A stretch of 64,000 nt of DNA from an uncultured Paraprevotella sp. (GTDB lineage Bacteria > Bacteroidota > Bacteroidia > Bacteroidales > Bacteroidaceae). Location: contig CAMWUI010000010.1 in the NCBI GenBank assembly GCA_947177395.1, positions 1 to 64,000 on the forward strand, read 5' to 3'. This document shows, piece by piece, positions 1 through 64,000 of the stretch (positions within the stretch are counted from its first letter, which is position 1; every line of letters begins with the position of its first letter). Both the position numbers and the translations under genes were made by a program. The notes below the pieces were generated by a model. It searched no databases and was not told the DNA's origin. It saw only the letters and a list, made by a program, of their open reading frames with translations.

Positions 1-50
1 GCACCTGACTGTTAATCAGGGGGTCGTTGGTTCAAGCCCATCCTGAAGCG
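1..50 (+). tRNA. tRNA-Asn(GTT), 5' end cut by the window edge
   Basis: The first 50 bases are identical to the 3' two thirds of the complete tRNA-Asn that follows, from the end of the D arm through the anticodon loop (GTT), T arm and acceptor strand. No CCA is encoded. It is the upstream copy of a tandem pair. Confidence 0.95.
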
Positions 51-75
51 CAAAAGGAAATTCAGATTGCAATTT

Positions 76-149
76 GCTTCAGTAGCTCAGTTGGTTAGAG
101 CACCTGACTGTTAATCAGGGGGTCGTTGGTTCAAGCCCATCCTGAAGCG
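76..149 (+). tRNA. tRNA-Asn(GTT)
   Basis: A complete 74-nt cloverleaf. The acceptor stem GCTTCAG (76-82) pairs with CTGAAGC (142-148) and G149 is the discriminator. The anticodon stem CCTGA/TCAGG encloses the loop CTGTTAA with anticodon GTT at 110-112. The T loop TTCAAGC is normal. CCA is not encoded. Confidence 0.97.
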
Positions 150-153
150 CAAA

Positions 154-190
154 AACCTTGCAAGCCGTACTTGCAAGGTTTTGTGCTTTT
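154..190 (+). terminator. Rho-independent terminator of the tRNA-Asn pair
   Basis: A perfect 10-bp inverted repeat, AACCTTGCAA (154-163) and TTGCAAGGTT (171-180), with a 7-nt loop, is followed by a T-rich run (TTGTGCTTTT). Confidence 0.85.
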
Positions 191-224
191 ATAAAAGCGT
201 TTAAAAGAGAAATTTCGTATCTTA

Positions 225-275
225 ATAAAAAAGAAAGCGAGGCTGTGTCGTAACGGAAAGTTACGTCGCAACCTC
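225..275 (-). terminator. Terminator of the V-ATPase operon
   Basis: An imperfect 16-bp inverted repeat (239-254 with 260-275, three mismatches or wobbles) lies just past the atpK stop codon. Read on the minus strand it is followed by GCTTTCTTTTTT. The same hairpin sequence recurs as the pckA terminator at 28574-28607. Confidence 0.75.
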
Positions 276-301
276 ACTCCGTACAGAGATGTTCTTTCAG
301 C

Positions 302-775
<474 letters not shown>

Positions 776-793
776 TTAATAATTTTGATTTGA

Positions 794-2680
794 TTATTCT
801 TTTCTTTTATAAGTTTTCATCCTAAAAGGCGAATATTCCTTGCCTCCGCCCTCGAACTCGGCATTCTTGAAGAACTCAACAAATGTCAGTCGCATGGGAT
901 GGACAAAGGAACTGATCATGCACAGGGCAAAGTTGATGCCATGCCCCAACAGCAAGACAACGAGCAGAGGCAACCAACGCCCCCACCAAGACAAAGACTC
1001 CGTCAGGTCGAAAGCCAGTTGGTTGAACACGCTGCCCAACACACCGCCCGTCAGTCCCAGGGCAAACAGACGGATGTAGGAAAGCAGGTCGCCCAATAGG
1101 CCGGTTGCCATGTTGTAGGTCGACCAGACACCGGAACCGAAGTTCACCACCACATTCCTGTCGGGCGAATTATAGAAATAGATGCCCAGACCACTGATGC
1201 CTATCAGGCCATAAAACAGCCAGACAAGCACCTGAGGCAATTCCACACCGCAGGACGGCAGACCGAAGCAAAGGACGGCGGAAACCAAAGCCACCACCCA
1301 AGACAGCTTGCCGATGCCGTACCTCCAGCCATAAAGGCGGGCTGCCTTGGCCGCACTCATACACATGCCTACCAGCACCTGGAATAGACCTATGAATACA
1401 GAAATCACCATCATCGGGCTATAGCCGAACAGCAGATAGTTGCTTTCATTGATGAAGTAAGGCTTCACAGAAGCCAGGAATGCCCAATCCTGCTTTGTCA
1501 GGTCGATACCAAAGACCGAACCGGTAAGCAGACCGCAGACAACCGTCATTGTTCCTAGGAAAATCCCCAGAGTGCCGTAAGCCTTCATGTCAGCGCCCAG
1601 TTTCCGTCTTGCCACCAGACTTGCCGCAAGAATCAGCAGGCCATAACCGGCATCTCCCATGCACAGACCGAAGAAAAGCATGAAGAAGGGAGCCATCACC
1701 GGCGTCGGGTCCAAGTCGTGATAATTCGGCAAAGAGTACATGCGCAGAATCGGCTCGAACAGGGAACTGTAGGCGTTGTTCTTGATCTTAACAGGCACAT
1801 CATCCTCAAAAGCAGGATCTTCCATCTCGTAATAGATATGAGACCGTGTCAGGACATCCGCCACGTCCTCCGCCTTTTCCGCGAGCACCCATCCTACCAT
1901 CAGTTTTACGGCATCGCCGGCCAGCGATTCGGCACTCAGGCGTACTTTTGACAACGAAATCCGGTTTTCGTTATCCACCTGGGCCGCCAGCAGTATCTCA
2001 CGAGATTCCGCCCCGATGCGCAACAGATGCTCGTGCGAAGCATCCAGAGATTCCGTCAGTGCCCGCTCTTCCTTCTTGTAATAGGAAAGGGACTCTCCGG
2101 GAAGTACAAGATGCTCCGCCGTAATGTCCGGAAGCGTATCGGTAATGGTCACGAAATAAGTCTTACCTTTCAGCTCATTGACAGGCACAGCGAAAAACTC
2201 ATCCATCCACGCCACCTTGAACATCTTGGTGGGGCAGACAAAGAAGTTTATCTGCCAGCCTTCGCGGGCCAGACGCTTCACTCCGCTCCATTCAAAATCA
2301 CCCCACGGTTCAAGCGCATGGATGCTTTTCCGTACGTCGTCCAGCCGGTGCCTCAGCACGTTCTCATTGGCCAGTTCAGTTTCCACTTCCTCCACGATGT
2401 CCGCACCCAGCGTCCTCACCTCATCAACCGGCATGCTTTCCACGTCCCCGCGCCGTTCATACGCATTGTGCGGCTTGTAGGTTTCTTTTGCGAAATCCAG
2501 AGCGGACAATGCCTTCTTATACCGGTCCGCCATGTCCATTCCGGCGCGGAAGTCGTCGCTCGTGGCTCCGCTGGCCAATTCCTGCACGTGCACCACCCCA
2601 ATGTTACGGATGTCGGTCAGAAAACTCTCGTATTCCTTTGTCGTCACCAGAAAGGTGAGCTTCTTCATTTTTTCAATCAT
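794..2680 (-). CDS. atpI: V-type ATPase subunit I (membrane stator)
   Basis: This 628-residue subunit corresponds to the a/I subunit that links the peripheral stalk to the membrane and forms the ion half-channels. The N-terminal 300 or so residues are hydrophilic and helical. From about residue 330 there is a run of seven or eight membrane segments, starting near the motif FGLCMGDAGYG. The segment SYIRLFALGLTGG holds the arginine that is essential in this family. The start ATG overlaps the atpD stop codon in an ATGA, so the two are probably translationally coupled. Confidence 0.95.
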   Translation of the reverse strand: MIEKMKKLTFLVTTKEYESFLTDIRNIGVVHVQELASGATSDDFRAGMDMADRYKKALSALDFAKETYKPHNAYERRGDVESMPVDEVRTLGADIVEEVETELANENVLRHRLDDVRKSIHALEPWGDFEWSGVKRLAREGWQINFFVCPTKMFKVAWMDEFFAVPVNELKGKTYFVTITDTLPDITAEHLVLPGESLSYYKKEERALTESLDASHEHLLRIGAESREILLAAQVDNENRISLSKVRLSAESLAGDAVKLMVGWVLAEKAEDVADVLTRSHIYYEMEDPAFEDDVPVKIKNNAYSSLFEPILRMYSLPNYHDLDPTPVMAPFFMLFFGLCMGDAGYGLLILAASLVARRKLGADMKAYGTLGIFLGTMTVVCGLLTGSVFGIDLTKQDWAFLASVKPYFINESNYLLFGYSPMMVISVFIGLFQVLVGMCMSAAKAARLYGWRYGIGKLSWVVALVSAVLCFGLPSCGVELPQVLVWLFYGLIGISGLGIYFYNSPDRNVVVNFGSGVWSTYNMATGLLGDLLSYIRLFALGLTGGVLGSVFNQLAFDLTESLSWWGRWLPLLVVLLLGHGINFALCMISSFVHPMRLTFVEFFKNAEFEGGGKEYSPFRMKTYKRKE

Positions 2681-3279
2681 GCCTCGACCTCCTTTCTTTT
2701 CTCCTGAAGTGATTTCAGAATCTTTTGCGAAGACTTGGACAGATTCTCCTCGTCTTCCATGAATCGCTTAATCTTGCGCACGGCCTCCTGATAGCCGGGT
2801 ATCTGCACTTTCTCGAAAAGATTCACCTTCTGTGTGGTTTTCTTGCGCGCATGTTCCAACAGACCGAGCTTCGCCAACACGAATTCCCGTTCTACGGCAG
2901 TCTTAGCAAGCCCCTGCAAAAGGTTGATGCCGTCGAAATACCATTTCGGACTACTGAAAAGGCCAAAGGGGCGTACCTCTAAGCGGATGTTGTTCAACAC
3001 AGGCACTCTGACCCCCGCAATCTTTTTCACACCCAGTTCCACGTCCTTGAGCGCCACCAGCGATGGATCGAATTCTCCCCACAGCGCATACATGGACTCA
3101 TACCCCTGTATCTGACTTTCCAGTTTCTTTTCCAACAGCATCGCATCGGCCTTGCACTTCTTCACCTCGAGACGCAACGCCGTCTCCTTGCTCTTGATGA
3201 TGGGCAAGGTGCGCTGGCGCAGTTTCAACTGCTTCTCAATCTGCTGAAGCGATGTCTTGTTATATTGAAACTTTATCAT
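2677..3279 (-). CDS. atpD: V-type ATPase subunit D (central stalk)
   Basis: This 200-residue, strongly charged protein is made of long helices at both ends, as in the D/gamma-like central shaft of V/A-type ATPases. The N-terminus (FQYNKTSLQQIEKQL) and the C-terminal Lys/Glu-rich helix fit the family length and pattern. It overlaps atpI by 4 bp downstream. The 36-bp gap upstream separates it from the four-helix-bundle gene that interrupts the usual B-D order. Confidence 0.93.
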   Translation of the reverse strand: MIKFQYNKTSLQQIEKQLKLRQRTLPIIKSKETALRLEVKKCKADAMLLEKKLESQIQGYESMYALWGEFDPSLVALKDVELGVKKIAGVRVPVLNNIRLEVRPFGLFSSPKWYFDGINLLQGLAKTAVEREFVLAKLGLLEHARKKTTQKVNLFEKVQIPGYQEAVRKIKRFMEDEENLSKSSQKILKSLQEKRKEVEA

Positions 3280-3315
3280 ATTTTCATACGAAATTAATAA
3301 TTAACAAGTAAAGAA

Positions 3316-3669
3316 TTAAAGCGACTGTCGGGTCGTGTTCACTATGCACACGAGCATTTTCTTCAGTTCCTCGCAATCTGCCTTGAGGGATTCATAAAGA
3401 CCCTCATCCAGCATGCCCGTCTGAAAAAGCAACTCAAGCCAATAGGATGTTTCATTTGCTTCTTTCAAAGCAATACGCATCTTATGAACAAAATCGGCTC
3501 TGCTCTCGGCATACTCGGCCTCCCGGACCAATGCCCCGACAGCCGTGCCCGAACGGACAACCTGGCCGGACAGGTCAAATTCTTTCCGCGCCTGCAAATA
3601 ACGCTTCAACTTGACTATCCGAATCGCAAAAGCCATAGTCTTCTGCTGCACTGCATTATCCGTTCCCAC
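3316..3669 (-). CDS. Four-helix bundle protein (IVP/S23 family) inside the V-ATPase operon
   Basis: This 117-residue protein reads like the four-helix-bundle family first seen as rRNA intervening-sequence proteins: an N-terminal FAIRIVKLKRYL helix, then SGQVVRSGTAVGALVREA, then KMRIALKEANETSYWLELL. The family function is not known. The start is a GTG at 3669; the next in-frame ATG (3636) would remove half of the first helix, so GTG is preferred. It lies between atpB (26 bp upstream) and atpD (36 bp downstream) and is presumably co-transcribed. Whether it assembles with the ATPase, acts as a chaperone or is only a passenger cannot be told from sequence. Confidence 0.85.
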   Translation of the reverse strand: MGTDNAVQQKTMAFAIRIVKLKRYLQARKEFDLSGQVVRSGTAVGALVREAEYAESRADFVHKMRIALKEANETSYWLELLFQTGMLDEGLYESLKADCEELKKMLVCIVNTTRQSL

Positions 3670-3695
3670 ACGTTCATTCTTTAATTCTTCATTCC

Positions 3696-5036
3696 TTAAT
3701 TTGCCTCGTCACTATTCCAATAAATGTCGGTAAATTCTTTCTTGATATTGATTTCCTCCAGTTTGAAGAATTTGCGGAACAGGCTCCAAGTCACATCAAG
3801 CATTTCCGTCATATCCAAATTCACATCGATGGCCAAGAGTTTGTCGGCATACTCCCGAGCAAAGTCCAGACAGCGACTGTCGTATTCCGTCAGGTCGAAT
3901 CCATTCTCCAACTTCGTCTTGGCATTGGCCGCATCGGAATACAGACGAATGGCTGCGTTCATCACCTGGGAATGATCCTTACGGGTCTTCTTTCCGGCCA
4001 CCAGCTGTTTCAGACGGGACAACGAACGGAACGGGTCTACGATTACCTTACCGATATCGCTGTCGCGGCGCAGGAAGAGCTGGCCCTCCGTGATATATCC
4101 GGTATTGTCGGGAACGGCATGTGTAATATCGCCGCCGCTCAATGTCGTCACGGCGATAATCGTGATGGAACCGCCGCCCACCTCGTCGGGAAACTGGACT
4201 GCCTTCTCGTAAATCTTCGCCAAATCGGAATAGAGCGAACCGGGCATGGAATCTTTGGACGGTATCTGATCCATACGATTGGACACAATGGCCAGAGAGT
4301 CGGCGTAGGAGGTCATGTCGGTAAGCAGCACGAGCACCTTTTCGTTCTTCTCCACGGCGAAATACTCGGCCGCAGCCAGTGCCATGTCGGGGACGAGCAG
4401 ACGCTCCACGGCGGGGTCCTCGGTCGTGTTCATGAACGAAATGATACGGTCGAGCGCACCGGCATTGGAGAACGTATTACGGAAGAAATAATAGTCGTCG
4501 TTGGTCATACCCATACCACCAAGAATGATCTTGTCAGCCTTGGCACGCAGGGCCACCATGGCCATCACTTCGTTAAACGGCTGGTCGGGATCGGCGAAGA
4601 AAGGTATCTTCTGTCCGGAAACCAGCGTATTGTTCAAGTCGATGCCGGCGATACCCGTAGCAATCAGTTCGCTGGGCTGGCGGCGACGCACGGGGTTCAC
4701 CGACGGTCCGCCGATTTCCACCTCACGTCCTTCGACCTCCGGGCCTCCGTCGATAGGTTTTCCATATGCATTAAAAAAGCGTCCGGCCAGTTGGTCGCTC
4801 ACCTTCAAAGTAGGTGACTTGCCCAAGAACACGACTTCGGCATTCGTCGGAATACCTCCCGTGCCCTCAAACACCTGGAGCGTCACTTCATCGCCTATAA
4901 TCTTCACCACCTGCGCCAGTTTGCCGTCGATGGTGGCCAGTTCGTCATATCCCACTCCCTGTGCCTTCAGCGAGCAGGTAGCTTTGGTAATCTGACTGAT
5001 TTTCGTATATACTTTCTGGAATGCTGTTGTTGCCAT
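3696..5036 (-). CDS. atpB: V-type ATPase subunit B (non-catalytic)
   Basis: This 446-residue subunit alternates with A in the catalytic hexamer. It has the beta-barrel N-terminal part, the NPVRRRQPSELIATG region and the central nucleotide-fold domain. The Walker A loop is replaced by FADPDQPFNEV, as normal for the B subunit. The motif LLTDMTSYADSL and the C-terminal helical domain are present. Only 8 bp separate it from atpA. Confidence 0.96.
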   Translation of the reverse strand: MATTAFQKVYTKISQITKATCSLKAQGVGYDELATIDGKLAQVVKIIGDEVTLQVFEGTGGIPTNAEVVFLGKSPTLKVSDQLAGRFFNAYGKPIDGGPEVEGREVEIGGPSVNPVRRRQPSELIATGIAGIDLNNTLVSGQKIPFFADPDQPFNEVMAMVALRAKADKIILGGMGMTNDDYYFFRNTFSNAGALDRIISFMNTTEDPAVERLLVPDMALAAAEYFAVEKNEKVLVLLTDMTSYADSLAIVSNRMDQIPSKDSMPGSLYSDLAKIYEKAVQFPDEVGGGSITIIAVTTLSGGDITHAVPDNTGYITEGQLFLRRDSDIGKVIVDPFRSLSRLKQLVAGKKTRKDHSQVMNAAIRLYSDAANAKTKLENGFDLTEYDSRCLDFAREYADKLLAIDVNLDMTEMLDVTWSLFRKFFKLEEINIKKEFTDIYWNSDEAN

Positions 5037-5044
5037 AATACTCC

Positions 5045-6802
5045 TTATTTTTTATTCTGTCCGGCAAGCAATTCTATCACTTGGTTCTTGAAATCGTTGT
5101 ACTGTTCCGATTTATAAACCGAATAGTTCATTTGCTTGCATACGTTAATCATCTTCTTGAAATAGTCGACCACATCGAGGAACGTGTCGAACTGGAATTC
5201 TGTCTCACAGATATCCACCACCAGATTCAGGATTTCCTCCTGCCGCTCAAGAGGAGTCACGGCATCCACTTCGTCAAACGCATCCTGCTGCAGGATAACG
5301 AAGTCTATGATTTCCGACTTCCAGAACGCCACATGATAATCCACGGGCACACCATCGTCTCCCAAGATGTTTATCTGTTCAGCGATTTCCTTTCCACGCT
5401 GCATTCTTGTTTTCAGTCCGTTGACTTTCTCAATCCATCCCGCTCCGATACGCTTCTCCACGTATTCGGCAAACTCCGGATATTCTAGATATTTCGAATA
5501 AGAGTCAATCGGATTGACAGCTGGATAACGTTTCTTATCCGCACGCTCCTGCTCCAGCCCGTAGAAACAGCGGGCCACCTTCTTCGTGTTTTCCGTCACA
5601 GGCTCTTTCAGGTTACCGCCGGCCGGGGACACCGTACCGATAAACGTGATGGAACCCACTTCGCCGTTGTTCAGATACACGTAACCCGCACGACCGTAGA
5701 AGTTGGATATCAAAGCAGATAGGTCCATCGGGAAGGCATCGGGGCCGGGCAATTCTTCCATACGGTTGGACATCTCGCGCAGTGCCTGTGCCCATCGAGA
5801 CGTAGAGTCGGCCATCAACAGCACGCGCAATCCCATGGCCCGATAATATTCCGCCATCGTCATGGCCGTATACACGGAAGCCTCGCGGGCAGCCACCGGC
5901 ATGTTGGACGTGTTGGCGATAATTATGGTACGCTCCATCAGTTTGCGTCCCGTATGCGGGTCTACCAGTTCGGGGAACTCGGTAAAGATTTCCACCACCT
6001 CGTTGGCACGCTCGCCGCAGGCGGCAATAATCACGATATCCGCTTCGGCCTGCTTGGATATGGCATGCTGAAGCACCGTCTTTCCCGTACCGAAAGGACC
6101 GGGGATAAAGCCCGTACCGCCCTCCACGATAGGATTCATCGTATCAATGGTACGCACGCCAGTCTCCAGCAGTTTGAACGGACGCGGTTTCTGTCTGTAG
6201 TTCGTCATGGCGAACTTCACAGGCCAATGCTGAATCATGTTTACCTCGATCTCCTGTCCGTTCTCATCGGTGAGCACGGCAATCACATCCCCCACCTTAT
6301 ACAATCCGGCAGGAGCCACACCTTTCACTGTCGCCGTCCCTTCCATCTGGAACGGAACCATGATTTTCAACGGCTGTGAGTTCTCTATCACCTCTCCCAG
6401 CCAGTCGGCCGCCTGTACCGTATCGCCGGCGTTCGCAATAGGGGTGAAATCCCACAGACGATCCTCATCCAGCGGGTCGGTATACTGTCCCCGCTTGAGG
6501 AACACGCCGTCCATCTTATCGAGGTCGTTCTGCAAACCGTCGAAATTCTTCGACAACATACCCGGTGCAAGTTTCACCTCCAGCATGTGCCCTGTAAACT
6601 CTGCCGGCGAGCCGACTTTCAGTCCACGCGTGCTTTCAAACACCTGCACATACACACTGGAGCCGACTACCTTAATCACCTCGGCCATCAAACGGTCCCC
6701 ACCTGTCTCGATATAGCAAATTTCGCCCTGAGACACAGGTCCGTCTACATTGAGCGTCACCATATTGGAAATAACGCCGCAAACAGTTCCTTTAGTCATC
6801 AT
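5045..6802 (-). CDS. atpA: V-type ATPase subunit A (catalytic)
   Basis: This is the 585-residue ATP-hydrolysing subunit. The P-loop GPFGTGKT is at residues 235-242, followed by the catalytic-domain motif CGERANEVVEIFTEFPEL. The segment LLMADSTSRWAQALREMSNRMEELPG is typical of V/A-type A subunits, as is the A-specific insertion ahead of the P-loop (about residues 110-210). Two adjacent ATG codons (6802 and 6799) could start it. It follows the DUF2764 gene by 15 bp. Confidence 0.97.
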   Translation of the reverse strand: MMTKGTVCGVISNMVTLNVDGPVSQGEICYIETGGDRLMAEVIKVVGSSVYVQVFESTRGLKVGSPAEFTGHMLEVKLAPGMLSKNFDGLQNDLDKMDGVFLKRGQYTDPLDEDRLWDFTPIANAGDTVQAADWLGEVIENSQPLKIMVPFQMEGTATVKGVAPAGLYKVGDVIAVLTDENGQEIEVNMIQHWPVKFAMTNYRQKPRPFKLLETGVRTIDTMNPIVEGGTGFIPGPFGTGKTVLQHAISKQAEADIVIIAACGERANEVVEIFTEFPELVDPHTGRKLMERTIIIANTSNMPVAAREASVYTAMTMAEYYRAMGLRVLLMADSTSRWAQALREMSNRMEELPGPDAFPMDLSALISNFYGRAGYVYLNNGEVGSITFIGTVSPAGGNLKEPVTENTKKVARCFYGLEQERADKKRYPAVNPIDSYSKYLEYPEFAEYVEKRIGAGWIEKVNGLKTRMQRGKEIAEQINILGDDGVPVDYHVAFWKSEIIDFVILQQDAFDEVDAVTPLERQEEILNLVVDICETEFQFDTFLDVVDYFKKMINVCKQMNYSVYKSEQYNDFKNQVIELLAGQNKK

Positions 6803-6817
6803 ATTTATGTATTCGTA

Positions 6818-7657
6818 TTATTTCTTAAATTCATCGGGCACACGCGCCTCACTCCTTAAATTATCAATAATCTTACGGAACGTCTCTTTCCCGGTCTCCG
6901 CATCGAGCAACGCCCAACGCTCCATCATATCCACTTTCACTATATAGGCAAACAAGGCCTCGACGGAGAACGGGTCGAAAAACGTCTGTTCGTCAAGCCA
7001 AGCCCACTTGAAAGCGTCGATGCGCTTCTCTTTCTCCACCGGGTCTTCGCACTCCACAATCTGCATAAGCTCGCCCACGTAATCCACCTCATTCTTCAAA
7101 TCGAAATCGCGCGTGTTATTGTGCCGTATCATGTCGCAAATCTCCCCCTGCCCTTTTACGTATTCGGACACATTCCAACCGTTCTTACGGGCAATCAACC
7201 CTGTAAGGATACTGGCCACGTTGAAGTTCAGTCCATACCATCTGGCCATCATTTTGTTTGAGATGGCCATGGCATATTCATAATAGGCCATAGCCATAGC
7301 ATCCGACGGGAAGTATCCGGAGATTTCCTTGTTATAGGCATAATCACGGGCAAACACCGACATGAAAGAAGGGAAACGGTGCACGTTGAAGTTCATCTCA
7401 CGCGCCGACGTAATCAAATCCTGATACTGTTCCTGTGCGAAATTGCCACGCGGGTCAATTTCCGCCTCCGGATTCTCAAGTAGCCTTACAAGATTCCGGC
7501 AGTCGTAATACAGAAAGAACACGTAGAGCAACCTCTTGTCGGCCTCTGGCACCTGCCCTTTCAGATGTTCTTTCAGCTCCAGCATTGACGGCGCAGACTT
7601 GCTGTCGTCAAGCGACAAGTCTGGCAATCCGGCCATCAAATAATAATAGTTCCCCAT
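6818..7657 (-). CDS. DUF2764 protein, probable subunit C-like component of the V-ATPase
   Basis: This 279-residue protein starts GNYYYLMAGLPDLSLDD, the hallmark of the DUF2764 family, which in Bacteroidetes and some other phyla sits between atpE and atpA. It is largely helical with many Tyr and Trp residues. No classical subunit C, F or G gene is present in this operon, so the position suggests it replaces the C subunit that couples the central shaft to the c ring. That is an inference from context and size, not from visible homology. Confidence 0.85.
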   Translation of the reverse strand: MGNYYYLMAGLPDLSLDDSKSAPSMLELKEHLKGQVPEADKRLLYVFFLYYDCRNLVRLLENPEAEIDPRGNFAQEQYQDLITSAREMNFNVHRFPSFMSVFARDYAYNKEISGYFPSDAMAMAYYEYAMAISNKMMARWYGLNFNVASILTGLIARKNGWNVSEYVKGQGEICDMIRHNNTRDFDLKNEVDYVGELMQIVECEDPVEKEKRIDAFKWAWLDEQTFFDPFSVEALFAYIVKVDMMERWALLDAETGKETFRKIIDNLRSEARVPDEFKK

Positions 7658-7666
7658 ATGCCTGTT

Positions 7667-8254
7667 TTAAAACAACATCTCCACCAACTGAGGACGGAGG
7701 AACTCCTTGAAGTATGCCACAAATTCCGCTTCACCGAAATTTACCTTATAAGACCCGTCGGCCGGAGAAATGGAAAAGGACGTCGGTTTGCCGTTCACTT
7801 TCTCTATCTTTACACCTTTATCCAGCAAATCCTTGGCCTTAGCTGCAAAAAAAGCCTTCACCCCCTCGGCATCTGCCGCCGAAATGACCGGAGCGTCGCC
7901 CGAAGCCCAGTTTTTGGCCATAACCACCATAAGCTGACCAAGGAAATCCTTGTCTGCCATCTGTCCGGCCACAGCTTCCGCCACGACTTTATCCGTAACC
8001 ACATTGGCGACCTCGCTCTTCAAGGCGCTCATCGCCTGACCTGCATAAAGTTTCAGTTCCGATTTCGTATTGGCATCCAGACCGGCTGCATCCTTACGCG
8101 CGTCCGCCACGATCTGTTCCGCCTGCGCCTTGGCTCCAGCTATGATTTTTGCCGCCTCAGCCTTGGCTTCTTCTACAAGCCGCTGCCCCTCGGCATTTCC
8201 TTTCTCCACACCTTCACGATAGAGTTTTTCCGTCAATTCTTGAATCTTTTCCAT
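7667..8254 (-). CDS. atpE: V-type ATPase subunit E (peripheral stalk)
   Basis: This 195-residue first gene of the operon begins with about 80 residues of Ala/Glu/Lys-rich helix (EEAKAEAAKIIAGAKAQAEQ), the coiled-coil stalk of subunit E, followed by a smaller globular C-terminal part. Its normal heterodimer partner G is not encoded nearby. The upstream non-coding 214 bp (8255-8468) must hold the operon promoter. The best but weak minus-strand -7 candidate is TAATATTG at 8361-8368. Confidence 0.9.
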   Translation of the reverse strand: MEKIQELTEKLYREGVEKGNAEGQRLVEEAKAEAAKIIAGAKAQAEQIVADARKDAAGLDANTKSELKLYAGQAMSALKSEVANVVTDKVVAEAVAGQMADKDFLGQLMVVMAKNWASGDAPVISAADAEGVKAFFAAKAKDLLDKGVKIEKVNGKPTSFSISPADGSYKVNFGEAEFVAYFKEFLRPQLVEMLF

Positions 8255-8468
8255 TTTCTTATTGTATTTCTTTTTCGTTATTTCATTTCCTTGTAAAGAG
8301 CGTTTTTGTCGTTTTCGGCTTAAAATTAAGCATTTTTTCCAATCCCGCCATACAACGTTGCAATATTATTTATACAAATCAGATGTTTAAACATTCTTTC
8401 CACCTAAAAAGAGATAAGACAACCTTTCACCCACCTGCCATAGCGGACAATAACCGCCGTTTCGGCAT

Positions 8469-9524
8469 TTAAGAGCGACGGACGATATATTTGTGATAAA
8501 GCCACGCACAGACCAAAGTTGTAACGATATATCCGAATAACGACGTATAAACCCAACCTAACTTCACCAACAGCAGCCACAGAGGACGCAGGGATGGATG
8601 AACCACAAAAACAGACGCAGAAATACCCCCTACCCATGACAACGGCCGCCACCACCGGCACGGTACTGCCCGCAACAATGCCAGACAGAGAATTATCCAG
8701 AATACCGGCACAAATGTCCACGTGTATTTATCGTAACATCCCCACATTACCAGCCCGCACAATATCGGTATCAACAGAATATTAATCCAACGGGCCGAAG
8801 GCCAGCACCAGCCATAACGGGCGACACTCACACCCAGCACAAACGTCAACAGGGAACCGGGGAAGTTATAGCGTACATACTCCAGCCAAACAACGGAAGA
8901 ACGGGTGCCCCGCGACAACAGCCACAACTGCAGCCCCACAGACAGAACCGTCGCACACCACAATGGGAGCCTTCCCCTACGGAACAGAAGCAGGCGGTAA
9001 ATCAAATAGAGTTGCATCGTCAGCCCGAAATACCAGTAGGGACCGGGCAGAATGTGCGTCGAAGGAGCCGGAGACAAATTGACAAGAAAAAGAAGCTGCA
9101 ACAAGACATCACGGAACGTAAAACGGAACATACCTTCCAGCCACGTATCCACGACCATGAACAACACCCACGCGGGCAACATCAGCCGCCACAGCTTACG
9201 GGCATTATAGAGCACAAAACACCCTACAGGCACAGTGCCGTCCTGCCCCTCGTACTTCCGGACCAGCCCATAACCGCTGAGAAAGACAAACACCGGCACG
9301 CCATAATGTCCGAAATAAGAAAAAATGTCGAGTGGAAGGGTCTTGTAGAACGTACAAATGTGGTTCCACATATAATAAGCCCACTTGAAACTATACGTAT
9401 ATTCACTTTCCTTCACCGTATAAGGCAACCAGTGGGTGAAGTTGTGCAATATGATACCCAGTATAGCTAATCCGCGAAGAACAGCCGCATCTTGCCGGTT
9501 CAGTTCCAGTTTATTCATATCCAT
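8469..9524 (-). CDS. Membrane acyltransferase, acyltransferase-3 family
   Basis: This 351-residue integral membrane protein has about ten hydrophobic segments. The N-terminal motif RGLAILGIILHNFTHW carries the Arg and His expected of acyltransferase-3/OafA-type enzymes, which move acetyl or other acyl groups onto surface glycans. Starts at 9524 or 9518 are both possible. It is the last gene of a minus-strand operon behind two phosphoethanolamine-transferase-like genes, so a role in decorating LPS or another surface glycan is likely (inference). Confidence 0.85.
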   Translation of the reverse strand: MDMNKLELNRQDAAVLRGLAILGIILHNFTHWLPYTVKESEYTYSFKWAYYMWNHICTFYKTLPLDIFSYFGHYGVPVFVFLSGYGLVRKYEGQDGTVPVGCFVLYNARKLWRLMLPAWVLFMVVDTWLEGMFRFTFRDVLLQLLFLVNLSPAPSTHILPGPYWYFGLTMQLYLIYRLLLFRRGRLPLWCATVLSVGLQLWLLSRGTRSSVVWLEYVRYNFPGSLLTFVLGVSVARYGWCWPSARWINILLIPILCGLVMWGCYDKYTWTFVPVFWIILCLALLRAVPCRWWRPLSWVGGISASVFVVHPSLRPLWLLLVKLGWVYTSLFGYIVTTLVCAWLYHKYIVRRS

Positions 9525-9539
9525 TTCTCTTTTCCATAA

Positions 9540-11414
9540 TTATCGGTCTGCTGTCTTCAGCACATCATAATCGTATCTGCCGCGCAACAATCGCTTCCGC
9601 CCTGCATCAAAATTCGTATCGAGCACATTGCGGGACGGCTCGTAACCCGGACAGGAGATACCGCCTAACCAGAGCAACATGTGCGGCAGATCGTCGGTCA
9701 TGAACGGGCGGTCCACGGCTACCCGTATCTGCGACACGACATCGGGATGCCTTTCCCTGTAAACCGGCGAACACCATATCCAGAATGGCACTTCATATTC
9801 AGCCCGTGCGACAGGCGGCGTAGGATCCCGATCGGGATTCCGTCCGAACTCCGGCAATTCGTCATGTACTTCCTCCCCGTGATCAGAAACATAAATCACA
9901 ATAGTCTCCCGATCTTCAAAACGGGTCAATATGGCATCCACGACCGAATCATTAAACAATGTGGCATTATCATAATTGGCCACCCACTGCCTGTCTTTCG
10001 TCGACAACTCGGGCCGTGGTTCATCCTTAGCTTTCAATATGCGACGGCGCGAAGGCATGCGGTGGTGATAAAGCATGTGCTGCCCCCAAAGATGAAACAC
10101 AATCAGGTTTCTCTCCGCCTCAAGTCGGCGCTGTGCGTCATAACAAGCCAGCAGGGCATCATCGTAACGGTAGGCCCTGCGGTTACGCCAGTCAAATAAT
10201 TCCCGGCTCAATTCCGGTGCGTTCAGAAAGAAACTACCACTGAAACCGAAAATATCCTCATCGACAGAGGGAGCGAACTGATTCGTCAGAAAAGCCACAC
10301 GATAACCTGCACGACGGAAAACTGCCGGAAAGAGAGTGGCATCAGTCCACGAACCGGGCTGGTCCGTAGAATGCAAAGACAACATATTCTTGAACACTTG
10401 ACTCGTAATATTCCAACTAGTCACAACATCCGTAAAAACAAACAGTTCCCCGTGTTCCTGCCGTGCGAACTGACGCGGCGTGGTAGATACGCCGTAACCG
10501 TACAACTGGGAATGACTCTTATTATAACTTTCCCCGATGACAAGTACAATATTCGGAGAACGGTATGAACAGCTATCCACACAGGTATGCTCCACACTCG
10601 TCTGCAATTGTTTCAGATCCCGTTCGGAAAGACTGTAAGTAAAGACGGAAAAGGCCAACCGATGAACCGGCATATAAAGCGATGCACTGACGGTTCCTGT
10701 CAGGTACCGTTCAAGTCTCAAAACGGACGACTGACAGAATATCCCAAGCCGTGTCAGACGCACAGGTATCGTCACCGCCATACATCCCAATAAACAGACC
10801 GCACAAATAAATCCACCCCAATCATTCCGACAAAACGGAGAAACCCATCCATCCGAAATATGCCATCCGACACGGAAAGACGAACGAAGGAATCGACCAG
10901 TGGCATAATAAATCCGACTACCGGCACGATGCAAGTTACCGATTACCGACTCACGCCACTTTCTCCGTCTAAAAAAGGTGTGCCCCATCCCAAGAACGGC
11001 AATCCACCACACAGCCTGCAACGTCTCGATACGAAAAACGTACCCTTCGAAGAAATCACCGGCTTCCGTCGTTGTGGTCTCTGTCACAAGCTGGAGCATC
11101 GTGGGACTGATCCCCGCCCCGAAACGCGCGGAACAGTAAGCATCTATCACGGCTAATATATAAGCAATCGCGGAACAACTGGCACGCACCACACCCGCCA
11201 CACAGCAAGGCAACAGACAAAGCAAAAGGCAAAGAAAATAAAAGTCCACCCACAATTCACAGAAAAAAAACGTATTGCGCAACGTCCCGAAATGCGTCAG
11301 GAACGAACCTGTCGCCAACAGCATCATAAAGACAAAGAATACCGTTTCCCGCTTTACCGGTTCTGTCACCCATGCGAAACCACGAATGCACCTTTTTGCT
11401 CCACACACGCTCAT
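9540..11414 (-). CDS. Phosphoethanolamine transferase-like membrane sulfatase-fold protein
   Basis: This 624-residue protein has five or so N-terminal membrane helices (to about residue 220) and a periplasmic alkaline-phosphatase/sulfatase-fold domain. GES is at 294-296 with GYGVSTTP downstream, and Thr337 in SWNITSQVF is the expected nucleophile position. The metal-binding motif SDHGEEV follows late in the domain. This matches the EptA family, which transfers phosphoethanolamine to lipid A or LPS core sugars. It overlaps the upstream paralogue by 4 bp and precedes the acyltransferase by 15 bp. Confidence 0.87.
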   Translation of the reverse strand: MSVCGAKRCIRGFAWVTEPVKRETVFFVFMMLLATGSFLTHFGTLRNTFFFCELWVDFYFLCLLLCLLPCCVAGVVRASCSAIAYILAVIDAYCSARFGAGISPTMLQLVTETTTTEAGDFFEGYVFRIETLQAVWWIAVLGMGHTFFRRRKWRESVIGNLHRAGSRIYYATGRFLRSSFRVGWHISDGWVSPFCRNDWGGFICAVCLLGCMAVTIPVRLTRLGIFCQSSVLRLERYLTGTVSASLYMPVHRLAFSVFTYSLSERDLKQLQTSVEHTCVDSCSYRSPNIVLVIGESYNKSHSQLYGYGVSTTPRQFARQEHGELFVFTDVVTSWNITSQVFKNMLSLHSTDQPGSWTDATLFPAVFRRAGYRVAFLTNQFAPSVDEDIFGFSGSFFLNAPELSRELFDWRNRRAYRYDDALLACYDAQRRLEAERNLIVFHLWGQHMLYHHRMPSRRRILKAKDEPRPELSTKDRQWVANYDNATLFNDSVVDAILTRFEDRETIVIYVSDHGEEVHDELPEFGRNPDRDPTPPVARAEYEVPFWIWCSPVYRERHPDVVSQIRVAVDRPFMTDDLPHMLLWLGGISCPGYEPSRNVLDTNFDAGRKRLLRGRYDYDVLKTADR

Positions 11415-13264
11415 CTTCTACTCCTCCCGCCGCACTCACGACTATTTTTCTTTTCTTCCCTCCCGGCCTTTTCTCTGGCACGCATCTCGTCATAATCTTT
11501 GTAACCCTTGAGCAATCGTCTGCGTCCCATATCGAACTGCGGGGAAATCACCGCCCGGCGCTCGTCGTACTCCGGACAGCGAATGTCAGCCAGATAAAGC
11601 AGTGTGTGAGGTAAGTCATCGGTCATGAACGGACGGTCCACAGCCTCCATAATCTGATGTACCAGCTCCGGACGGTTGCGCCGGCAGACCGGCGAGCACC
11701 ATATCCAAAACGGTATCTCGAACTCATTATGCACCATCCGGGGAGTCAAAGCTGAAGAGTGAAGCCGTCCGAATGTCTTCAGGCCATCATAGACTTCTTC
11801 GCCGTGGTCGGGCACATAGAGAACAAGAGCGTCATCTGCTTCAAAGCGCCGCAGAACGGCATCAACGACCGAATCGTTGTAAAGCGTGGCGTTATCATAG
11901 TCCACCACCTTCTGCAATTGGTCATCTGTCAGATCGGGCCGTTCGTAATCGGCCAACATAAAACGTTTCCTTTCGTCGGGACAACGGTTCTCGTACCCTA
12001 CATGCTGACCGATGAGATGGAACATCACCAAACGACGAGAATACAGGGAATCCGCGCACAAGGAATCGTAATCCAACAACAAGTCTTCGTCGAATGGATG
12101 CTTCCGTTCGTTACGCACGTCAAACAGACTATTACTTAGCCGACTATCATTGATAAAATACCCGCCGCTAAAATCAAAAGCATTATCATCAGGACGGCGC
12201 ACAAATTGATTCGTAAGAAAAGCGACACGATATCCAGCTTTCCGGAACAACGCCGGGAAAAGAGGCTCGTCGCACCAAGTACCTTTGTGTCCGTAACCGT
12301 AAAGGGAAAACATATACTTGAAAACATTACTGGTCAGGTTCCAACAGGAAACGACATCGGTAAAAGGAAAGAGTTCGCCGTTACGGACGCGGGCGCACTG
12401 CCGGGGAGTGGTGGGAAGCGAATAGCCATAAAGCGCGGAATGATGCCGGTTGTAACTCTCACCGATAATAACAACCAGCGTGGGAATACCGTCCTCACCA
12501 CATTCCACATTCGTAGTTCCCATCCTGGTACGCAGATGTTCCAGTTGCCCCGCAGCAAGTCTATTGGCATAAACTGCAAAATAGAGGCGATGAAGAGGCG
12601 AATAAAGCCCACGTCCATATCCTTTATTATAATACCGCTCCATACCTGCCGTAGTGGTTTGCGAGAGCAGTTCCCTCGTGTGGCGCCTGTCCTCCGCCGT
12701 ACGACAAAACAAAACGACAAATACCCCCCACACCGTCAAAGTATAAACAACTCTAAGAACCACACGCCACGGAGCTGACAAACGACAAAATTTCATCCAC
12801 GACACAGACAACGCATGCCGGGAACGGACATACGCGATATAAATCGTCCCCCAAAGCAGGAAAGGCCCAAACGCCCTCAGCACAGCGGCATCCCGAAGAT
12901 AGGAGTTGCAGAAATCGGACATTTCCTCCGCATCAGTCTCCAACACAAGTTGAAGCATTGTTGGCGTCAGACCGGAACCCAGGCGATACGTAACATAAAC
13001 GTCAACCGCACATACTACCGCACACACAGTACAGACCATACCCTGAACCGCCCGTCTCATACCACCGGGCAGAAAGGAAAACACCCACGCAAGCACAAAC
13101 ACCTCCACGAAAAGCGAACCCAAAGGATAATCCGCCACCGGTTGTCCGGACTGTAACACAAAAGCCAACACGAAAAGCGCATACAAAAAAAAGAAAAAAG
13201 AGCCATTGCACCGCAAAGGCTCCGCCAACCGACGGACTATATAAAGAGGCAGGGAAGTATGCAT
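11411..13264 (-). CDS. Phosphoethanolamine transferase-like protein, paralogue
   Basis: This 617-residue protein has the same architecture as its downstream neighbour: membrane helices, then a sulfatase-fold domain with GES at 268-270, Thr311 in CWNLTSNVF as likely nucleophile, and PDHGEEVYDG. The two share long stretches such as FLTNQFVRRPDD/FLTNQFAPSVDE and DRPFMTDDLPH, so they arose by tandem duplication. The C-terminus ends in a basic, charged tail. It is the first gene of the operon. Its promoter lies in a 97-bp divergent region shared with the flippase gene. Confidence 0.87.
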   Translation of the reverse strand: MHTSLPLYIVRRLAEPLRCNGSFFFFLYALFVLAFVLQSGQPVADYPLGSLFVEVFVLAWVFSFLPGGMRRAVQGMVCTVCAVVCAVDVYVTYRLGSGLTPTMLQLVLETDAEEMSDFCNSYLRDAAVLRAFGPFLLWGTIYIAYVRSRHALSVSWMKFCRLSAPWRVVLRVVYTLTVWGVFVVLFCRTAEDRRHTRELLSQTTTAGMERYYNKGYGRGLYSPLHRLYFAVYANRLAAGQLEHLRTRMGTTNVECGEDGIPTLVVIIGESYNRHHSALYGYSLPTTPRQCARVRNGELFPFTDVVSCWNLTSNVFKYMFSLYGYGHKGTWCDEPLFPALFRKAGYRVAFLTNQFVRRPDDNAFDFSGGYFINDSRLSNSLFDVRNERKHPFDEDLLLDYDSLCADSLYSRRLVMFHLIGQHVGYENRCPDERKRFMLADYERPDLTDDQLQKVVDYDNATLYNDSVVDAVLRRFEADDALVLYVPDHGEEVYDGLKTFGRLHSSALTPRMVHNEFEIPFWIWCSPVCRRNRPELVHQIMEAVDRPFMTDDLPHTLLYLADIRCPEYDERRAVISPQFDMGRRRLLKGYKDYDEMRAREKAGREEKKNSRECGGRSRR

Positions 13265-13283
13265 CAGCCTAAGATTACGGCTG

Positions 13284-13291
13284 CAAAATTA
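13284..13291 (-). promoter_or_regulatory. -7 promoter box for the phosphoethanolamine transferase operon
   Basis: On the minus strand the sequence reads TAATTTTG, matching the Bacteroidetes box TAnnTTTG, 20 bp upstream of the start codon at 13264. The -33 element is not clear. Confidence 0.6.
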
Positions 13292-13301
13292 GGGCTTTTT
13301 C

Positions 13302-13333
13302 TTTGAATAATCGGAAAGGAAAGCGTATTTTTG
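13302..13333 (+). promoter_or_regulatory. Promoter of the surface-glycan cluster
   Basis: TTTG at 13302-13305 is followed after exactly 20 bp by TATTTTTG at 13326-13333, a textbook Bacteroidetes promoter, 28 bp before the flippase ATG. It is divergent from the promoter of the minus-strand operon. Confidence 0.8.
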
Positions 13334-13361
13334 CCCGTACCTACGAAAACACATTCGGGAA

Positions 13362-14813
13362 ATGGCCGACACTTCACTCAAGGAAACCGCCGCCAAAGGA
13401 TTGGTGTGGGGGGGATTCAGCAACGCACTCATACAGTTGTTGAACCTGACGTTCGGCATCTGTCTGTTACGCAGACTTACCCCTGCCGACTACGGCACCG
13501 TACAAGTGCTGACCATCTTCAGCAGTGTTGCGGCAGCATTGCAGGAAAGCGGATTCTCCGTGGCGCTGGCCAATATCAAAAATCCGACGCATCGGGACTA
13601 CAATGCGGTCTTCTGGTTCAACATACTCTGCGGCGCCGGGCTCTACATCCTGCTTTTTTTCTGTGCTCCCCTCATCGCCGATTTCTACCGTGCCCCGGTA
13701 CTCGTCCCTCTATCGCGCTTCGCTTTCCTCGGTTTTCTGTTCTCAAGCTGGGGTATCGCACAACGGGCCTACCTCTTCGGCCACCTTATGGTACGCGAGA
13801 GTTCTATCATTTTCATCTTCTCTCTCATCATATCCGGTCTTGTTGCCGTAGCACTGGCCTACAACGGATTCTCCTACTGGGGACTAGCAGCACAAGGAGT
13901 CGTATTTACCGCCTGCATCACGATACTCAATTGGTGGTACTCGCCATGGCGTCCTTCGCTTGAGTGGGATTTCACCCCAGTCCGCCACATGTTCAGTTTC
14001 AGCAGCCGATTATTGGTAACAACCCTCTTTTTGCAAATAAACCGCAATGTATTCTCCGTTCTGCTGGGACGGTTCTATAACCGGGCTTTGGCCGGCCAGT
14101 ATGGAAACGCCGCCAAATGGAACGATATGGGGACATCTACCATCAACAGCATGATTGCCGGCGTGGCCCAACCCATATTGACACGTGTCAAGGACGACCC
14201 TGCCCGCTACCGCCAGGTATTCCGCAAAATGCTAAGATTCACAAGTTTTGTATCCTTTCCCTGCATGCTCGGACTAGCACTTGTGGCTCCGGAACTGATT
14301 CGCCTCGCAGCCGGCGAGGTATGGATGCCAAGCGTTCCGATGCTGCAAATGCTATGTCTCTACGGCGCATTCTTTCCCATCACGACGCTCTATTCCAATC
14401 TCGTCATCAGTCAGGGGCGTTCATCAGTCAATCTCTTCAACACAGTGGTTACCTGCGTACTTGTGTGGATACTCCTCGCAACCGTCTATCCGTTGGGCAT
14501 CTACGCTATGATAGCCTCTTTCATCACCGTCAATATCCTGTGGTTGCTCGTCTGGCATCGCTTTGCCCACCGGCTTATCGGCCTTCCTCTGCGTCATGCA
14601 CTGACCGATGTATTACCTTTCTTTCTTTTAGCCTCAGCAACGATGCTTGCTACGGAGATCATGACACGTTCTGTCAGCAATGACTGGTTGCGGTTAGGAA
14701 CAAAAATAGCTGTAGCTGCTTCTATATATATAGGTATACTCTACACCGCCAAAGCTGTTATCCTGCGCGAAAGTATCGACTATGTATTTCAGAAAATCCA
14801 CCGGAAGAAATGA
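13362..14813 (+). CDS. Polysaccharide flippase (Wzx/MOP superfamily)
   Basis: This 483-residue protein has about 12-14 hydrophobic helices. Its opening KGLVWGGFSNALIQLLNLTFGICLLRRLTPADYG is typical of the polysaccharide-transport family that flips lipid-linked oligosaccharide across the inner membrane. It opens a tight plus-strand cluster of glycosyltransferases, with an ATGA overlap to the next gene. Its transported glycan is presumably the one built by the downstream enzymes (inference). Confidence 0.9.
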   Translation: MADTSLKETAAKGLVWGGFSNALIQLLNLTFGICLLRRLTPADYGTVQVLTIFSSVAAALQESGFSVALANIKNPTHRDYNAVFWFNILCGAGLYILLFFCAPLIADFYRAPVLVPLSRFAFLGFLFSSWGIAQRAYLFGHLMVRESSIIFIFSLIISGLVAVALAYNGFSYWGLAAQGVVFTACITILNWWYSPWRPSLEWDFTPVRHMFSFSSRLLVTTLFLQINRNVFSVLLGRFYNRALAGQYGNAAKWNDMGTSTINSMIAGVAQPILTRVKDDPARYRQVFRKMLRFTSFVSFPCMLGLALVAPELIRLAAGEVWMPSVPMLQMLCLYGAFFPITTLYSNLVISQGRSSVNLFNTVVTCVLVWILLATVYPLGIYAMIASFITVNILWLLVWHRFAHRLIGLPLRHALTDVLPFFLLASATMLATEIMTRSVSNDWLRLGTKIAVAASIYIGILYTAKAVILRESIDYVFQKIHRKK

Positions 14814-15748
14814 AAATAGCCTACCTCATTGCCGCCCATAATGATGCAGAGCATCTTGCCCGACTCGTCCACAGCCTGCAACCGCAGAGTGAATTCTTCA
14901 TCCACATCGACGCTGCCGTCACGATAGAACCTTTCCGCCAATTGCTGGCCGGCTCCGCCAATGTCCACTTCTGCGAACAGCGCGTACGGGTAGAATGGGG
15001 TAACATCTCACAGGTGGATTACCAGATCGCCTTGTTGGAAGCCTACTTCCGCACGGGTATCGCCTGCGACCGCTTATGTTTTCTGAGCGGACTGGACTAT
15101 CCGTTATGGAGCAACCGCCAGATGGATAACTTTTGGGAACAGGCCGGAGACCGGGAATATATCAAAGGCATCGACATGACCATACAGCGGGATTCCATAA
15201 CGCAGGGCTACCGACTTTACCGCCCTTTCACAACGCTGCCGTTACATAACCGACGCTGGAAAACGCGCATCTGCATAGCGGGACGAAAAGTCCTTTGTGC
15301 GCTCCGGATACGCAAGCCGTTGACATTCTGCATAGACGGTCGTTCCTATCGGCTCCACAAAGGTTCTTCCTGGTGGTGCATAACCCCGCGACTGGCAACC
15401 TGGATGCTGAACGAGATACACACCCATCCCAAACTGAGAACTTACTTCGCCACAAGTTTCGGCCCCGACGAGACACTCTGGCAAACACTCGCCTTCCATT
15501 CCCCCTATGCCTCGAAAGCTCTGTTACAGGAAACACCTTATACGACATTGGCCGATTTGACACCGTTGCACTACATTCACTACCACCCTGTCATCAAGAT
15601 TCTCACGGAAGAGGACTGGGACACACTTCAACAATGCGGAAAGATGTTCTGCCGCAAGACCGTCACCGGACGTAGCGACAAACTTCTGGAACTCATCGAC
15701 CGGAAGCGAAACGAAAATGACATCCCACCCATACACACGCAAGAATGA
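14810..15748 (+). CDS. Core-2/I-branching-type beta-1,6-N-acetylglucosaminyltransferase (GT14-like)
   Basis: This 312-residue protein begins KIAYLIAAHNDAEHLARLV and continues with FFIHIDAA, RVEWGNISQVDYQIALLE and FLSGLDYPLWS, the pattern of the bacterial core-2/I-branching enzyme family. Such enzymes add branching GlcNAc-type sugars. The Cys/Trp-rich GSSWWCITPRLA segment also fits. No membrane helix is seen. It overlaps the flippase stop by 4 bp. The exact donor and acceptor cannot be read from sequence. Confidence 0.85.
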   Translation: MKIAYLIAAHNDAEHLARLVHSLQPQSEFFIHIDAAVTIEPFRQLLAGSANVHFCEQRVRVEWGNISQVDYQIALLEAYFRTGIACDRLCFLSGLDYPLWSNRQMDNFWEQAGDREYIKGIDMTIQRDSITQGYRLYRPFTTLPLHNRRWKTRICIAGRKVLCALRIRKPLTFCIDGRSYRLHKGSSWWCITPRLATWMLNEIHTHPKLRTYFATSFGPDETLWQTLAFHSPYASKALLQETPYTTLADLTPLHYIHYHPVIKILTEEDWDTLQQCGKMFCRKTVTGRSDKLLELIDRKRNENDIPPIHTQE

Positions 15749-15783
15749 CGGCAACAATCATGCCGTATTCCAATGATTTTGCT

Positions 15784-15791
15784 TACCTTTG
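15784..15791 (+). promoter_or_regulatory. Internal -7 promoter box ahead of the cytidylyltransferase gene
   Basis: TACCTTTG matches TAnnTTTG and lies 22 bp before the ATG at 15813, in the only sizeable gap (64 bp) of this part of the cluster. It suggests the cytidylyltransferase-SDR-LicD genes can be transcribed separately. Confidence 0.6.
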
Positions 15792-15812
15792 TCACATTGA
15801 AACACACAACCT

Positions 15813-16265
15813 ATGTACAACAACAAAGTAGTGGTCTATACGTCCGGAACATTCGATATGTTCCATAGCAACCACTTGAAGATGATAAAATACGCACGCG
15901 GACTGGGGGACACGCTCATCGTCGGAGTCAGCACGGACGAACTTGTATGTAGCTATAAGCGGCCGCCCATTATTCCCTTTGAGGAACGGCTGGCCATCAT
16001 CGAGGCTCTCCGCTACCCCGACATTGTTATTCCGCAACGCTCGCTCGACCACACGGATATTGTCCGCAAACTGAACATAGACGTCTTCGTTGTAGGCGAT
16101 GACTGGACTGGGAAATACGACTACCTGAAAGACTTAGGGGTCACAGTATTCTATTTCCCCTACGGCGACGGAGTCAGTTCCACGAAAATCAAAGAGGACA
16201 TTCTCGGGAAATATCAGGAACTGAAAAATCGAATCGACAAACAACCTAACCCGGACGTAAGATGA
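15813..16265 (+). CDS. Glycerol-3-phosphate cytidylyltransferase-like nucleotidyltransferase
   Basis: This 150-residue protein has the TagD/GCT fold signature: VVVYTSGTFDMFHSNHLKM near the N-terminus, an RPPIIPFEERLAIIEAL-like segment and VSSTKIKEDIL near the end. Family members join CTP and a phospho-alcohol to make CDP-glycerol or similar. The usual HxGH signature reads HSNH here, so the glycine is replaced by Asn. It is followed by an ATGA overlap with an SDR gene and then a LicD gene, so its product may be a CDP-activated alcohol for LicD. The real substrate is unknown. Confidence 0.85.
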   Translation: MYNNKVVVYTSGTFDMFHSNHLKMIKYARGLGDTLIVGVSTDELVCSYKRPPIIPFEERLAIIEALRYPDIVIPQRSLDHTDIVRKLNIDVFVVGDDWTGKYDYLKDLGVTVFYFPYGDGVSSTKIKEDILGKYQELKNRIDKQPNPDVR

Positions 16266-16990
16266 AAACAGCAGTCGTCACCGGAGGCACAAAAGGTATC
16301 GGACGAGCCGTCACGGAGATGTTGCTCGCGCGCAAGTGGCATGTCATCACGAATTATGCGCATGACAGCTATGCCGCCGACATAATGAGCCGCCAAGCCG
16401 CAGAACGTTGGCCCGAGGCGAAACTGGATATCACAGAGGCCGACCAGAGCCAGCGTGAAGGTACATACCGGCTGATCGATTTTATCCGCAACTTGACACA
16501 AAAGGTTGACTGCATCGTCTGCAATGCCGGCATCACCGTCAGGAAACCGTTCACGGAAACATCAGATACCGACTGGGACGCAATGATGGAGACAGCAGTC
16601 AACAGCCATTACATTCTCATTCGTGAACTTTTCCCGATTATTCCACGCGATTCACGCATTCTCTTCACCGGTTCGCTTATGGCGATTCATCCCCACGCCA
16701 CAGTCACGGGGTATGGCGTGACAAAATCCGCTGTCCACGCATTGGCCCGGAATCTCGTCAAGGAGTTTGAAGGTACAGGCACAACGGTAAACACCATCGC
16801 CCCTGGCTTCGTAGAAACAGAATGGCAACTCGGGAAACCGGAAACCGTGCGCCGCAACATCTGTAGCAAGACAGCCTCCGGCCGCTTTGCCACAGTCGAA
16901 GAAGTGGCCGACGCATTCCGCTTCTGCCTCGACAACGCTTTTGTCAACGGCAGTGTCATTGAAGTATCGGGCGGATATTCCTTTAAATAA
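16262..16990 (+). CDS. Short-chain dehydrogenase/reductase
   Basis: This 242-residue classical SDR has the cofactor loop TGGTKGIG near the N-terminus, the CNAGI motif and the catalytic YGVTK (YxxxK), with Ser in TGSLMAIHP upstream, and ends in the usual EVSGGYSFK. It overlaps the cytidylyltransferase by 4 bp and is followed by LicD after 16 bp. In Haemophilus Bcs1/Acs1 a cytidylyltransferase is fused to an SDR that reduces ribulose-5-phosphate for CDP-ribitol. A similar pairing is possible here but is inference only. Confidence 0.87.
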   Translation: MKTAVVTGGTKGIGRAVTEMLLARKWHVITNYAHDSYAADIMSRQAAERWPEAKLDITEADQSQREGTYRLIDFIRNLTQKVDCIVCNAGITVRKPFTETSDTDWDAMMETAVNSHYILIRELFPIIPRDSRILFTGSLMAIHPHATVTGYGVTKSAVHALARNLVKEFEGTGTTVNTIAPGFVETEWQLGKPETVRRNICSKTASGRFATVEEVADAFRFCLDNAFVNGSVIEVSGGYSFK

Positions 16991-17006
16991 CCAACTGGTC
17001 ACGACT

Positions 17007-17819
17007 ATGCCCTACTCATTCAATCCCCAGGAACTGAAAGAGAGATTCAACCCCGAAGGTTCTCTTCTCCGGAAACAGCAACACCGCATGACGGAGCTGC
17101 TGCTGGCTGTCGATGGCGTGTGCCGCCGGCACAACATTCCTTATTGGCTCAGTTCGGGCACACTGCTCGGTGCCGTACGCCACGGCGGATACATCCCTTG
17201 GGACGATGACCTTGACATTGAGATGCTACGCCCTGATTATGAGCGCCTCCTTCAAGTGCTACCCGATGAACTGCCGGAAGGAATGGTTCTACAGACCAAC
17301 GAGACCGATCCGGGTTACTTTTTTATGTTCGCCAAAGTACGGGACACACGCTCCCTGCTGAGCGAAACCAACCGTTATGACCGCATCTTCCGCCACCGGG
17401 GTATCTACATAGATATTTTCCCATTCGAGAAGGCCCCACGATTACTCCATTGGATTTCGTGTCGCGCCCACGGATTCACTTACAACGTAATGAACGACCC
17501 AAACAATGATGACGAAACAGCACGGCGCAAAGTAATGCGCATTTGCCGTTTCAACCGGCGGTTTACATTTCCTCTGCTCCGCACCCTGGCACGCTTATGC
17601 CCCACCCGACTGGTACGTTACGGCTGGGGCGTACCCTATAGTGACCCGCGGCTTCTTGAGGACATATTCCCGTTGACAACCATTTCTTTCGAAGGACACC
17701 TCGTACCGGCTCCGCATAATTGCGACGCTTATCTGACAAGGAAGTTCGGCGACTACATGCGCCTGCCCGACCTTGACAAACTGCATCCGCATTGTGATGA
17801 ACTGACAATCCATACATGA
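17007..17819 (+). CDS. LicD-family phosphotransferase
   Basis: This 270-residue protein has the LicD hallmark SSGTLLGAVRHGGYIPWDDDLDIEM with its acidic cluster, shared by phosphocholine transferases of bacteria and by the fukutin-type ribitol-phosphate transferases. The start is taken at 17007 (PYSFNPQELKERF follows); the open frame upstream overlaps the SDR gene. It probably transfers a phospho-alcohol from a CDP donor to a surface glycan. Its donor may be made by the two genes just upstream. It ends in an ATGA overlap with the next glycosyltransferase. Confidence 0.88.
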   Translation: MPYSFNPQELKERFNPEGSLLRKQQHRMTELLLAVDGVCRRHNIPYWLSSGTLLGAVRHGGYIPWDDDLDIEMLRPDYERLLQVLPDELPEGMVLQTNETDPGYFFMFAKVRDTRSLLSETNRYDRIFRHRGIYIDIFPFEKAPRLLHWISCRAHGFTYNVMNDPNNDDETARRKVMRICRFNRRFTFPLLRTLARLCPTRLVRYGWGVPYSDPRLLEDIFPLTTISFEGHLVPAPHNCDAYLTRKFGDYMRLPDLDKLHPHCDELTIHT

Positions 17820-18883
17820 GAGTTTATTTCTACCACACACAAGACACGTGCCGCATGCAGCGCGAATGGGAGGAGGGACGGTTGCCGGGACACCTTCTCT
17901 ACGGAGCGACCCACCTGCACCGGCACGGCATCGACGTTATCCTCCACCGGCATAAAAAAGGAGCCGGACGATGGCGCATGATGTGGGACACGGCACGACA
18001 AATCTGGAGCCAAAGAAAAAACTGCGATGCGGTCTATGCCACATCGTTCCGCGGGCTGGAGGTCATCACTTTCCTGCGCGCACTGCGTTTGTTTCCAAAA
18101 CCGGTCATTATTTGGCATCACCAACCCGTCGTCACAGCCTCCAACCCGCTGCGCGAACTCGTGGCACGCCTTTTCTACCGGGGGTTCGACCATCTGATTT
18201 TCTTCAGTCGGGAACTCATGGACGTTTCACTCCGCAGTTGCAAGGCACGTACAGAACGAATGTCATTCGTCCCATGGGGAGCCGATCTGGATTTCTATGA
18301 CCGCCTTATAAACCAGGAGGACATACCGACACGGGAAGGATTTATCTCAACCGGCAAGGAGCACCGTGACATGCCTACCCTGATCGAAGCGTTCCGTTCC
18401 GTCAAGGCACAACTGAATATCTACGTATCACGCAACAACGGGGGGGAAGACTATGACACCATCATCGACAGACAGACGCTCCCGCCCAACGTACATGTCC
18501 ATTTCACCAACGGATTCATTCCTTACGAGCTCAGCCGTCAGGTATGCCGGGCTGCTGGTGTCGCCATCTGCTGCAAAGAAACGACCTACACAGTAGGACT
18601 GACCACACTGGTAGAGGCTCTCGCACTGGGTATCCCCGTCCTTTGTTCCCGCAACCCTCATTTCGCATTCGACATTGACCGCGAAGGGGTGGGACTCTCC
18701 ATACCTTATTACAATAAAGAGGCATGGACAGAAGCGGCCCGCCGGCTGACAGAACACCCGGAGGATGCACTGCGTATGGGCAAAGCCGGACGGAAACTGG
18801 CCGAAAAGACGTTCAACTTAGAGAACTGCGCCCAGGAAGTGGCCCGCATACTGCTCGCATTCTCCCCTAAACGAAACAAATGA
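17816..18883 (+). CDS. GT-B glycosyltransferase (family 4-like)
   Basis: This 355-residue protein has the two-domain GT-B layout. The N-terminal half includes VIIWHHQPVV. The C-terminal half has FISTGKEHRDMPTLIEAF and then the donor-binding segment VEALALGIPVLCSRNPHFAFDI. No signal or membrane segment is seen, so it is cytosolic or membrane-associated. It is coupled by 4-bp overlaps both to licD and to the following gene, which places it firmly in the same glycan assembly line. The sugar specificity is unknown. Confidence 0.82.
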   Translation: MRVYFYHTQDTCRMQREWEEGRLPGHLLYGATHLHRHGIDVILHRHKKGAGRWRMMWDTARQIWSQRKNCDAVYATSFRGLEVITFLRALRLFPKPVIIWHHQPVVTASNPLRELVARLFYRGFDHLIFFSRELMDVSLRSCKARTERMSFVPWGADLDFYDRLINQEDIPTREGFISTGKEHRDMPTLIEAFRSVKAQLNIYVSRNNGGEDYDTIIDRQTLPPNVHVHFTNGFIPYELSRQVCRAAGVAICCKETTYTVGLTTLVEALALGIPVLCSRNPHFAFDIDREGVGLSIPYYNKEAWTEAARRLTEHPEDALRMGKAGRKLAEKTFNLENCAQEVARILLAFSPKRNK

Positions 18884-19851
18884 TGAAAAGACCTGCGGCA
18901 CCCGTAGCCTTGTTTGTCTACAATCGAGTCGACAATACGCGCCATACCATAGAACACCTGCTGACCAATACGCTGGCACGGGATACCGATTTGTATATAT
19001 TTTCCGATGGGCCGCGCGACCCAGCTTCGCAGCGACAGGTAGATGAAGTACGGAATTACCTCCGCCATCTGCGCAAGGAACAGGCCGGACAAGGCCTGCA
19101 TAGCATCACTCTTGTGGAAAGACCGGAAAACATTTACCTGGAACGAAACATCATAGAAGGCATTACCGAGGTTTTCCGCCATCACGACCGCATCATCGTA
19201 CTGGAAGATGATATCTGCACATCCCCCCACTTCCTGCAATATATGAACGACGCTTTCGATATATACGAAACGCAACCACGCGTGATGCACGTGTCCGGCT
19301 TTACCAATCTGGCGCTCGAAGCAGAAGAAACCAACGGAGACACTTATTTTACTCCCCACATGTCCGGCTGGGGGTGGGGCACTTGGCGCGACCGCTGGCA
19401 GACTTACTTTCATCATTACAAATCACGCGAAGAGGCACTTCGGGGACTATCGGCCGAAACGCTTCGTCGCATTGAGTATGACGGTGTTTTTCCATGCCTC
19501 CGCTCATTAGACAAGAAGCCTATCCCGTGGGACATATGCTGGGAACTCGCCATCTGGCGGCAGGAGGGATTGTGTCTGACGCCACGACGTACATTGGTAC
19601 GCAATATCGGGCTCTACAACGGAACACATTTCAGCCATTCACGCCTCTTGCAACGGTTTGAGTTCGACCGCATGCCTTATCCGTTCCAATTGCATGTAAA
19701 CCGCCGTGAGCCAAAGTCCGATCCTCAGATAGAGACACTTTTCGCCAAAGCCATCCGCCACTGGGGCATCCGCTACACAATACCGGGCCATATCGTCCGT
19801 TTCTTCTACCTGAAATGGAAGAGCCTGAGAAATAAATCCAAGCGTCCATGA
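18880..19851 (+). CDS. GT-A glycosyltransferase related to GnT-I-like enzymes
   Basis: This 323-residue protein begins APVALFVYNRVDNTRHTIEHLL and has the acidic motif IIVLEDDI and the segment MSGWGWGTWRDRW. These fit bacterial GT-A enzymes related to alpha-1,3-mannosyl-glycoprotein beta-1,2-GlcNAc transferase. Two consecutive ATG codons stand at the start, the first overlapping the previous stop. It closes the block 15813-19851 before a fresh promoter. Confidence 0.8.
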   Translation: MMKRPAAPVALFVYNRVDNTRHTIEHLLTNTLARDTDLYIFSDGPRDPASQRQVDEVRNYLRHLRKEQAGQGLHSITLVERPENIYLERNIIEGITEVFRHHDRIIVLEDDICTSPHFLQYMNDAFDIYETQPRVMHVSGFTNLALEAEETNGDTYFTPHMSGWGWGTWRDRWQTYFHHYKSREEALRGLSAETLRRIEYDGVFPCLRSLDKKPIPWDICWELAIWRQEGLCLTPRRTLVRNIGLYNGTHFSHSRLLQRFEFDRMPYPFQLHVNRREPKSDPQIETLFAKAIRHWGIRYTIPGHIVRFFYLKWKSLRNKSKRP

Positions 19852-19872
19852 CTGCCTGACACAAAAAAAGCG

Positions 19873-19880
19873 TAACTTTG
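19873..19880 (+). promoter_or_regulatory. Internal -7 promoter box ahead of a glycosyltransferase gene
   Basis: TAACTTTG matches TAnnTTTG in the 49-bp gap, 21 bp before the ATG at 19901. No -33 match is clear. Confidence 0.6.
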
Positions 19881-19900
19881 GCCTGTAAATACAGAGAAAC

Positions 19901-21169
19901 ATGAGAGTCCTGATCGTCAACACGTCCGAACGAACCGGCGGCGCCGCATTGGCCGCCAGTCGGTTGAACGAAGCTTTGAGAAACAACGGCATCAAGTCCA
20001 AGATGCTGGTGCGTGACAAACAAAGCGAACAGATTTCCGTCGTTGCCCTACCCGCATCCTGGCGGACAGGATTCCACTTCCTGTGGGAACGCTTCGTCAT
20101 CTGGACTGCCAACAACTTCCGGCGGGAGAATCTGTTCGGCATTGACATCGCCAACACCGGAACGGATATAACCTCACTGCCGGAGTTCAAAGAAGCCGAC
20201 GTAATCCATCTCCATTGGGTCAACCAGGGCTTTCTCTCACTGAAAGACATCCGGCGCATCGTGGACAGCGGAAAACCCATCGTATGGACCCTGCATGACA
20301 TGTGGCCTTTCACGGGCATCTGCCATTACTGCGGCGACTGCGACCGATACCGGACCTTGTGCCACCACTGTCCGCAACTGCCCGGCGGAGGATGCTCCAG
20401 GGACCTTTCGTTCCGTATATTCAGACAGAAGGAAAAGATGATGGCCGATGCGAACATCACGTTCGTCGCCTGCAGCGAATGGATGGCACAACAGGCCCGG
20501 CAAAGCGCCCTATTGGCAGACCGGCCGGTGATACGGATTGGCAACGCTCTCAACACAACTATTTTCCATCCGTCGGACAAACATACGGCACGGATGCAGC
20601 ATGGATTGCCGGAGAACCGCCGCCTGCTCCTGTTCGGCTCGTTGAAGATAACGGACAAACGAAAGGGGATAGACTTTTTGATAGAAGCCTGCCGATTATT
20701 GGCAGACCAGGACCCTACTCTGAAAGATACGCTGGGTATCGTCATTGTGGGCAAAGAGGCCGAAAGACTAAGCCACCTGTTCCCGTTCCCTGTGCATACC
20801 ATCGACTATATCAGCGACGAGCGGCGCATGGCTCTGCTATACACAGCGGTAGATGCTTTCGTCATTCCGTCGATGCAGGACAACCTGCCCAACACTATTG
20901 CCGAGGCCATGGCCTGCGGGACGCCCTGTGTGGGGTTCCGGACAGGGGGCATTCCTGAAATGATAGACCATGAAGTAAACGGTTATGTGGCCCGCTACAA
21001 GGATGCGGCCGATCTGGCCGACGGCATTCGCTATGTATTGCGTACGGAAAATTCCGGGCAACTGAGCAAAGCTGCCTACCGGAAAGCCGTAGCCTCTTAC
21101 AATGAGAGCAACATCGCCATGAAACATATCGAGATTTATAACCATCTGACCACTCACTCCAGAGGATAA
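19901..21169 (+). CDS. GT-B glycosyltransferase (family 4) with a Cys/His cluster
   Basis: This 422-residue protein begins VLIVNTSERTGGAALAASRLNEAL and has the retaining GT4 donor motif AEAMACGTPCVGFRTGGIPEMI followed by HEVNGYVARYKDAADL. Between about residues 140 and 167 a dense CHYCGDCxxxxxLCHHCP cluster could bind a metal; this feature is common in Bacteroidetes WcaC-like transferases. It probably extends the same surface glycan as the other enzymes. The donor and linkage are not known. Confidence 0.86.
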   Translation: MRVLIVNTSERTGGAALAASRLNEALRNNGIKSKMLVRDKQSEQISVVALPASWRTGFHFLWERFVIWTANNFRRENLFGIDIANTGTDITSLPEFKEADVIHLHWVNQGFLSLKDIRRIVDSGKPIVWTLHDMWPFTGICHYCGDCDRYRTLCHHCPQLPGGGCSRDLSFRIFRQKEKMMADANITFVACSEWMAQQARQSALLADRPVIRIGNALNTTIFHPSDKHTARMQHGLPENRRLLLFGSLKITDKRKGIDFLIEACRLLADQDPTLKDTLGIVIVGKEAERLSHLFPFPVHTIDYISDERRMALLYTAVDAFVIPSMQDNLPNTIAEAMACGTPCVGFRTGGIPEMIDHEVNGYVARYKDAADLADGIRYVLRTENSGQLSKAAYRKAVASYNESNIAMKHIEIYNHLTTHSRG

Positions 21170-21197
21170 TCCCGGCATTCTCAAAAAACATCCGCCT

Positions 21198-21998
21198 ATG
21201 GACACCGACCCTTCGCCGATTATTACCATCGCCACTGTTACATACAACGCAGAAGATACGCTACCGGCAACCCTGGAAAGCGTCGCCGGACAGAACTATC
21301 CACATGTAGAGCATCTGATTGTAGACGGATGCTCCAAAGACCACACAATGGAACTGATTCACAGATATGTGGATGAAAACAGCCGGCAAAGCATCCCGCA
21401 TGACATCCGGGTGATAAAAGAACCGGACCGGGGATTATACGATGCCATGAACAAAGCATTGGCACTGGCACAGGGGGATTATATATGTTTCCTGAATGCC
21501 GGCGATCGGCTACACGCACCGGACACGCTGTCGCGCATCGCGGACTGCATCCGGACATATAACGGCACATCGGAACGTCCCGGCGTAGTTTATGGAGAAA
21601 CGGACATAGTAAACCGCGAGGGACTTTTCCTGAGGCACAGACGGCTACAGGCTCCCGATCGGCTTGACTGGAAATGTTTTCGGAACGGCATGCTGGTGTG
21701 CCACCAGTCATTCTACGCATGTACCGATCTGGCACGGGAGATAAACTACAACCTAAAATTCCGCTTTTCCGCTGATTTCGACTGGTGCATCCGGGTAATG
21801 AAGGCTGCAGAACAGCAGGAGATGCCTCTCCACAATACCCGTCTCATACTCACGGATTACCAGAATGAGGGAATGACGACCCGAAATCATAACCGGTCGC
21901 TCGTGGAACGTTTCCGCCTTATGGCGCGGCACTACGGCTGGTTACGCACAGCCGGACTTCACCTCCGCTTCGTACTCAGAGCCGTAACACACCCATAA
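21198..21998 (+). CDS. GT2-family glycosyltransferase
   Basis: This 266-residue GT-A enzyme has the start ITIATVTYNAEDTLPATLESV, then HLIVDGCSKDHT and YICFLNAGDRLH, the family 2 nucleotide-sugar and metal-binding segments. A VCHQSFYAC motif and FRFSADFDWCIRVMKA follow, typical of WcaA/WbbD-like LPS or capsule enzymes. It lies 28 bp after the previous gene and is the last glycan gene. The next gene, argF', begins 35 bp later. Confidence 0.86.
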   Translation: MDTDPSPIITIATVTYNAEDTLPATLESVAGQNYPHVEHLIVDGCSKDHTMELIHRYVDENSRQSIPHDIRVIKEPDRGLYDAMNKALALAQGDYICFLNAGDRLHAPDTLSRIADCIRTYNGTSERPGVVYGETDIVNREGLFLRHRRLQAPDRLDWKCFRNGMLVCHQSFYACTDLAREINYNLKFRFSADFDWCIRVMKAAEQQEMPLHNTRLILTDYQNEGMTTRNHNRSLVERFRLMARHYGWLRTAGLHLRFVLRAVTHP

Positions 21999-22033
21999 GA
22001 TTATTTTTTAATCATCATTAATGACAAACGAAT

Positions 22034-22996
22034 ATGAACGTATTTCAGCATGTAGAAGATCTGGGCGACCTGAAAGCCGCCCTTCAGGAAGCTTTTGAAA
22101 TCAAGAAAGACAGATACCGCTATCAGGAACTGGGCCGCAACAAGACAGCATTGCTCATCTTCTTCAACAACAGTCTGCGCACTCGCCTGAGCACACAGAA
22201 AGCAGCGATGAATCTGGGCATGAACGTCATTGTCCTGGATGTCAACCAAGGCGCATGGAAACTCGAAACCGAACGCGGCGTCGTCATGGACGGCGACAAA
22301 AGCGAACATCTGCTCGAAGCCATTCCCGTAATGGCATGCTACTGCGACCTTATAGGGGTACGCTCTTTCGCCCGCTTCGAGAACCGGGCGGACGACTATG
22401 AAGAAAAGATACTCAACCAATTCATACGCTATTCGGGCAAACCGGTATTTTTCATGGAAAGCGCAACGGTACACCCTCTGCAAAGTTTCGCCGACCTGAT
22501 TACCATAGAAGAATATAAACGCACGCAACGTCCGAAAGTTGTGCTTACCTGGGCTCCCCATCCGAAAGCGTTGCCACAAGCCGTACCGAACAGTTTTGCG
22601 GAATGGATGAACGCCGCCGACGTTGACTTCGTAATCACACATCCCGAAGGATATGAACTCGATCCGATGTTCGCAGGCAACGCACGGGTAGAATACGATC
22701 AACTGAAAGCATTCGAGGGAGCTGACTTCATCTATGCGAAAAACTGGAGTTGCCCCGGTGTGACACGCCCCGAAGATTATGGCAAGGTTCTGTGCAAAGA
22801 TATGAGCTGGACGGTAGACGCCCGGCACATGGCTGTAACGAACAACGCCTTCTTCATGCACTGTCTGCCGGTACGCCGCAACATGATTGTGACGGACGAC
22901 GTGATAGAGGCTCCGACCAGCCTGGTAATTCCCGAAGCTGCCAACAGGGAAATCTCGGCTACAGTCGTGCTCAAGCGTATGCTCGAAACATTGTAA
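22034..22996 (+). CDS. argF': N-succinylornithine carbamoyltransferase
   Basis: This 320-residue transcarbamylase converts an N-acylated ornithine and carbamoyl phosphate to N-acylcitrulline. It has the carbamoyl-phosphate motif SLRTR (47-51), the HPLQ segment and HCLPVRR near the C-terminus. It resembles the Bacteroides fragilis SOTCase rather than standard ArgF. The substrate-discriminating residue, Pro90 in B. fragilis and Glu92 in the acetyl-specific Xanthomonas enzyme, is Ser90 here. From memory of published mutants, Ser at that site favours succinylornithine. The other arginine genes are 34 kb away. Confidence 0.9.
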   Translation: MNVFQHVEDLGDLKAALQEAFEIKKDRYRYQELGRNKTALLIFFNNSLRTRLSTQKAAMNLGMNVIVLDVNQGAWKLETERGVVMDGDKSEHLLEAIPVMACYCDLIGVRSFARFENRADDYEEKILNQFIRYSGKPVFFMESATVHPLQSFADLITIEEYKRTQRPKVVLTWAPHPKALPQAVPNSFAEWMNAADVDFVITHPEGYELDPMFAGNARVEYDQLKAFEGADFIYAKNWSCPGVTRPEDYGKVLCKDMSWTVDARHMAVTNNAFFMHCLPVRRNMIVTDDVIEAPTSLVIPEAANREISATVVLKRMLETL

Positions 22997-23094
22997 GCCC
23001 GTATTTAGAGATGGGGATATTTTGTATTTCCACATTTCTTTGCGACCTTTGCGAATAGTTTAAACGGTTATCCTTATCAAATATAAACAAAAAC

Positions 23095-24942
23095 ATGGCT
23101 GATAAATTAGAAATAAAGGAAGTGGATCAAGTGGTAGTCCGCTTTTCCGGTGATTCCGGCGACGGTATGCAGTTGGCCGGCAACATTTTCTCCACGGTTT
23201 CGGCAACCGTAGGGAACGACATTTGCACTTTCCCGGACTATCCGGCAGACATTCGTGCCCCGCAAGGCTCCCTGACCGGTGTTTCCGGTTTTCAGGTACA
23301 TATCGGTGCCAATCGCGTATACACCCCCGGTGATTTGTGCGACGTATTGGTTGCCATGAATGCCGCAGCTTTGAAAATGCAGTATAAATACGCCAAGCCT
23401 ACTGCCTGCATCATCATCGATACAGACTGTTTCCAGGCCAAGGATCTGGAAAAAGCGGCCTTCCGCACAGACAATCCGATTGAAGAACTGGGCATCAGGA
23501 ACGATGTAATCGCCGCTCCTATTTCCCAAATGGTGAAAGATTGTCTGGCTGACTCCGGCATGGACAACAAGGCGGTACTCAAATGTCGCAACATGTTTGC
23601 ATTGGGTCTGGTATGCTGGTTATTCAACCGCGACCTGAACATAGCTTTCAGCATGTTGCGCGAAAAGTTCGCCCGGAAACCGGCCGTAGCGGAAGCGAAC
23701 ATCAAGGTGATTCAGGCCGGTTACGACTATGGAGCCAACACACATGCCTCTGTGGCACATACATATAAGGTGGAATCCAAAGAGAAAAAGCCCGGAAAAT
23801 ACATGGACATCATGGGCAACAAGGCTACAGCCTACGGTTTCATTGCTGCGGCGGAGAAAGCCGGCCTGCGCCTTTTCCTCGGCTCGTATCCCATTACACC
23901 GGCCACGGACGTATTGCACGAGCTGTCCAAGCACAAGAGCCTGGGGGTGACTACGGTACAATGCGAGGATGAAATTGCCGGCTGTGCTTCATCCGTAGGC
24001 GCGGCGTTTGCCGGTGCTTTGGCCGTGACGTCCACATCGGGCCCCGGCATCTGCCTGAAGTCGGAAGCAATGAATCTGGCAGTCATTACCGAATTGCCGC
24101 TGGTCATCCTGAATGTCCAGCGAGGAGGCCCTTCCACCGGCCTGCCGACGAAGAGCGAACAGACCGACTTGCTGCAGGCTCTGTTCGGACGCAACGGCGA
24201 ATCCCCCATGCCTGTGATTGCCGCCACTTCACCGACCGACTGTTTCGATGCCGCCTACAATGCTTCCAAGATGGCCTTGGAGCACATGACTCCCGTAGTG
24301 CTGCTGACCGACGCGTTCGTCGCCAATGGTTCCGGTGCATTCAAATTACCGGATCTGGATGAATATCCGGATATCAGGCCTCCTTACGCCACACCTGAAA
24401 TGGCCGGCAAGTATACTCCTTATCTGCGCAATCCCGAGACCCAGGTTCGCTATTGGGCCGTTCCCGGCCAGGAAGGCTACACGCACATCCTCGGCGGCCT
24501 GGAAAAGGACGGACTTACGGGTGCCATCAGTACGGACCCGGAAAACCACGACCTGATGTGCCGCCTGCGCGCGGAGAAAGTGGCAAAGATACCGGTTCCC
24601 GACGTACAGGTATTGGGATGTGCCGATGATGCCGAACTGCTGATCGTAGGATTCGGCGGGACTTACGGCCACCTGCATTCCGCCATGGACGAGATGCTGG
24701 CTGCCGGGAAGAAAGTGGCGCTGGCACATTTCTCTTACCTGAACCCACTTCCCGCCAACGCAGCCGAAGTACTCACCAAATACCGGAAAGTGGTGGTGGC
24801 GGAACAGAACCTGGGACAGTTCGACGGTTACCTGCGTATGAAAGTGGACGGTTTCGCACCTTTCCAGTTCAACCAGGTAAAAGGGCAGCCCTTCGTGGTC
24901 AGCGAGCTGGTTGCCGCCTTTACGGAGATTTACAATAAGTAA
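23095..24942 (+). CDS. korA: 2-oxoglutarate:ferredoxin oxidoreductase, gamma-alpha fusion
   Basis: This 615-residue protein fuses the gamma domain (about 1-190, with VVVRFSGDSGDGMQLAGN) to the alpha domain (about 230-615, with GSYPITPATDVLHELSKH). With KorB it oxidatively decarboxylates 2-oxoglutarate to succinyl-CoA using ferredoxin, or runs in reverse for carbon fixation in anaerobes. Succinyl-CoA would also serve the succinylated arginine route (inference). It lies 22 bp upstream of korB. Confidence 0.93.
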   Translation: MADKLEIKEVDQVVVRFSGDSGDGMQLAGNIFSTVSATVGNDICTFPDYPADIRAPQGSLTGVSGFQVHIGANRVYTPGDLCDVLVAMNAAALKMQYKYAKPTACIIIDTDCFQAKDLEKAAFRTDNPIEELGIRNDVIAAPISQMVKDCLADSGMDNKAVLKCRNMFALGLVCWLFNRDLNIAFSMLREKFARKPAVAEANIKVIQAGYDYGANTHASVAHTYKVESKEKKPGKYMDIMGNKATAYGFIAAAEKAGLRLFLGSYPITPATDVLHELSKHKSLGVTTVQCEDEIAGCASSVGAAFAGALAVTSTSGPGICLKSEAMNLAVITELPLVILNVQRGGPSTGLPTKSEQTDLLQALFGRNGESPMPVIAATSPTDCFDAAYNASKMALEHMTPVVLLTDAFVANGSGAFKLPDLDEYPDIRPPYATPEMAGKYTPYLRNPETQVRYWAVPGQEGYTHILGGLEKDGLTGAISTDPENHDLMCRLRAEKVAKIPVPDVQVLGCADDAELLIVGFGGTYGHLHSAMDEMLAAGKKVALAHFSYLNPLPANAAEVLTKYRKVVVAEQNLGQFDGYLRMKVDGFAPFQFNQVKGQPFVVSELVAAFTEIYNK

Positions 24943-24964
24943 CCATTAAAGTCATCAGAAGAAA

Positions 24965-25972
24965 ATGAGCGAATATACAGCAAAAGATTATAAAAAAGGA
25001 CAGCCCCGCTGGTGTCCCGGATGCGGAGACCATTTTTTCCTGTCTTCCTTGCACAAGGCCATGGCTGAAATCGGAGTGGCTCCTCATGACACGGCAGTCA
25101 TCTCCGGAATCGGTTGTTCCAGCCGTTTACCTTATTATATGAACACCTATGCCATGCAGACCATACATGGACGGGCGGCAGCCATCGCGACGGGATTCAA
25201 GGTAACGAACCCCAACATCTCCGTATGGCAGATTTCCGGCGACGGCGACGGACTTGCCATCGGCGGAAACCATTTCATCCATGCCATCCGCCGCAACGTA
25301 GACCTGAATATGATTCTGCTGAACAACCGTATCTACGGTCTGACGAAGGGCCAGTATTCCCCGACGTCCCCGCGGGGATTCGTCAGCAAGTCATCCCCGT
25401 ACGGAACCGTGGAAGATCCGTTCTGTCCGGCAGAATTATGCTTCGGTGCCCGCGGACATTTCTTTGCCCGTGCCGTGGCGACCGATGCGGCCGGCACAGT
25501 GGAGATACTGAAGGCCGCCCATGCCCACAAGGGAGCGTCGGTGTGCGAAATACTCCAGAACTGTGTAATCTTTAACGACGGGACGCATGAATCCGTGTAC
25601 ACGAAAGAAGGGCGTGCGAAGCATGCCATCTATCTGGAGCACGGAAAACCGATGCTGTTCGGTGAAAACAAAGAGTACGGACTGATGCAGGAAGGCTTCG
25701 GACTCAAGGTTGTGAAAATAGGTGAGAACGGCGTAACAGAAAAGGACATTCTGGTACACGACGCGCATTGCGAAGACAACACGCTGCACCTAAAACTGGC
25801 CCTGATGCAGGGCGACGGCTTCCCCGTAGCTCTGGGCGTGATCCGCGATGTGGAAGCTCCTACCTACGATGCGGCAGTCAACGAACAACTTGAAGAAGTC
25901 AAAAAACAAAAGAACTACCATAACTTTAAGGAACTGCTCTACACCAACGACATCTGGGAAGTGAAAGGATAA
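24965..25972 (+). CDS. korB: 2-oxoglutarate:ferredoxin oxidoreductase, beta subunit
   Basis: This 335-residue TPP-binding subunit begins with the RWCPGCGDHF cysteine motif. It has the TPP signature region GDGDGLAIGGNH with LNNRIYGLTKGQYSPTSPRG. Length and motifs fit KorB. It is co-transcribed with korA. A strong inverted repeat directly after the stop codon separates it from the convergent upp gene. Confidence 0.94.
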   Translation: MSEYTAKDYKKGQPRWCPGCGDHFFLSSLHKAMAEIGVAPHDTAVISGIGCSSRLPYYMNTYAMQTIHGRAAAIATGFKVTNPNISVWQISGDGDGLAIGGNHFIHAIRRNVDLNMILLNNRIYGLTKGQYSPTSPRGFVSKSSPYGTVEDPFCPAELCFGARGHFFARAVATDAAGTVEILKAAHAHKGASVCEILQNCVIFNDGTHESVYTKEGRAKHAIYLEHGKPMLFGENKEYGLMQEGFGLKVVKIGENGVTEKDILVHDAHCEDNTLHLKLALMQGDGFPVALGVIRDVEAPTYDAAVNEQLEEVKKQKNYHNFKELLYTNDIWEVKG

Positions 25973-25977
25973 TGCAA

Positions 25978-26048
25978 AATTCATAATGTAGAATTCATAA
26001 TTCACAATACGGTTTCAATTATGAATTATGAATTCTACATTATGAATT
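25978..26048. repeat. Perfect 25-bp inverted repeat between korB and upp
   Basis: Bases 25978-26002 are the exact reverse complement of 26024-26048, with a 21-nt spacer. The arms are AT-rich and built of ATTCATAA/TTATGAAT units. It fills the gap between convergent genes and can act as a two-way terminator. A related but degenerate element lies at 57052-57130. Confidence 0.9.
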
Positions 26049-26050
26049 AA

Positions 26051-26710
26051 TCACAACTTCCCTCCGTATGCAAGGTCTCCGGCATCGCCCAGCCCCGGCA
26101 CGATATACATGTGCTCGTTCAGGTCCGGATCTATAGCCCCGCACCAAAGCGTCACATCCGTTTCCTTGAAATGCTCGCAGATGAAATCCACACCCGCCTG
26201 ACTGGCTATCACACAGCAAAAATGAACCCGGGCCGGTTTGCCGTGCGTTTCAAAGGCATGATATCCCAATTCCATGCTTCCACCCGTGGCCAGCATCGGA
26301 TCGGCCAGAATCAGCGTCTTGCCCGTCAGGTCCGGCGCCGCCATATATTCGATGTGTATGCCCACCTCGCGACATTCCTTATCCTTGTAATACCGATAGG
26401 CCGACACGAAAGCATTGTCCGCCCGGTCGAACACATTCAGGAACCCCTGATGGAACGGCAGGCCGGCACGGAAGATAGTCCCCAGCACAATCCCGTCGTC
26501 GTACGTACTGACTTGTGCCTCCCCCAGCGGGGTAGTTACATTTTTTACCGTATAATCCAATGTTTTACTGATTTCATACGCCATGACTTCGCCAATCCTT
26601 TCCAGATTGTGACGAAAACGCGCCCGATCACCCTGCAAGTTTATATCTCTTAATTCCTGCATGTAACGGTTTACTACCGTATTCTGTTCCGCAAAGTTGA
26701 TAATTCTCAT
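26051..26710 (-). CDS. upp: Uracil phosphoribosyltransferase
   Basis: This 219-residue enzyme makes UMP from uracil and PRPP in pyrimidine salvage. The PRPP-binding loop reads LILADPMLATGGSMELG and the C-terminus GDAGDLAYGGKL is the family uracil-binding end. The start is taken at 26710 because a -7 promoter box lies at 26733-26740, inside a longer open frame reaching 26794. The tail directly abuts the 25-bp inverted repeat. Confidence 0.95.
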   Translation of the reverse strand: MRIINFAEQNTVVNRYMQELRDINLQGDRARFRHNLERIGEVMAYEISKTLDYTVKNVTTPLGEAQVSTYDDGIVLGTIFRAGLPFHQGFLNVFDRADNAFVSAYRYYKDKECREVGIHIEYMAAPDLTGKTLILADPMLATGGSMELGYHAFETHGKPARVHFCCVIASQAGVDFICEHFKETDVTLWCGAIDPDLNEHMYIVPGLGDAGDLAYGGKL

Positions 26711-26732
26711 ATCTCGTATTATAACGTGCGGA

Positions 26733-26740
26733 CAAAAGTA
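26733..26740 (-). promoter_or_regulatory. -7 promoter box of upp
   Basis: Read on the minus strand the bases are TACTTTTG (TAnnTTTG), 22 bp before the start codon at 26710. It decides against the longer reading frame. Confidence 0.6.
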
Positions 26741-26853
26741 ACAATTAAATCCCTGAAATGCAATCCCGGTTTTGCAAATCAGCACAGAAAGCATCCGGAT
26801 TTCTTAATTTACCTCAAAACATATTCCCTTTGCGAAAAATTAAGGAATGAATA

Positions 26854-26885
26854 TTTCTCCCAGGCTTAAATTCTTTGTAATTTTG
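26854..26885 (+). promoter_or_regulatory. Promoter of pckA
   Basis: TTTC (26854-26857) stands 20 bp before TAATTTTG (26878-26885). The resulting leader to the ATG at 26948 is about 55 nt. Confidence 0.6.
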
Positions 26886-26947
26886 TATGCTGTTAAGGAG
26901 AATTCCACAATAAATTAATAATAACCAAACATTTATAGTAAGAAAAA

Positions 26948-28549
26948 ATGGCAAATTTGGATTTAACTAAGTATGGCATTACCGGTGCTACGGTAATCGC
27001 TCACAATCCTTCTTACGAACAATTGTTCGAAGAGGAGACAAAGGCCGGCCTTGAAGGTTACGAAGTAGGCCAGGAGACAGAACTCGGTGCTGTAAACGTG
27101 ATGACAGGTATCTATACCGGTCGTTCTCCCAAAGACAAGTATATCGTAATGGATGAAAACTCCAAGGATACCGTATGGTGGACTTCTGAAGAATACAAGA
27201 ACGACAACCACCCGATGTCCGAAGAAGTGTGGGCTACGGTTAAGAACATCGCCAAGAACGAGTTGAGCAACAAGAACCTCTACGTTGTAGACGGTTTCTG
27301 CGGCGCCAACAAGGACACGCGCATGGCCGTTCGTTTCATCGTCGAGGTTGCATGGCAGGCTCACTTCGTTACGAACATGTTCATCCGTCCGACAGCCGAA
27401 GAACTCGAGTCTTTCGAACCCGACTTCATCGTATACAACGCGTCCAAGGCTAAGGTTGAAAACTACAAAGAACTGGGTCTGAACTCTGAGACATGCGTAG
27501 CGTTCAACACGACTTCCAAGGAACAGGTAATCATCAACACCTGGTACGGCGGTGAAATGAAGAAAGGTATGTTCTCCATGATGAACTACTACCTGCCGCT
27601 GAAGGGCATCGCTTCCATGCACTGCTCTGCCAACTGCGACATGAACGGCGAGAACACTGCTATCTTCTTCGGTCTGTCCGGTACCGGCAAGACTACCCTG
27701 TCTACCGACCCGAAACGTAAGCTGATCGGTGACGACGAACACGGATGGGACGACAACGGCGTATTCAACTTCGAAGGCGGTTGCTATGCCAAGGTTATCA
27801 ACCTCGACAAGGAAAGCGAGCCCGATATCTACAACGCCATCAAGCGCGATGCCCTGCTGGAGAACGTTACCGTGGCAGCAGACGGCAAGATCGACTTCGC
27901 TGACAAGAGCGTAACCGAAAACACGCGTGTTTCTTACCCCATCAACCACATCAACAACATCCAGCCGGGTTCTTCCGCGCCCGCAGCCAAGCAGGTAATC
28001 TTCCTGTCTGCCGATGCATTCGGCGTATTGCCCCCTGTGTCTATTCTGACTCCGGAACAGACGAAGTACTACTTCCTCTCCGGTTTCACGGCTAAGTTGG
28101 CCGGTACGGAACGCGGCATCACCGAACCGACTCCGACATTCTCCGCTTGTTTCGGTCAGGCATTCTTGGAACTGCACCCGACCAAGTATGCAGAAGAGCT
28201 GGTTAAGAAGATGGAAAAGAACAACGCCAAGGCTTATCTCGTGAACACAGGTTGGAACGGTACGGGCAAACGTATCTCTATCCGTGACACCCGCGGTATC
28301 ATCGACGCCATCCTGAGCGGTGACATCGACAAGGCTCCGACAAAGCAGATCCCGATGTTCGACTTCACGGTTCCGACGGAATTGCCCGGTGTGGACACCA
28401 ACATCCTCGACCCGCGCGACACATACGACTGCGCTTGCAAGTGGGAAGAGAAAGCCAAGGATCTCGCCGCACGCTTCATCAAGAACTTCGCCAAGTACGA
28501 AGGTAATGAAGCAGGCAAGGCTCTTGTAGCTGCCGGTCCGAAGTTGTAA
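26948..28549 (+). CDS. pckA: ATP-dependent phosphoenolpyruvate carboxykinase
   Basis: This 533-residue enzyme interconverts oxaloacetate and PEP using ATP. In Bacteroides it works mainly toward oxaloacetate in the succinate/propionate fermentation. It has the kinase P-loop GLSGTGKT at 242-249, the metal-site [22 protein letters not shown] and the [10 protein letters not shown] substrate motif. Codon use is strongly biased (AAC, GAC, AAG, CTG), as expected for a highly expressed gene. A strong terminator follows 25 bp after the stop. Confidence 0.97.
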
Positions 28550-28573
28550 TTCAAACTTTAGATACAAAACGGG

Positions 28574-28618
28574 AGGCTGCGCCGTAACGAAAGTTGCGTC
28601 GCGGCCTTTCTTTTTTTT
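28574..28618 (+). terminator. Rho-independent terminator of pckA
   Basis: A 15-bp near-perfect stem (28574-28588 with 28593-28607) with a GAAA loop is followed by TTCTTTTTTTTT. The sequence is closely related to the V-ATPase terminator near base 250. Confidence 0.9.
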
Positions 28619-28719
28619 TACACCAGACTCGCCCAAAAGAGGGATCGGCAGAAAACCAGCGGGGACAGGAAAACCCGTCAACGGAAAGGCGTTCAGCCGG
28701 GCAGCTGTTCGGCGGCTGT

Positions 28720-29041
28720 TATTGCAGTTGTCGTAAGGTCGCCATTCTAACTGCGATAATGTAGTCACTCAAACTGAAATGAGTTGTTCATCCCAACTGA
28801 AATGGCATCCTTAGGAATACTATCCTTAGGGCCTAACGAATACTATCGTAAGGTGCTAAGAAATACGTTTTTAAGGGTGTAAGGAATACTATCCTTAAGG
28901 GGCAAGGAATGCATTCGTAAGGAGACAAGAACAACACTCCACTACCTATAGTGAACAGCACTCCATTCGACAAGTGAACAGCACTCCATTCGACAAGTGG
29001 ACAGCACACGGCTCGACAAGTGAACAGCCTGCGGAAGGGAA
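28720..29041. repeat. 23-bp-period tandem array with drifting units
   Basis: Fourteen consecutive 23-bp windows start at 28720, 28743, 28766 and so on to 29019. The first four centre on AACTG(AAATG). The next five (28812-28926) carry AAGGAATACTATCCTTAAGG-like units, nearly self-complementary. The last five (28927-29041) carry AGTGAACAGCACTCC-type units, two of them (28950 and 28973) identical. The period is kept although the sequence changes completely along the array. 23 is not a multiple of three and no gene fits. Bases 28619-28719 before it show nothing recognisable. Confidence 0.85.
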
Positions 29042-29052
29042 GGCCGCCTCCC

Positions 29053-29284
29053 CTCCCTACACAAATGTTTGACGAAAAATGCTTCAATGGTTCAAACTAT
29101 TTGATTGTCAGCGATAAATGGTTCAGCTATCCTTCAGCTTTCCTTCACTCATCCTTCAGCTTCTCCCCCTCCCTACACAAATGTTTGCGAGAAAATGCTT
29201 CATTAGTTCAAACTACTTGATTGTCAGCGACAAATGATTCAGCTATCCTTCAGCTTTCCTTCATTTATCCTTCATTTTTTCCGC
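29053..29284. repeat. Two 116-bp direct repeats
   Basis: Copies at 29053-29168 and 29169-29284 both begin CTCCCTACACAAATGTTTG and run through GCTTCA..GTTCAAACTA, TTGATTGTCAGCGA and several TCCTTCAGCTT/TCCTTCA motifs. They follow directly on the 23-bp array. No reading frame is conserved between the copies. Confidence 0.85.
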
Positions 29285-29400
29285 CGTATGGTTCAGCAGC
29301 CAGCCGCAACGGCGCACCGCAACCGGTGACTCCTGAACCATTACCCGCTGATTCCCAGCAAGTCTGAATCATTGCTGAACCATTTATGAACCATTACTCA

Positions 29401-29459
29401 TTGATATTCAGCGAGTCTGAACCATTGAAGCATTTTCTCGCAAACATGTGTGTATAGGG
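29401..29459. repeat. Inverted partial copy of the 116-bp repeat
   Basis: Read on the minus strand this segment gives CCCTATACACACATGTTTG and then GCGAGAAAATGCTTCAATGG, matching the first 60 or so bases of the second 116-bp copy. With the direct copies it can form a long snap-back structure. The intervening 29285-29400 holds further TGAACCATT/GAATCATT-type fragments. Confidence 0.8.
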
Positions 29460-29574
29460 CTATCATAGTTATTGCGACGGCTGTATCATAACTGTCCCTG
29501 ACGTTTTATTATGAAAATCTGTGAAATATCCCTTTAAATAAGAAAGAGTGCGGCATTTTAATGCAGGATTTCAC

Positions 29575-29582
29575 TATCTTTG
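29575..29582 (+). promoter_or_regulatory. -7 promoter box of dsbD
   Basis: TATCTTTG is a perfect TAnnTTTG match 24 bp before the chosen ATG at 29606. It lies after the alternative upstream start (29561), which it therefore rules out. Confidence 0.7.
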
Positions 29583-29605
29583 TCACCAATTTACAAGTAA
29601 GTCCT

Positions 29606-31702
29606 ATGAAAAAAACTATTTCTATGGCAGGTTTGTTGCTATTGACAATAACCTGCTGGGCCCAGATGCACAATCCGGTGAAATTCTCCGTGACACAGAA
29701 GTCCTTGTCCGACTCCGAGTTCGAAATCATCTTTACCGGCACCATCGAGGAAGGGTGGCACGTGTATTCTACCGACATCGCCGAAGGCGGACCGACGGTA
29801 GCGGAGATCACCTTTGAGGAGAACCGCGGCGCGAAACCTGTAGGAAAACTGACGGCACGCGGCAAGGTGGAAAGCAAGTTCGACGAGATGTTCGACATGC
29901 AAGTCACTTTCATGGAGGGTACGGCTGTCTTTGTTCAGAAAATGGCCGTCACGGAACCTTCCTACGAGGTGAAAGGCTACCTCACATACGGCGCCTGCAA
30001 CGACGCCAACTGCATCCCCCCTTCCACGGCGGACTTCTCGTTTACCGGAACGGGTAAACCGGCCGCTGCCCCCAAGGCCGCAGACAAGGTGGAAGAGAAA
30101 AAAGACGATGCCGGAAAAGAGGATGCCACGGTGACTCCCGAAACCACGGAAGCCGAGGTGGAAGACATCGCAGCCATGGAAGCCGGCACCGACACCATCG
30201 CAGCCCCGGCAAAACCGGAGGCTTCTTCCTTCGGCGACTTCTGGGCACCGGTAATCGACGAACTGACGATGTTCGGCGAAAACGCTTCCGGAGCCGCCGG
30301 ACAAGCCTGGTGGTCCATCTTCCTGATGGGTTTCGCAGGCGGCCTGCTGGCCCTGCTCACGCCTTGTGTCTGGCCCATCATCCCCATGACGGTCAGCTTC
30401 TTCCTGAAACGCTCGAGCGACAAGAAGAAAGGCATCCGGGATGCCTTCACGTATGGCATAAGTATTGTCGTGATCTACGTGGTGCTGGGCCTGGTCATCA
30501 CAGGATTGTTCGGTGCCAGTGCCCTGAACGCCCTGTCTACGAATGCCATATTCAACATCTTCTTCTGTCTGATGCTGTTGGTCTTCGCCGCCAGTTTCTT
30601 CGGCGGTTTTGAAATCACCCTGCCTGCCTCGTGGAGCAACGCCGTGGACAGCAAGGCCGAATCCACGACCGGCCTGCTGAGCATTTTCCTGATGGCCTTC
30701 ACGCTGGCTCTGGTATCTTTCTCCTGTACCGGCCCCATCATCGGCTTCCTGCTGGTGGAAGTATCCACCTCCGGCAGCATCCTCGCACCCACGGTCGGCA
30801 TGCTGGGCTTTGCCATTGCACTGGCACTGCCTTTCACGCTGTTTGCCATGTTCCCCGCCTGGCTGAAGACCATGCCCAAATCCGGCAACTGGATGAACTG
30901 CGTGAAAGTATGTCTGGGCTTCCTGGAACTGGCTTTCGCACTGAAATTCCTTTCCGTGGCCGACCTGGCCTACGGATGGCATATTCTGGATCGGGAAGTA
31001 TTCATCAGCCTGTGGATTATCATCTTCGCTCTGCTGGGTGCTTACCTCATCGGCTGGCTTCGCTTCCCACACGACGAGGATGAATATGACGACGAGGGCA
31101 ACGTGATTGCCCATCCCCGCACGTCGGTGCCCCGTTTCTTCATGGCCTTGCTGGCGTTCGCCTTTGCCGTCTACATGGTGCCCGGACTGTGGGGAGCGCC
31201 GCTGAAAGCCGTAAGCGCCTTTGCGCCGCCCATGAACACACAGGACTTCAACCTGTATGGCAACGAAGTGCATGCCCGGTTCACCGATTATGAAGAGGGT
31301 ATGGAATACGCACGCAAGCACGGGAAGCCCGTCATGCTGGACTTCACGGGCTACGGCTGTGTCAACTGCCGCAAGATGGAAGCGGCCGTATGGACAGACC
31401 AGAAAGTGGCCGACCTCATAAATAAAGACTATGTACTTATCACTCTGTACGTAGACGAGAAGACCCCGCTGACCGAACCGATGAAGGTGACGGAAAACGG
31501 CGACGAGCGCACCCTGCGCACGGTGGGAGACAAATGGAGTTATCTGCAACGCTGTAAGTTCGGGGCCAACGCCCAGCCGTTCTACGTGTTGCTGGACAAC
31601 GGCGGCCACCCGCTGAACAAGTCTTACTCGTATGACGAGGACATCGACCGGTATGTCGAGTTCCTCTCCACCGGATTGAAAAACTATAAAGAGAACAAAT
31701 AA
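29606..31702 (+). CDS. dsbD: Thiol:disulfide interchange protein DsbD
   Basis: This 698-residue protein carries electrons from cytoplasmic thioredoxin to periplasmic thiols. After a signal peptide ending near CWAQ comes the periplasmic alpha domain with its cysteine pair in TYGACNDANCIPP. Next are an acidic/Pro-rich linker, eight or so CcdA-type membrane helices with TPCVWPIIP and SFSCTGPIIG carrying the two membrane cysteines, and a C-terminal thioredoxin-like domain with CVNC in GYGCVNCRKME. All six redox cysteines are present. It is 6 bp upstream of the M16 peptidase gene. Confidence 0.93.
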   Translation: MKKTISMAGLLLLTITCWAQMHNPVKFSVTQKSLSDSEFEIIFTGTIEEGWHVYSTDIAEGGPTVAEITFEENRGAKPVGKLTARGKVESKFDEMFDMQVTFMEGTAVFVQKMAVTEPSYEVKGYLTYGACNDANCIPPSTADFSFTGTGKPAAAPKAADKVEEKKDDAGKEDATVTPETTEAEVEDIAAMEAGTDTIAAPAKPEASSFGDFWAPVIDELTMFGENASGAAGQAWWSIFLMGFAGGLLALLTPCVWPIIPMTVSFFLKRSSDKKKGIRDAFTYGISIVVIYVVLGLVITGLFGASALNALSTNAIFNIFFCLMLLVFAASFFGGFEITLPASWSNAVDSKAESTTGLLSIFLMAFTLALVSFSCTGPIIGFLLVEVSTSGSILAPTVGMLGFAIALALPFTLFAMFPAWLKTMPKSGNWMNCVKVCLGFLELAFALKFLSVADLAYGWHILDREVFISLWIIIFALLGAYLIGWLRFPHDEDEYDDEGNVIAHPRTSVPRFFMALLAFAFAVYMVPGLWGAPLKAVSAFAPPMNTQDFNLYGNEVHARFTDYEEGMEYARKHGKPVMLDFTGYGCVNCRKMEAAVWTDQKVADLINKDYVLITLYVDEKTPLTEPMKVTENGDERTLRTVGDKWSYLQRCKFGANAQPFYVLLDNGGHPLNKSYSYDEDIDRYVEFLSTGLKNYKENK

Positions 31703-31708
31703 AACGCA

Positions 31709-34540
31709 ATGAAATTGAGAAAATTATTTATGTTGTGCCTGTTATGCTGTGCCGCCTCCGCCATGGCACAGCCCGGCATACCGACATTGCCCCTCGACGA
31801 GAATGTACGAGTGGGCCGACTGGACAACGGACTGACTTATTATCTCCGCTACAACAAATATCCCGAAAAACAGGCGGAATTTTATATAGCCCAGAAAGTG
31901 GGCTCTATCCAGGAAGAAGAAGACCAGCGCGGACTGGCACATTTCCTGGAGCACATGTGTTTCAACGGAACGGAGCATTTCCCCGGCAACGAACTGATAC
32001 GCTATTTGGAAAGTGTCGGCGTGAAATTCGGCGAAAACCTGAACGCCTATACATCTATCGAACAGACGGTGTATAACATAAGCAACGTGCCTGCCACAAG
32101 GGAAAGCGTGCTCGATTCCTGCCTGCTCATCCTGTACGACTGGAGCAACGCCCTGACGCTGGACAGCAAGGAGATAGACAAGGAACGCAGCGTGATACAC
32201 GAGGAGTGGCGCAGCCGGTCCAACCCGACGCTCCGCATGTACGAACGGGCTTTGCCGCGGCTCTATCCCGACAACCGCTACGGACACCGCCTGCCCATCG
32301 GCCTGATGAGCGTGGTGGATAACTTCAAATATGAAGCCTTGCGGGCTTACTACGAGAAGTGGTACCGCCCCGACCTGCAGGCTGTCATCGTGGTAGGCGA
32401 CATCGACGTAGACCGGATGGAAGAAAAGATCAAGAAACTGTTCTCTCCCATCCCGATGCCGGAGAACGCCGCCGTACGCGAATACCTGCCGGTGGCAGAC
32501 AATCCGGAACCCATCGTCATCAGCGAGAAGGACAAGGAACAGACGTCCAGTTCCGTGGTCATCATGCAGAAGCAGGAAGTCTTCCCCGATTCGCTGAAGA
32601 ACACTCCTCTCTACTATTACAACCAGTTCCTTTCGTCCATGGCCCTGGGCATTGTCAACATGCGCATCCACGAGAAAGGGCTGAACCCGTCTGCCCCCTT
32701 CGTAAACGCAGGAGTGGACGAAGGCACATACGAAGTGTCCAGAACCAAGGACGCTTTCTCCATCAGCATCGTGCCGAGGGAGGGAGAATGGAAGGCAGCC
32801 ATCGACACGGTAGTGGCAGAGGTGATGCGCGCCTACAAATACGGATTCACCCAAACGGAGTTCGACCGCACGCGTTCCGAAATGATAAGCCAGATGGAAA
32901 GCGTATACCAGAACCGGGACAAACGCCAGAACAGTTCATACGTCAGCGAATGCGTAGGGAACTTCCTCGACAATGAGCCGCTGGTATCCCTCGACACGAA
33001 ATATGCTTTCTACACACAGATGGTTCCAAACATTCCGCTGGAGGAAGTAAACCGCTACTTCCGCGAGCTGGCCGCACCGCGAGACACGAACCTGGTCATC
33101 ATGTCCATGTCGCCCGACAAGAAGGGACTGGCCGTACCGACGGAGGAACAGCTCTTGCAATGGGTGCACGAGGCACGGAAAATCGACCTCGGAGCGTACG
33201 TGGACAACGTGAAGAATGAACCGCTCATCCCGCATCTGCCGACTCCGGGAAGCATCGTAAAAGAAGCGGCCGGTCCTTTCGGCTCACACTTCCTCGTCTT
33301 GTCCAACGGCGTACGGATTTACTTGAAGAAAACGGATTACAAGGACAACGAGGTGCGCATGCAGGCCTACAGTCCCGGCGGCGCCAGCCGGTACGGCAAA
33401 GAAGACAACATCAATCTGAAAGTGTTCGACGAACTGATCGGCGCCTCCGGTCTGGGCGAGTTCACACGCCTGGAACTCCAGAAAGCGCTGGCCGGTAAAC
33501 AGGCATCCGTCAAGTCCAGCCTGCTGGGACGCTCCGAACGTCTGAGAGGCTCTTCCACTCCGAAAGACATGAGGACCATGTTCGAACTGACATACCTCAA
33601 TTTCCAGAAACCCAAGCGCGACGACCAGACTGTAGAGTCCACGCTCACCGCCATGCGCGAAAGCATGATCAACCAGGAGGCAAAGCCCATGGCTGCGTTC
33701 GGCGACTCCCTGTCGGCTACCGTCTATGACCATCATCCGCTTGCAGCCCGTCTGAAACACGACATGCTGGACAAGGTGTCTTATGACCGTATACTGGAAA
33801 TTTATGCAGACCGCTTTGCCGACGCCTCCGATTTCACGTTCATCTTCTGCGGTAACTTCGAGACGGACAGCATCCGTCCGCTGATAGAGCAGTATATCGC
33901 CACCCTGCCGGTAGTAAAACGCAAGGACAAACCTGCCGACACGAAGCAATACATGCACAAGGGTACGCTGACCAACCGATTTGAGCGCAAGATGGAAACC
34001 CCGCAGGCAATGGCCCTGCAGATGTGGCACGGTCCCTCGTCCCCCAAACTCCGCGACCAGGTCGTGACAGACATGCTGGGCCAGGTACTCGACATGCGTT
34101 ACACGGAGACCATTCGCGAAAGCATCGGGGCCGCCTATTCCGTAGGGGTGAACAGTGGCATCAGCTACAACAGTGCGGACAAACCGCGCTACACGATCCA
34201 GATATTCGCCCCCGTGAAACCGGAACTGTGCGATACGGCCATGGCCGTGATGGACGAAGAGTTGGAAGCCATCGCGTCCCGCGGCGTAGACACCAAATAT
34301 CTCGACAAGGTGAAGGAATACCTGTTGAAGACGGCCGACGAGAACCAGCGAAGTAATACTTATTGGATGGGCTGTATCGAATCGATGGACCGCCGGAAGA
34401 TCGACTTCGACACGGACTACAAGGCTACCGTATCGTCCATCACTTCGGCCGACCTGCAGAAACTGGCCAAGAAGGTTCTGAAAGACCGCAACCGCCTGCG
34501 GGTAATCATGCTGCCCGACATGACGGAAGCAGCCGAGTAA
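31709..34540 (+). CDS. Secreted M16-family zinc metallopeptidase (PqqL-like)
   Basis: This 943-residue protein has a signal peptide ending near ASAMAQ, then an active M16 domain with the inverted zinc motif HFLEH at 78-82 and the downstream Glu in ERSVIHEEW. Three further domains follow, the usual two-half layout of pitrilysin-like enzymes. The second half lacks a zinc motif, as expected. It is probably periplasmic or outer-membrane-associated and degrades peptides. It shares an operon with dsbD. Confidence 0.92.
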   Translation: MKLRKLFMLCLLCCAASAMAQPGIPTLPLDENVRVGRLDNGLTYYLRYNKYPEKQAEFYIAQKVGSIQEEEDQRGLAHFLEHMCFNGTEHFPGNELIRYLESVGVKFGENLNAYTSIEQTVYNISNVPATRESVLDSCLLILYDWSNALTLDSKEIDKERSVIHEEWRSRSNPTLRMYERALPRLYPDNRYGHRLPIGLMSVVDNFKYEALRAYYEKWYRPDLQAVIVVGDIDVDRMEEKIKKLFSPIPMPENAAVREYLPVADNPEPIVISEKDKEQTSSSVVIMQKQEVFPDSLKNTPLYYYNQFLSSMALGIVNMRIHEKGLNPSAPFVNAGVDEGTYEVSRTKDAFSISIVPREGEWKAAIDTVVAEVMRAYKYGFTQTEFDRTRSEMISQMESVYQNRDKRQNSSYVSECVGNFLDNEPLVSLDTKYAFYTQMVPNIPLEEVNRYFRELAAPRDTNLVIMSMSPDKKGLAVPTEEQLLQWVHEARKIDLGAYVDNVKNEPLIPHLPTPGSIVKEAAGPFGSHFLVLSNGVRIYLKKTDYKDNEVRMQAYSPGGASRYGKEDNINLKVFDELIGASGLGEFTRLELQKALAGKQASVKSSLLGRSERLRGSSTPKDMRTMFELTYLNFQKPKRDDQTVESTLTAMRESMINQEAKPMAAFGDSLSATVYDHHPLAARLKHDMLDKVSYDRILEIYADRFADASDFTFIFCGNFETDSIRPLIEQYIATLPVVKRKDKPADTKQYMHKGTLTNRFERKMETPQAMALQMWHGPSSPKLRDQVVTDMLGQVLDMRYTETIRESIGAAYSVGVNSGISYNSADKPRYTIQIFAPVKPELCDTAMAVMDEELEAIASRGVDTKYLDKVKEYLLKTADENQRSNTYWMGCIESMDRRKIDFDTDYKATVSSITSADLQKLAKKVLKDRNRLRVIMLPDMTEAAE

Positions 34541-34563
34541 GGCCCGCTCTGTAACAAATCAGC

Positions 34564-34600
34564 GCGCCGCGCCTGACCATTGACGGTTCAGGCGCGGCGC
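34564..34600 (+). terminator. GC-rich hairpin after the M16 peptidase gene
   Basis: A perfect 13-bp inverted repeat, GCGCCGCGCCTGA (34564-34576) with TCAGGCGCGGCGC (34588-34600), lies 23 bp after the stop. There is no good T tract, so it may be a terminator of intermediate strength. Confidence 0.7.
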
Positions 34601-34621
34601 AACGGTTTATAAGCCCTCTAA

Positions 34622-34686
34622 CTATTCCTCCACAACCCAACGCTCGACGTTTCGCATCTCAGAGGAGAAATTCACACCTATTTTAT
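34622..34686 (-). pseudogene. 3' relic of an AAA-ATPase/PD-(D/E)XK gene
   Basis: These 65 bases match 62 of 65 positions at the 3' end of the intact gene at 40518-42074, beginning with the same stop codon on the minus strand. Only the last 20 or so codons remain. The same sequence in the same orientation therefore flanks the accessory region 34.7-40.5 kb. Confidence 0.8.
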
Positions 34687-34790
34687 TATAAGGAATCCCA
34701 TAACTTCCATTCATTCTGACACGACAGATACATCTGGACGGATTTCATGTTTCAGACAACAATAAATTAGGCTGTACAGAATTTAGTTTG

Positions 34791-34798
34791 TATATTTG
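34791..34798 (+). promoter_or_regulatory. -7 promoter box of the structured leader RNA
   Basis: TATATTTG matches TAnnTTTG and is followed by GCAGCAC, a common Bacteroides start context. Transcription from here would give a leader of about 370 nt to the XRE gene. Confidence 0.55.
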
Positions 34799-34804
34799 CA
34801 GCAC

Positions 34805-35110
34805 TAAATGTTGTCTGCCCGAAGGGGCCGGCAAGAGAGACATAATGCGGCATTAGCTTTCGCTTTTGGTTCTTGAAAATCGCCATTAAAAGACCACCAA
34901 AGAAGTAAAGTCTATTGCTCACGCTAAATGCGTGGGCTTTACTTTATGTATAATGGTGGTCAGGTGTTTGGCGATACCTCAAGGACTTATGTATAAAGGT
35001 GGCTCACGCTCTTTTTATGTCTCGAAGGTAAGAACAAGATGATGCCGCTTCCAGCTCCGCTCAGTCCTTGAAAATCGCCAATTTCTGTGAATGACCGGTT
35101 CGGGTGAGTG
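34805..35110 (+). ncRNA. Candidate structured leader RNA with two competing helices
   Basis: Segment M (34969-34987, TGGCGATACCTCAAGGACT) is complementary to both copy A (34868-34885, GGTTCTTGAAAATCGCCA) and copy B (35063-35080, AGTCCTTGAAAATCGCCA). The two differences between A and B both keep pairing as G-U wobbles. The A:M form encloses GACCACCA/TGGTGGTC, then AGTAAAG/CTTTACT, then CTCACGC/GCGTGGG with a TAAAT loop. GCTCACGC and TTATGTATAAnGGTGG also occur twice. I do not recognise the family. It precedes a small XRE gene. Confidence 0.6.
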
Positions 35111-35174
35111 ATAGTCCTGCTTCATCTATGTATACGTTATGCTGCAACCGGGACGTTGCGGCAGGAGGATGTGT

Positions 35175-35405
35175 ATGAAAACCATCGGAGAATTGATTCA
35201 CCATCGGCTCAAGGAGCGGAAACAGACCGTGAAAGAGTTTGCCGAAGCCATTGGCTACCAGCGCAGCAATGCCTATCGTATCTTCAATCAGACAACTATC
35301 GATACGGGATTGTTGATGCGTATTTCCCTGTTCTTGGAATATGATTTCTTTGCCGACTATTCGGCCGAATATCAACATACGGCCGCCGGCGCGTATCTTT
35401 CCTGA
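35175..35405 (+). CDS. Small XRE-type helix-turn-helix regulator
   Basis: This 76-residue protein (KTIGELIHHRLKERKQTVKEF...) has a single HTH: KEFAEAIGYQRSNAYRIFNQ fits helices 2-3. The start is the ATG at 35175 with a clear AGGAGG at 35163-35168, unusual in this window; an ATG six bases earlier is also possible. The open frame extends upstream to 35139. It sits between the structured RNA leader and the half-site array at 35391-35428, and could bind that array and control the operon downstream (inference). Confidence 0.8.
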   Translation: MKTIGELIHHRLKERKQTVKEFAEAIGYQRSNAYRIFNQTTIDTGLLMRISLFLEYDFFADYSAEYQHTAAGAYLS

Positions 35406-35428
35406 TACGCGTATCCAAACCGATACGC
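35391..35428. promoter_or_regulatory. Symmetric four-half-site operator-like array
   Basis: Half-sites GCGTATC (35391-35397), GATACGC (35404-35410), GCGTATC (35409-35415) and GATACGC (35422-35428) make two GCGTATC-N6-GATACGC inverted repeats with equal spacing, joined through the palindrome GATACGCGTATC. It overlaps the end of the XRE gene and lies 31 bp upstream of the next promoter. As RNA the two repeats would form mutually exclusive hairpins. Confidence 0.65.
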
Positions 35429-35458
35429 AACGCTAAGGAAAGTTTATGTCATGTGATA

Positions 35459-35466
35459 TACCTTTG
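35459..35466 (+). promoter_or_regulatory. -7 promoter box of the LPP20-like operon
   Basis: TACCTTTG matches TAnnTTTG, 45 bp before the ATG at 35511 and just downstream of the half-site array. Confidence 0.65.
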
Positions 35467-35510
35467 TCTATTCATTTAGACTAAATATTATTATTCAAAA
35501 AAAGTAATCT

Positions 35511-36107
35511 ATGAAAAGAATGTTTATTATGGTGGTTATTACCGTCCCAATGTTAATGATGACTTCTTGCAAAACAACTAAAAGTGTAGTAAATGTACCC
35601 GGAGATCAACGCTCCAGAAGTCCGTTTGGCGATGTTTATGAAGTACCTGCAGCCGAAAATGATACCGAAGAATATTTTGGTGCCACAGGTATCGCTTCCG
35701 GCCCCAAAACACAAATGGGAAGTTTACAATTGATAGCCTTAACCAATGCACAAAATATGATTCGCCAAAAGATGCAGCATGCATATAAAGGGATGGTAGA
35801 TGATTATATGAATGCTATAGGCAATAATGCCGGAACTGATATTCAAAATGAAGTAGAACGCGGGGGACGCCAAATTATAGACGCCATAGTCAAAGAGACA
35901 CAAGCATCAAAAGGGCCTGTTTTTTCTGCCGTTGACGAAAAAGGTAATGTTACCTGCTTTTTAGGTATCCGAATTTCAAAGAAAGCAACAGCAGACAAGA
36001 TTGCCGATAACGTTTCCGAAGATGAAGAATTAAAGATAAAATTTAAAGCAGAACTATTCCGTCAAAAAATGAAAGATGCTTTTAAAGAATACAAAGAAAA
36101 TAAGTAA
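35511..36107 (+). CDS. LPP20-like lipoprotein
   Basis: This 198-residue protein has a lipoprotein signal with the lipobox ending at Cys20 (MLMMTSC). The body has TGIASGPKTQMGSLQLIALTNAQNMIRQKM, the helix-rich pattern of LPP20/LpoB-adjacent outer-membrane lipoproteins, and a Lys/Glu-rich C-terminus. The function is unknown. It is the first gene of an AT-rich operon, followed after 2 bp by a second protein with an LPP20-type domain, so the two may work together at the outer membrane. Confidence 0.7.
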   Translation: MKRMFIMVVITVPMLMMTSCKTTKSVVNVPGDQRSRSPFGDVYEVPAAENDTEEYFGATGIASGPKTQMGSLQLIALTNAQNMIRQKMQHAYKGMVDDYMNAIGNNAGTDIQNEVERGGRQIIDAIVKETQASKGPVFSAVDEKGNVTCFLGIRISKKATADKIADNVSEDEELKIKFKAELFRQKMKDAFKEYKENK

Positions 36108-36109
36108 AT

Positions 36110-36892
36110 ATGAAAAATATTGTATTAACACTATTTTGTATATTGCTCCCAACTTACATGATGGGGCAATACACAAAACGCCCAGATTGGGTAAACGGTT
36201 TTTTTGCTGAAAAGATGAATTCCTATGTAGAGGTTGTCTCTGCTATTGGATATTCCGAAGATGATGCACGCAACAAAGCCATTCAAAATATTACTAAACG
36301 ACGCAGTTTAGCCACAGGACAGAGAAATGAAATCCATATAAACAATACTAACATCTTGATAAAAGGAGACGATAACCTAACAGTCAAAGCCCGTATCATA
36401 GATGAATACAAAGAAAGATTAGACGCAGGTATTTACCGAGTCTTCTTATTAGTACAAACAGCCAAGAATCCGGACTACACTTTAGAATCCGTAACAGTAA
36501 GCGAACAATACAAATTTTCACCACTGGTATTTGTTCCCGGCATGGCACAAATTCACAAAGGCCAGAACACAAAAGGTATATTATTCATAGCTGGAGAAGT
36601 TGCAACCATAAGCGGTATTATAACATCCAGTGGAATACGTTCTTCACATGAATCAAAAATCAAACGCACCCACGATGCAAAATCCATTCAGAGCTATATC
36701 AACAGATCTGACAGATGCACTAATATACGCAATGGCTTTATTGCTGGTGCTGTGGCTCTTTATGCATGGAACATCATAGACGGCATTGTGTCAAAAGGCA
36801 AAAAGCATGTTGTAATTGGAGATACACAGGCTATTTTCATACCCTACATAGACAGCCATTCATCAGGATTAGCCTTGAGCTTTAACTATTAA
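36110..36892 (+). CDS. Secreted LPP20-like protein with a C-terminal hydrophobic segment
   Basis: This 260-residue protein has a signal peptide ending near MMGQ, then RPDWVNGFFAEKMNSYVEVVSAIGYSEDDARNKAIQNI, the WV...G.S...A pattern of LPP20-type domains. The second half has two hydrophobic stretches (KGILFIAGEVATISGII and RNGFIAGAVALYAWNII) that resemble the membrane part of DUF5683-like proteins. The function is unknown. Low GC and operon position match its neighbours. Confidence 0.7.
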   Translation: MKNIVLTLFCILLPTYMMGQYTKRPDWVNGFFAEKMNSYVEVVSAIGYSEDDARNKAIQNITKRRSLATGQRNEIHINNTNILIKGDDNLTVKARIIDEYKERLDAGIYRVFLLVQTAKNPDYTLESVTVSEQYKFSPLVFVPGMAQIHKGQNTKGILFIAGEVATISGIITSSGIRSSHESKIKRTHDAKSIQSYINRSDRCTNIRNGFIAGAVALYAWNIIDGIVSKGKKHVVIGDTQAIFIPYIDSHSSGLALSFNY

Positions 36893-36901
36893 TACAAGAC
36901 T

Positions 36902-37219
36902 ATGAGATTACTATTTTATCTTCTGACTTTTTTCACATTTACATCGTGTGCCAACACAGAACATGAGGTATTTGCTTCCGTACACGGTATCATCAGTAAT
37001 AACCAAACAGGGGAGGCTATTCCCAACGCTACGATACAGCTCAGTCCGGGAGGAATAATAAAAACAAATAGAAACGACGGATATTTTGAATTTAATGAAT
37101 TAACTCCTGGGCAATATACCATCACGGTACAAAAAACGGGGTACTACACCTATCGTAAATCATTTGACGCCATAACAGGCACAAATACAGAAGTAAATAT
37201 AACTTTAAGCCAACATTAA
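36902..37219 (+). CDS. Small lipoprotein with a carboxypeptidase regulatory-like domain
   Basis: This 105-residue protein has a lipobox ending at Cys16 (TFTSC) and one Ig-like carboxypeptidase-D regulatory-type domain: VHGIISNNQTGEAIPNATIQLSPGG, then FEFNELTPGQYTITVQKTGYYTYRK. Such domains bind or brace other surface proteins. It is closely similar in plan to the N-terminal domain of the next gene, 9 bp downstream. Confidence 0.8.
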   Translation: MRLLFYLLTFFTFTSCANTEHEVFASVHGIISNNQTGEAIPNATIQLSPGGIIKTNRNDGYFEFNELTPGQYTITVQKTGYYTYRKSFDAITGTNTEVNITLSQH

Positions 37220-37228
37220 AATCCTATT

Positions 37229-38515
37229 ATGAAAAATTATTTATTAACAATTCTATCTCTCGTTTGTTGCATTTGTTGCATTTCTTGTAATGATTCATCC
37301 GACGATTCACAATTAGGAGGCATTTACGGTATCATTACCATAAAAGAAACAGCAGAGCCTATGAGGGCCACAGGCGTGGAATTATATAATGGATATAATG
37401 CACTATTATTAAAGACCGTAACATACGATGACGGACATTATGAATTTGAGAAATTATCCCCCGGACAGTATTATTTAAAGGTGGAGGCTACCGGATATTC
37501 TAAAAAATCTTATCGTGTTCTGGTTGAATCAGGAAGAACAGCTCGTGCAGACATGCAACTGGAAAAGCCTTATACTGAAATGACAGTTAACACCTTAGAG
37601 GTAACCGAGCAGGGTGAAGAAGTCACATTTAATGCCACATATGCTTACAACAGCAGTTACCCTCCGCAGGAATGTGGGTTTTATTATTCAACAAGCACAA
37701 ACCCTGAATTTGGGGGTATACAAATTAAAGGTACCAAAAAATCAGACTACAGCTCTTTTTTCGCTACAATTAACGAAATAAAAAAAGGTATCTATTATGT
37801 TAAAGCTTACGCAAAAAACAGCCTGGGGATTGAATTTGGAAATGCACACAAATTTGAAGTTCGCAAACAACCCGTGATATCTACCTTACCTGCAACAAAT
37901 GTTAAGGACAATCGTGCCACACTTAATGGAATTATAGAATATGAGGGAGAACCAAGTTATACTGAAAAAGGGTTTGTTTACTCCAAGTATTTTCAGAATC
38001 CTACTATTGAAGATCCTTCCTCCTCAACAACCAAAATCGCCGTATCAGGAGGAAGCAAAGAATTCAGCGCAAATATCGCAGATTTAACCCGCAATACGAC
38101 TTATTTTGCCAGAACATATGCCATTCATGAAACCGATATTATTTATGGTAATACCATCAATTTTTCCGAGGCAGATTACATTATATTGTCAACAGCAGGT
38201 ATCATGATACAAAAATATGATCTTAATTCAGGTACTGATTGGGAAACAGCCTCCCAACTATGTTCCTCTTCAAATCTTGGAGGATATACAGACTGGCGGC
38301 TTCCTACCAGAGGAGAGTGTAAAGCCATATACCAAACGTTGCAGCAAGGTTCCCAATTAAATATTGATACTAACCAATCTTATTGGACTGCAGATTATTA
38401 CTACAGTTCCTATTACTATAGATACTACTATTATTATATAAATTACAAAAACGGGAGTATCGATAACACAACCAAAGACGCAAGCCTTCGTGTTCGTGCT
38501 GTTCGTACTTTATAG
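37229..38515 (+). CDS. Lipoprotein with regulatory-like, Fn3-like and DUF1566-type domains
   Basis: This 428-residue protein has a lipobox at Cys20 and a carboxypeptidase regulatory-like domain (about 28-110, FEKLSPGQYYLKVEATGYSKK). Two Fn3-like beta repeats follow (about 118-315, each with a GFYYS/GFVYS core), then a C-terminal DUF1566-like domain with WRLPTRGECKAIYQ and the closing LRVRAVRTL. Just before the end, Tyr makes up about 14 of 22 residues (YYYSSYYYRYYYYYI), at the place where this family usually has YWSS. It is probably displayed on the cell surface. Confidence 0.8.
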   Translation: MKNYLLTILSLVCCICCISCNDSSDDSQLGGIYGIITIKETAEPMRATGVELYNGYNALLLKTVTYDDGHYEFEKLSPGQYYLKVEATGYSKKSYRVLVESGRTARADMQLEKPYTEMTVNTLEVTEQGEEVTFNATYAYNSSYPPQECGFYYSTSTNPEFGGIQIKGTKKSDYSSFFATINEIKKGIYYVKAYAKNSLGIEFGNAHKFEVRKQPVISTLPATNVKDNRATLNGIIEYEGEPSYTEKGFVYSKYFQNPTIEDPSSSTTKIAVSGGSKEFSANIADLTRNTTYFARTYAIHETDIIYGNTINFSEADYIILSTAGIMIQKYDLNSGTDWETASQLCSSSNLGGYTDWRLPTRGECKAIYQTLQQGSQLNIDTNQSYWTADYYYSSYYYRYYYYYINYKNGSIDNTTKDASLRVRAVRTL

Positions 38516-38523
38516 AATTAGCC

Positions 38524-38618
38524 CCAATCGGTCATTAGAAAAGTTGAATTATAAACACTTGATTATTTGATGACTAAATTTAGAACCACGAATAATCAAT
38601 CTCTAATGGCCGATTTGG
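38524..38618. repeat. Nested inverted repeat between lipoprotein and transglutaminase genes
   Basis: CCAATCGGTCATTAGA (38524-38539) pairs with 38602-38618 with two differences, and inside it GATTATT (38561-38567) pairs with AATAATC (38591-38597). It sits right after the lipoprotein stop codon and may end that transcript. Confidence 0.6.
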
Positions 38619-38684
38619 AATTAATCATTGAGACATCACCAAAGTAAAAATACTCATACTAAATATGCTATCTAAAATTTTACT

Positions 38685-40181
38685 ATGAATAAATTTTTCT
38701 TTTTGCTCTGCATATCTGCTATATTTAGCACCTCTGTTCTCCACGCACAAGAGACATTCGATGAATACCGCAAAAGGATAAATAAGGAGTTTAAGGAACA
38801 TAAGCAACGAGTGGAACAGGATTTCGACGCATACCGGAAGAAGGTGAACGCGGACTTTGCAGAATATATGCGCAAAACCTGGGTGAAGGTAGCACCTAAG
38901 CCCAAAGTACCACAGCCCAAAGAGGACCAACCGATACCGCCGGTTATCTTTGAAAAGGAGAAGGATGATAAACCCATACAGAATAACCAGAAACCTATTG
39001 AAGAGGTTATTCCCATACCCAAACCGGAGCCGCAACCCGAACCCATCGCTCCGATTGAAGAAAAAGAGAAGGAACAGGAGAAAAATCTGCATAGCCTGAC
39101 ATATATGGGCAATAACATAAAAGTACGTATTCCTCAAAACTACCGGTTCATACTGCGTAACAACTCGGAAAATACGGTTGCCAATGCTTGGAAGGACTTG
39201 TCGGAAGGTTCTTTCGACAACACATTGATAGACCTGCTGAACCTGCGCAAGACTTACCGGTTGTGCGACTGGGCTTATCTCAACCTGCTAAAGACATTCT
39301 CTTACGGTCTCTTAGGAGAAAGAAGTAATGAGGCTACTCTACTCACAGCCTATTTGTACACCCAATCAGGATATATGATGCGACTGGCACAAAGCGGGAA
39401 CCGACTGTGTATGCTATTCGGAAGTAAATTCCTTCTCTTCGACAAACCTTACTATTCCCTGGACGGTTACTATTATTACAACATGGACAAAGATGAAAGC
39501 AACTTGAATATATGCAAAATAAAATTTCCAAAAGAACAAGCTTTTTCACTTTACATCACCCAGGAACAAGTAGTACCCCAAACCGACAATTATGTACGGA
39601 CTCTGCAAGCAAAGGCTTACCCGTCCATGCGGTTCACGATACACACCAATAAACATCTGATTGATTTCTACAATACTTATCCAACCGGGAAAATCGGTAG
39701 CAACGTATGTACCCGATGGGCTGTTTACGCCAACACTCCCCTCAACAGTCAGACACGCGACAGGTTATATCCAGCTTTGAAAAATGTGCTTAGCGGCAAA
39801 TCCCAAGCCGATGCTCTCAATATGTTGCTCAACTTCGTACAGACCTCGCTGGTGTATGAATACGACGATAAAGTATGGGGAAGAGACCGCGCCTTCTTCT
39901 CAGAGGAAACCCTCTATTATCCGTATGCAGACTGCGAAGACCGCGCTATATTATTCACACGATTGGTACGCGATCTATTACACTTAAAAACAGCTCTTGT
40001 CTACTACCCCGGGCATCTGGCCTGTGCAGTAAAAGTAACCGACCCGAACATAAAAGGAGATTTTCTCATTATCAACGGAGCACGTTACCTAATCTGCGAC
40101 CCGACCTATATAAATGCGCCTATAGGCTGGACAATGCCCGATATGGATAACAACAAGGCCAAAGTCATTCAACTTGACTGA
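38685..40181 (+). CDS. Secreted transglutaminase-like protein with coiled-coil and Pro-rich regions
   Basis: This 498-residue protein has a signal peptide ending near LHAQ22, a charged coiled coil (24-66, repeated FDxYRKxxNxxFxE), and a Pro/Glu/Lys linker (70-133). A C-terminal papain-like transglutaminase core has a visible triad: Cys417 in PYADCEDRA, His444 in YPGHLACAV and Asp472 in LICDPTY. The layout suggests a periplasmic or surface cysteine enzyme or crosslinker held by a coiled coil. The middle 140-390 is unassigned. It shares low GC with the lipoprotein operon upstream but is 169 bp apart. Confidence 0.8.
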   Translation: MNKFFFLLCISAIFSTSVLHAQETFDEYRKRINKEFKEHKQRVEQDFDAYRKKVNADFAEYMRKTWVKVAPKPKVPQPKEDQPIPPVIFEKEKDDKPIQNNQKPIEEVIPIPKPEPQPEPIAPIEEKEKEQEKNLHSLTYMGNNIKVRIPQNYRFILRNNSENTVANAWKDLSEGSFDNTLIDLLNLRKTYRLCDWAYLNLLKTFSYGLLGERSNEATLLTAYLYTQSGYMMRLAQSGNRLCMLFGSKFLLFDKPYYSLDGYYYYNMDKDESNLNICKIKFPKEQAFSLYITQEQVVPQTDNYVRTLQAKAYPSMRFTIHTNKHLIDFYNTYPTGKIGSNVCTRWAVYANTPLNSQTRDRLYPALKNVLSGKSQADALNMLLNFVQTSLVYEYDDKVWGRDRAFFSEETLYYPYADCEDRAILFTRLVRDLLHLKTALVYYPGHLACAVKVTDPNIKGDFLIINGARYLICDPTYINAPIGWTMPDMDNNKAKVIQLD

Positions 40182-40517
40182 AATGAAAAGAAGCTACAAT
40201 AATTCAAACATACCCTTTATGCAGGAATACTTAGCCCCCAAATAGCCCGTCTGTTTTTGTTCGCGCAACTTGGCAGGGCGCGTATTGTGTAATATTTTTA
40301 TTCAAAAGAAATGGATATTCAAAAGGATTGCGCCCAAAACCTCCAACTGGGTATTTTTATGTTTCCAACTGGGAAATTTTATTTTTCCAGTTGGAAAGTT
40401 TCATTTTTCCAGGCAGGCCTTTTTAGAGCCTTTCCCGTCCATTCTTTCTTTTTCGTCCAAGCGCTGTCAAGATTTATATTCTAAAATAGATAGTTGGGAA
40501 CCATCTTCACAGAACAG
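40182..40517. other. Non-coding 336 bp with CCAACTGG palindromic repeats
   Basis: No gene is seen. Three CCAACTGG/CCAGTTGG motifs occur; TTTCCAACTGG (40362-40372) pairs perfectly with CCAGTTGGAAA (40387-40397). An earlier copy stands at about 40343-40350. The hairpin lies between the convergent transglutaminase and ATPase genes and may terminate either. Confidence 0.6.
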
Positions 40518-42074
40518 CTATTCCTCCACAATCCAACGCTCGATGTTTCGCGTCTCAGAGGAGAAATTCACACCTATTTTATATAAAGTACGCCTGTCGA
40601 CAGCAAAAGGAGCAGCATAGCCTTTATCGTTTATCTGCTTCAAAGCCTCTTCCGCCGTACCGTCCAATTTGAATTCCATCACATAGATATAGCGGTCAGT
40701 CTGCAACACCAAGTCCACCCGGCCATGACTCGTATGGTATTCCGCTTTGACGTAGAAGCCCATAAGCTTGGTGATAATGAAGAGCACATTCTGATAATGT
40801 ACCTCCTGTTCTCGCTTAATCTGCTCGTATGAGGTATCAGCCAGAAGACTTTGCAAGCGACGAAGGAAACCGTCATAGTCACCCTTTCGCACATCTGTCA
40901 CAAACCTACCGATTTCAAAATTAGTCTTGCTCTCCTGAATTGACGTGTAGAACGGGAAAAGGAATTTGATAAACCCTTCTTCCACCTCGCGGTTGGGGAA
41001 CCCCAGACGATAGATGCCGAATTCCTTATCATACTCCTTTATGGTCAGATAACCGCTCTGATAAATAACAGGAATGGGACTGGTGTCCAAAGAGTCCACA
41101 CTGTTCAGCACCTCAGCCGTCGTCTCCTCCTGTGACAGCTGATGGAGGTTGTAATGATGTAACTTTAATAGTTCCACAAGGTAAGTGGGAGTACCCGTTG
41201 CGAACCAGTAGCTACCGAATTCATTGGAAATAAATGTATTCAGCAGGCTAAAAGGATTGTAAAGACCCGGGCTGTTTTCACAAAAGTGATAGCCGTCATA
41301 ATCGGTTCTCAACTTAGTGAGCGTATCTTCGTAAGTCATCTGATTGGCTTCGGCCAACGAGCGGATATCCGGTTCAAAGCCATCCAGCAACTCCTGTTCC
41401 GTAATGCCGCATATATCCACATACTCACGACGCAGGGAAAGGTCTATCAGATTGTTGAGGTCACTAAACACACTCACTTTACCGAACATGGTCACTCCGG
41501 TCAGGAATGCAAAACGTATGTGACCGTCCATGGACTTCAACACACCATAAAAGGCTTTGAGTATGCCCCGATAAACCTCCTGAAGTTCCGGTTTGCCAAT
41601 GGTCTGCAACATGGGCTTGTCGTATTCGTCCACGAGAATCACGACCCGGTTGCCCGTCTTCTCATAAGCACGGCGAATGACATAGGCAAAGCGCTCTTCC
41701 GGACTGCGTTCCTTCTTTTCGTCCCCGTACAAGGCTTCATAAAGCTCTAAATACTGATTCAAGATTTCCAGAAGCGACTGCTCGGAAACATAATACTTTG
41801 CATTTAAGTCAAAATGGATGACCGGATATTCTGTCCATTGGCTTTCCAGTTTCTCCATGGCCAGTCCTTCAAACAAGTCGCGTTTGCCCTGAAAATAAGC
41901 CTCTAACGTTGAAAGCAACAGACTCTTTCCAAAACGGCGGGGGCGGCTAAGGAAATAATAATTGCCTGTGTTGGCAAGACGATACACCAACGCCGTCTTG
42001 TCCACATAATAATATCCTTCCTGACGAAGTTTCTCGAAATTCTGTATACCTACCGGATATTTCCTGCCGTCCAT
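40518..42074 (-). CDS. AAA-ATPase-like/PD-(D/E)XK nuclease protein
   Basis: This 518-residue protein begins KYPVGIQNFEKLRQEGYYYVDKTALVYRL and has the degenerate P-loop SRPRRFGKSLLLST and the VVILVDEYDKPM Walker B-like motif of the AAA-ATPase-like family. Its C-terminal part, GRVDLVLQTDRYIYVMEFK, carries the D...E-x-K of the PD-(D/E)XK nuclease superfamily. Bacteroidetes carry many copies of this family; the role is unknown, with mobile or defence links suggested. A relic of its 3' end lies 5.9 kb to the left. Confidence 0.9.
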   Translation of the reverse strand: MDGRKYPVGIQNFEKLRQEGYYYVDKTALVYRLANTGNYYFLSRPRRFGKSLLLSTLEAYFQGKRDLFEGLAMEKLESQWTEYPVIHFDLNAKYYVSEQSLLEILNQYLELYEALYGDEKKERSPEERFAYVIRRAYEKTGNRVVILVDEYDKPMLQTIGKPELQEVYRGILKAFYGVLKSMDGHIRFAFLTGVTMFGKVSVFSDLNNLIDLSLRREYVDICGITEQELLDGFEPDIRSLAEANQMTYEDTLTKLRTDYDGYHFCENSPGLYNPFSLLNTFISNEFGSYWFATGTPTYLVELLKLHHYNLHQLSQEETTAEVLNSVDSLDTSPIPVIYQSGYLTIKEYDKEFGIYRLGFPNREVEEGFIKFLFPFYTSIQESKTNFEIGRFVTDVRKGDYDGFLRRLQSLLADTSYEQIKREQEVHYQNVLFIITKLMGFYVKAEYHTSHGRVDLVLQTDRYIYVMEFKLDGTAEEALKQINDKGYAAPFAVDRRTLYKIGVNFSSETRNIERWIVEE

Positions 42075-42098
42075 ATTTCTGTAGCCTAATAATCAAGA

Positions 42099-42106
42099 CA
42101 AACATA
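42099..42106 (-). promoter_or_regulatory. -7 promoter box of the AAA-ATPase gene
   Basis: The minus strand reads TATGTTTG, a TAnnTTTG match, 25 bp before the start codon at 42074. Confidence 0.6.
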
Positions 42107-42210
42107 CAAAAAAACTTTAGAATAAACGAATATCCTTTTCATTTCTCCGTCAAAACGAGTATTTTTGGTGGTATGATTACATACGAAGAGGCCATAGGGG
42201 AATGGATAGA

Positions 42211-42255
42211 CATAAAAGAATCCCATCGGTTCAGAACGTGTGAATCGATGGGATT
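42211..42255 (-). terminator. Terminator of typA
   Basis: AATCCCATCG (42219-42228) pairs perfectly with CGATGGGATT (42246-42255). On the minus strand the hairpin is followed by CTTTTATG, 23 bp after the typA stop. Confidence 0.75.
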
Positions 42256-42278
42256 TGAAACGCATTTATTCTTTTGAA

Positions 42279-44081
42279 TTAGTCCCTGTTGGCACGCTTG
42301 CGCTCCAAGTGGTCGAGGATAATCTTACGCATGCGCATGCTCTTCGGAGTTACCTCCACATATTCATCCTCCTTGATATATTCCAGCGCCTCTTCCAACG
42401 AAAACACCACGGCCGGAACGATACGGGCCTTTTCGTCGGAACCCGATGCACGCATATTGGTAAGTTGCTTGCTCTTGGTGACATTGATAACCAAATCATT
42501 GTCGTGGACGTGCTCGCCCACTACCTGACCGGCATATACCTGATCCTGCGGATCAATGAAGAACTTGCCGCGGTCCTGCAGGTTATTGATGGCGTATGCA
42601 AAGGCTGTGCCGCTCTCCAAGGCTATCATGGAACCGTTGGTGCGACGGGCAATGTCGCCCTTGAACGGCTGGTATTCCTTGAAACGGTGGGCCATGATGG
42701 CTTCACCCTGACTGGCCGTAAGCACATTGGTACGCAGACCGATAATACCGCGGGAAGGTATGTTGAACTCGATATTCACACGCTCACCCTGTGATTCCAT
42801 CGAAGTCATCTCACCCTTGCGACGCGTCACCATATCTATCATCTTGCTGGCGAACTCTTCGGGCACGTTGATGGTCAGTTCCTCTATAGGTTCGCACTTT
42901 TCGCCATCAATTTCTTTATAGATAACCTGAGGCTGTCCCACCTGCAATTCATATCCCTCGCGACGCATCGTCTCGATGAGCACCGAAAGATGGAGCACAC
43001 CCCGGCCGGAAACAATCCAGCGGTCGGTATAGCCTTCCTGGAATTCCACGCGCAGAGCAAGGTTCTTCTCCAACTCCTTCTGCAGGCGGTCGTTGATGTG
43101 ACGGCTGGTACAGTATTTCCCTTCCTTACCGAAGAACGGTGAATCGTTAATGGTAAAGAGCATGCTCATAGTAGGTTCATCGATAGAGATGGGAGGCAGG
43201 GCTTCCGGATTCTCATAATCACAGATGGTATCGCCTATTTCAAAATGTTCCAGACCGATGATAGCGCAGATATCCCCCGAAGATACTTCAGTCGCTTTCT
43301 GACGTCCCATACCGGTGAACGTGTGCAGTTCCTTTATCTTGGTCTTTTCCTTCGAGCCGTCACGATGACAGATTGTGATGTTCATGCCCTCTCGCAGAGT
43401 GCCGCGGTGTACACGTCCCACGGCAATACGCCCCGTATAGTTGGAATAGTCAAGCGACGTGATAAGCATCTGGGGCGTACCTTCAAGCTGTTCAGGGGCG
43501 GGAATATGTTCGAGAATGGAGTCGAGCAGATAGAGGATGTCCTCTGTAGGCTTGCTCCAGTCCTCTCCCATCCAATTATTCTTGGCCGAGCCGTAGATAA
43601 CGGGGAAATCCAGTTGCTCCTCGGTGGCATCCAGTTCGCACATCAGGTCGAACACCATTTCATACACCTCCTCGGGACGACAATTGGGTTTGTCCACCTT
43701 ATTGATGACCACCACCGGTTTCAGTCCTATTTCCAATGCCTTTTGCAGCACAAAACGCGTCTGCGGCATAGGTCCCTCGAAAGCATCCACAAGAAGCAGA
43801 CAGCCGTCGGCCATATTCAGCACGCGCTCCACTTCTCCTCCGAAGTCGGAGTGTCCCGGAGTGTCGATGATGTTTATCTTGGTATCCTTGTAATTGATGG
43901 AAACGTTCTTCGACAGGATAGTAATCCCGCGTTCCCGTTCCAGTTCGTTGTTATCCAGCATTAATTCTCCCGTCTGCTGATTCTCGCGGAAAAGGTTTCC
44001 GGCCAGCAACATCTTGTCCACCAGCGTAGTCTTACCGTGGTCTACATGGGCAATAATGGCAATGTTTCTGATGTTTTGCAT
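42279..44081 (-). CDS. typA: Ribosome-associated GTPase TypA/BipA
   Basis: This 600-residue translational GTPase has the G1 motif AHVDHGKTT, the G2/G3 region [12 protein letters not shown] and [14 protein letters not shown], and G4 NKVDKP. EF-G-like domains II, III and V and the BipA-specific C-terminal domain ending in a basic tail follow. It works on the ribosome in 50S assembly and stress adaptation. It is a single-gene unit with its own -7 box and terminator. Confidence 0.97.
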
Positions 44082-44105
44082 ACTTTACCTAAACAAATAT
44101 GACCG

Positions 44106-44113
44106 CAAAGTTA
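44106..44113 (-). promoter_or_regulatory. -7 promoter box of typA
   Basis: The minus strand reads TAACTTTG (TAnnTTTG), 25 bp before the start codon. Confidence 0.65.
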
Positions 44114-44217
44114 CAACAAAAAATCGGAAAGCGTTATAAGTATCTCATTTAAAAGAGAGGAGGGCACATCAAATTACATCCGACGAACCCTCCCACAGAA
44201 CATTCTGCCTTCCGGCT

Positions 44218-45717
44218 TCATTTCGTCACAAAAGTACTGAAAGAATGGGCCGGCATCTCGGCGTTGAGATATCTCTTACCGATTTTCACACAGACTGTCT
44301 TTTCCGCATCACTGAAATTACCGGCTATCACCACGTGCTTTCCGTCCTGCGTACGATATACCACCGCCGATGTGTTCTCCGTTCCCCGGGGACTATACCC
44401 TACCATCCTGCTACCGGGCGCCACATAATGCGTAAAATGCTTCACGGCGTAATACTCGGGCGTATATCTGAGCTTGCGCGTCTGTGAATCTACCTGTATA
44501 AGGGCATTCTGATTCCATCCCCAAGGACTGGTTCCTTGATCTGGCAGGAGAAAGTTCCAGTTGAACCATTCATCGCAGCCCTGTCCCATATTGTCACTGA
44601 TGAGAAAGAATGTATGCTCGGCGGCCTTCCAGTCCATACTGCCATTTCCGCACTCGCTTTCCGAACATATATAATGATAGTCAGGATACTGGCGACGGAT
44701 TTCCGGCAAAATCTCGCGTCCTTCCCACTGAAGCCCGATTCCATCGATGCAAGCACGCAGTCCTTCATCGGCAAGAATCTTCTCCACGTGATCCTGACGG
44801 TTCGTATTGATGGTGCCGAGATAGAGCTTCACCTCCGGATGACGTTTCTTCAATGTAGGTGCCAGATAATCGCGGTTGAAACGGACGGTTCCTTCAGCCG
44901 TCCAGGCACAACCGGGATAGGGCGTGTAGCTGTATGCCTCGTTCTGATAACTGACCATGTCGATGGTCACGCCCTGTTCCCTGTAAGCTTCGATAAACTT
45001 ACAGAAATAATTGGCGTATGCCTGCAGGTAACGTGGATCTTGAATGAAGTAGTCCTGCGTAGCCAGACGACGCGGGAACTTACCACTACGCTCGCCCAGA
45101 AACTTCATTTCGTCCTCGTCAATGCCATCCACTGATCCGAAAAGCAGATAGTCGATACGGCTGTCCTGCCTGTTATGCCGGCTACTTACAACGGGATAAT
45201 CGTTGTTGATCTTCATCCAGCCCGGAGGACTCCAGGGAGAAGCCCAGAACGTGAGACCGGGATTGTATTTCTGCGCGGCACGAATCAGAGGAATGATGCT
45301 GCGCTTATCACGTTCTATATTAAAATAGCGCAATTCCAGATCGCCCTGCACCTCATCACAACTATACCATTCACGACCGTAATCGTTACAGTTCATGGAA
45401 ATGCGCCCGCGGGTAAACTTCAAATCGCCTTGCGGATCAAACAGATTATACAGAATCGCATCCTGTTCATTCCGTGTGAGCATCAGCAACGCATCCCAGT
45501 CCAGTTCGTTGAACGTCGTACCCCAGGCTTTGAGTTCCACCCCTTCTTCCACCCCGTTGATTTCAAGTACAGGTACGACGGCGGACTTCGTATTCAGACT
45601 TGTCTTAGTCTGTTTCCACGGTTCGTTTTCCGTCGTTGTGAAACGGATTACATTTTGTGCCCAGACTGTCGAAGCCATAATGAGCATTCCCCACACTGAA
45701 GAAAAAAACTTGTTCAT
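44218..45717 (-). CDS. Secreted glycoside hydrolase family 30 enzyme
   Basis: This 499-residue protein has a signal peptide ending near STVWAQ and a (beta/alpha)8 domain. WASPWSPPGWMK is present; the likely acid/base Glu is in MVSYQNEAYSYTPYPGC and the likely nucleophile Glu in YICSESECGNGS. A small beta domain closes it. This is the layout of GH30 glucosylceramidase/beta-1,6-glucanase-type enzymes. The start is placed at 45717 because a -7 box lies at 45772-45779, inside a longer open frame (to 45846). There is no SusCD pair nearby. Confidence 0.9.
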   Translation of the reverse strand: MNKFFSSVWGMLIMASTVWAQNVIRFTTTENEPWKQTKTSLNTKSAVVPVLEINGVEEGVELKAWGTTFNELDWDALLMLTRNEQDAILYNLFDPQGDLKFTRGRISMNCNDYGREWYSCDEVQGDLELRYFNIERDKRSIIPLIRAAQKYNPGLTFWASPWSPPGWMKINNDYPVVSSRHNRQDSRIDYLLFGSVDGIDEDEMKFLGERSGKFPRRLATQDYFIQDPRYLQAYANYFCKFIEAYREQGVTIDMVSYQNEAYSYTPYPGCAWTAEGTVRFNRDYLAPTLKKRHPEVKLYLGTINTNRQDHVEKILADEGLRACIDGIGLQWEGREILPEIRRQYPDYHYICSESECGNGSMDWKAAEHTFFLISDNMGQGCDEWFNWNFLLPDQGTSPWGWNQNALIQVDSQTRKLRYTPEYYAVKHFTHYVAPGSRMVGYSPRGTENTSAVVYRTQDGKHVVIAGNFSDAEKTVCVKIGKRYLNAEMPAHSFSTFVTK

Positions 45718-45771
45718 GATAGTTCCCGGTTTAAATATGTCTGCTATCGCATGAGTCGATTCCCCGAGTTG

Positions 45772-45779
45772 CAAACTTA
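45772..45779 (-). promoter_or_regulatory. -7 promoter box of the GH30 gene
   Basis: The minus strand reads TAAGTTTG (TAnnTTTG), 55 bp upstream of the ATG at 45717. It fixes the start of the gene downstream of the longer open frame. Confidence 0.6.
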
Positions 45780-45865
45780 CGGATTTTTCTCCATTTTCCC
45801 GCCCCTGCGAAGAAAAATATATACTGCAAAGGACAATCCTACACAAAAGACCAGGAAATAATCCC

Positions 45866-45873
45866 TATCTTTG
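45866..45873 (+). promoter_or_regulatory. -7 promoter box of the methyltransferase gene
   Basis: TATCTTTG stands 21 bp before the ATG at 45894 and matches TAnnTTTG. Confidence 0.65.
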
Positions 45874-45893
45874 TTCCGTAATATACAAAGAGC

Positions 45894-46640
45894 ATGAACA
45901 AAAAACAGTTGCTACCGGAAACGGATCCTATGGGACAGGCTATCCGGGACTATTTCGAGAAAGGACGGTGCGCACGCCTGAAAGTACTCTCCCCACAGTT
46001 TGACGAGGATGAAATGCCGGTGACCACTCTGTTCCGTACAGAAACAGACATGCCGTCAACAGAGCGCACGGCACTCTCCCTGTGCCGGGGACGAGTGTTA
46101 GACGCCGGAGCCGGAGCCGGTTGCCACAGCCTTGCTTTACAGGAACGAGGACTGGAGGTCACAGCCATCGACATCTCTCCCTTGTCGACAGAGGTTATGC
46201 GCCGCCGCGGAATAAAAGACGTGCAACAGGCAGACCTGCTGGACGACGCTTTTGTCGGGACGTACGACACGGTGCTGATGCTGATGAACGGCTCCGGCCT
46301 CATCGGACAACTGAAAAACATGCCCTTGTTCTGTCGACGGATGAAACAGTTGCTGGCTCCGGGCGGACAAATACTGATGGACTCCACGGACCTGCGCTAC
46401 ATCTACGAGGACGAGGACGGGATATTAGATGTCGACTTGAACGCGAGCTATTATGGAGAGGTAGACTTCCGCATGCAGTACCGGCAGGTGAAAGGCGACA
46501 TGTTTCCATGGCTCTATGTAGACTTCGACACCTTGTCTTATCATGCCCAGGCAAACGGTTTCCGGGCCGAGTTGATAGAAAAAGGGCCACACTACGACTA
46601 TCTGGCAAGACTCGTACCGGCAAGGTCTGCAGACGAATAA
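45894..46640 (+). CDS. Class I SAM-dependent methyltransferase
   Basis: This 248-residue protein has the SAM-binding motif I VLDAGAGAGCHSLALQERG, then VTAIDISPLSTEVMRRRG and a motif IV-like YDTVLMLMNGSG. Motif I Asp/Gly residues are intact. An N-terminal helix region (MGQAIRDYFEKG) precedes the fold. The substrate cannot be read from sequence. It is a single gene, followed by a hairpin shared with the convergent membrane-protein gene. Confidence 0.88.
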   Translation: MNKKQLLPETDPMGQAIRDYFEKGRCARLKVLSPQFDEDEMPVTTLFRTETDMPSTERTALSLCRGRVLDAGAGAGCHSLALQERGLEVTAIDISPLSTEVMRRRGIKDVQQADLLDDAFVGTYDTVLMLMNGSGLIGQLKNMPLFCRRMKQLLAPGGQILMDSTDLRYIYEDEDGILDVDLNASYYGEVDFRMQYRQVKGDMFPWLYVDFDTLSYHAQANGFRAELIEKGPHYDYLARLVPARSADE

Positions 46641-46650
46641 GAAATTCATG

Positions 46651-46675
46651 TTTGCGGGGCTTCATGCCCCGCAAA
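46651..46675. terminator. Perfect GC-rich hairpin between convergent genes
   Basis: TTTGCGGGGC (46651-46660) and GCCCCGCAAA (46666-46675) form a 10-bp stem with a TTCAT loop, 10 bp after the methyltransferase stop and 17 bp before the end of the convergent gene. It lacks a long T tract. Confidence 0.75.
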
Positions 46676-46692
46676 CACCCGACCGTGAATCT

Positions 46693-47514
46693 TTATTTTT
46701 CCGAACGGTCGTAATCTTCCCCTTCCTTACACGATTTTTCCGGTATTTCCGGAGTTTCAGGAGTCGGGACAACAGGTCCGGCTTCCAGCGTTCTGTCAAC
46801 CGACATATCTTCTTTCGGGCTCAGGATACGATAGGCAAGAGCAAACATAAAGCCTGAAATAATAGAGGTGAAAATGATACCCACGCAACAGCATATCAGC
46901 CCGACAAAGTTCACAAGAACCGCCAACACGCCCAACAAAAGCAAATCAAAGAAATGCCCTTGCGTCAACTTCCATGAACGGGAGAACAACTCTCCAAACA
47001 TGAGCCGGGGCCTGTCTACGGCCAGGATAGGAACGAACACCAGACGTATGGCCAGATAAATGCCTGGCAACACACACAGACACAAACCTACCGCCACAAT
47101 GAAAGAATACGCACCCGACGCACAGAGAAACATCAGAAAAGGCTTGTAGGCCGTCTTCAGCGCATCGCCCAGTTCCGGTTTGTCGTAATCTACGGCTGCA
47201 AGATACATTTTGTAATTAACTACCTCTATATAAACCGTCAACAACCAGGACACAAACATCATTACAATGGCAGAACCCGCCAAGCCAAACAGGAACTGAC
47301 GCATGATTTCATCCGCCAGCCACTCCGGCGACACGCCATGATTGCTCTGTACTATCTCCATAAGAGCAGCAGAATCTATAAAACTACCCGAAAGCTGAGA
47401 CACGATATAAGAAAGGATAAACGTGACCAGGAACACGGGGAAGTGACGGCAGGCGAGCTGCCATGCCTGCGACAGGACACTGCCGGCAGACAAAGGGCAT
47501 TGTGTAGTTTCCAT
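46693..47514 (-). CDS. Multi-pass membrane protein of unknown function (DUF975-like)
   Basis: This 273-residue protein has about five or six hydrophobic helices (for example FPVFLVTFILSYIVSQL, GSAIVMMFVSWLLTVYIEVV and LLLLGVLAVLVNFVGLICCCVGIIF) and the segment LPGIYLAIRLVFVPILAVD, common in DUF975/YckC-like families. The C-terminal tail is hydrophilic. The start at 47514 is chosen because the -7 box TATCTTTG at 47542-47549 overlaps the longer frame start. Function not known. Confidence 0.75.
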   Translation of the reverse strand: METTQCPLSAGSVLSQAWQLACRHFPVFLVTFILSYIVSQLSGSFIDSAALMEIVQSNHGVSPEWLADEIMRQFLFGLAGSAIVMMFVSWLLTVYIEVVNYKMYLAAVDYDKPELGDALKTAYKPFLMFLCASGAYSFIVAVGLCLCVLPGIYLAIRLVFVPILAVDRPRLMFGELFSRSWKLTQGHFFDLLLLGVLAVLVNFVGLICCCVGIIFTSIISGFMFALAYRILSPKEDMSVDRTLEAGPVVPTPETPEIPEKSCKEGEDYDRSEK

Positions 47515-47541
47515 ATCTATTCTTCTATTTGTATGTAAAGA

Positions 47542-47549
47542 CAAAGATA
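47542..47549 (-). promoter_or_regulatory. -7 promoter box of the membrane-protein gene
   Basis: The minus strand reads TATCTTTG, 27 bp before the chosen start codon at 47514. Confidence 0.65.
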
Positions 47550-47619
47550 GATAAAAATATATATTTCCATCCGCCTTTCAGGAAAAAGTATCTTTTTCCA
47601 TCCTCTATCCCCGAAGACC

Positions 47620-47988
47620 TTACAAATTGCGCACTACACCCCACCCCAGTGCCAGCAGAAGATAACAAAGACAGGCCCGCGAAGAGAACAAACATTCACC
47701 CGTCAGACGGGGATAGCGGCGGCTCAGGCAGGGAAAGCATTGCCGGAAAATCCAAAGAACGACAAGCGGCAGGGACATAAACAACAGGGGATTATGGAAA
47801 AAAGCCGCACACAACCGGCCGTGCAACAATTCGTGCACCAGCCGCTGGCCACCGCACAACGGGCAATTCCATCCCGTAAGCCGATGAAGCGGACATACGA
47901 TATAACGGTGTTCGCTACCCGGCAGTGCCAGCCAGCACACGGCACCGGCCATCAAAAGAATAAGTATAATACGGTGAGAACTTTGCAT
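47620..47988 (-). CDS. DUF2752 family small membrane protein
   Basis: This 122-residue protein has the DUF2752 hallmark IVCPLHRLTGWNCPLCGGQRLVHELLHG, two cysteine-containing motifs between membrane helices, and one more hydrophobic helix (PLLFMSLPLVVLWIF). The ATG at 47988 is preferred to a GTG at 48003. The family function is unknown. It stands alone, 105 bp upstream of the neighbouring membrane-protein gene. Confidence 0.82.
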   Translation of the reverse strand: MQSSHRIILILLMAGAVCWLALPGSEHRYIVCPLHRLTGWNCPLCGGQRLVHELLHGRLCAAFFHNPLLFMSLPLVVLWIFRQCFPCLSRRYPRLTGECLFSSRACLCYLLLALGWGVVRNL

Positions 47989-48026
47989 TGGTTTGCCTTG
48001 CACAGATTACGGTTTTCCTGCATCGG

Positions 48027-48034
48027 CAAAGATA
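48027..48034 (-). promoter_or_regulatory. -7 promoter box of the DUF2752 gene
   Basis: The minus strand reads TATCTTTG, 38 bp before the ATG at 47988. Confidence 0.6.
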
Positions 48035-48202
48035 CGGTACTTTTCCCTGAAAACCTTGTTTCCCTCCCTCTTTTAATACCTTATTTGAAAAAGAATGCGG
48101 AAAAGGTAGCCCGGACCGCTTGTCCAATCAAATAAATTGGACTACTTTTATATCCGGATTCCCGGCAGAGTCCAATATATCCGATATAAAAGCAATAATT
48201 CC

Positions 48203-48481
48203 ATGAAAGCACGTCTTGTCTTATTCGCCCATCTCCTCTTGAGCCTATCGCTCGCAGCCCAAAACAGGAGTTTCACCCTGCCGCTCTCCGACAACAAGGA
48301 ATCCAGCATGGAAGTGTTTCTCCCCGACTCCGCCCACGCCACAGGCCGGATGGTCGTAATATGTCCCGGCGGAGGATATGTACATCTCGCCATAGAACAC
48401 GAAGGACGGGACTGGGCGCCTTTCTTCAATGAAAAAGGGATAGCCTGCGCCGTGAACTGCACCCCAAAGTTTTTTGTCTAA
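48203..48481 (+). pseudogene. Truncated secreted alpha/beta-hydrolase (esterase) gene
   Basis: The signal peptide (ARLVLFAHLLLSLSLAAQ) and the start of an esterase-lipase domain are clear: SSMEVFLPDS, VVICPGGGYVHLAIEHEG and WAPFFNEKGIACAV. The normal continuation, with the GxSxG nucleophile, is missing. From about 48458 the sequence switches to an IS-end-like element and the frame stops at 48481. About 85 of an expected 270 or so residues remain, so it is broken by insertion. Confidence 0.8.
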
Positions 48482-48640
48482 CTTTTGGACTGCAGTTCAT
48501 CTTGTGGTGACATTTACACCACCTCCCGAAGCTTTTGAATACGATTAGGGGAGATTGCTCACGACATATTTCTGCTACGCATAACAGCATAGCAAGTTAT
48601 CACATACTCAAATTTTATTTAGGGCAATATTGTCTTTGCA
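48459..48640 (+). mobile_element. IS remnants: IS3/IS150-type end plus IS4-family 3' end
   Basis: Bases 48459-48500 (CCAAAG..TTTTTTGTCTAACTTTTGG, then GCAGTTCAT) resemble the end of IS150-group elements. From about 48499 the sequence CTTGTGGTGAC, then TTTACACCACCTCC.GAAGCTT through the TGCTA.GCATAACAGCATAGCA hairpin to ATTTAGGGCAATATTG matches the 3' end of the IS4 remnant at 52430-52617, with about 54 bp deleted. Confidence 0.75.
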
Positions 48641-48660
48641 CATCATGCCGCTGCAATAGT

Positions 48661-49001
48661 ATGAACAAGGACTATCCGAACAAGATGAACGCGGAGCAGG
48701 CACGGACGTTTCGTAACGATGTGCTGAATATCGTCAGCCAACACCTTGCGGCCGAGTCACAACATACGGTCATATTGCTGCATTGACCGGATGGCCAAGC
48801 CATGCACGGATGGTGGGACGCACTCTGCGCTACACGCCGGGAGCAGAACTACTACCCTGTCATCGTGTGGTCAATGCCGTAGGCCGCACCGCTCCCGGCT
48901 GGAGTCGTCAGCATCCACTATTAGAGAACGAAGGTATCACCTTCAAGCCCAACGGACGAGTAGACATGCAACGCCATCTGTGGGAGCCTGAAATGGAATA
49001 A
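48661..49001 (+). pseudogene. Frameshifted MGMT/alkyltransferase-like (ATL) gene
   Basis: The 5' frame gives MNKDYPNKMNAEQARTFRN..LNIVSQH. After about 48740 the coding switches frame to CGRVTTYGHIAALTGWPSHARMVGRTLR and PCHRVVNAVGRTAPGWSRQHPLLENEGITF, the active-site region of alkyltransferase-like proteins. The unshifted frame stops at 48786. One small deletion near 48740 explains it. It directly follows an IS4 end. A sequencing error cannot be excluded. Confidence 0.8.
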
Positions 49002-49147
49002 TCTATACCAACAAAAACAGGATGCACTTTCTATACTCCGCATTGATTTTCAACCAAAATACATTTTGCTAAATGCAAAGAACATAGAAAGTACACCTCG
49101 TTTTTTATTTCCTAAATACTCATCAAAGAGATATGGAACTAATTATG

Positions 49148-50134
49148 CTATTCTACTATTTCTTCTTTCACAAGATTAAATTTAGCAGAGATTTCCTTTT
49201 GATCAATGGCTTGACGAAGGTTGAAACGCTTGCGTTGGGTGATATGGCCCGATTTCTCGCATGAAACTTCAATCTGTACATTGCCAGAGTTGTTGTAGGT
49301 CAAGCCTTTAATATCGAATGTTTCTGTTGTCTCGTATGGAGTTGAACCCACGAAATTGGAGTTTGTATTGACAACGTCAGGAGTTGACGATACAACACGC
49401 CAAGAAACATCTGCCCCTTGAGGAGCTGAAACGATATACCAACGAATGACAGTACTCTCAAGTGCAGTATCTCCAAAGCCTTGCACTTGTTTGTTCTTTT
49501 CTTGCTTTGCTGTTTTGGCAATCTTCAGTTTAGGAGCAATACGTTCCCATTCTATTCCGCCAAGAGCCTGAACAAATGCAATTTGGAGTGGTGAAGCGAT
49601 AGAGAGTTGGGAGTTAGCCGTCCCCCTACCGGTTGATGTCGTTGAACTAATGACAACTTCATGATCAGAATTAAGCAACTCCCAACTAATCACCATAGCA
49701 CTTGACGAATTGAATATCCTATGCTTTACGTTATAGTCGCGAATACGCAAACTATAGTCTTTAACCGTGACATTGAGAATATAGTCGGTATTGAAATCGG
49801 AGCCAACTCTAAAACCTAAGGCTGTGGCATAACTATCAAGAAACTGCTCCGTACTGGTCACCAAAGGATTTTCAAGCGTAATCCGAGGCAATGTTGCTGC
49901 TTCTTTACTTGGCAACTCGGTCCTATTGATTAGATTATTTTCATTTACCTCACAGCGAACCTGAATACGCAAACCATAATCAAGATTGTTGAACATTTGC
50001 GATATGTTAATATTTGAAGTGCCCAATGGCACTATCATATCACGAATCACATCTTTTGTCTTGCCTAAGACAGAAGTCGTTCCGATGCATACAAACAAAA
50101 GAAATAACGAGAACCTAATAAACTTGCCTATCAT
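49148..50134 (-). CDS. Secreted protein with a C-terminal PEGA-like domain
   Basis: This 328-residue protein has a signal peptide ending near TSVLGK. The N-terminal domain (about 30-210) has the SYLRIRD..VKHRIFNSSSAMVISWELLNSDHEVVISS pattern of YajG-like lipoproteins. The C-terminal domain (about 225-328) has YIVSAPQGADVSWRV, VGSTPYETT and IEVSCEKSGHITQRK, a PEGA-like fold. The C-terminal domain is nearly identical to that of the next gene upstream, while the N-terminal parts differ. It is the last gene of a three-gene operon. Function unknown. Confidence 0.75.
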   Translation of the reverse strand: MIGKFIRFSLFLLFVCIGTTSVLGKTKDVIRDMIVPLGTSNINISQMFNNLDYGLRIQVRCEVNENNLINRTELPSKEAATLPRITLENPLVTSTEQFLDSYATALGFRVGSDFNTDYILNVTVKDYSLRIRDYNVKHRIFNSSSAMVISWELLNSDHEVVISSTTSTGRGTANSQLSIASPLQIAFVQALGGIEWERIAPKLKIAKTAKQEKNKQVQGFGDTALESTVIRWYIVSAPQGADVSWRVVSSTPDVVNTNSNFVGSTPYETTETFDIKGLTYNNSGNVQIEVSCEKSGHITQRKRFNLRQAIDQKEISAKFNLVKEEIVE

Positions 50135-50136
50135 AG

Positions 50137-51087
50137 CTATTCATCTTTTATAAGATTAAACTTGGCAGAGATTTCCTTTTGGTCAATAGCTTGACGAAGG
50201 TTGAAACGCTTGCGCTGGGTGATATAGCCTGACTTCTCGCAGGAAATCTCAATTTGTATATTGCCGGAATTGTTGTAAGTCATGCCTTTAATATCAAAGC
50301 TCTCCGTTGTTTCATAAGGTGTAGAGCCCACGAAATTGGAGTTTGTATTGGCAACGTCAGGTGTTGAAGATACAACACGCCAAGAAACATCTGCCCCTTG
50401 TGGGGTTGAAGTAATATACCAACGGATAACAGTGTGCTCAAGGGCTGTATCACCGGCACCCGCCACTTGTACGTTGGCTTCCTGCTTGGGAGTATTGGCA
50501 ACCATCAGACATTTTGCGATTCGATCCCAATTTACATTGTTGAGAGCTTCTGCATACGCACGTCCTAAGCCATTACCGAACTGCTCGGCAGAAGCTAACG
50601 TGATTCTGGAACTTGCTGTTGATGATGCCACGACTGTTTGTCCGGCACCATCTAATAACTTATAATTGATAACAATCTCACACTCGACACTCGTTTCATC
50701 AATCCATTTCATCTTAAATGTTTTCACGTCGACATCAAAACGAAAGTCTCCATTCGGTGTAACACCAAAGCACATCCTTTGCATATAACTTGTGGTAGCA
50801 TCAGCTGCAAATTCTCTGACTGATGGAACAAAAATATATTGAGGAAGAATTCGACGTACCCTCTCTGGCAGATTTGAATCATCGTACATCACATCTTCTG
50901 CCCCTGTCGAAGTAACATTCAACCTTACTGTCTTTTCCAAGTTACGATAGGTAGTCGGCACACTTTGGCTTGAAACGACCAAAGGAACTTGTACTGTTTT
51001 TGGCAACTTTTGCACTGACATACATGATGTCATTACAACCATGGCAAGCATCAAAAAGATGCCGCTAATACATTTAACTTTTTTCAT
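50137..51087 (-). CDS. Lipoprotein with a C-terminal PEGA-like domain, paralogue
   Basis: This 316-residue protein has a lipobox at Cys22 (MVVMTSC). The N-terminal domain carries FRFDVDVKTFKMKWIDETSVECEIVINYKLLDGAGQTVVASS, then a helix with GLGRAYAEALNNVNWDRIAK. Its C-terminal PEGA-like domain (about 215-316) matches the neighbour downstream at about 85% of DNA positions by eye. A start at 51099 in an ATGA overlap with the upstream gene is possible; 51087 gives the more usual lipoprotein signal. Only 2 bp separate it from the next gene. Function unknown. Confidence 0.75.
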   Translation of the reverse strand: MKKVKCISGIFLMLAMVVMTSCMSVQKLPKTVQVPLVVSSQSVPTTYRNLEKTVRLNVTSTGAEDVMYDDSNLPERVRRILPQYIFVPSVREFAADATTSYMQRMCFGVTPNGDFRFDVDVKTFKMKWIDETSVECEIVINYKLLDGAGQTVVASSTASSRITLASAEQFGNGLGRAYAEALNNVNWDRIAKCLMVANTPKQEANVQVAGAGDTALEHTVIRWYITSTPQGADVSWRVVSSTPDVANTNSNFVGSTPYETTESFDIKGMTYNNSGNIQIEISCEKSGYITQRKRFNLRQAIDQKEISAKFNLIKDE

Positions 51088-51095
51088 ATGTAGAA

Positions 51096-51638
51096 TCATT
51101 TATTCGTGGTATGTATTTTTACAATCTTAGCCGTTACCGTAGTCTGATACTCAACAGCATTTTTGCCTGCATTTGATACACGTGAAGTCACAATAGGTTC
51201 AAGTACACCATCAGCGCCATAGTCCTTTACGACCTCTATCAAACGTGCAATGGCAACTCTACGAGCAAATTCTTCTGCACTTGGAAGATCCTCTACATTG
51301 TATGATGCATCCTGAAGCAAATAACCGAAAGTGGCAGTACCACGAAAAGAAGTAAGAGTCCATCCATTTGAGCTGTCGAATTTAAACAGATAGGAGAAAT
51401 CACCGTTTCCACTGGTCAGTTTAAGTGATGCTTTGGAATACGTGGCTGTAACAGAAGCTGTTTCCGTAATTGTGTTGAGGATGTCATAGTCACCTTTCTG
51501 AAGATTCAATGCTCCTACGGAAATTGCATCGGCTGAACTCACGGCTCTTGGAATAATAAGATTCTTCTGTCCACCACATGACGTCATTAATGTAACTGCA
51601 GCGAGAATGGCGCTTGCCAAAATGATTTTTTTGTTCAT
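51096..51638 (-). CDS. Lipoprotein of unknown function, first gene of the PEGA operon
   Basis: This 180-residue protein has a lipobox at Cys21 (TLMTSC). The body has LQKGDYDILNTITETASVTATYS and later RVAIARLIEVVKDYGADGVLEPIVTSRV followed by a beta hairpin ending KIVKI. I do not recognise the family. It resembles small outer-membrane-anchored lipoproteins in which a conserved helix plus strand follows a beta-sheet half. It has a long leader containing a rod-shaped hairpin and a -7 box at 51893-51900. Confidence 0.7.
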   Translation of the reverse strand: MNKKIILASAILAAVTLMTSCGGQKNLIIPRAVSSADAISVGALNLQKGDYDILNTITETASVTATYSKASLKLTSGNGDFSYLFKFDSSNGWTLTSFRGTATFGYLLQDASYNVEDLPSAEEFARRVAIARLIEVVKDYGADGVLEPIVTSRVSNAGKNAVEYQTTVTAKIVKIHTTNK

Positions 51639-51686
51639 TATTTCATTTCTTGGTCTTACAGCCCCATCGACCAGCTAATTTATGTT

Positions 51687-51853
51687 AGAAGCGTGGACTG
51701 AATTGCCCGCTTCTATTGAGAAGGTCGTAGGAAACCTATGATGAAGATGAGGGAATAGCAGCCCACGCCATAGCGTGAGAACCGCTTCGTTATCCTCTCA
51801 TCATTGCGAAAATTTCCTACGTTTTCTCAATAAGAGATAAGCAAAACGCTTCT
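51687..51853 (-). ncRNA. Rod-shaped structured leader RNA of the PEGA operon
   Basis: Four stacked arms pair along 167 nt: AGAAGCGT (51687-51694) with ACGCTTCT (51846-51853), TATTGAGAA (51714-51722) with TTCTCAATA (51824-51832), CGTAGGAAA (51726-51734) with TTTCCTACG (51813-51821), and GATGAG with CTCATC near 51746 and 51798. A CACGC/GCGTG hairpin caps it. It lies between the promoter box and the first gene. The transcribed strand is assumed from that context. Confidence 0.65.
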
Positions 51854-51892
51854 TCTATCTAATATGTCATGACACTCCAAGGAATGTCGCTA

Positions 51893-51900
51893 CAAAGGTA
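51893..51900 (-). promoter_or_regulatory. -7 promoter box of the PEGA operon
   Basis: The minus strand reads TACCTTTG (TAnnTTTG). It would give a leader of about 250 nt to the start codon at 51638, containing the whole rod structure. Confidence 0.65.
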
Positions 51901-51953
51901 CTAATTATTTTTTATCTGCCAATTTTTTTTTAGGTTTGTTTTTTATTGCTATG

Positions 51954-52094
51954 CAATGTTGTCCTAAACGAATAGCTAAATCACTGATAATCAGAAGAAG
52001 CGAAGCGATATCTTTATGTGGGCATAACAGCCTGTATTCTGTTGGCAATAAAGCAAATACAACATTGCTCAGATTTCTATTTAGGACAATATTG
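51954..52094. mobile_element. 141-bp MITE-like segment with IS4-type inverted ends
   Basis: The left end CAATGTTGTCCTAAACGAATAG (51954 on, written in part) mirrors the right end CTATTTAGGACAATATTG (52077-52094). The interior has no open frame. The right-end sequence recurs at 52602-52617 and 48622-48636. Confidence 0.6.
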
Positions 52095-52099
52095 ACTGA

Positions 52100-52419
52100 T
52101 TGACGAGACAATCGAATTTGAATTACCAACTACCAGAGCCAAATATCCCAACCGTTTGCGACGGATAGTCGTATGGAACGATGAACACGGCTTTGAGGTA
52201 GAACTGCTTACCAACAGTTTCAAACTTGCCGCATCAACCATTGCGGCTTTATACAAAGCACATTGGGAAATAGATGTGTTCTTTCGGATTCTCAAACAAC
52301 TGTTGCATATCAAGAGTTTCATAGCCACATCACGCAATGCTGTAGAAACTCAGATATGGACCGCCATGACTACTATCCTTATTTTGACATGGCTAAAACA
52401 TAAAGCCTCCTACAATTGA
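52100..52419 (+). pseudogene. C-terminal remnant of an IS4-family transposase
   Basis: The frame reads EFELPTTRAKYPNRLRRIVV and then LTNSFKLAASTIAALYKAHWEIDVFFRILKQLLHIKSFIATSRNAVETQIW. This is the YxxRWxIExFFxxxKQ..K region of IS4-type DDE transposases, carrying the last catalytic Glu. No start or N-terminal catalytic residues remain. The IS 3' end follows to about 52617. Confidence 0.85.
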
Positions 52420-52617
52420 GCATTGGCCAACCTTGTGGTGACTCTCAGATTGAACACTTTTACGAAAATAGACCTCCCATAGTGGTTGGATGAACCATTT
52501 ACACCACCTCCTGAAGCTTATGAAAACGCTTAGGGAGGGATGGTCCATAACAAATTTCTGCTATGCATAACAGCATAGCAAGTTATCACACACTCAAATT
52601 TTATTTAGGACAATATT
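52420..52617 (+). mobile_element. Right end of the IS4-family remnant
   Basis: A non-coding tail after the transposase remnant contains TTTACACCACCTCCTGAAGCTT, the palindrome TGCTATG..CAGCATAGCA and the terminal ATTTTATTTAGGACAATATTG. The same tail, with an internal deletion, lies at 48499-48636. Confidence 0.7.
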
Positions 52618-52645
52618 GACCGGATACAGAAAAACATTCTAAATA

Positions 52646-52677
52646 TTTGTTCCACAAGGAAGAATATTGTATCTTTG
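52646..52677 (+). promoter_or_regulatory. Promoter of rpsO
   Basis: TTTG (52646-52649), a 20-bp spacer and TATCTTTG (52670-52677) form a perfect Bacteroidetes promoter 40 bp before the rpsO ATG. Confidence 0.85.
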
Positions 52678-52717
52678 CACCCGCTAACAAAATCATAATT
52701 TATTTAAATCACAAATC

Positions 52718-52987
52718 ATGTATTTAGACGCAGCAAAAAAACAAGAAATCTTTGGACAGTACGGAAAGTCTAACTCTGATACCGGTTCCGCAGAGAGCCA
52801 GGTAGCATTGTTTTCATACCGTATTTCCCATTTGACGGAACACATGAAAAAGAACCGTAAAGATTATAGCACAGAAAGAGCTTTGACTGGTTTGGTGGGC
52901 AAGCGTCGCGCCCTGCTGAACTACCTGAAAGACCGCGATATCAACCGTTATCGCGCTATCGTCAAGGCATTAGGCTTGCGTAAGTAA
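52718..52987 (+). CDS. rpsO: Ribosomal protein uS15
   Basis: This 89-residue 30S protein binds 16S rRNA early in assembly. The conserved core SDTGSAESQVALFSYRISHLTEHMKKNRKDYSTERAL followed by VGKRRALLNYLK and the family length are intact. It is a single-gene unit with its own promoter and terminator, just beyond the IS4 remnant. Confidence 0.97.
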   Translation: MYLDAAKKQEIFGQYGKSNSDTGSAESQVALFSYRISHLTEHMKKNRKDYSTERALTGLVGKRRALLNYLKDRDINRYRAIVKALGLRK

Positions 52988-53010
52988 TTGCGCAACGGCT
53001 CAACAAACCG

Positions 53011-53054
53011 GCGGCCCTGCTTCCACAAAAGGAAACAGGGCCGCTTTTCTTTTC
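53011..53054 (+). terminator. Rho-independent terminator of rpsO
   Basis: GCGGCCCTG (53011-53019) pairs with CAGGGCCGC (53036-53044), followed by TTTTCTTTTCTT. Confidence 0.9.
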
Positions 53055-53165
53055 TTCGCCTCTTCCGGAAAGCGGAGGAGGCGAAGATTTCCACAGGAAC
53101 AGATTCTTATAGACACAAAAACGTGTTTTCATGAATACAAAACGGTGTTTCTTATTTAAAATAAC

Positions 53166-53173
53166 TACCTTTG
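53166..53173 (+). promoter_or_regulatory. -7 promoter box of the YfhO-family gene
   Basis: TACCTTTG matches TAnnTTTG and lies 95 bp before the ATG at 53269. Confidence 0.55.
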
Positions 53174-53268
53174 CAAACGACAGCCTCGCGCATACCTAAT
53201 TATATATAATAAAAAACCGACGGAACGCAGGCTGTTTTTCCTTGAAATTCATACAAGATAGAAAGATT

Positions 53269-55797
53269 ATGAATACATTGAAACGTTTTCTTCCCGATGC
53301 GGCGGCAGTACTCTTCTTCGTAGCCGTGGCTTTTGTCTATTTCTTCCAGCCCGTAACGGAGGGGCTTGTATTGTCCGGACACGACCATACGGGCGGCGTG
53401 GGTGCCGGCGTGGAAATGCAGAAATACCGCGAACGCACCGGCGAACGCACCCGGTGGACCAATACGCTGTTCTCCGGTATGCCCACCTATCAGATGGCAC
53501 CCAGCTATGACTCCACCGACCTCCTGGCCAAAGTGGAGAACGTCTACCAACTCGGACTACCGAACGTGATGATGTATGTATTCATACTCCTGCTGGGATT
53601 CTACATACTGCTCCGCGCCTTTGATTTCCGTGCATGGATGGCCGTTTTGGGAGCGGTCCTATGGGCCTTCTCCTCTTATTTTTTCATTATCATCGGAGCC
53701 GGACACATATGGAAACTGATGGTGCTGGCTTTCATACCGCCCACTGTGGCCGGTATGGCGCTTTGTTACCGCGGACACTATCTGCGGGGAGCCTTGGTGA
53801 CAGCTTTCTTCATGGCTCTTCAGATTTTCTCCAACCATGTGCAGATGACCTACTATTTCCTGCCTGTAATGTTCCTCATGTCACTGGCTTGGCTGATCGA
53901 GGCCGTCCGCAAGAGACAGGCTGCCCGATGGTTCAAAGCGACCGGCGTAATCGTAGCCGCTTCCCTGCTGGGCGTAACCATCAACTTGTCCAACCTATAC
54001 CACACGTATGAATACAGCAAAGAGAGCATGCGCGGGCGGAGCGAACTGACCCGCAACACCGTGAAAGACCCGGCCAACCAGACCGAAAGCGGTCTGGACC
54101 GTGACTACATCACGGCATGGAGCTACGGTATCGGGGAAACGTGGACACTGCTCGTACCCAACACCAAGGGCGGTGCGTCCCAACTGGTGTTGGGAGCCAA
54201 CGAACAGGCACGCAAGAAGGCTAAACCGGAATATTCCTTCGTGGCGAACCAAATCGGACAATACTGGGGCGAACAGCCCGGCACCAGCGGTCCCGTCTAT
54301 GTAGGAGCCTTCGTACTGATGCTGTTCGTACTGGGAATCTTCATCGTACGCGGCCCCATGAAATGGTGCCTGCTGGCGGCTACGATACTGTCCGTCCTAC
54401 TGTCGTGGGGCCATAATTTCATGTGGTTTACCGACCTGTTCATCGACTACGTGCCCATGTACAACAAATTCCGCACGGTAGCCTCCGTCCTCGTTGTCGC
54501 CGAGTTTACGATTCCTCTGCTGGCCATGCTGGCACTGAAAAGAATCGTGGATGAACCGGACGTTCTGAAGCGGAACCTGAAATACGTATATATCAGTTTC
54601 GGACTGACGGGCGGCATGGCCTTGCTTTTTGCCCTGATGCCCGATGTCTTCTTCGGAACATACATCTCGCAAAGCGAGATAGCCATGCTCCGCAACGCCG
54701 GAACGCAGAGTCCGGAACTGTCCTCCATGCTACCCGGCATCATGGCCAACATCGAGGACATGCGGCGAGCCATCTTCGTGGCTGATGCCTGGCGTAGCTG
54801 TGGCATCGTGACCGCCGGATTGTTCCTTCTACTGGCTTATAACATTAAAAAACTAAGTGCGCACTGGATGGTGGGCGGTATACTGATACTCTGTCTGGCC
54901 GACATGTGGCAGGTAAACAAACGCTACTTGAACGACGGCATGTTCGTCACTCCCCGCAGACAGGCACAGGCTTTCGAGCCGTCGCCGATCGACCAGTACA
55001 TCCTGCAGGATCCCGAAACATACTACCGCGTACTAAATCTCGCTTCGAACACGTTTAACGAAAACAACACGTCTTATTACCACAAGAGCGTGGGCGGCTA
55101 CCACCCTGCCAAACTCCGCCGCTACCAAGAGGTGATAGACGAGCACATACAACCGGAACGGACGGCTTTCATGAGCGCCGTAAGGCAAACGAACGGAGAA
55201 TTAGAGAAAGTGAACGGCGATTCGCTTTTCCCCGTACTGGACATGCTCAACGTGAAATATGTCATCCTGCCCTTGCAGGATGGTAGTGCACTGCCGGTGG
55301 AGAATCCTCACGCCAACGGCAACGGTTGGTTTGTGGACGAATTGAAATATGCGGCCGACGCCGATGAGGAGATAACCGCCTTGCACAACATGAATCCGGC
55401 CGTGACGGCTATCGCGGACAAACGTTTCGCCGATATACTGGGCGAGGCGGCTTCCGTGCCGGCACAAGACTCACTCAGTCAGGTGACCCTGACCGCCTAC
55501 GACGCCAACGCGCTGACCTATGAAGTGCAGTCGTCCCGGGGAGGTGTAATAGTATTTTCAGAGATATACTATCCGGGGTGGCAGGCCACTGTGGACGGCA
55601 CACCGGTGGAAATAGCCCGTGCCGACTACATCCTGCGCGCCATCCGCGTGGAACCGGGACGCCATAAAGTGGAATTCCGATTCGACCCTCACAGCCTGCA
55701 CGTCACCGAAACCATCGCTTATGTGGCTCTGACCCTGTTACTGCTTCTCTTTCTCGCCACGGGATATTCCGTATACAAGAATCGTCAAAAGGAATAA
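53269..55797 (+). CDS. YfhO-family membrane protein
   Basis: This 842-residue protein has about a dozen membrane helices in residues 10-580 and a large non-membrane C-terminal domain. It opens with LKRFLPDAAAVLFFVAVAFVYFFQPVTEG and has LSGHDHTGGVGAGVEMQKYRERTGE in the first outer loop, then WAFSSYFFIIIGAGHIWKLMVLAFIPP. The near-terminal GVIVFSEIYYPGWQATVDGTPVEI is typical of the YfhO family, GT-C-like proteins linked in Firmicutes to glycosylation of lipoteichoic acid. The substrate here is unknown. Confidence 0.88.
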   Translation: MNTLKRFLPDAAAVLFFVAVAFVYFFQPVTEGLVLSGHDHTGGVGAGVEMQKYRERTGERTRWTNTLFSGMPTYQMAPSYDSTDLLAKVENVYQLGLPNVMMYVFILLLGFYILLRAFDFRAWMAVLGAVLWAFSSYFFIIIGAGHIWKLMVLAFIPPTVAGMALCYRGHYLRGALVTAFFMALQIFSNHVQMTYYFLPVMFLMSLAWLIEAVRKRQAARWFKATGVIVAASLLGVTINLSNLYHTYEYSKESMRGRSELTRNTVKDPANQTESGLDRDYITAWSYGIGETWTLLVPNTKGGASQLVLGANEQARKKAKPEYSFVANQIGQYWGEQPGTSGPVYVGAFVLMLFVLGIFIVRGPMKWCLLAATILSVLLSWGHNFMWFTDLFIDYVPMYNKFRTVASVLVVAEFTIPLLAMLALKRIVDEPDVLKRNLKYVYISFGLTGGMALLFALMPDVFFGTYISQSEIAMLRNAGTQSPELSSMLPGIMANIEDMRRAIFVADAWRSCGIVTAGLFLLLAYNIKKLSAHWMVGGILILCLADMWQVNKRYLNDGMFVTPRRQAQAFEPSPIDQYILQDPETYYRVLNLASNTFNENNTSYYHKSVGGYHPAKLRRYQEVIDEHIQPERTAFMSAVRQTNGELEKVNGDSLFPVLDMLNVKYVILPLQDGSALPVENPHANGNGWFVDELKYAADADEEITALHNMNPAVTAIADKRFADILGEAASVPAQDSLSQVTLTAYDANALTYEVQSSRGGVIVFSEIYYPGWQATVDGTPVEIARADYILRAIRVEPGRHKVEFRFDPHSLHVTETIAYVALTLLLLLFLATGYSVYKNRQKE

Positions 55798-55843
55798 GCG
55801 CCCCCACGCATATACAACCGAAAACTTTTTTGGAATCCAAAGA

Positions 55844-55892
55844 TAAAAAAGCGGGGCTGCGGCAACCTTCAAGGTCACGCCGCAGCCCCGCT
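55844..55892 (-). terminator. Terminator of the arg operon
   Basis: AGCGGGGCTGCGGC (55850-55863) pairs perfectly with GCCGCAGCCCCGCT (55879-55892). The minus strand continues with TTTTTTATCTTTGG, so it ends the argD transcript; it may also help stop the YfhO-family transcript. Confidence 0.88.
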
Positions 55893-55916
55893 CAGCTATA
55901 TAATATTCCTCCATAT

Positions 55917-57047
55917 CTACCCCATGACGCGCTGCAACCGGCCAAGGAAATCCTCCGCCTCCTCCATCGTAAGACACAAGGGTGGCAGAAGACGGAGCAC
56001 ATTCGTACCGCTGCATCCCGTGAAACAATGTTCCTCATAGAGCAGACGGTTGCGTACGTCCTTATAGGGCATGTCCAGTTCCACACCTATCATGAGTCCG
56101 CGACCGCGCACGTCCACCACGTGGGGCAGATGCAAATCGCGGATACCTTGCAACAGGAAGTCACCGACCCGCGCCGCATTCTCCACAAGCTGTTCGCGCT
56201 CTATCACATCGAGCACCGCCAACGCTGCTGCACAAGCCAGATGATTGCCGCCGAACGTCGTTCCCAACTGACCGTATACAGGAGTAAACGCAGGAGAGAT
56301 GAGCACGCCGCCCATCGGAAAACCGTTGCCGATGCCCTTGGCCACCGTAATGATATCCGGCCGGATACCCAGATGCTGGTGGGCAAAGAACTTTCCGGAA
56401 CGTCCGTAGCCACACTGGATTTCATCGCAGATAAGCACCGTACCGGTCTCATCACAGGCCTGTCGCAATCCTTGTATGAAAGCAGGCGTCACCATGCGGA
56501 TGCCCCCGACGCCCTGTATACACTCAACAATGACCGCACATACATCGCCCTTGGCCAGTTCAGTCCGGAAGGCCTCCAGATCGTTCACCGGCAGGTAAGT
56601 CACATGACCGTTGGCATTGACAGGAGCAATGATTTTAGGGTTGTGTGTCGCCTCCACAGCCAGCGACGTGCGCCCGTGGAAAGCTTTCTCGAAGGCCAGA
56701 ATGCGCGTACGCCCGTTATGGAAACTAGCCAGTTTGAGTGCATTCTCGTTGGCCTCGGCACCGGAGTTGATCAGGAAGAACTGATAATCCTCGTATCCGC
56801 TGACCCGTCCCAGCCGTTCAGCCAACTCTGCCTGCAGGGTGTTGACCACCGAATTGCTGTAAAATCCCAGTCTGCCGGCCTGCCGGGCAATAGCTTCCAC
56901 GTAATGCGGATGACAATGTCCGATACTGATGACGGCATGGCCGCCGTACAAGTCAAGATATTCCTGTCCCTTGTCATCCCACACATGGCTCCCCTGTCCC
57001 TTCACGATATTCACGTCAAACAGAGGATATACATCATACAATTTCAT
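55917..57047 (-). CDS. argD: Acetyl/succinylornithine aminotransferase
   Basis: This 376-residue PLP enzyme makes N-acylornithine from N-acylglutamate semialdehyde and glutamate. The motif LICDEIQCGYGRSGKFFAHQ carries the PLP-contacting Asp, and the Lys in VAKGIGNGFPMGG forms the Schiff base. INSGAEANENALKLA is also present. Given the succinyl-type ArgF', its natural substrate is probably the N-succinyl compound (inference). It is last in the arg operon, 86 bp after argC with an inverted-repeat element between. Confidence 0.94.
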   Translation of the reverse strand: MKLYDVYPLFDVNIVKGQGSHVWDDKGQEYLDLYGGHAVISIGHCHPHYVEAIARQAGRLGFYSNSVVNTLQAELAERLGRVSGYEDYQFFLINSGAEANENALKLASFHNGRTRILAFEKAFHGRTSLAVEATHNPKIIAPVNANGHVTYLPVNDLEAFRTELAKGDVCAVIVECIQGVGGIRMVTPAFIQGLRQACDETGTVLICDEIQCGYGRSGKFFAHQHLGIRPDIITVAKGIGNGFPMGGVLISPAFTPVYGQLGTTFGGNHLACAAALAVLDVIEREQLVENAARVGDFLLQGIRDLHLPHVVDVRGRGLMIGVELDMPYKDVRNRLLYEEHCFTGCSGTNVLRLLPPLCLTMEEAEDFLGRLQRVMG

Positions 57048-57051
57048 AATT

Positions 57052-57130
57052 CACGATTTATAATTCATAATTAGGGGCCATTCACAATGCATAATCCCGA
57101 ATTATGAATTATGCACCATGAATCATAAAT
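57052..57130. repeat. AT-rich inverted-repeat element between argC and argD
   Basis: ATAATTCATAATT (57060-57072) pairs perfectly with AATTATGAATTAT (57100-57112), and outer parts pair with interruptions. The unit matches the arms of the 25-bp inverted repeat at 25978-26048. It lies inside the operon, where it could attenuate or stabilise the argD part of the message. Confidence 0.75.
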
Positions 57131-57133
57131 TAC

Positions 57134-58108
57134 TCAGAACGCCGAGGGCTTGAGGAGCAAACCGGCCTTCTCGTCTAATCCGAACATCAGGTTCATATTC
57201 TGCACGGCCTGTCCGCTGGCTCCCTTCAGCAGGTTGTCGATGGTGGAAGTCACCAGCAGTTTGTCGCCGAACTTGTCCACATGCACCAGCGCCTTGTTGG
57301 TGTTGACCACCTGCTTCATGTCGACCGGCTTATCCACATAATGCGTAAAAGCGGCCTCGGCATAATACTCCTGGTACATCCCTACGATTTCCTCCGCTTC
57401 CATATCCTTGTCCAGCCGTATCACTTCGGTGGCAAAGATACCGCGAGCAAAGTCTCCCCGATAGGGAATGAAGTCCACGGCACCATCGAACTCCGGCTGC
57501 AATTGCAGGAGCGACTGTCGTATCTCGGGCACATGCTGATGGGTAAAAGCCTTATAGATGCTCATATTGTTGTTGCGCCAACTGAAGTGCGTGGTACTGC
57601 CCGGCTTCACACCGGCACCGGTACTCCCCGTGATGGCATTGACCGACACATCACCGCCCAACAGGCCATTGGCCGCCAAAGGCAACAGGCCCAACTGGAT
57701 ACAGGTGGCGAAACAACCGGGATTGGCCACATGAACCGCCTGTTCTATGGCCGCCCGGTTCAGTTCTGGCAAGCCGTAGACATAATCATTGCCCGGCGCC
57801 GCCAGCCGGAAGTCCTGCGCCAAATCCACTATCTTCACATGGGCCGGAACGTCGTGAGTCGTCAGAAACTCCGCGCTCTTTCCGTGGCCGAAACAGAAGA
57901 AAATAACATCCACCTCGTCCAAAGGCAACGCATCGGTAAATACCATATCCGTCTCGCCATACAGTCCTTCGTGTACATCCGTCAGCCTGTTGCCGGCATT
58001 GCTCGAACTGTTCACGAACCGTATCTCCACATCGGGGTGGTTGAGGAGCAGACGGCACAACTCACCGGCCGTATAACCGGCTCCACCTATAATTCCCGCT
58101 TTTATCAT
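57134..58108 (-). CDS. argC: N-acetyl/succinyl-gamma-glutamyl-phosphate reductase
   Basis: This 324-residue enzyme reduces N-acylglutamyl phosphate with NADPH. The cofactor loop GGAGYTAGELCRLLLNHPDVEI is at the N-terminus. The catalytic Cys is in VANPGCFATCIQLGLLPL and the catalytic His region is HQHVPEI. It sits between argG (47 bp upstream) and argD. Confidence 0.95.
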   Translation of the reverse strand: MIKAGIIGGAGYTAGELCRLLLNHPDVEIRFVNSSSNAGNRLTDVHEGLYGETDMVFTDALPLDEVDVIFFCFGHGKSAEFLTTHDVPAHVKIVDLAQDFRLAAPGNDYVYGLPELNRAAIEQAVHVANPGCFATCIQLGLLPLAANGLLGGDVSVNAITGSTGAGVKPGSTTHFSWRNNNMSIYKAFTHQHVPEIRQSLLQLQPEFDGAVDFIPYRGDFARGIFATEVIRLDKDMEAEEIVGMYQEYYAEAAFTHYVDKPVDMKQVVNTNKALVHVDKFGDKLLVTSTIDNLLKGASGQAVQNMNLMFGLDEKAGLLLKPSAF

Positions 58109-58155
58109 ATCGCTATCTTAACAGATTGTCTCAACTTCTTTTGTCCATCCATGCC

Positions 58156-59355
58156 TTACCGCTGTTCATCCTTGTGATTGGCATAATAGGCACGCAGAGG
58201 TGTGGAAGTGACCTTGATAAAGCCTTTGGCTTCCTCGGCCGTCCATCCTTTCTGGGTCTCTCCGTACTCGCCGAACTTGTTCTTCACCAAATCGTCGGGC
58301 GAATCCACGCCTACAGTACTGAACGTGTAGGGGCGCAACTCAAGCGTCACCACGCCGTTCACATTGCGCTGCGAACTGGCGAGCATGGCCTCGATGTCCG
58401 GCATGACGGGCTCCAGATACTGGCTCTCATGCAGGAACATGCCGTACCAGTTGGCCACCTGTTCTTTCCAATACTGCTGCCACTTGCTCAGGGTGTATTT
58501 CTCCAGAAAACGGTGTGCACCGATAATCAGCATGGGAGCCGCAGCCTCGAAGCCTACACGCCCCTTGATGCCGATGATGGTGTCGCCCACATGGCAGTCA
58601 CGCCCCACAGCATACGCCGCTCCTATCTTTTCGATTTCCTGTATGGCCTTTATCTTGTCCTCGTATTCCACCCCGTTGACACTGCAGATTTCCCCTTTCC
58701 GGAAACCAATTTTCAACAACTCCGTCCCCTCTTTTTCGGGATGTTTCAAGTAAGCACTCTCAGGCAACCCTTGATTGCTGTCCAGAATCTCGCCGCCGCA
58801 GATGGACGTTCCCCAGATTCCCACGTTGTAGGAATACTTCAGTTTGGTGAAGTCGGCAAAGTATCCGTTCTTGTTCAAATAGTCCACTTCTTCCTGGCGG
58901 CTCAGATTGTTGTCGCGGGTCAGGGTGATAATCTCCACGCCCGGCGCCATCACCAGGAACGTCATGTCGAAACGTATCTGGTCGTTGCCGGCACCCGTGG
59001 ACCCGTGTGCGATGGCTTCCGCACCGATTTCCTTGGCATAACGGGCGATGGCCAGCGCCTGGAAGATGCGTTCGGAAGATACGGAAATGGGGTAACAATT
59101 GTTGCGCAGCACATTGCCGTATATCATATAGCGCAGGCTCTTTTCGTAATATTCCTTGGTCACGTCCAGCGTGACATATCCTTTCGCCCCCAGCTTATAA
59201 GCGTTTTCCTCATTTGCCTTCAGCTGTTCCTCGCTGAATCCGCCCGTATTGGCACAGGCCGCATACACTTCATATCCTTTCTCCTTTGCCAGATACATCA
59301 CCGTATAAGAGGTATCCAGTCCGCCACTAAAGGCCACCACAACTTTCTTTGCCAT
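58156..59355 (-). CDS. argG: Argininosuccinate synthase
   Basis: This 399-residue enzyme joins citrulline and aspartate using ATP. The N-type ATP-pyrophosphatase loop VVAFSGGLDTSYTVMYL opens the protein. STGAGNDQIRFD and the C-terminal helix domain with STVGVDSPDDLV follow. Argininosuccinate lyase is not in this window. It is 34 bp after the acyltransferase gene. Confidence 0.96.
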   Translation of the reverse strand: MAKKVVVAFSGGLDTSYTVMYLAKEKGYEVYAACANTGGFSEEQLKANEENAYKLGAKGYVTLDVTKEYYEKSLRYMIYGNVLRNNCYPISVSSERIFQALAIARYAKEIGAEAIAHGSTGAGNDQIRFDMTFLVMAPGVEIITLTRDNNLSRQEEVDYLNKNGYFADFTKLKYSYNVGIWGTSICGGEILDSNQGLPESAYLKHPEKEGTELLKIGFRKGEICSVNGVEYEDKIKAIQEIEKIGAAYAVGRDCHVGDTIIGIKGRVGFEAAAPMLIIGAHRFLEKYTLSKWQQYWKEQVANWYGMFLHESQYLEPVMPDIEAMLASSQRNVNGVVTLELRPYTFSTVGVDSPDDLVKNKFGEYGETQKGWTAEEAKGFIKVTSTPLRAYYANHKDEQR

Positions 59356-59389
59356 AATATATTATAAAATCTTTATTCTAGTTTTCGGT

Positions 59390-60052
59390 TTATCTCAAAT
59401 CCCTCGCCGCCGCCTCACGGGCCATTTTCACCACATCTTCGGGAAGCTCCACAGGCAACGGGGCGTCCGGATGCATGGCCGGGTCGTAGAGCATGGCTGT
59501 GCAGACACAATACTTCCGCCCCGTACGCTGCAGGATATCGTAGTTGATGCAACATGGATGTTCCGGCGTCCCGCATCCTTTCCAATAGGCATCGTCGTCC
59601 GTCAGCTCGGCGAATGTCACCGGCACATAACCCAGCGCCGTATTGATTTTCATGACCGCGCTCTGGCTGGTCAGTCCGAAGAGCTTGGCTTTCGGCCAGC
59701 GCAAACGGGACAGCGTGAAGGCCGTCTGCTTGATACGCGTGGCCAGATGGTGCTTGCGAAACTTCTCCACCACAATCAGACCAGAGTTGGCCACATACTC
59801 CTTGTTTCCCCAGCTCTCGATGTAGCAGAACCCTGCAAACTCCTCGTTCTCTCCTTCTCCCGCCAGCGCGATGACCGCCTTGCGCTCTTTCATCTTCGTG
59901 GCCAGATACTCGTGAGTACGGGACGCGATGCCGGATCCTCTTTTCCTGGCCGAGTCCGTTATGGTCGCCAATATGATATCCACATATTTCTCGTGGCTCT
60001 TATCCGCCACCACGACTCTGATTCCGTCGTTTATCTGCTGTTCGCTCTCCAT
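59390..60052 (-). CDS. GNAT acyltransferase, probable N-succinylglutamate synthase
   Basis: This 220-residue GNAT protein has AGFCYIESWGNKEYVANSGLIVVEKFRKHHLATRIKQTAF, the acyl-CoA pyrophosphate-binding loop region, and a C-terminal Cys-rich part (GCGTPEHPCCINYDILQRTGRKYCVCTAM). It lies between argR and argG. No classical argA or argJ is nearby. The orthologous place in Bacteroides thetaiotaomicron (BT3761) was, as I recall, linked by mutant fitness data to N-succinylglutamate synthesis, so it is likely the first enzyme of the succinylated arginine route. Confidence 0.8.
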   Translation of the reverse strand: MESEQQINDGIRVVVADKSHEKYVDIILATITDSARKRGSGIASRTHEYLATKMKERKAVIALAGEGENEEFAGFCYIESWGNKEYVANSGLIVVEKFRKHHLATRIKQTAFTLSRLRWPKAKLFGLTSQSAVMKINTALGYVPVTFAELTDDDAYWKGCGTPEHPCCINYDILQRTGRKYCVCTAMLYDPAMHPDAPLPVELPEDVVKMAREAAARDLR

Positions 60053-60073
60053 TGTGCGTGTTTCTTATCTTAC

Positions 60074-60550
60074 TTACCTTAAATCGGGCATCACGGAAGC
60101 CAGCCTCTGCAAAGCCGCCTCGCGGTCTACCCCCTCCGCCAGCACGAGCATGACCGTGTCGTCGCCGGCAATGGTTCCTATAAATTCGTCTATCTTACTG
60201 TTGTCTATATCGTAGGCCACATGGCCGGCATGGCCGGGCAGCGTGTGTATCACGGCCAGATTGCCCGAGAACTTCACCGACAGTGCTCCCAACCGGTTCA
60301 TGGCGGACACCGTCAGGTGGGTTTCGGACACTCTCCGGTAAAGATTGTTGGCCGGCAACATATACACATAATGCCCCGAGGAACCGGCGGCTTTGACCAC
60401 TTTCAGTTTCTTCAGGTCGCGCGACAAGGTAGCCTGCGTAGAAGCGAAACCGGCCTTGTCCAGTTCCACCAGCAGGTCTTCCTGGCTGGCTATCTCCTGG
60501 CTGGACAGAATCATCTTTATAACTTCCAGACGTGTGTTTCTGTTCTTCAT
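60074..60550 (-). CDS. argR: Arginine repressor
   Basis: This 158-residue regulator has an N-terminal winged HTH (RLEVIKMILSSQEIASQEDLLVELDKAGFASTQATLSRDLKKL) and a C-terminal hexamerising arginine-binding domain with GTIAGDDTVMLVLAEG. The start at 60550 is chosen because a -7 box lies at 60579-60586, inside the longer open frame. It heads the operon argR-GNAT-argG-argC-argD. Two ARG-box-like sequences upstream suggest autoregulation. Confidence 0.94.
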   Translation of the reverse strand: MKNRNTRLEVIKMILSSQEIASQEDLLVELDKAGFASTQATLSRDLKKLKVVKAAGSSGHYVYMLPANNLYRRVSETHLTVSAMNRLGALSVKFSGNLAVIHTLPGHAGHVAYDIDNSKIDEFIGTIAGDDTVMLVLAEGVDREAALQRLASVMPDLR

Positions 60551-60578
60551 CTTATCTGCATACTGAATATTGCCGGCA

Positions 60579-60586
60579 CAAAAATA
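60579..60586 (-). promoter_or_regulatory. -7 promoter box of the arg operon
   Basis: The minus strand reads TATTTTTG (TAnnTTTG), 28 bp before the argR start codon. Confidence 0.65.
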
Positions 60587-60608
60587 CAATTTTATTCCAT
60601 ACAAACTT

Positions 60609-60621
60609 ATTTTTATTCATA
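60609..60621 (-). promoter_or_regulatory. ARG-box-like site at the arg operon promoter
   Basis: The minus strand reads TATGAATAAAAAT, which fits the first 13 positions of the ArgR consensus TNTGAATWWWWATTCANW. It lies at the -33 region of the argR promoter, where binding would block transcription. Confidence 0.45.
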
Positions 60622-60678
60622 AAACATTTATTTTAGCTATATATTACGTAAATACAGAATGACAGGCATCGTTGTTAA

Positions 60679-60691
60679 TGAATAAACATTC
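60679..60691. promoter_or_regulatory. ARG-box-like site between argR and trpB
   Basis: TGAATAAACATTC matches the palindromic core TGAAT-N4-ATTC of the ArgR operator. It lies 93 bp from the argR -7 box. Confidence 0.5.
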
Positions 60692-60776
60692 CTTTTTATT
60701 CCATACCCGCCCCATTCCCCGGAAGCCGTCCTGTCGCATTTTTTCCCGTTCAATAGGAAAAGCCGTTGTTTTTATA

Positions 60777-60784
60777 TAAATTTG
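60777..60784 (+). promoter_or_regulatory. -7 promoter box of trpB
   Basis: TAAATTTG matches TAnnTTTG, 51 bp before the ATG at 60835. Confidence 0.6.
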
Positions 60785-60834
60785 CCCCGGGTTAACAATC
60801 CGAATATACATTCATTCAAAAACAAACATATTGT

Positions 60835-62196
60835 ATGAGCAAGACAAAAAGATTCTTCCTAAGCGAAGACGACATTCCACGCCAGTGGTACAATATCCAG
60901 GCCGACATGGTGAACAAACCCATGCCGCCCCTTCATCCCGGCACCAAGGAACCCCTGAAACCGGAAGATCTGTATCCGATCTTCGCCGAGGAACTGAGCC
61001 GGCAGGAACTCAACCAGACAGACCGGTGGATTGACATTCCGGAGGAGGTGCGCGAGATGTACAAGTATTACCGCAGTACCCCGTTGGTGAGAGCCTACGG
61101 ATTGGAGAAGGCGCTGGACACCCCGGCACATATTTATTTCAAAAACGAGAGTGTCAGCCCCGTGGGGTCCCACAAACTGAATTCCGCCTTGGCACAAGCA
61201 TATTATTGCAAGAAAGAAGGCGTGACCAACGTCACCACCGAGACCGGCGCCGGGCAATGGGGTACGGCTCTTTCCTACGCAGCCAAGGTATTCGGACTCG
61301 AAGCGGCCGTCTATCAGGTGAAAATCAGTTATGAGCAGAAACCCTACCGCCGCAGCATCATGCAGACGTTCGGCGCACAGGTGACGGCTTCCCCGTCCAT
61401 GTCCACACGGGCCGGCAAGGACATCCTGACCAAGAACCCGAACTATCAGGGTTCGCTGGGCACGGCCATCTCCGAGGCCATCGAACTGGCGCGCACCACC
61501 CCGAACTGCAAGTACACGCTGGGCTCCGTACTGAGCCATGTCACCCTCCACCAGACCATCATCGGACTGGAAGCGGAGAAACAGATGGAGATGGCGGGCG
61601 AATACCCGGATATCATCATCGGATGTTTCGGCGGCGGCTCCAACTTCGGCGGCATCAGTTTCCCGTTCATGCGCCACACCATCCTGGAGGGCAGACAGAC
61701 GCGTTACGTGGCGGCCGAACCGGCTTCCTGTCCCAAGCTGACGCGGGGCAAGTTCCACTATGACTTCGGCGACGAGGCCGGTTACACGCCGTTGCTCCCG
61801 ATGTTCACGCTGGGGCACAACTTTGCTCCGGCCAACATCCATGCGGGCGGACTGCGCTACCATGGCGCCGGCGTCATCGTGTCCCAACTGTTGAAAGATG
61901 GATTGATGGAGGCAGTGGACATCCAGCAACTGGAATCTTTCGAAGCGGGTTGCCTGTTCGCCAAGGCCGAGGGCATCATCCCTGCCCCGGAGTCCTGCCA
62001 CGCCATCGCCGCCGCCGTCAGCGAGGCAAAGCGTTGCAAGGAGAAAGGCGAGGAGAAAGTCATCCTGTTCAACCTCTCCGGCCACGGCCTCATCGACATG
62101 ACAGCCTACGACCAGTACCTGGCTGGCAACCTGACGAACTTCGAACTGACGGACGCCGACATACAGCACAACCTGGACGAGATCCAGAACCTGTAA
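60835..62196 (+). CDS. trpB: Tryptophan synthase beta chain, TrpB2-type
   Basis: This 453-residue PLP enzyme belongs to the longer TrpB2 group, with the extended N-terminus (WYNIQADM..PLHPGTKEPL) and Lys in SPVGSHKLNSALAQAYY for PLP binding. TETGAGQWG, the phosphate-binding FGGGSNFGGI and LFNLSGHGLIDM follow. It converts indole and serine to tryptophan. TrpB2 enzymes usually act without TrpA; this copy is not in a trp operon, so it may salvage free indole or use another substrate (inference). Confidence 0.93.
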   Translation: MSKTKRFFLSEDDIPRQWYNIQADMVNKPMPPLHPGTKEPLKPEDLYPIFAEELSRQELNQTDRWIDIPEEVREMYKYYRSTPLVRAYGLEKALDTPAHIYFKNESVSPVGSHKLNSALAQAYYCKKEGVTNVTTETGAGQWGTALSYAAKVFGLEAAVYQVKISYEQKPYRRSIMQTFGAQVTASPSMSTRAGKDILTKNPNYQGSLGTAISEAIELARTTPNCKYTLGSVLSHVTLHQTIIGLEAEKQMEMAGEYPDIIIGCFGGGSNFGGISFPFMRHTILEGRQTRYVAAEPASCPKLTRGKFHYDFGDEAGYTPLLPMFTLGHNFAPANIHAGGLRYHGAGVIVSQLLKDGLMEAVDIQQLESFEAGCLFAKAEGIIPAPESCHAIAAAVSEAKRCKEKGEEKVILFNLSGHGLIDMTAYDQYLAGNLTNFELTDADIQHNLDEIQNL

Positions 62197-62241
62197 GCCC
62201 GGACACATACCTTATATTTATAGAGGTATTCATAAATGAAT

Positions 62242-62276
62242 TGCCCTCAAAAGTTTTTGTCCAACTTTTGAGGGCA
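62242..62276. terminator. Perfect 14-bp hairpin after trpB, IS3-end-like
   Basis: TGCCCTCAAAAGTT (62242-62255) pairs perfectly with AACTTTTGAGGGCA (62263-62276) across TTTGTCC. It can stop trpB transcription. The minus-strand reading CTGCCCTCAAAAGTTGGACA also resembles the end of IS150-group elements, and a degenerate cousin lies at 48459-48500. Confidence 0.65.
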
Positions 62277-62331
62277 GTTTATAAACTTTAATTATGACAC
62301 AGACTTATCCGCTTACATGTGATTGTGTATC

Positions 62332-63441
62332 TTAACCGATTTTTCTGCTTTCATCTGAACGGAATTTATACATACCCGTCTCGTATGATATTCTCCCCAA
62401 TACTATCCATTTGTTCAGACCTTTCTCGTTTGCCCACTGGGTATATTTGCGTTGGATGACAACGGGATTTACCCTAACCTTTGGCGCATTCTTCCACACC
62501 CCGTCGGGAATAAGGGCATTGGCAGCAAACATGTTGGCTTCTTTCTCTTCCTGGCTTTCATTGTCATAATCGGGAATGCTGAGTTTGCACTCACTCCTTG
62601 TCCCGTTTATATAATGCAAGAATATATGGCCGACCTCATGCAATAGTGCAAAGGCAAAATTGTCAATTCGGTCATATCTCTTTGTCAATATGATATAAGG
62701 TGTACCGCCCTCTATATAAGAATAGCCATCTATAGATGCCTTATCAACTTTTTCCTCCATACAGAATGCTATTCCCTCTGCAGACAGGATTTCTTTGACT
62801 GTTTCCACCGTGGATTTATTATTATGCAGCGCATCAACCAAAGCACTCACAATGCTTTCTTTATTTCCTTTGTCAAATGGCCTGTCAATCTTCTGTTCTT
62901 TGGCTTTTGATTCAGCCAATAATTTCCATGTCATCAACATTCGAGGGTCTTGACCGGTCTTGGCTGATTTCTTAAACATACCCGATGTTTCCAACTTCAA
63001 TTCCGCCGGCTGCGGGAGACACAGGCTTTCAACGATATACTCTTTTTTTTGCACAGCCGACGTAAAATTCCGGTCAAGACGTTTGAACAATGTTTTGACA
63101 TCAAAAACCTCATCATACAGTTTTAAGGCATTCTGTGCGTCCAATTCCTCTATACCTCTTTGCTCTATCACCTTTGTGTCATACTCATACTGAACCTGCA
63201 TGTTGAGCAATGACACAGCAGAGATTCCGAGCACCTCCTCAATTTTTTCGGCTACAGACTTTGTCATACGTCTTTTGCCTTTTATCAACTCATTCAGATG
63301 CGACTTTTGCATGCCAATCATGACTGCAAAGTCTTTTTGGGAGATTTCTCTACCTTCCAGTTCATATCTCAAAATGGTTCCCGGATGAGTTGCCGTCCAA
63401 GGGGTCCTGCTCTCATTTCTTGTTGCCATAGTGATCTTCAT
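62332..63441 (-). CDS. HigA-type antitoxin fused to an ImmA/IrrE-like metallopeptidase
   Basis: This 369-residue protein has an N-terminal HTH of the HigA kind (TPWTATHPGTILRYELEGREISQKDFAVMIGMQKSHLNELIKGKR, residues 13-57), a helical linker, and an M78 peptidase domain with HEVGH at 268-272 and the third ligand region QEEKEANMFAANALIP. A start at 63429 is also possible. The gene overlaps the upstream HigB-like toxin gene by 17-29 bp, so it is the antitoxin of that pair. The protease part may let the antitoxin cleave itself or a partner (inference). Confidence 0.87.
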   Translation of the reverse strand: MKITMATRNESRTPWTATHPGTILRYELEGREISQKDFAVMIGMQKSHLNELIKGKRRMTKSVAEKIEEVLGISAVSLLNMQVQYEYDTKVIEQRGIEELDAQNALKLYDEVFDVKTLFKRLDRNFTSAVQKKEYIVESLCLPQPAELKLETSGMFKKSAKTGQDPRMLMTWKLLAESKAKEQKIDRPFDKGNKESIVSALVDALHNNKSTVETVKEILSAEGIAFCMEEKVDKASIDGYSYIEGGTPYIILTKRYDRIDNFAFALLHEVGHIFLHYINGTRSECKLSIPDYDNESQEEKEANMFAANALIPDGVWKNAPKVRVNPVVIQRKYTQWANEKGLNKWIVLGRISYETGMYKFRSDESRKIG

Positions 63442-63736
63442 TTAATTCAATTAATGTTATTTCCAATCCTGTCTCTGTTTCACGGAACAGCAGCCGCTCA
63501 ACCCTATTATTGAATATCCGCACAGAACTTAAGGATATATGTTTCAGTTGCTCATAGTGAAGGAAACTATAGTCTCTCAATTTTGAAACATGCTCCACAG
63601 AACACATCAAGTTGTAGATATCTGTCAGCTTCTTCACGAATTTCTTATCACGGGCAATCTTTTTATATTTCCCTGCATTCACACCATACAATATGAGTTC
63701 ATACAGGTCATTGTCTGAAAATTCAACTCTAATCAT
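63413..63736 (-). CDS. HigB-like (RelE/ParE fold) toxin
   Basis: This 107-residue basic protein has the C-terminal strand pattern RVERLLFRETETGLEITLIELNEDHYG, seen in HigB-like mRNA-cleaving toxins that pair with HigA. The toxin-first order with an overlapping antitoxin gene is the usual higBA arrangement. A -7 box lies just upstream at 63759-63766. It probably cleaves mRNA at the ribosome when the antitoxin is lost. Confidence 0.8.
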   Translation of the reverse strand: MIRVEFSDNDLYELILYGVNAGKYKKIARDKKFVKKLTDIYNLMCSVEHVSKLRDYSFLHYEQLKHISLSSVRIFNNRVERLLFRETETGLEITLIELNEDHYGNKK

Positions 63737-63758
63737 GCATTTTGCATCTTATCCGGTG

Positions 63759-63766
63759 CAAAGATA
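63759..63766 (-). promoter_or_regulatory. -7 promoter box of the higBA-like pair
   Basis: The minus strand reads TATCTTTG (TAnnTTTG), 22 bp before the toxin start codon. Confidence 0.65.
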
Positions 63767-63879
63767 ATAAAATTCCCAATAACAGGGAACTTTTTCCAAG
63801 AAATCGACCTCACTAAAAGCCATTGCGCCCAATGTATATATTTGAAGTACACCCGCCTTGCAATTTTATCCATAAAACA

Positions 63880-63910
63880 TTGCAAATATATCAAGATATT
63901 GTTAACTTTG
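63880..63910 (+). promoter_or_regulatory. Outward promoter for a gene beyond the window
   Basis: TTGC (63880-63883), a 19-bp spacer and TAACTTTG (63903-63910) resemble a Bacteroidetes promoter pointing to the window edge. No coding sequence starts before base 64000. Confidence 0.4.
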
Positions 63911-64000
63911 CCACGCATATCGCTTGCAGAAGCCCCGACAAGGGAACACGCGGGAGGGTGTGCAGACATTTTGAGAAGCGTTTACAAGGCGCTTGATTCT

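Follow-up and report, generated by a model that had tools for sequence, protein, structure and literature searches.

Layout of the locus and its genes

The window, the whole stretch of DNA analysed here, covers 64 kb of an uncultured Paraprevotella sp. (contig CAMWUI010000010.1, GCA_947177395.1, positions 1-64,000). A member of a structured RNA family occupies positions 34837-35023 on the forward strand, and the RNA described here ends at approximately 35023. A preliminary description of the locus had proposed a leader RNA in which two near-identical strands, A and B, compete for one complement, M, ahead of a small XRE gene. The pieces from which that proposal was built (A, M, B, the duplicated strands, helix C1, the TTATGTATAAnGGTGG pair and the -7 box) were all found where they had been placed. 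We divided the RNA into four segments, a to d (1 to 4), which take part in two folds: a long rod containing b:c and A:M, and a two-hairpin state containing a:b and c:d. The features are as follows.

34791-34798, + strand: -7 box of the Bacteroidota type, TATATTTG (TAnnTTTG), from sequence
34814-34836, + strand: 5' leader hairpin, from sequence and fold; elsewhere an AUG-stop micro-ORF occupies this place
34837-34845, + strand: 5' strand of the outer closing stem P0, GAGACATAA, pairing with 35015-35023 in the fold
34847-34874, + strand: segment a (1), whose partner in the two-hairpin state is 34890-34924; shares bases with the beginning of A
34868-34885, + strand: strand A, partner of M in the rod, from fold and compensatory changes
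34892-34899, + strand: strand p, GACCACCA, rod partner of p' (34954-34961)
34905-34924, + strand: segment b (2), putative 5' arm of the antiterminator; includes C1, GCTCACGC, at 34917-34924
34930-34952, + strand: segment c (3), complementary to b and d; C1', GCGTGGGC, plus an extension
34954-34961, + strand: strand p', TGGTGGTC, rod partner of p
34962-34987, + strand: strand M and its flanks AGGT...ACCT (34962-34979), which may form a mini-hairpin with a loop complementary to A
34988-35009, + strand: segment d (4), putative 3' arm of the terminator; includes C2, GGCTCACGC, at 35001-35009
35010-35017, + strand: T-tract TCTTTTTA, directly 3' of d, from sequence
35015-35023, + strand: 3' strand of P0, TTATGTCTC, pairing with 34837-34845 in the fold
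35064-35080, + strand: copy B, a local A-like repeat outside the conserved core and no feature of the family
35175-35405, + strand: small XRE/HTH_26 protein gene, the first behind the leader; ATG at 35175, in-frame ATG at 35139
35511-36107, + strand: following gene, with a lipoprotein-like N-terminus, MKRMFIMVVITVPMLMMTSC, judged by eye

The first bases of segment a make helix P1 in the family model. The XRE gene is real, its product matching Pfam HTH_26 at 27.8 bits (cut-off 22), and the product of the following gene matched no Pfam family at E <=0.01. Hairpins at the 5' leader position of other copies were read by eye.

A second copy of the RNA lies in the window on the reverse strand, also between a -7 box and a gene.

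51893-51900, - strand: -7 box of the second copy, TACCTTTG, from sequence
51683-51852, - strand: second RNA core, 62.7 bits with covariance model R1 and 100.3 bits with model R2
51096-51638, - strand: lipoprotein-like gene (MNKKIILASAILAAVTLMTSCGG), starting 44 nt past the second copy

The c arm of the second copy is at 51753-51768 and its C2 lies within 51683-51704; its T-tract is poor. The product of the lipoprotein-like gene matched no Pfam family. By eye, the second copy has an 8-bp closing stem (AGAAGCGT/ACGCTTCT), and an ORF resembling a transposase remnant lies nearby at 52156-52419 (+).

Size and distribution of the family

With blastn, relatives were found in 8/61 genomes, the window's own genome counted. 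The window and 10 other loci were placed in a sequence-only alignment of 11 sequences (A1), after which covariance model R1 was made; a second model, R2, was made from 104 rows. R1 matched 58/148 genomes of the window's order (Bacteroidales), with at least 18 matches in one 700-contig genome (18 candidates were scored per genome). Seven genomes picked for deeper search had 4-17 matches each, two of these counts including a reverse-strand hit at the same place. R2 matched 17/18 genomes of the genus Paraprevotella, including all 11 that are >=90% complete and <=5% contaminated, and gave six matches in the window's own genome. In the phylum sample, 19/148 genomes were matched, the own genome again counted. 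The family is far larger than had been implied, and its carriers are gut and environmental Bacteroidota. A strong copy at L157 5373-5535 (126.9 bits) lies on a contig labelled as a Paenibacillus MAG, likely a case of mislabelling or mis-binning.

We kept 196 distinct copies, with cores of 152-208 nt; 190 of them could be divided into segments a-d. One search gave 120 stretches, of which 80 were used. Reverse-strand model hits, the weak forward hit L070 2950-3119 (34 bits), duplicates (e.g., L023 = L012, L140 = L016, L136 = L018 and L128 = L056), repeat retrievals of the L074 and L072 places and the incomplete hits L147 and L180 were left out before counting. A further 20 loci were treated separately from the 196 copies. 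The copies are mutually related, which inflates the p-values given below.

Promoter box and downstream genes

The box TAnnTTTG occurred within 120 nt upstream in 126/193 copies, compared with 11/184 in an equal-length stretch further upstream and approximately 13 in shuffles. Between the RNA and the ATG, a shorter stretch, it occurred in 8/177 copies.

The longest downstream ORF was called exported, by a crude rule with a background of 45% (172/385), in 147/177 usable copies and not in the other 30. Usable copies had enough downstream DNA and an ORF start at <=250 nt; 8 copies had no ORF and 11 had too little DNA. Among ORFs of >=150 aa, 124/140 downstream ORFs were called exported versus 172/385 for the remaining ORFs at these loci (Fisher p 4e-21); an earlier background of 269/572 included the other 40 of the 120 stretches, and the repeat without them gave the 172/385. 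The distance from core to ATG of the 147 exported ORFs had a median of 54 nt, with 96/147 at 40-70 nt. In 4/20 of the further loci, no ORF of 60 aa started at <=250 nt. Among 93 downstream proteins, a chosen subset of 168, 17 matched BspA-type leucine-rich repeats, 14 matched a PARCEL-repeat surface-protein model and 3 carried a dockerin domain.

Relatives of the small XRE gene were found in the same position at L025 and L106 by pattern search, and L072 probably carries another, judged by eye. A leader specific to XRE genes was rejected: such a gene was seen at these three loci and in the window, and 147/177 copies precede ORFs called exported. By eye, two copies outside the order (L264 and L268) precede ORFs resembling ECF sigma factors, and copies such as L031, L063 and L070 have a small hairpin with a GGGACTG-like loop 20-50 nt past the T-tract, before the start codon.

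Fold of the rod and compensatory changes

The segment 34830-35030 had a minimum free energy (MFE) of -76.0 kcal/mol (z -6.8), equalled by 0/200 shuffles; for 34800-35180, z was -4.7 and 0/100 shuffles equalled it. Helix C1 pairs 34917-34924 with 34930-34937. The preliminary description had also named the helix AGTAAAG/CTTTACT; its two strands do complement each other, but in the MFE fold the register is an overlapping one, 34905-34911 paired with 34941-34947. When RNAalifold was run on an initial MAFFT alignment, it recovered only part of the rod; the rod structure was therefore drawn up manually from folds of single sequences.

Compensatory changes in homologues had been proposed as the check on a selected A:M structure, and they are present. 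On A1, 90.9% of rod cells were paired, 19 pairs had changed on both sides versus 11.9 in shuffles, 58 cells were double-changed versus 19.7, and 0/500 shuffles were as high by any measure. Among 103 distinct rows, in an alignment fitted to the structure, double changes were found at 44/45 rod pairs, the A:M helix included, and the rod covariation score was 0.658 versus 0.191 for shuffled and <=0.088 for slid alignments. The six P1 pairs were 94% paired in the fitted alignment. A U-G pair in C1:C1' was kept in 11/11 sequences of A1 and in 85/100 of the fitted alignment.

Around M, the bases GGY...RCC are near-constant while the sequence between them varies. The two G-C pairs of these flanks were present in 98/102 and 96/99 rows with letters, the inner pair was U-A in 70/91 and C-G in 9/91, and the four flank pairs together were 89.5% paired. 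These bases belong to internal loops of the rod and, when two hairpins form instead, might close a mini-hairpin exposing M. On the side of A, where the flanks consist of A's and U's, a mini-hairpin paired in 67% of cells is weakly supported. Covariation support for the mini-hairpins is modest: both together scored 0.118 versus 0.089 in shuffles (0/500 as high), hardly above slid alignments (0.116 and 0.113), and their double-changed pairs were as in shuffles (422/500 as high). As candidates for a ligand pocket, the conserved flanks GAAA/UUU and GGY/RCC are present, and alternative stems can account for them.

Exact A-like repeats downstream of the core measured 14 nt in the window (35064-35080), 12 nt in L026 and 10 nt in L056, where the repeat adjoins the start codon.

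Mutually exclusive helices

A second pairing, absent from the preliminary description like P0 and the second window copy, joins 34930-34952 with 34988-35009, right before the T-tract. Forcing the pairing before the T-tract gave a second fold with a:b and c:d in place of b:c. In the window, c:d consists of 34930-34938/35001-35009 and 34942-34952/34988-34998 (-27.0 kcal/mol); the duplex energies of a:b and b:c are -20.9 and -19.4 kcal/mol, respectively.

To assess coevolution in the 190 divisible copies, we set the duplex energies of strands taken from one copy against those of strands swapped between unlike copies. The native combination was better in 182/190 for b:c (-21.1 vs -17.1 kcal/mol), in 168/190 for c:d (-20.2 vs -16.6 kcal/mol) and in 168/190 for a:b (-18.5 vs -14.8 kcal/mol). 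The control combinations a:c (95/190) and b:d (77/190) showed no coevolution, and neither did a:d, for which native strands were slightly worse than swapped ones (better in 76/190). The c:d extension outside the conserved GCGTGGGC/CCACGC was better in 142/190, compared with 71/190 for the control of C1 with C2. The p-values of this test reach ~1e-31, which, given the kinship of the copies, should be taken as strong and not literally. That is, b and d compete for c, and a and c compete for b; b:c, aided by the A:M helix, excludes both a:b and c:d. The duplication of GCTCACGC and TTATGTATAAnGGTGG around M (the latter at 34944-34959/34987-35002) fits with b and d both being complementary to c. 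The proposal of a cis-acting switch leader, two of whose strands compete for one complement, stood in kind, but the strands had been mis-assigned: they are b and d, and the complement is c.

In MFE folds of growing prefixes, a:b was present in 180/190 copies once b had been added in full; with the prefix ending right before d, b:c was present in 185/190 and a:b in 0/190. In the full core, b:c was present in 181/190, c:d in 4/190 and a:b in 4/190, and the best fold with c:d averaged 11 kcal/mol worse than the MFE, loop-loop pairing being uncounted. At equilibrium, therefore, the leader would allow read-through, and b would have to be held back for c:d to form; the rarity and cost of c:d indicate that termination would need kinetics or a factor. 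A terminator scan did not call c:d, whose loop is longer than the scan allows, but picked out the C1 hairpin.

In 165/190 copies, six or more of the 8 nt following CCACG were T, against a background of 3%; this frequency is partly selected since the T-tract belongs to the search model. A poor T-tract (<=4 T of 8) was found in 7/190, including the second window copy.

Upstream of the core, the motif GC[CT][ACT]ATG, picked after inspecting the copies, occurred within 90 nt in 83/196, and in 81/83 an in-frame stop followed 0-2 codons after the ATG. Counted within three codons, stops numbered 81 in frame versus 8 and 20 in the two alternative frames (1000 shuffles, mean 26, maximum 41). The motif was missing in 113/196 copies, including both window copies, which have a hairpin there. 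In L017, L018 and L020, among others, the micro-ORF precedes the core by ~40 nt. Some copies, a few of them lacking the ATG, have a CTAT...ATAG palindrome at this place, judged by eye. As a guess, the race between a:b and b:c might shift when a ribosome is retained close to the 5' end.

Comparison with known RNAs

Searches against Rfam 15, judged by E-value thresholds, gave nothing convincing over the rod in the window and 54 other loci; the other matches there were tRNAs, scores far below gathering, and DUF805b (RF02914). The last lay just 3' of the rod in 7/55 sources (none in the other 48), above the gathering score in L061 and L068 and below it in L074, L125, L104, L042 and L124. It stands between rod and gene at L061 1703-1738, L068 1717-1752 and L074 1727-1762. 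DUF805b is listed in Rfam as cis-regulatory, a role that the leader family would share; unlike the rod, it is a separate 3' module of 35 nt that leaves the rod uncovered, and it may be a 3' module of some such leaders.

Flavo-1 (RF01705) and 6S-Flavo (RF01685) appear in passages of PMC2864571 as Bacteroidetes RNAs, which the leader family also is; a passage of PMC9723704 reports many Flavo-1 hits with unclear function in Flavobacterium psychrophilum. Flavo-1 had no match at E <=1 in 19 loci outside the order and one own-genome locus, nor in the other Rfam scans of family loci. The 6S-Flavo model matched neither the window genome (G000) nor any control genome, and had no match in the scanned family loci, including the 19 outside the order. 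FopS/GibS, in the account of PMC11697453, are multicopy sRNAs of Bacteroides thetaiotaomicron of ~65-70 nt with a single-stranded 5' seed and one terminator hairpin. The leader family shares with them several copies per genome and a Bacteroidota promoter. Identity with FopS was rejected: the leader has a core of 152-208 nt, folds as a rod and precedes genes, compared with the 65-70 nt, seed and terminator given for FopS in that account. We found no earlier description of this RNA in the journal papers covered, which were mainly open-access ones.

Transcription attenuators of the trp type form pairings 1:2, 2:3 and 3:4, of which 2:3 excludes 1:2 and 3:4. The leader resembles them in having four ordered segments, 3:4 before a U-tract, a position between promoter and gene and, in part of the copies (81/196), an upstream small ORF. 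Unlike the trp type, its micro-ORF has 0-2 codons after the AUG and cannot count an amino acid, and its 1:2 and 3:4 loops are mutually complementary (A:M and p:p'). The genes behind it mainly encode exported proteins, whereas trp-type attenuators precede biosynthesis operons.

Discussion

From the comparisons, it is nearly certain that this leader is structured and that both of its folds are supported. It has mutually exclusive helices, a U-tract after the putative terminator arm and a position between promoter and gene, this 5'-UTR position being judged by motif and ORF position. We consider it probable that the family is a cis-acting 5' leader, mainly of exported-protein genes of Bacteroidota, working by transcription attenuation. 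This explanation builds on what was computed here, namely that the family exists and is placed between promoter box and gene, that the rod shows compensatory changes, that a:b, b:c and c:d coevolve, and that a T-tract follows d. We infer that c:d plus the U-tract would terminate transcription and that b:c would antiterminate. In the cell, a:b would fold first during synthesis of the leader; as c emerges, it could capture b from a, and the variable helices A:M and p:p' would zip the halves into one long rod. With the rod formed, d would be left without its partner c, and RNA polymerase would read on into the gene. Should b:c be absent or be undone in time, c:d would form before the U-tract and transcription would stop ahead of the gene. 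The factor setting this balance may be a ribosome on the micro-ORF, a protein or a ligand. Several results speak against attenuation. The pairing a:d, which is expected to close the rod, showed no coevolution (76/190), although the six P1 pairs are 94% paired in the fitted alignment; c:d is rare in MFE folds, costly, and not called by the terminator scan; the T-tract is poor in 7/190 copies. Further, 30/177 downstream ORFs were not called exported, and an ORF was lacking in 8 copies and in 4/20 of the further loci.

As a tentative extension, one that we hold to be possible but doubtful, the leaders would be phylum-wide, self-recognising RNA switches, in which two tandem hairpins meet as the A and M loops kiss and then zip into the rod before the terminator can form. 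The loops would differ between paralogues, so that cross-talk could be avoided; ribosomes on the start-stop micro-ORF or the 5' hairpin would tune the race; and the whole would form a common RNA layer over surface proteins. A and M may be kissing loops.

The RNA could instead be a free-standing sRNA, in which the rod is functional, the U-tract simply serves as its 3' terminator and the following gene is there by coincidence or reached by read-through; we regard this as unlikely. It would suit the T-tract of 165/190 copies, the lack of c:d in the MFE of 186/190 and the copies outside the order that have no ORF in reach. However, the sole promoter motif tried precedes the gene in just 8/177 copies, the distance to the ATG varies little (median 54 nt; 96/147 at 40-70 nt), the genes are biased to exported proteins, and a rod would not require a:b and c:d to coevolve.

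Rather less likely is a riboswitch, whose conserved nucleotides would bind a small molecule and control a regulon of surface genes. Cyclic-di-GMP riboswitches have a regulon of surface genes, and the many matches per genome ahead of exported proteins and the two alternative folds are consistent with such a role. Yet 44/45 rod pairs, A:M included, change on both sides somewhere, the unpaired conserved flanks can be explained, with modest support, as stems of mini-hairpins in the other state, and no Rfam riboswitch matched in the loci scanned.

We find it very improbable that the sequence acts as DNA, in the form of a palindrome or mobile element (cruciform, MITE) that has inserted ahead of genes. 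It is an imperfect palindrome in multiple copies with weak reverse-strand model hits, but a promoter box stands before it and a gene behind it on the same strand, the U-G pair in C1:C1' is kept (11/11 and 85/100) and the changes are compensatory. A phage or plasmid element was rejected, as blastn with the window's 384 bases gave no match in phages or plasmids and one exact pattern had no match in viral contigs.

We give next to no credence to competition between A and B for M in control of the XRE gene: A (34868-34885) and B share 16/17 bases, both fit M (34969-34987), and L026 and L056 have A-like matches of 12 and 10 nt, but downstream A-like repeats of >=10 nt occur in 3.9% of 180 copies versus 2.3% of swapped controls, and B lies outside the conserved core.

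If transcription attenuation by this leader is correct, many genes for surface, adhesin-like and secreted proteins are preceded by one leader RNA that is absent from Rfam 15 and has as many as 17-18 matches in a single genome; the phylum is a dominant one of the gut, and its control at the RNA level is little charted. It would provide a ready list of possibly co-regulated genes together with a testable two-state mechanism, and it would place a conserved start-stop micro-ORF in bacterial leaders.
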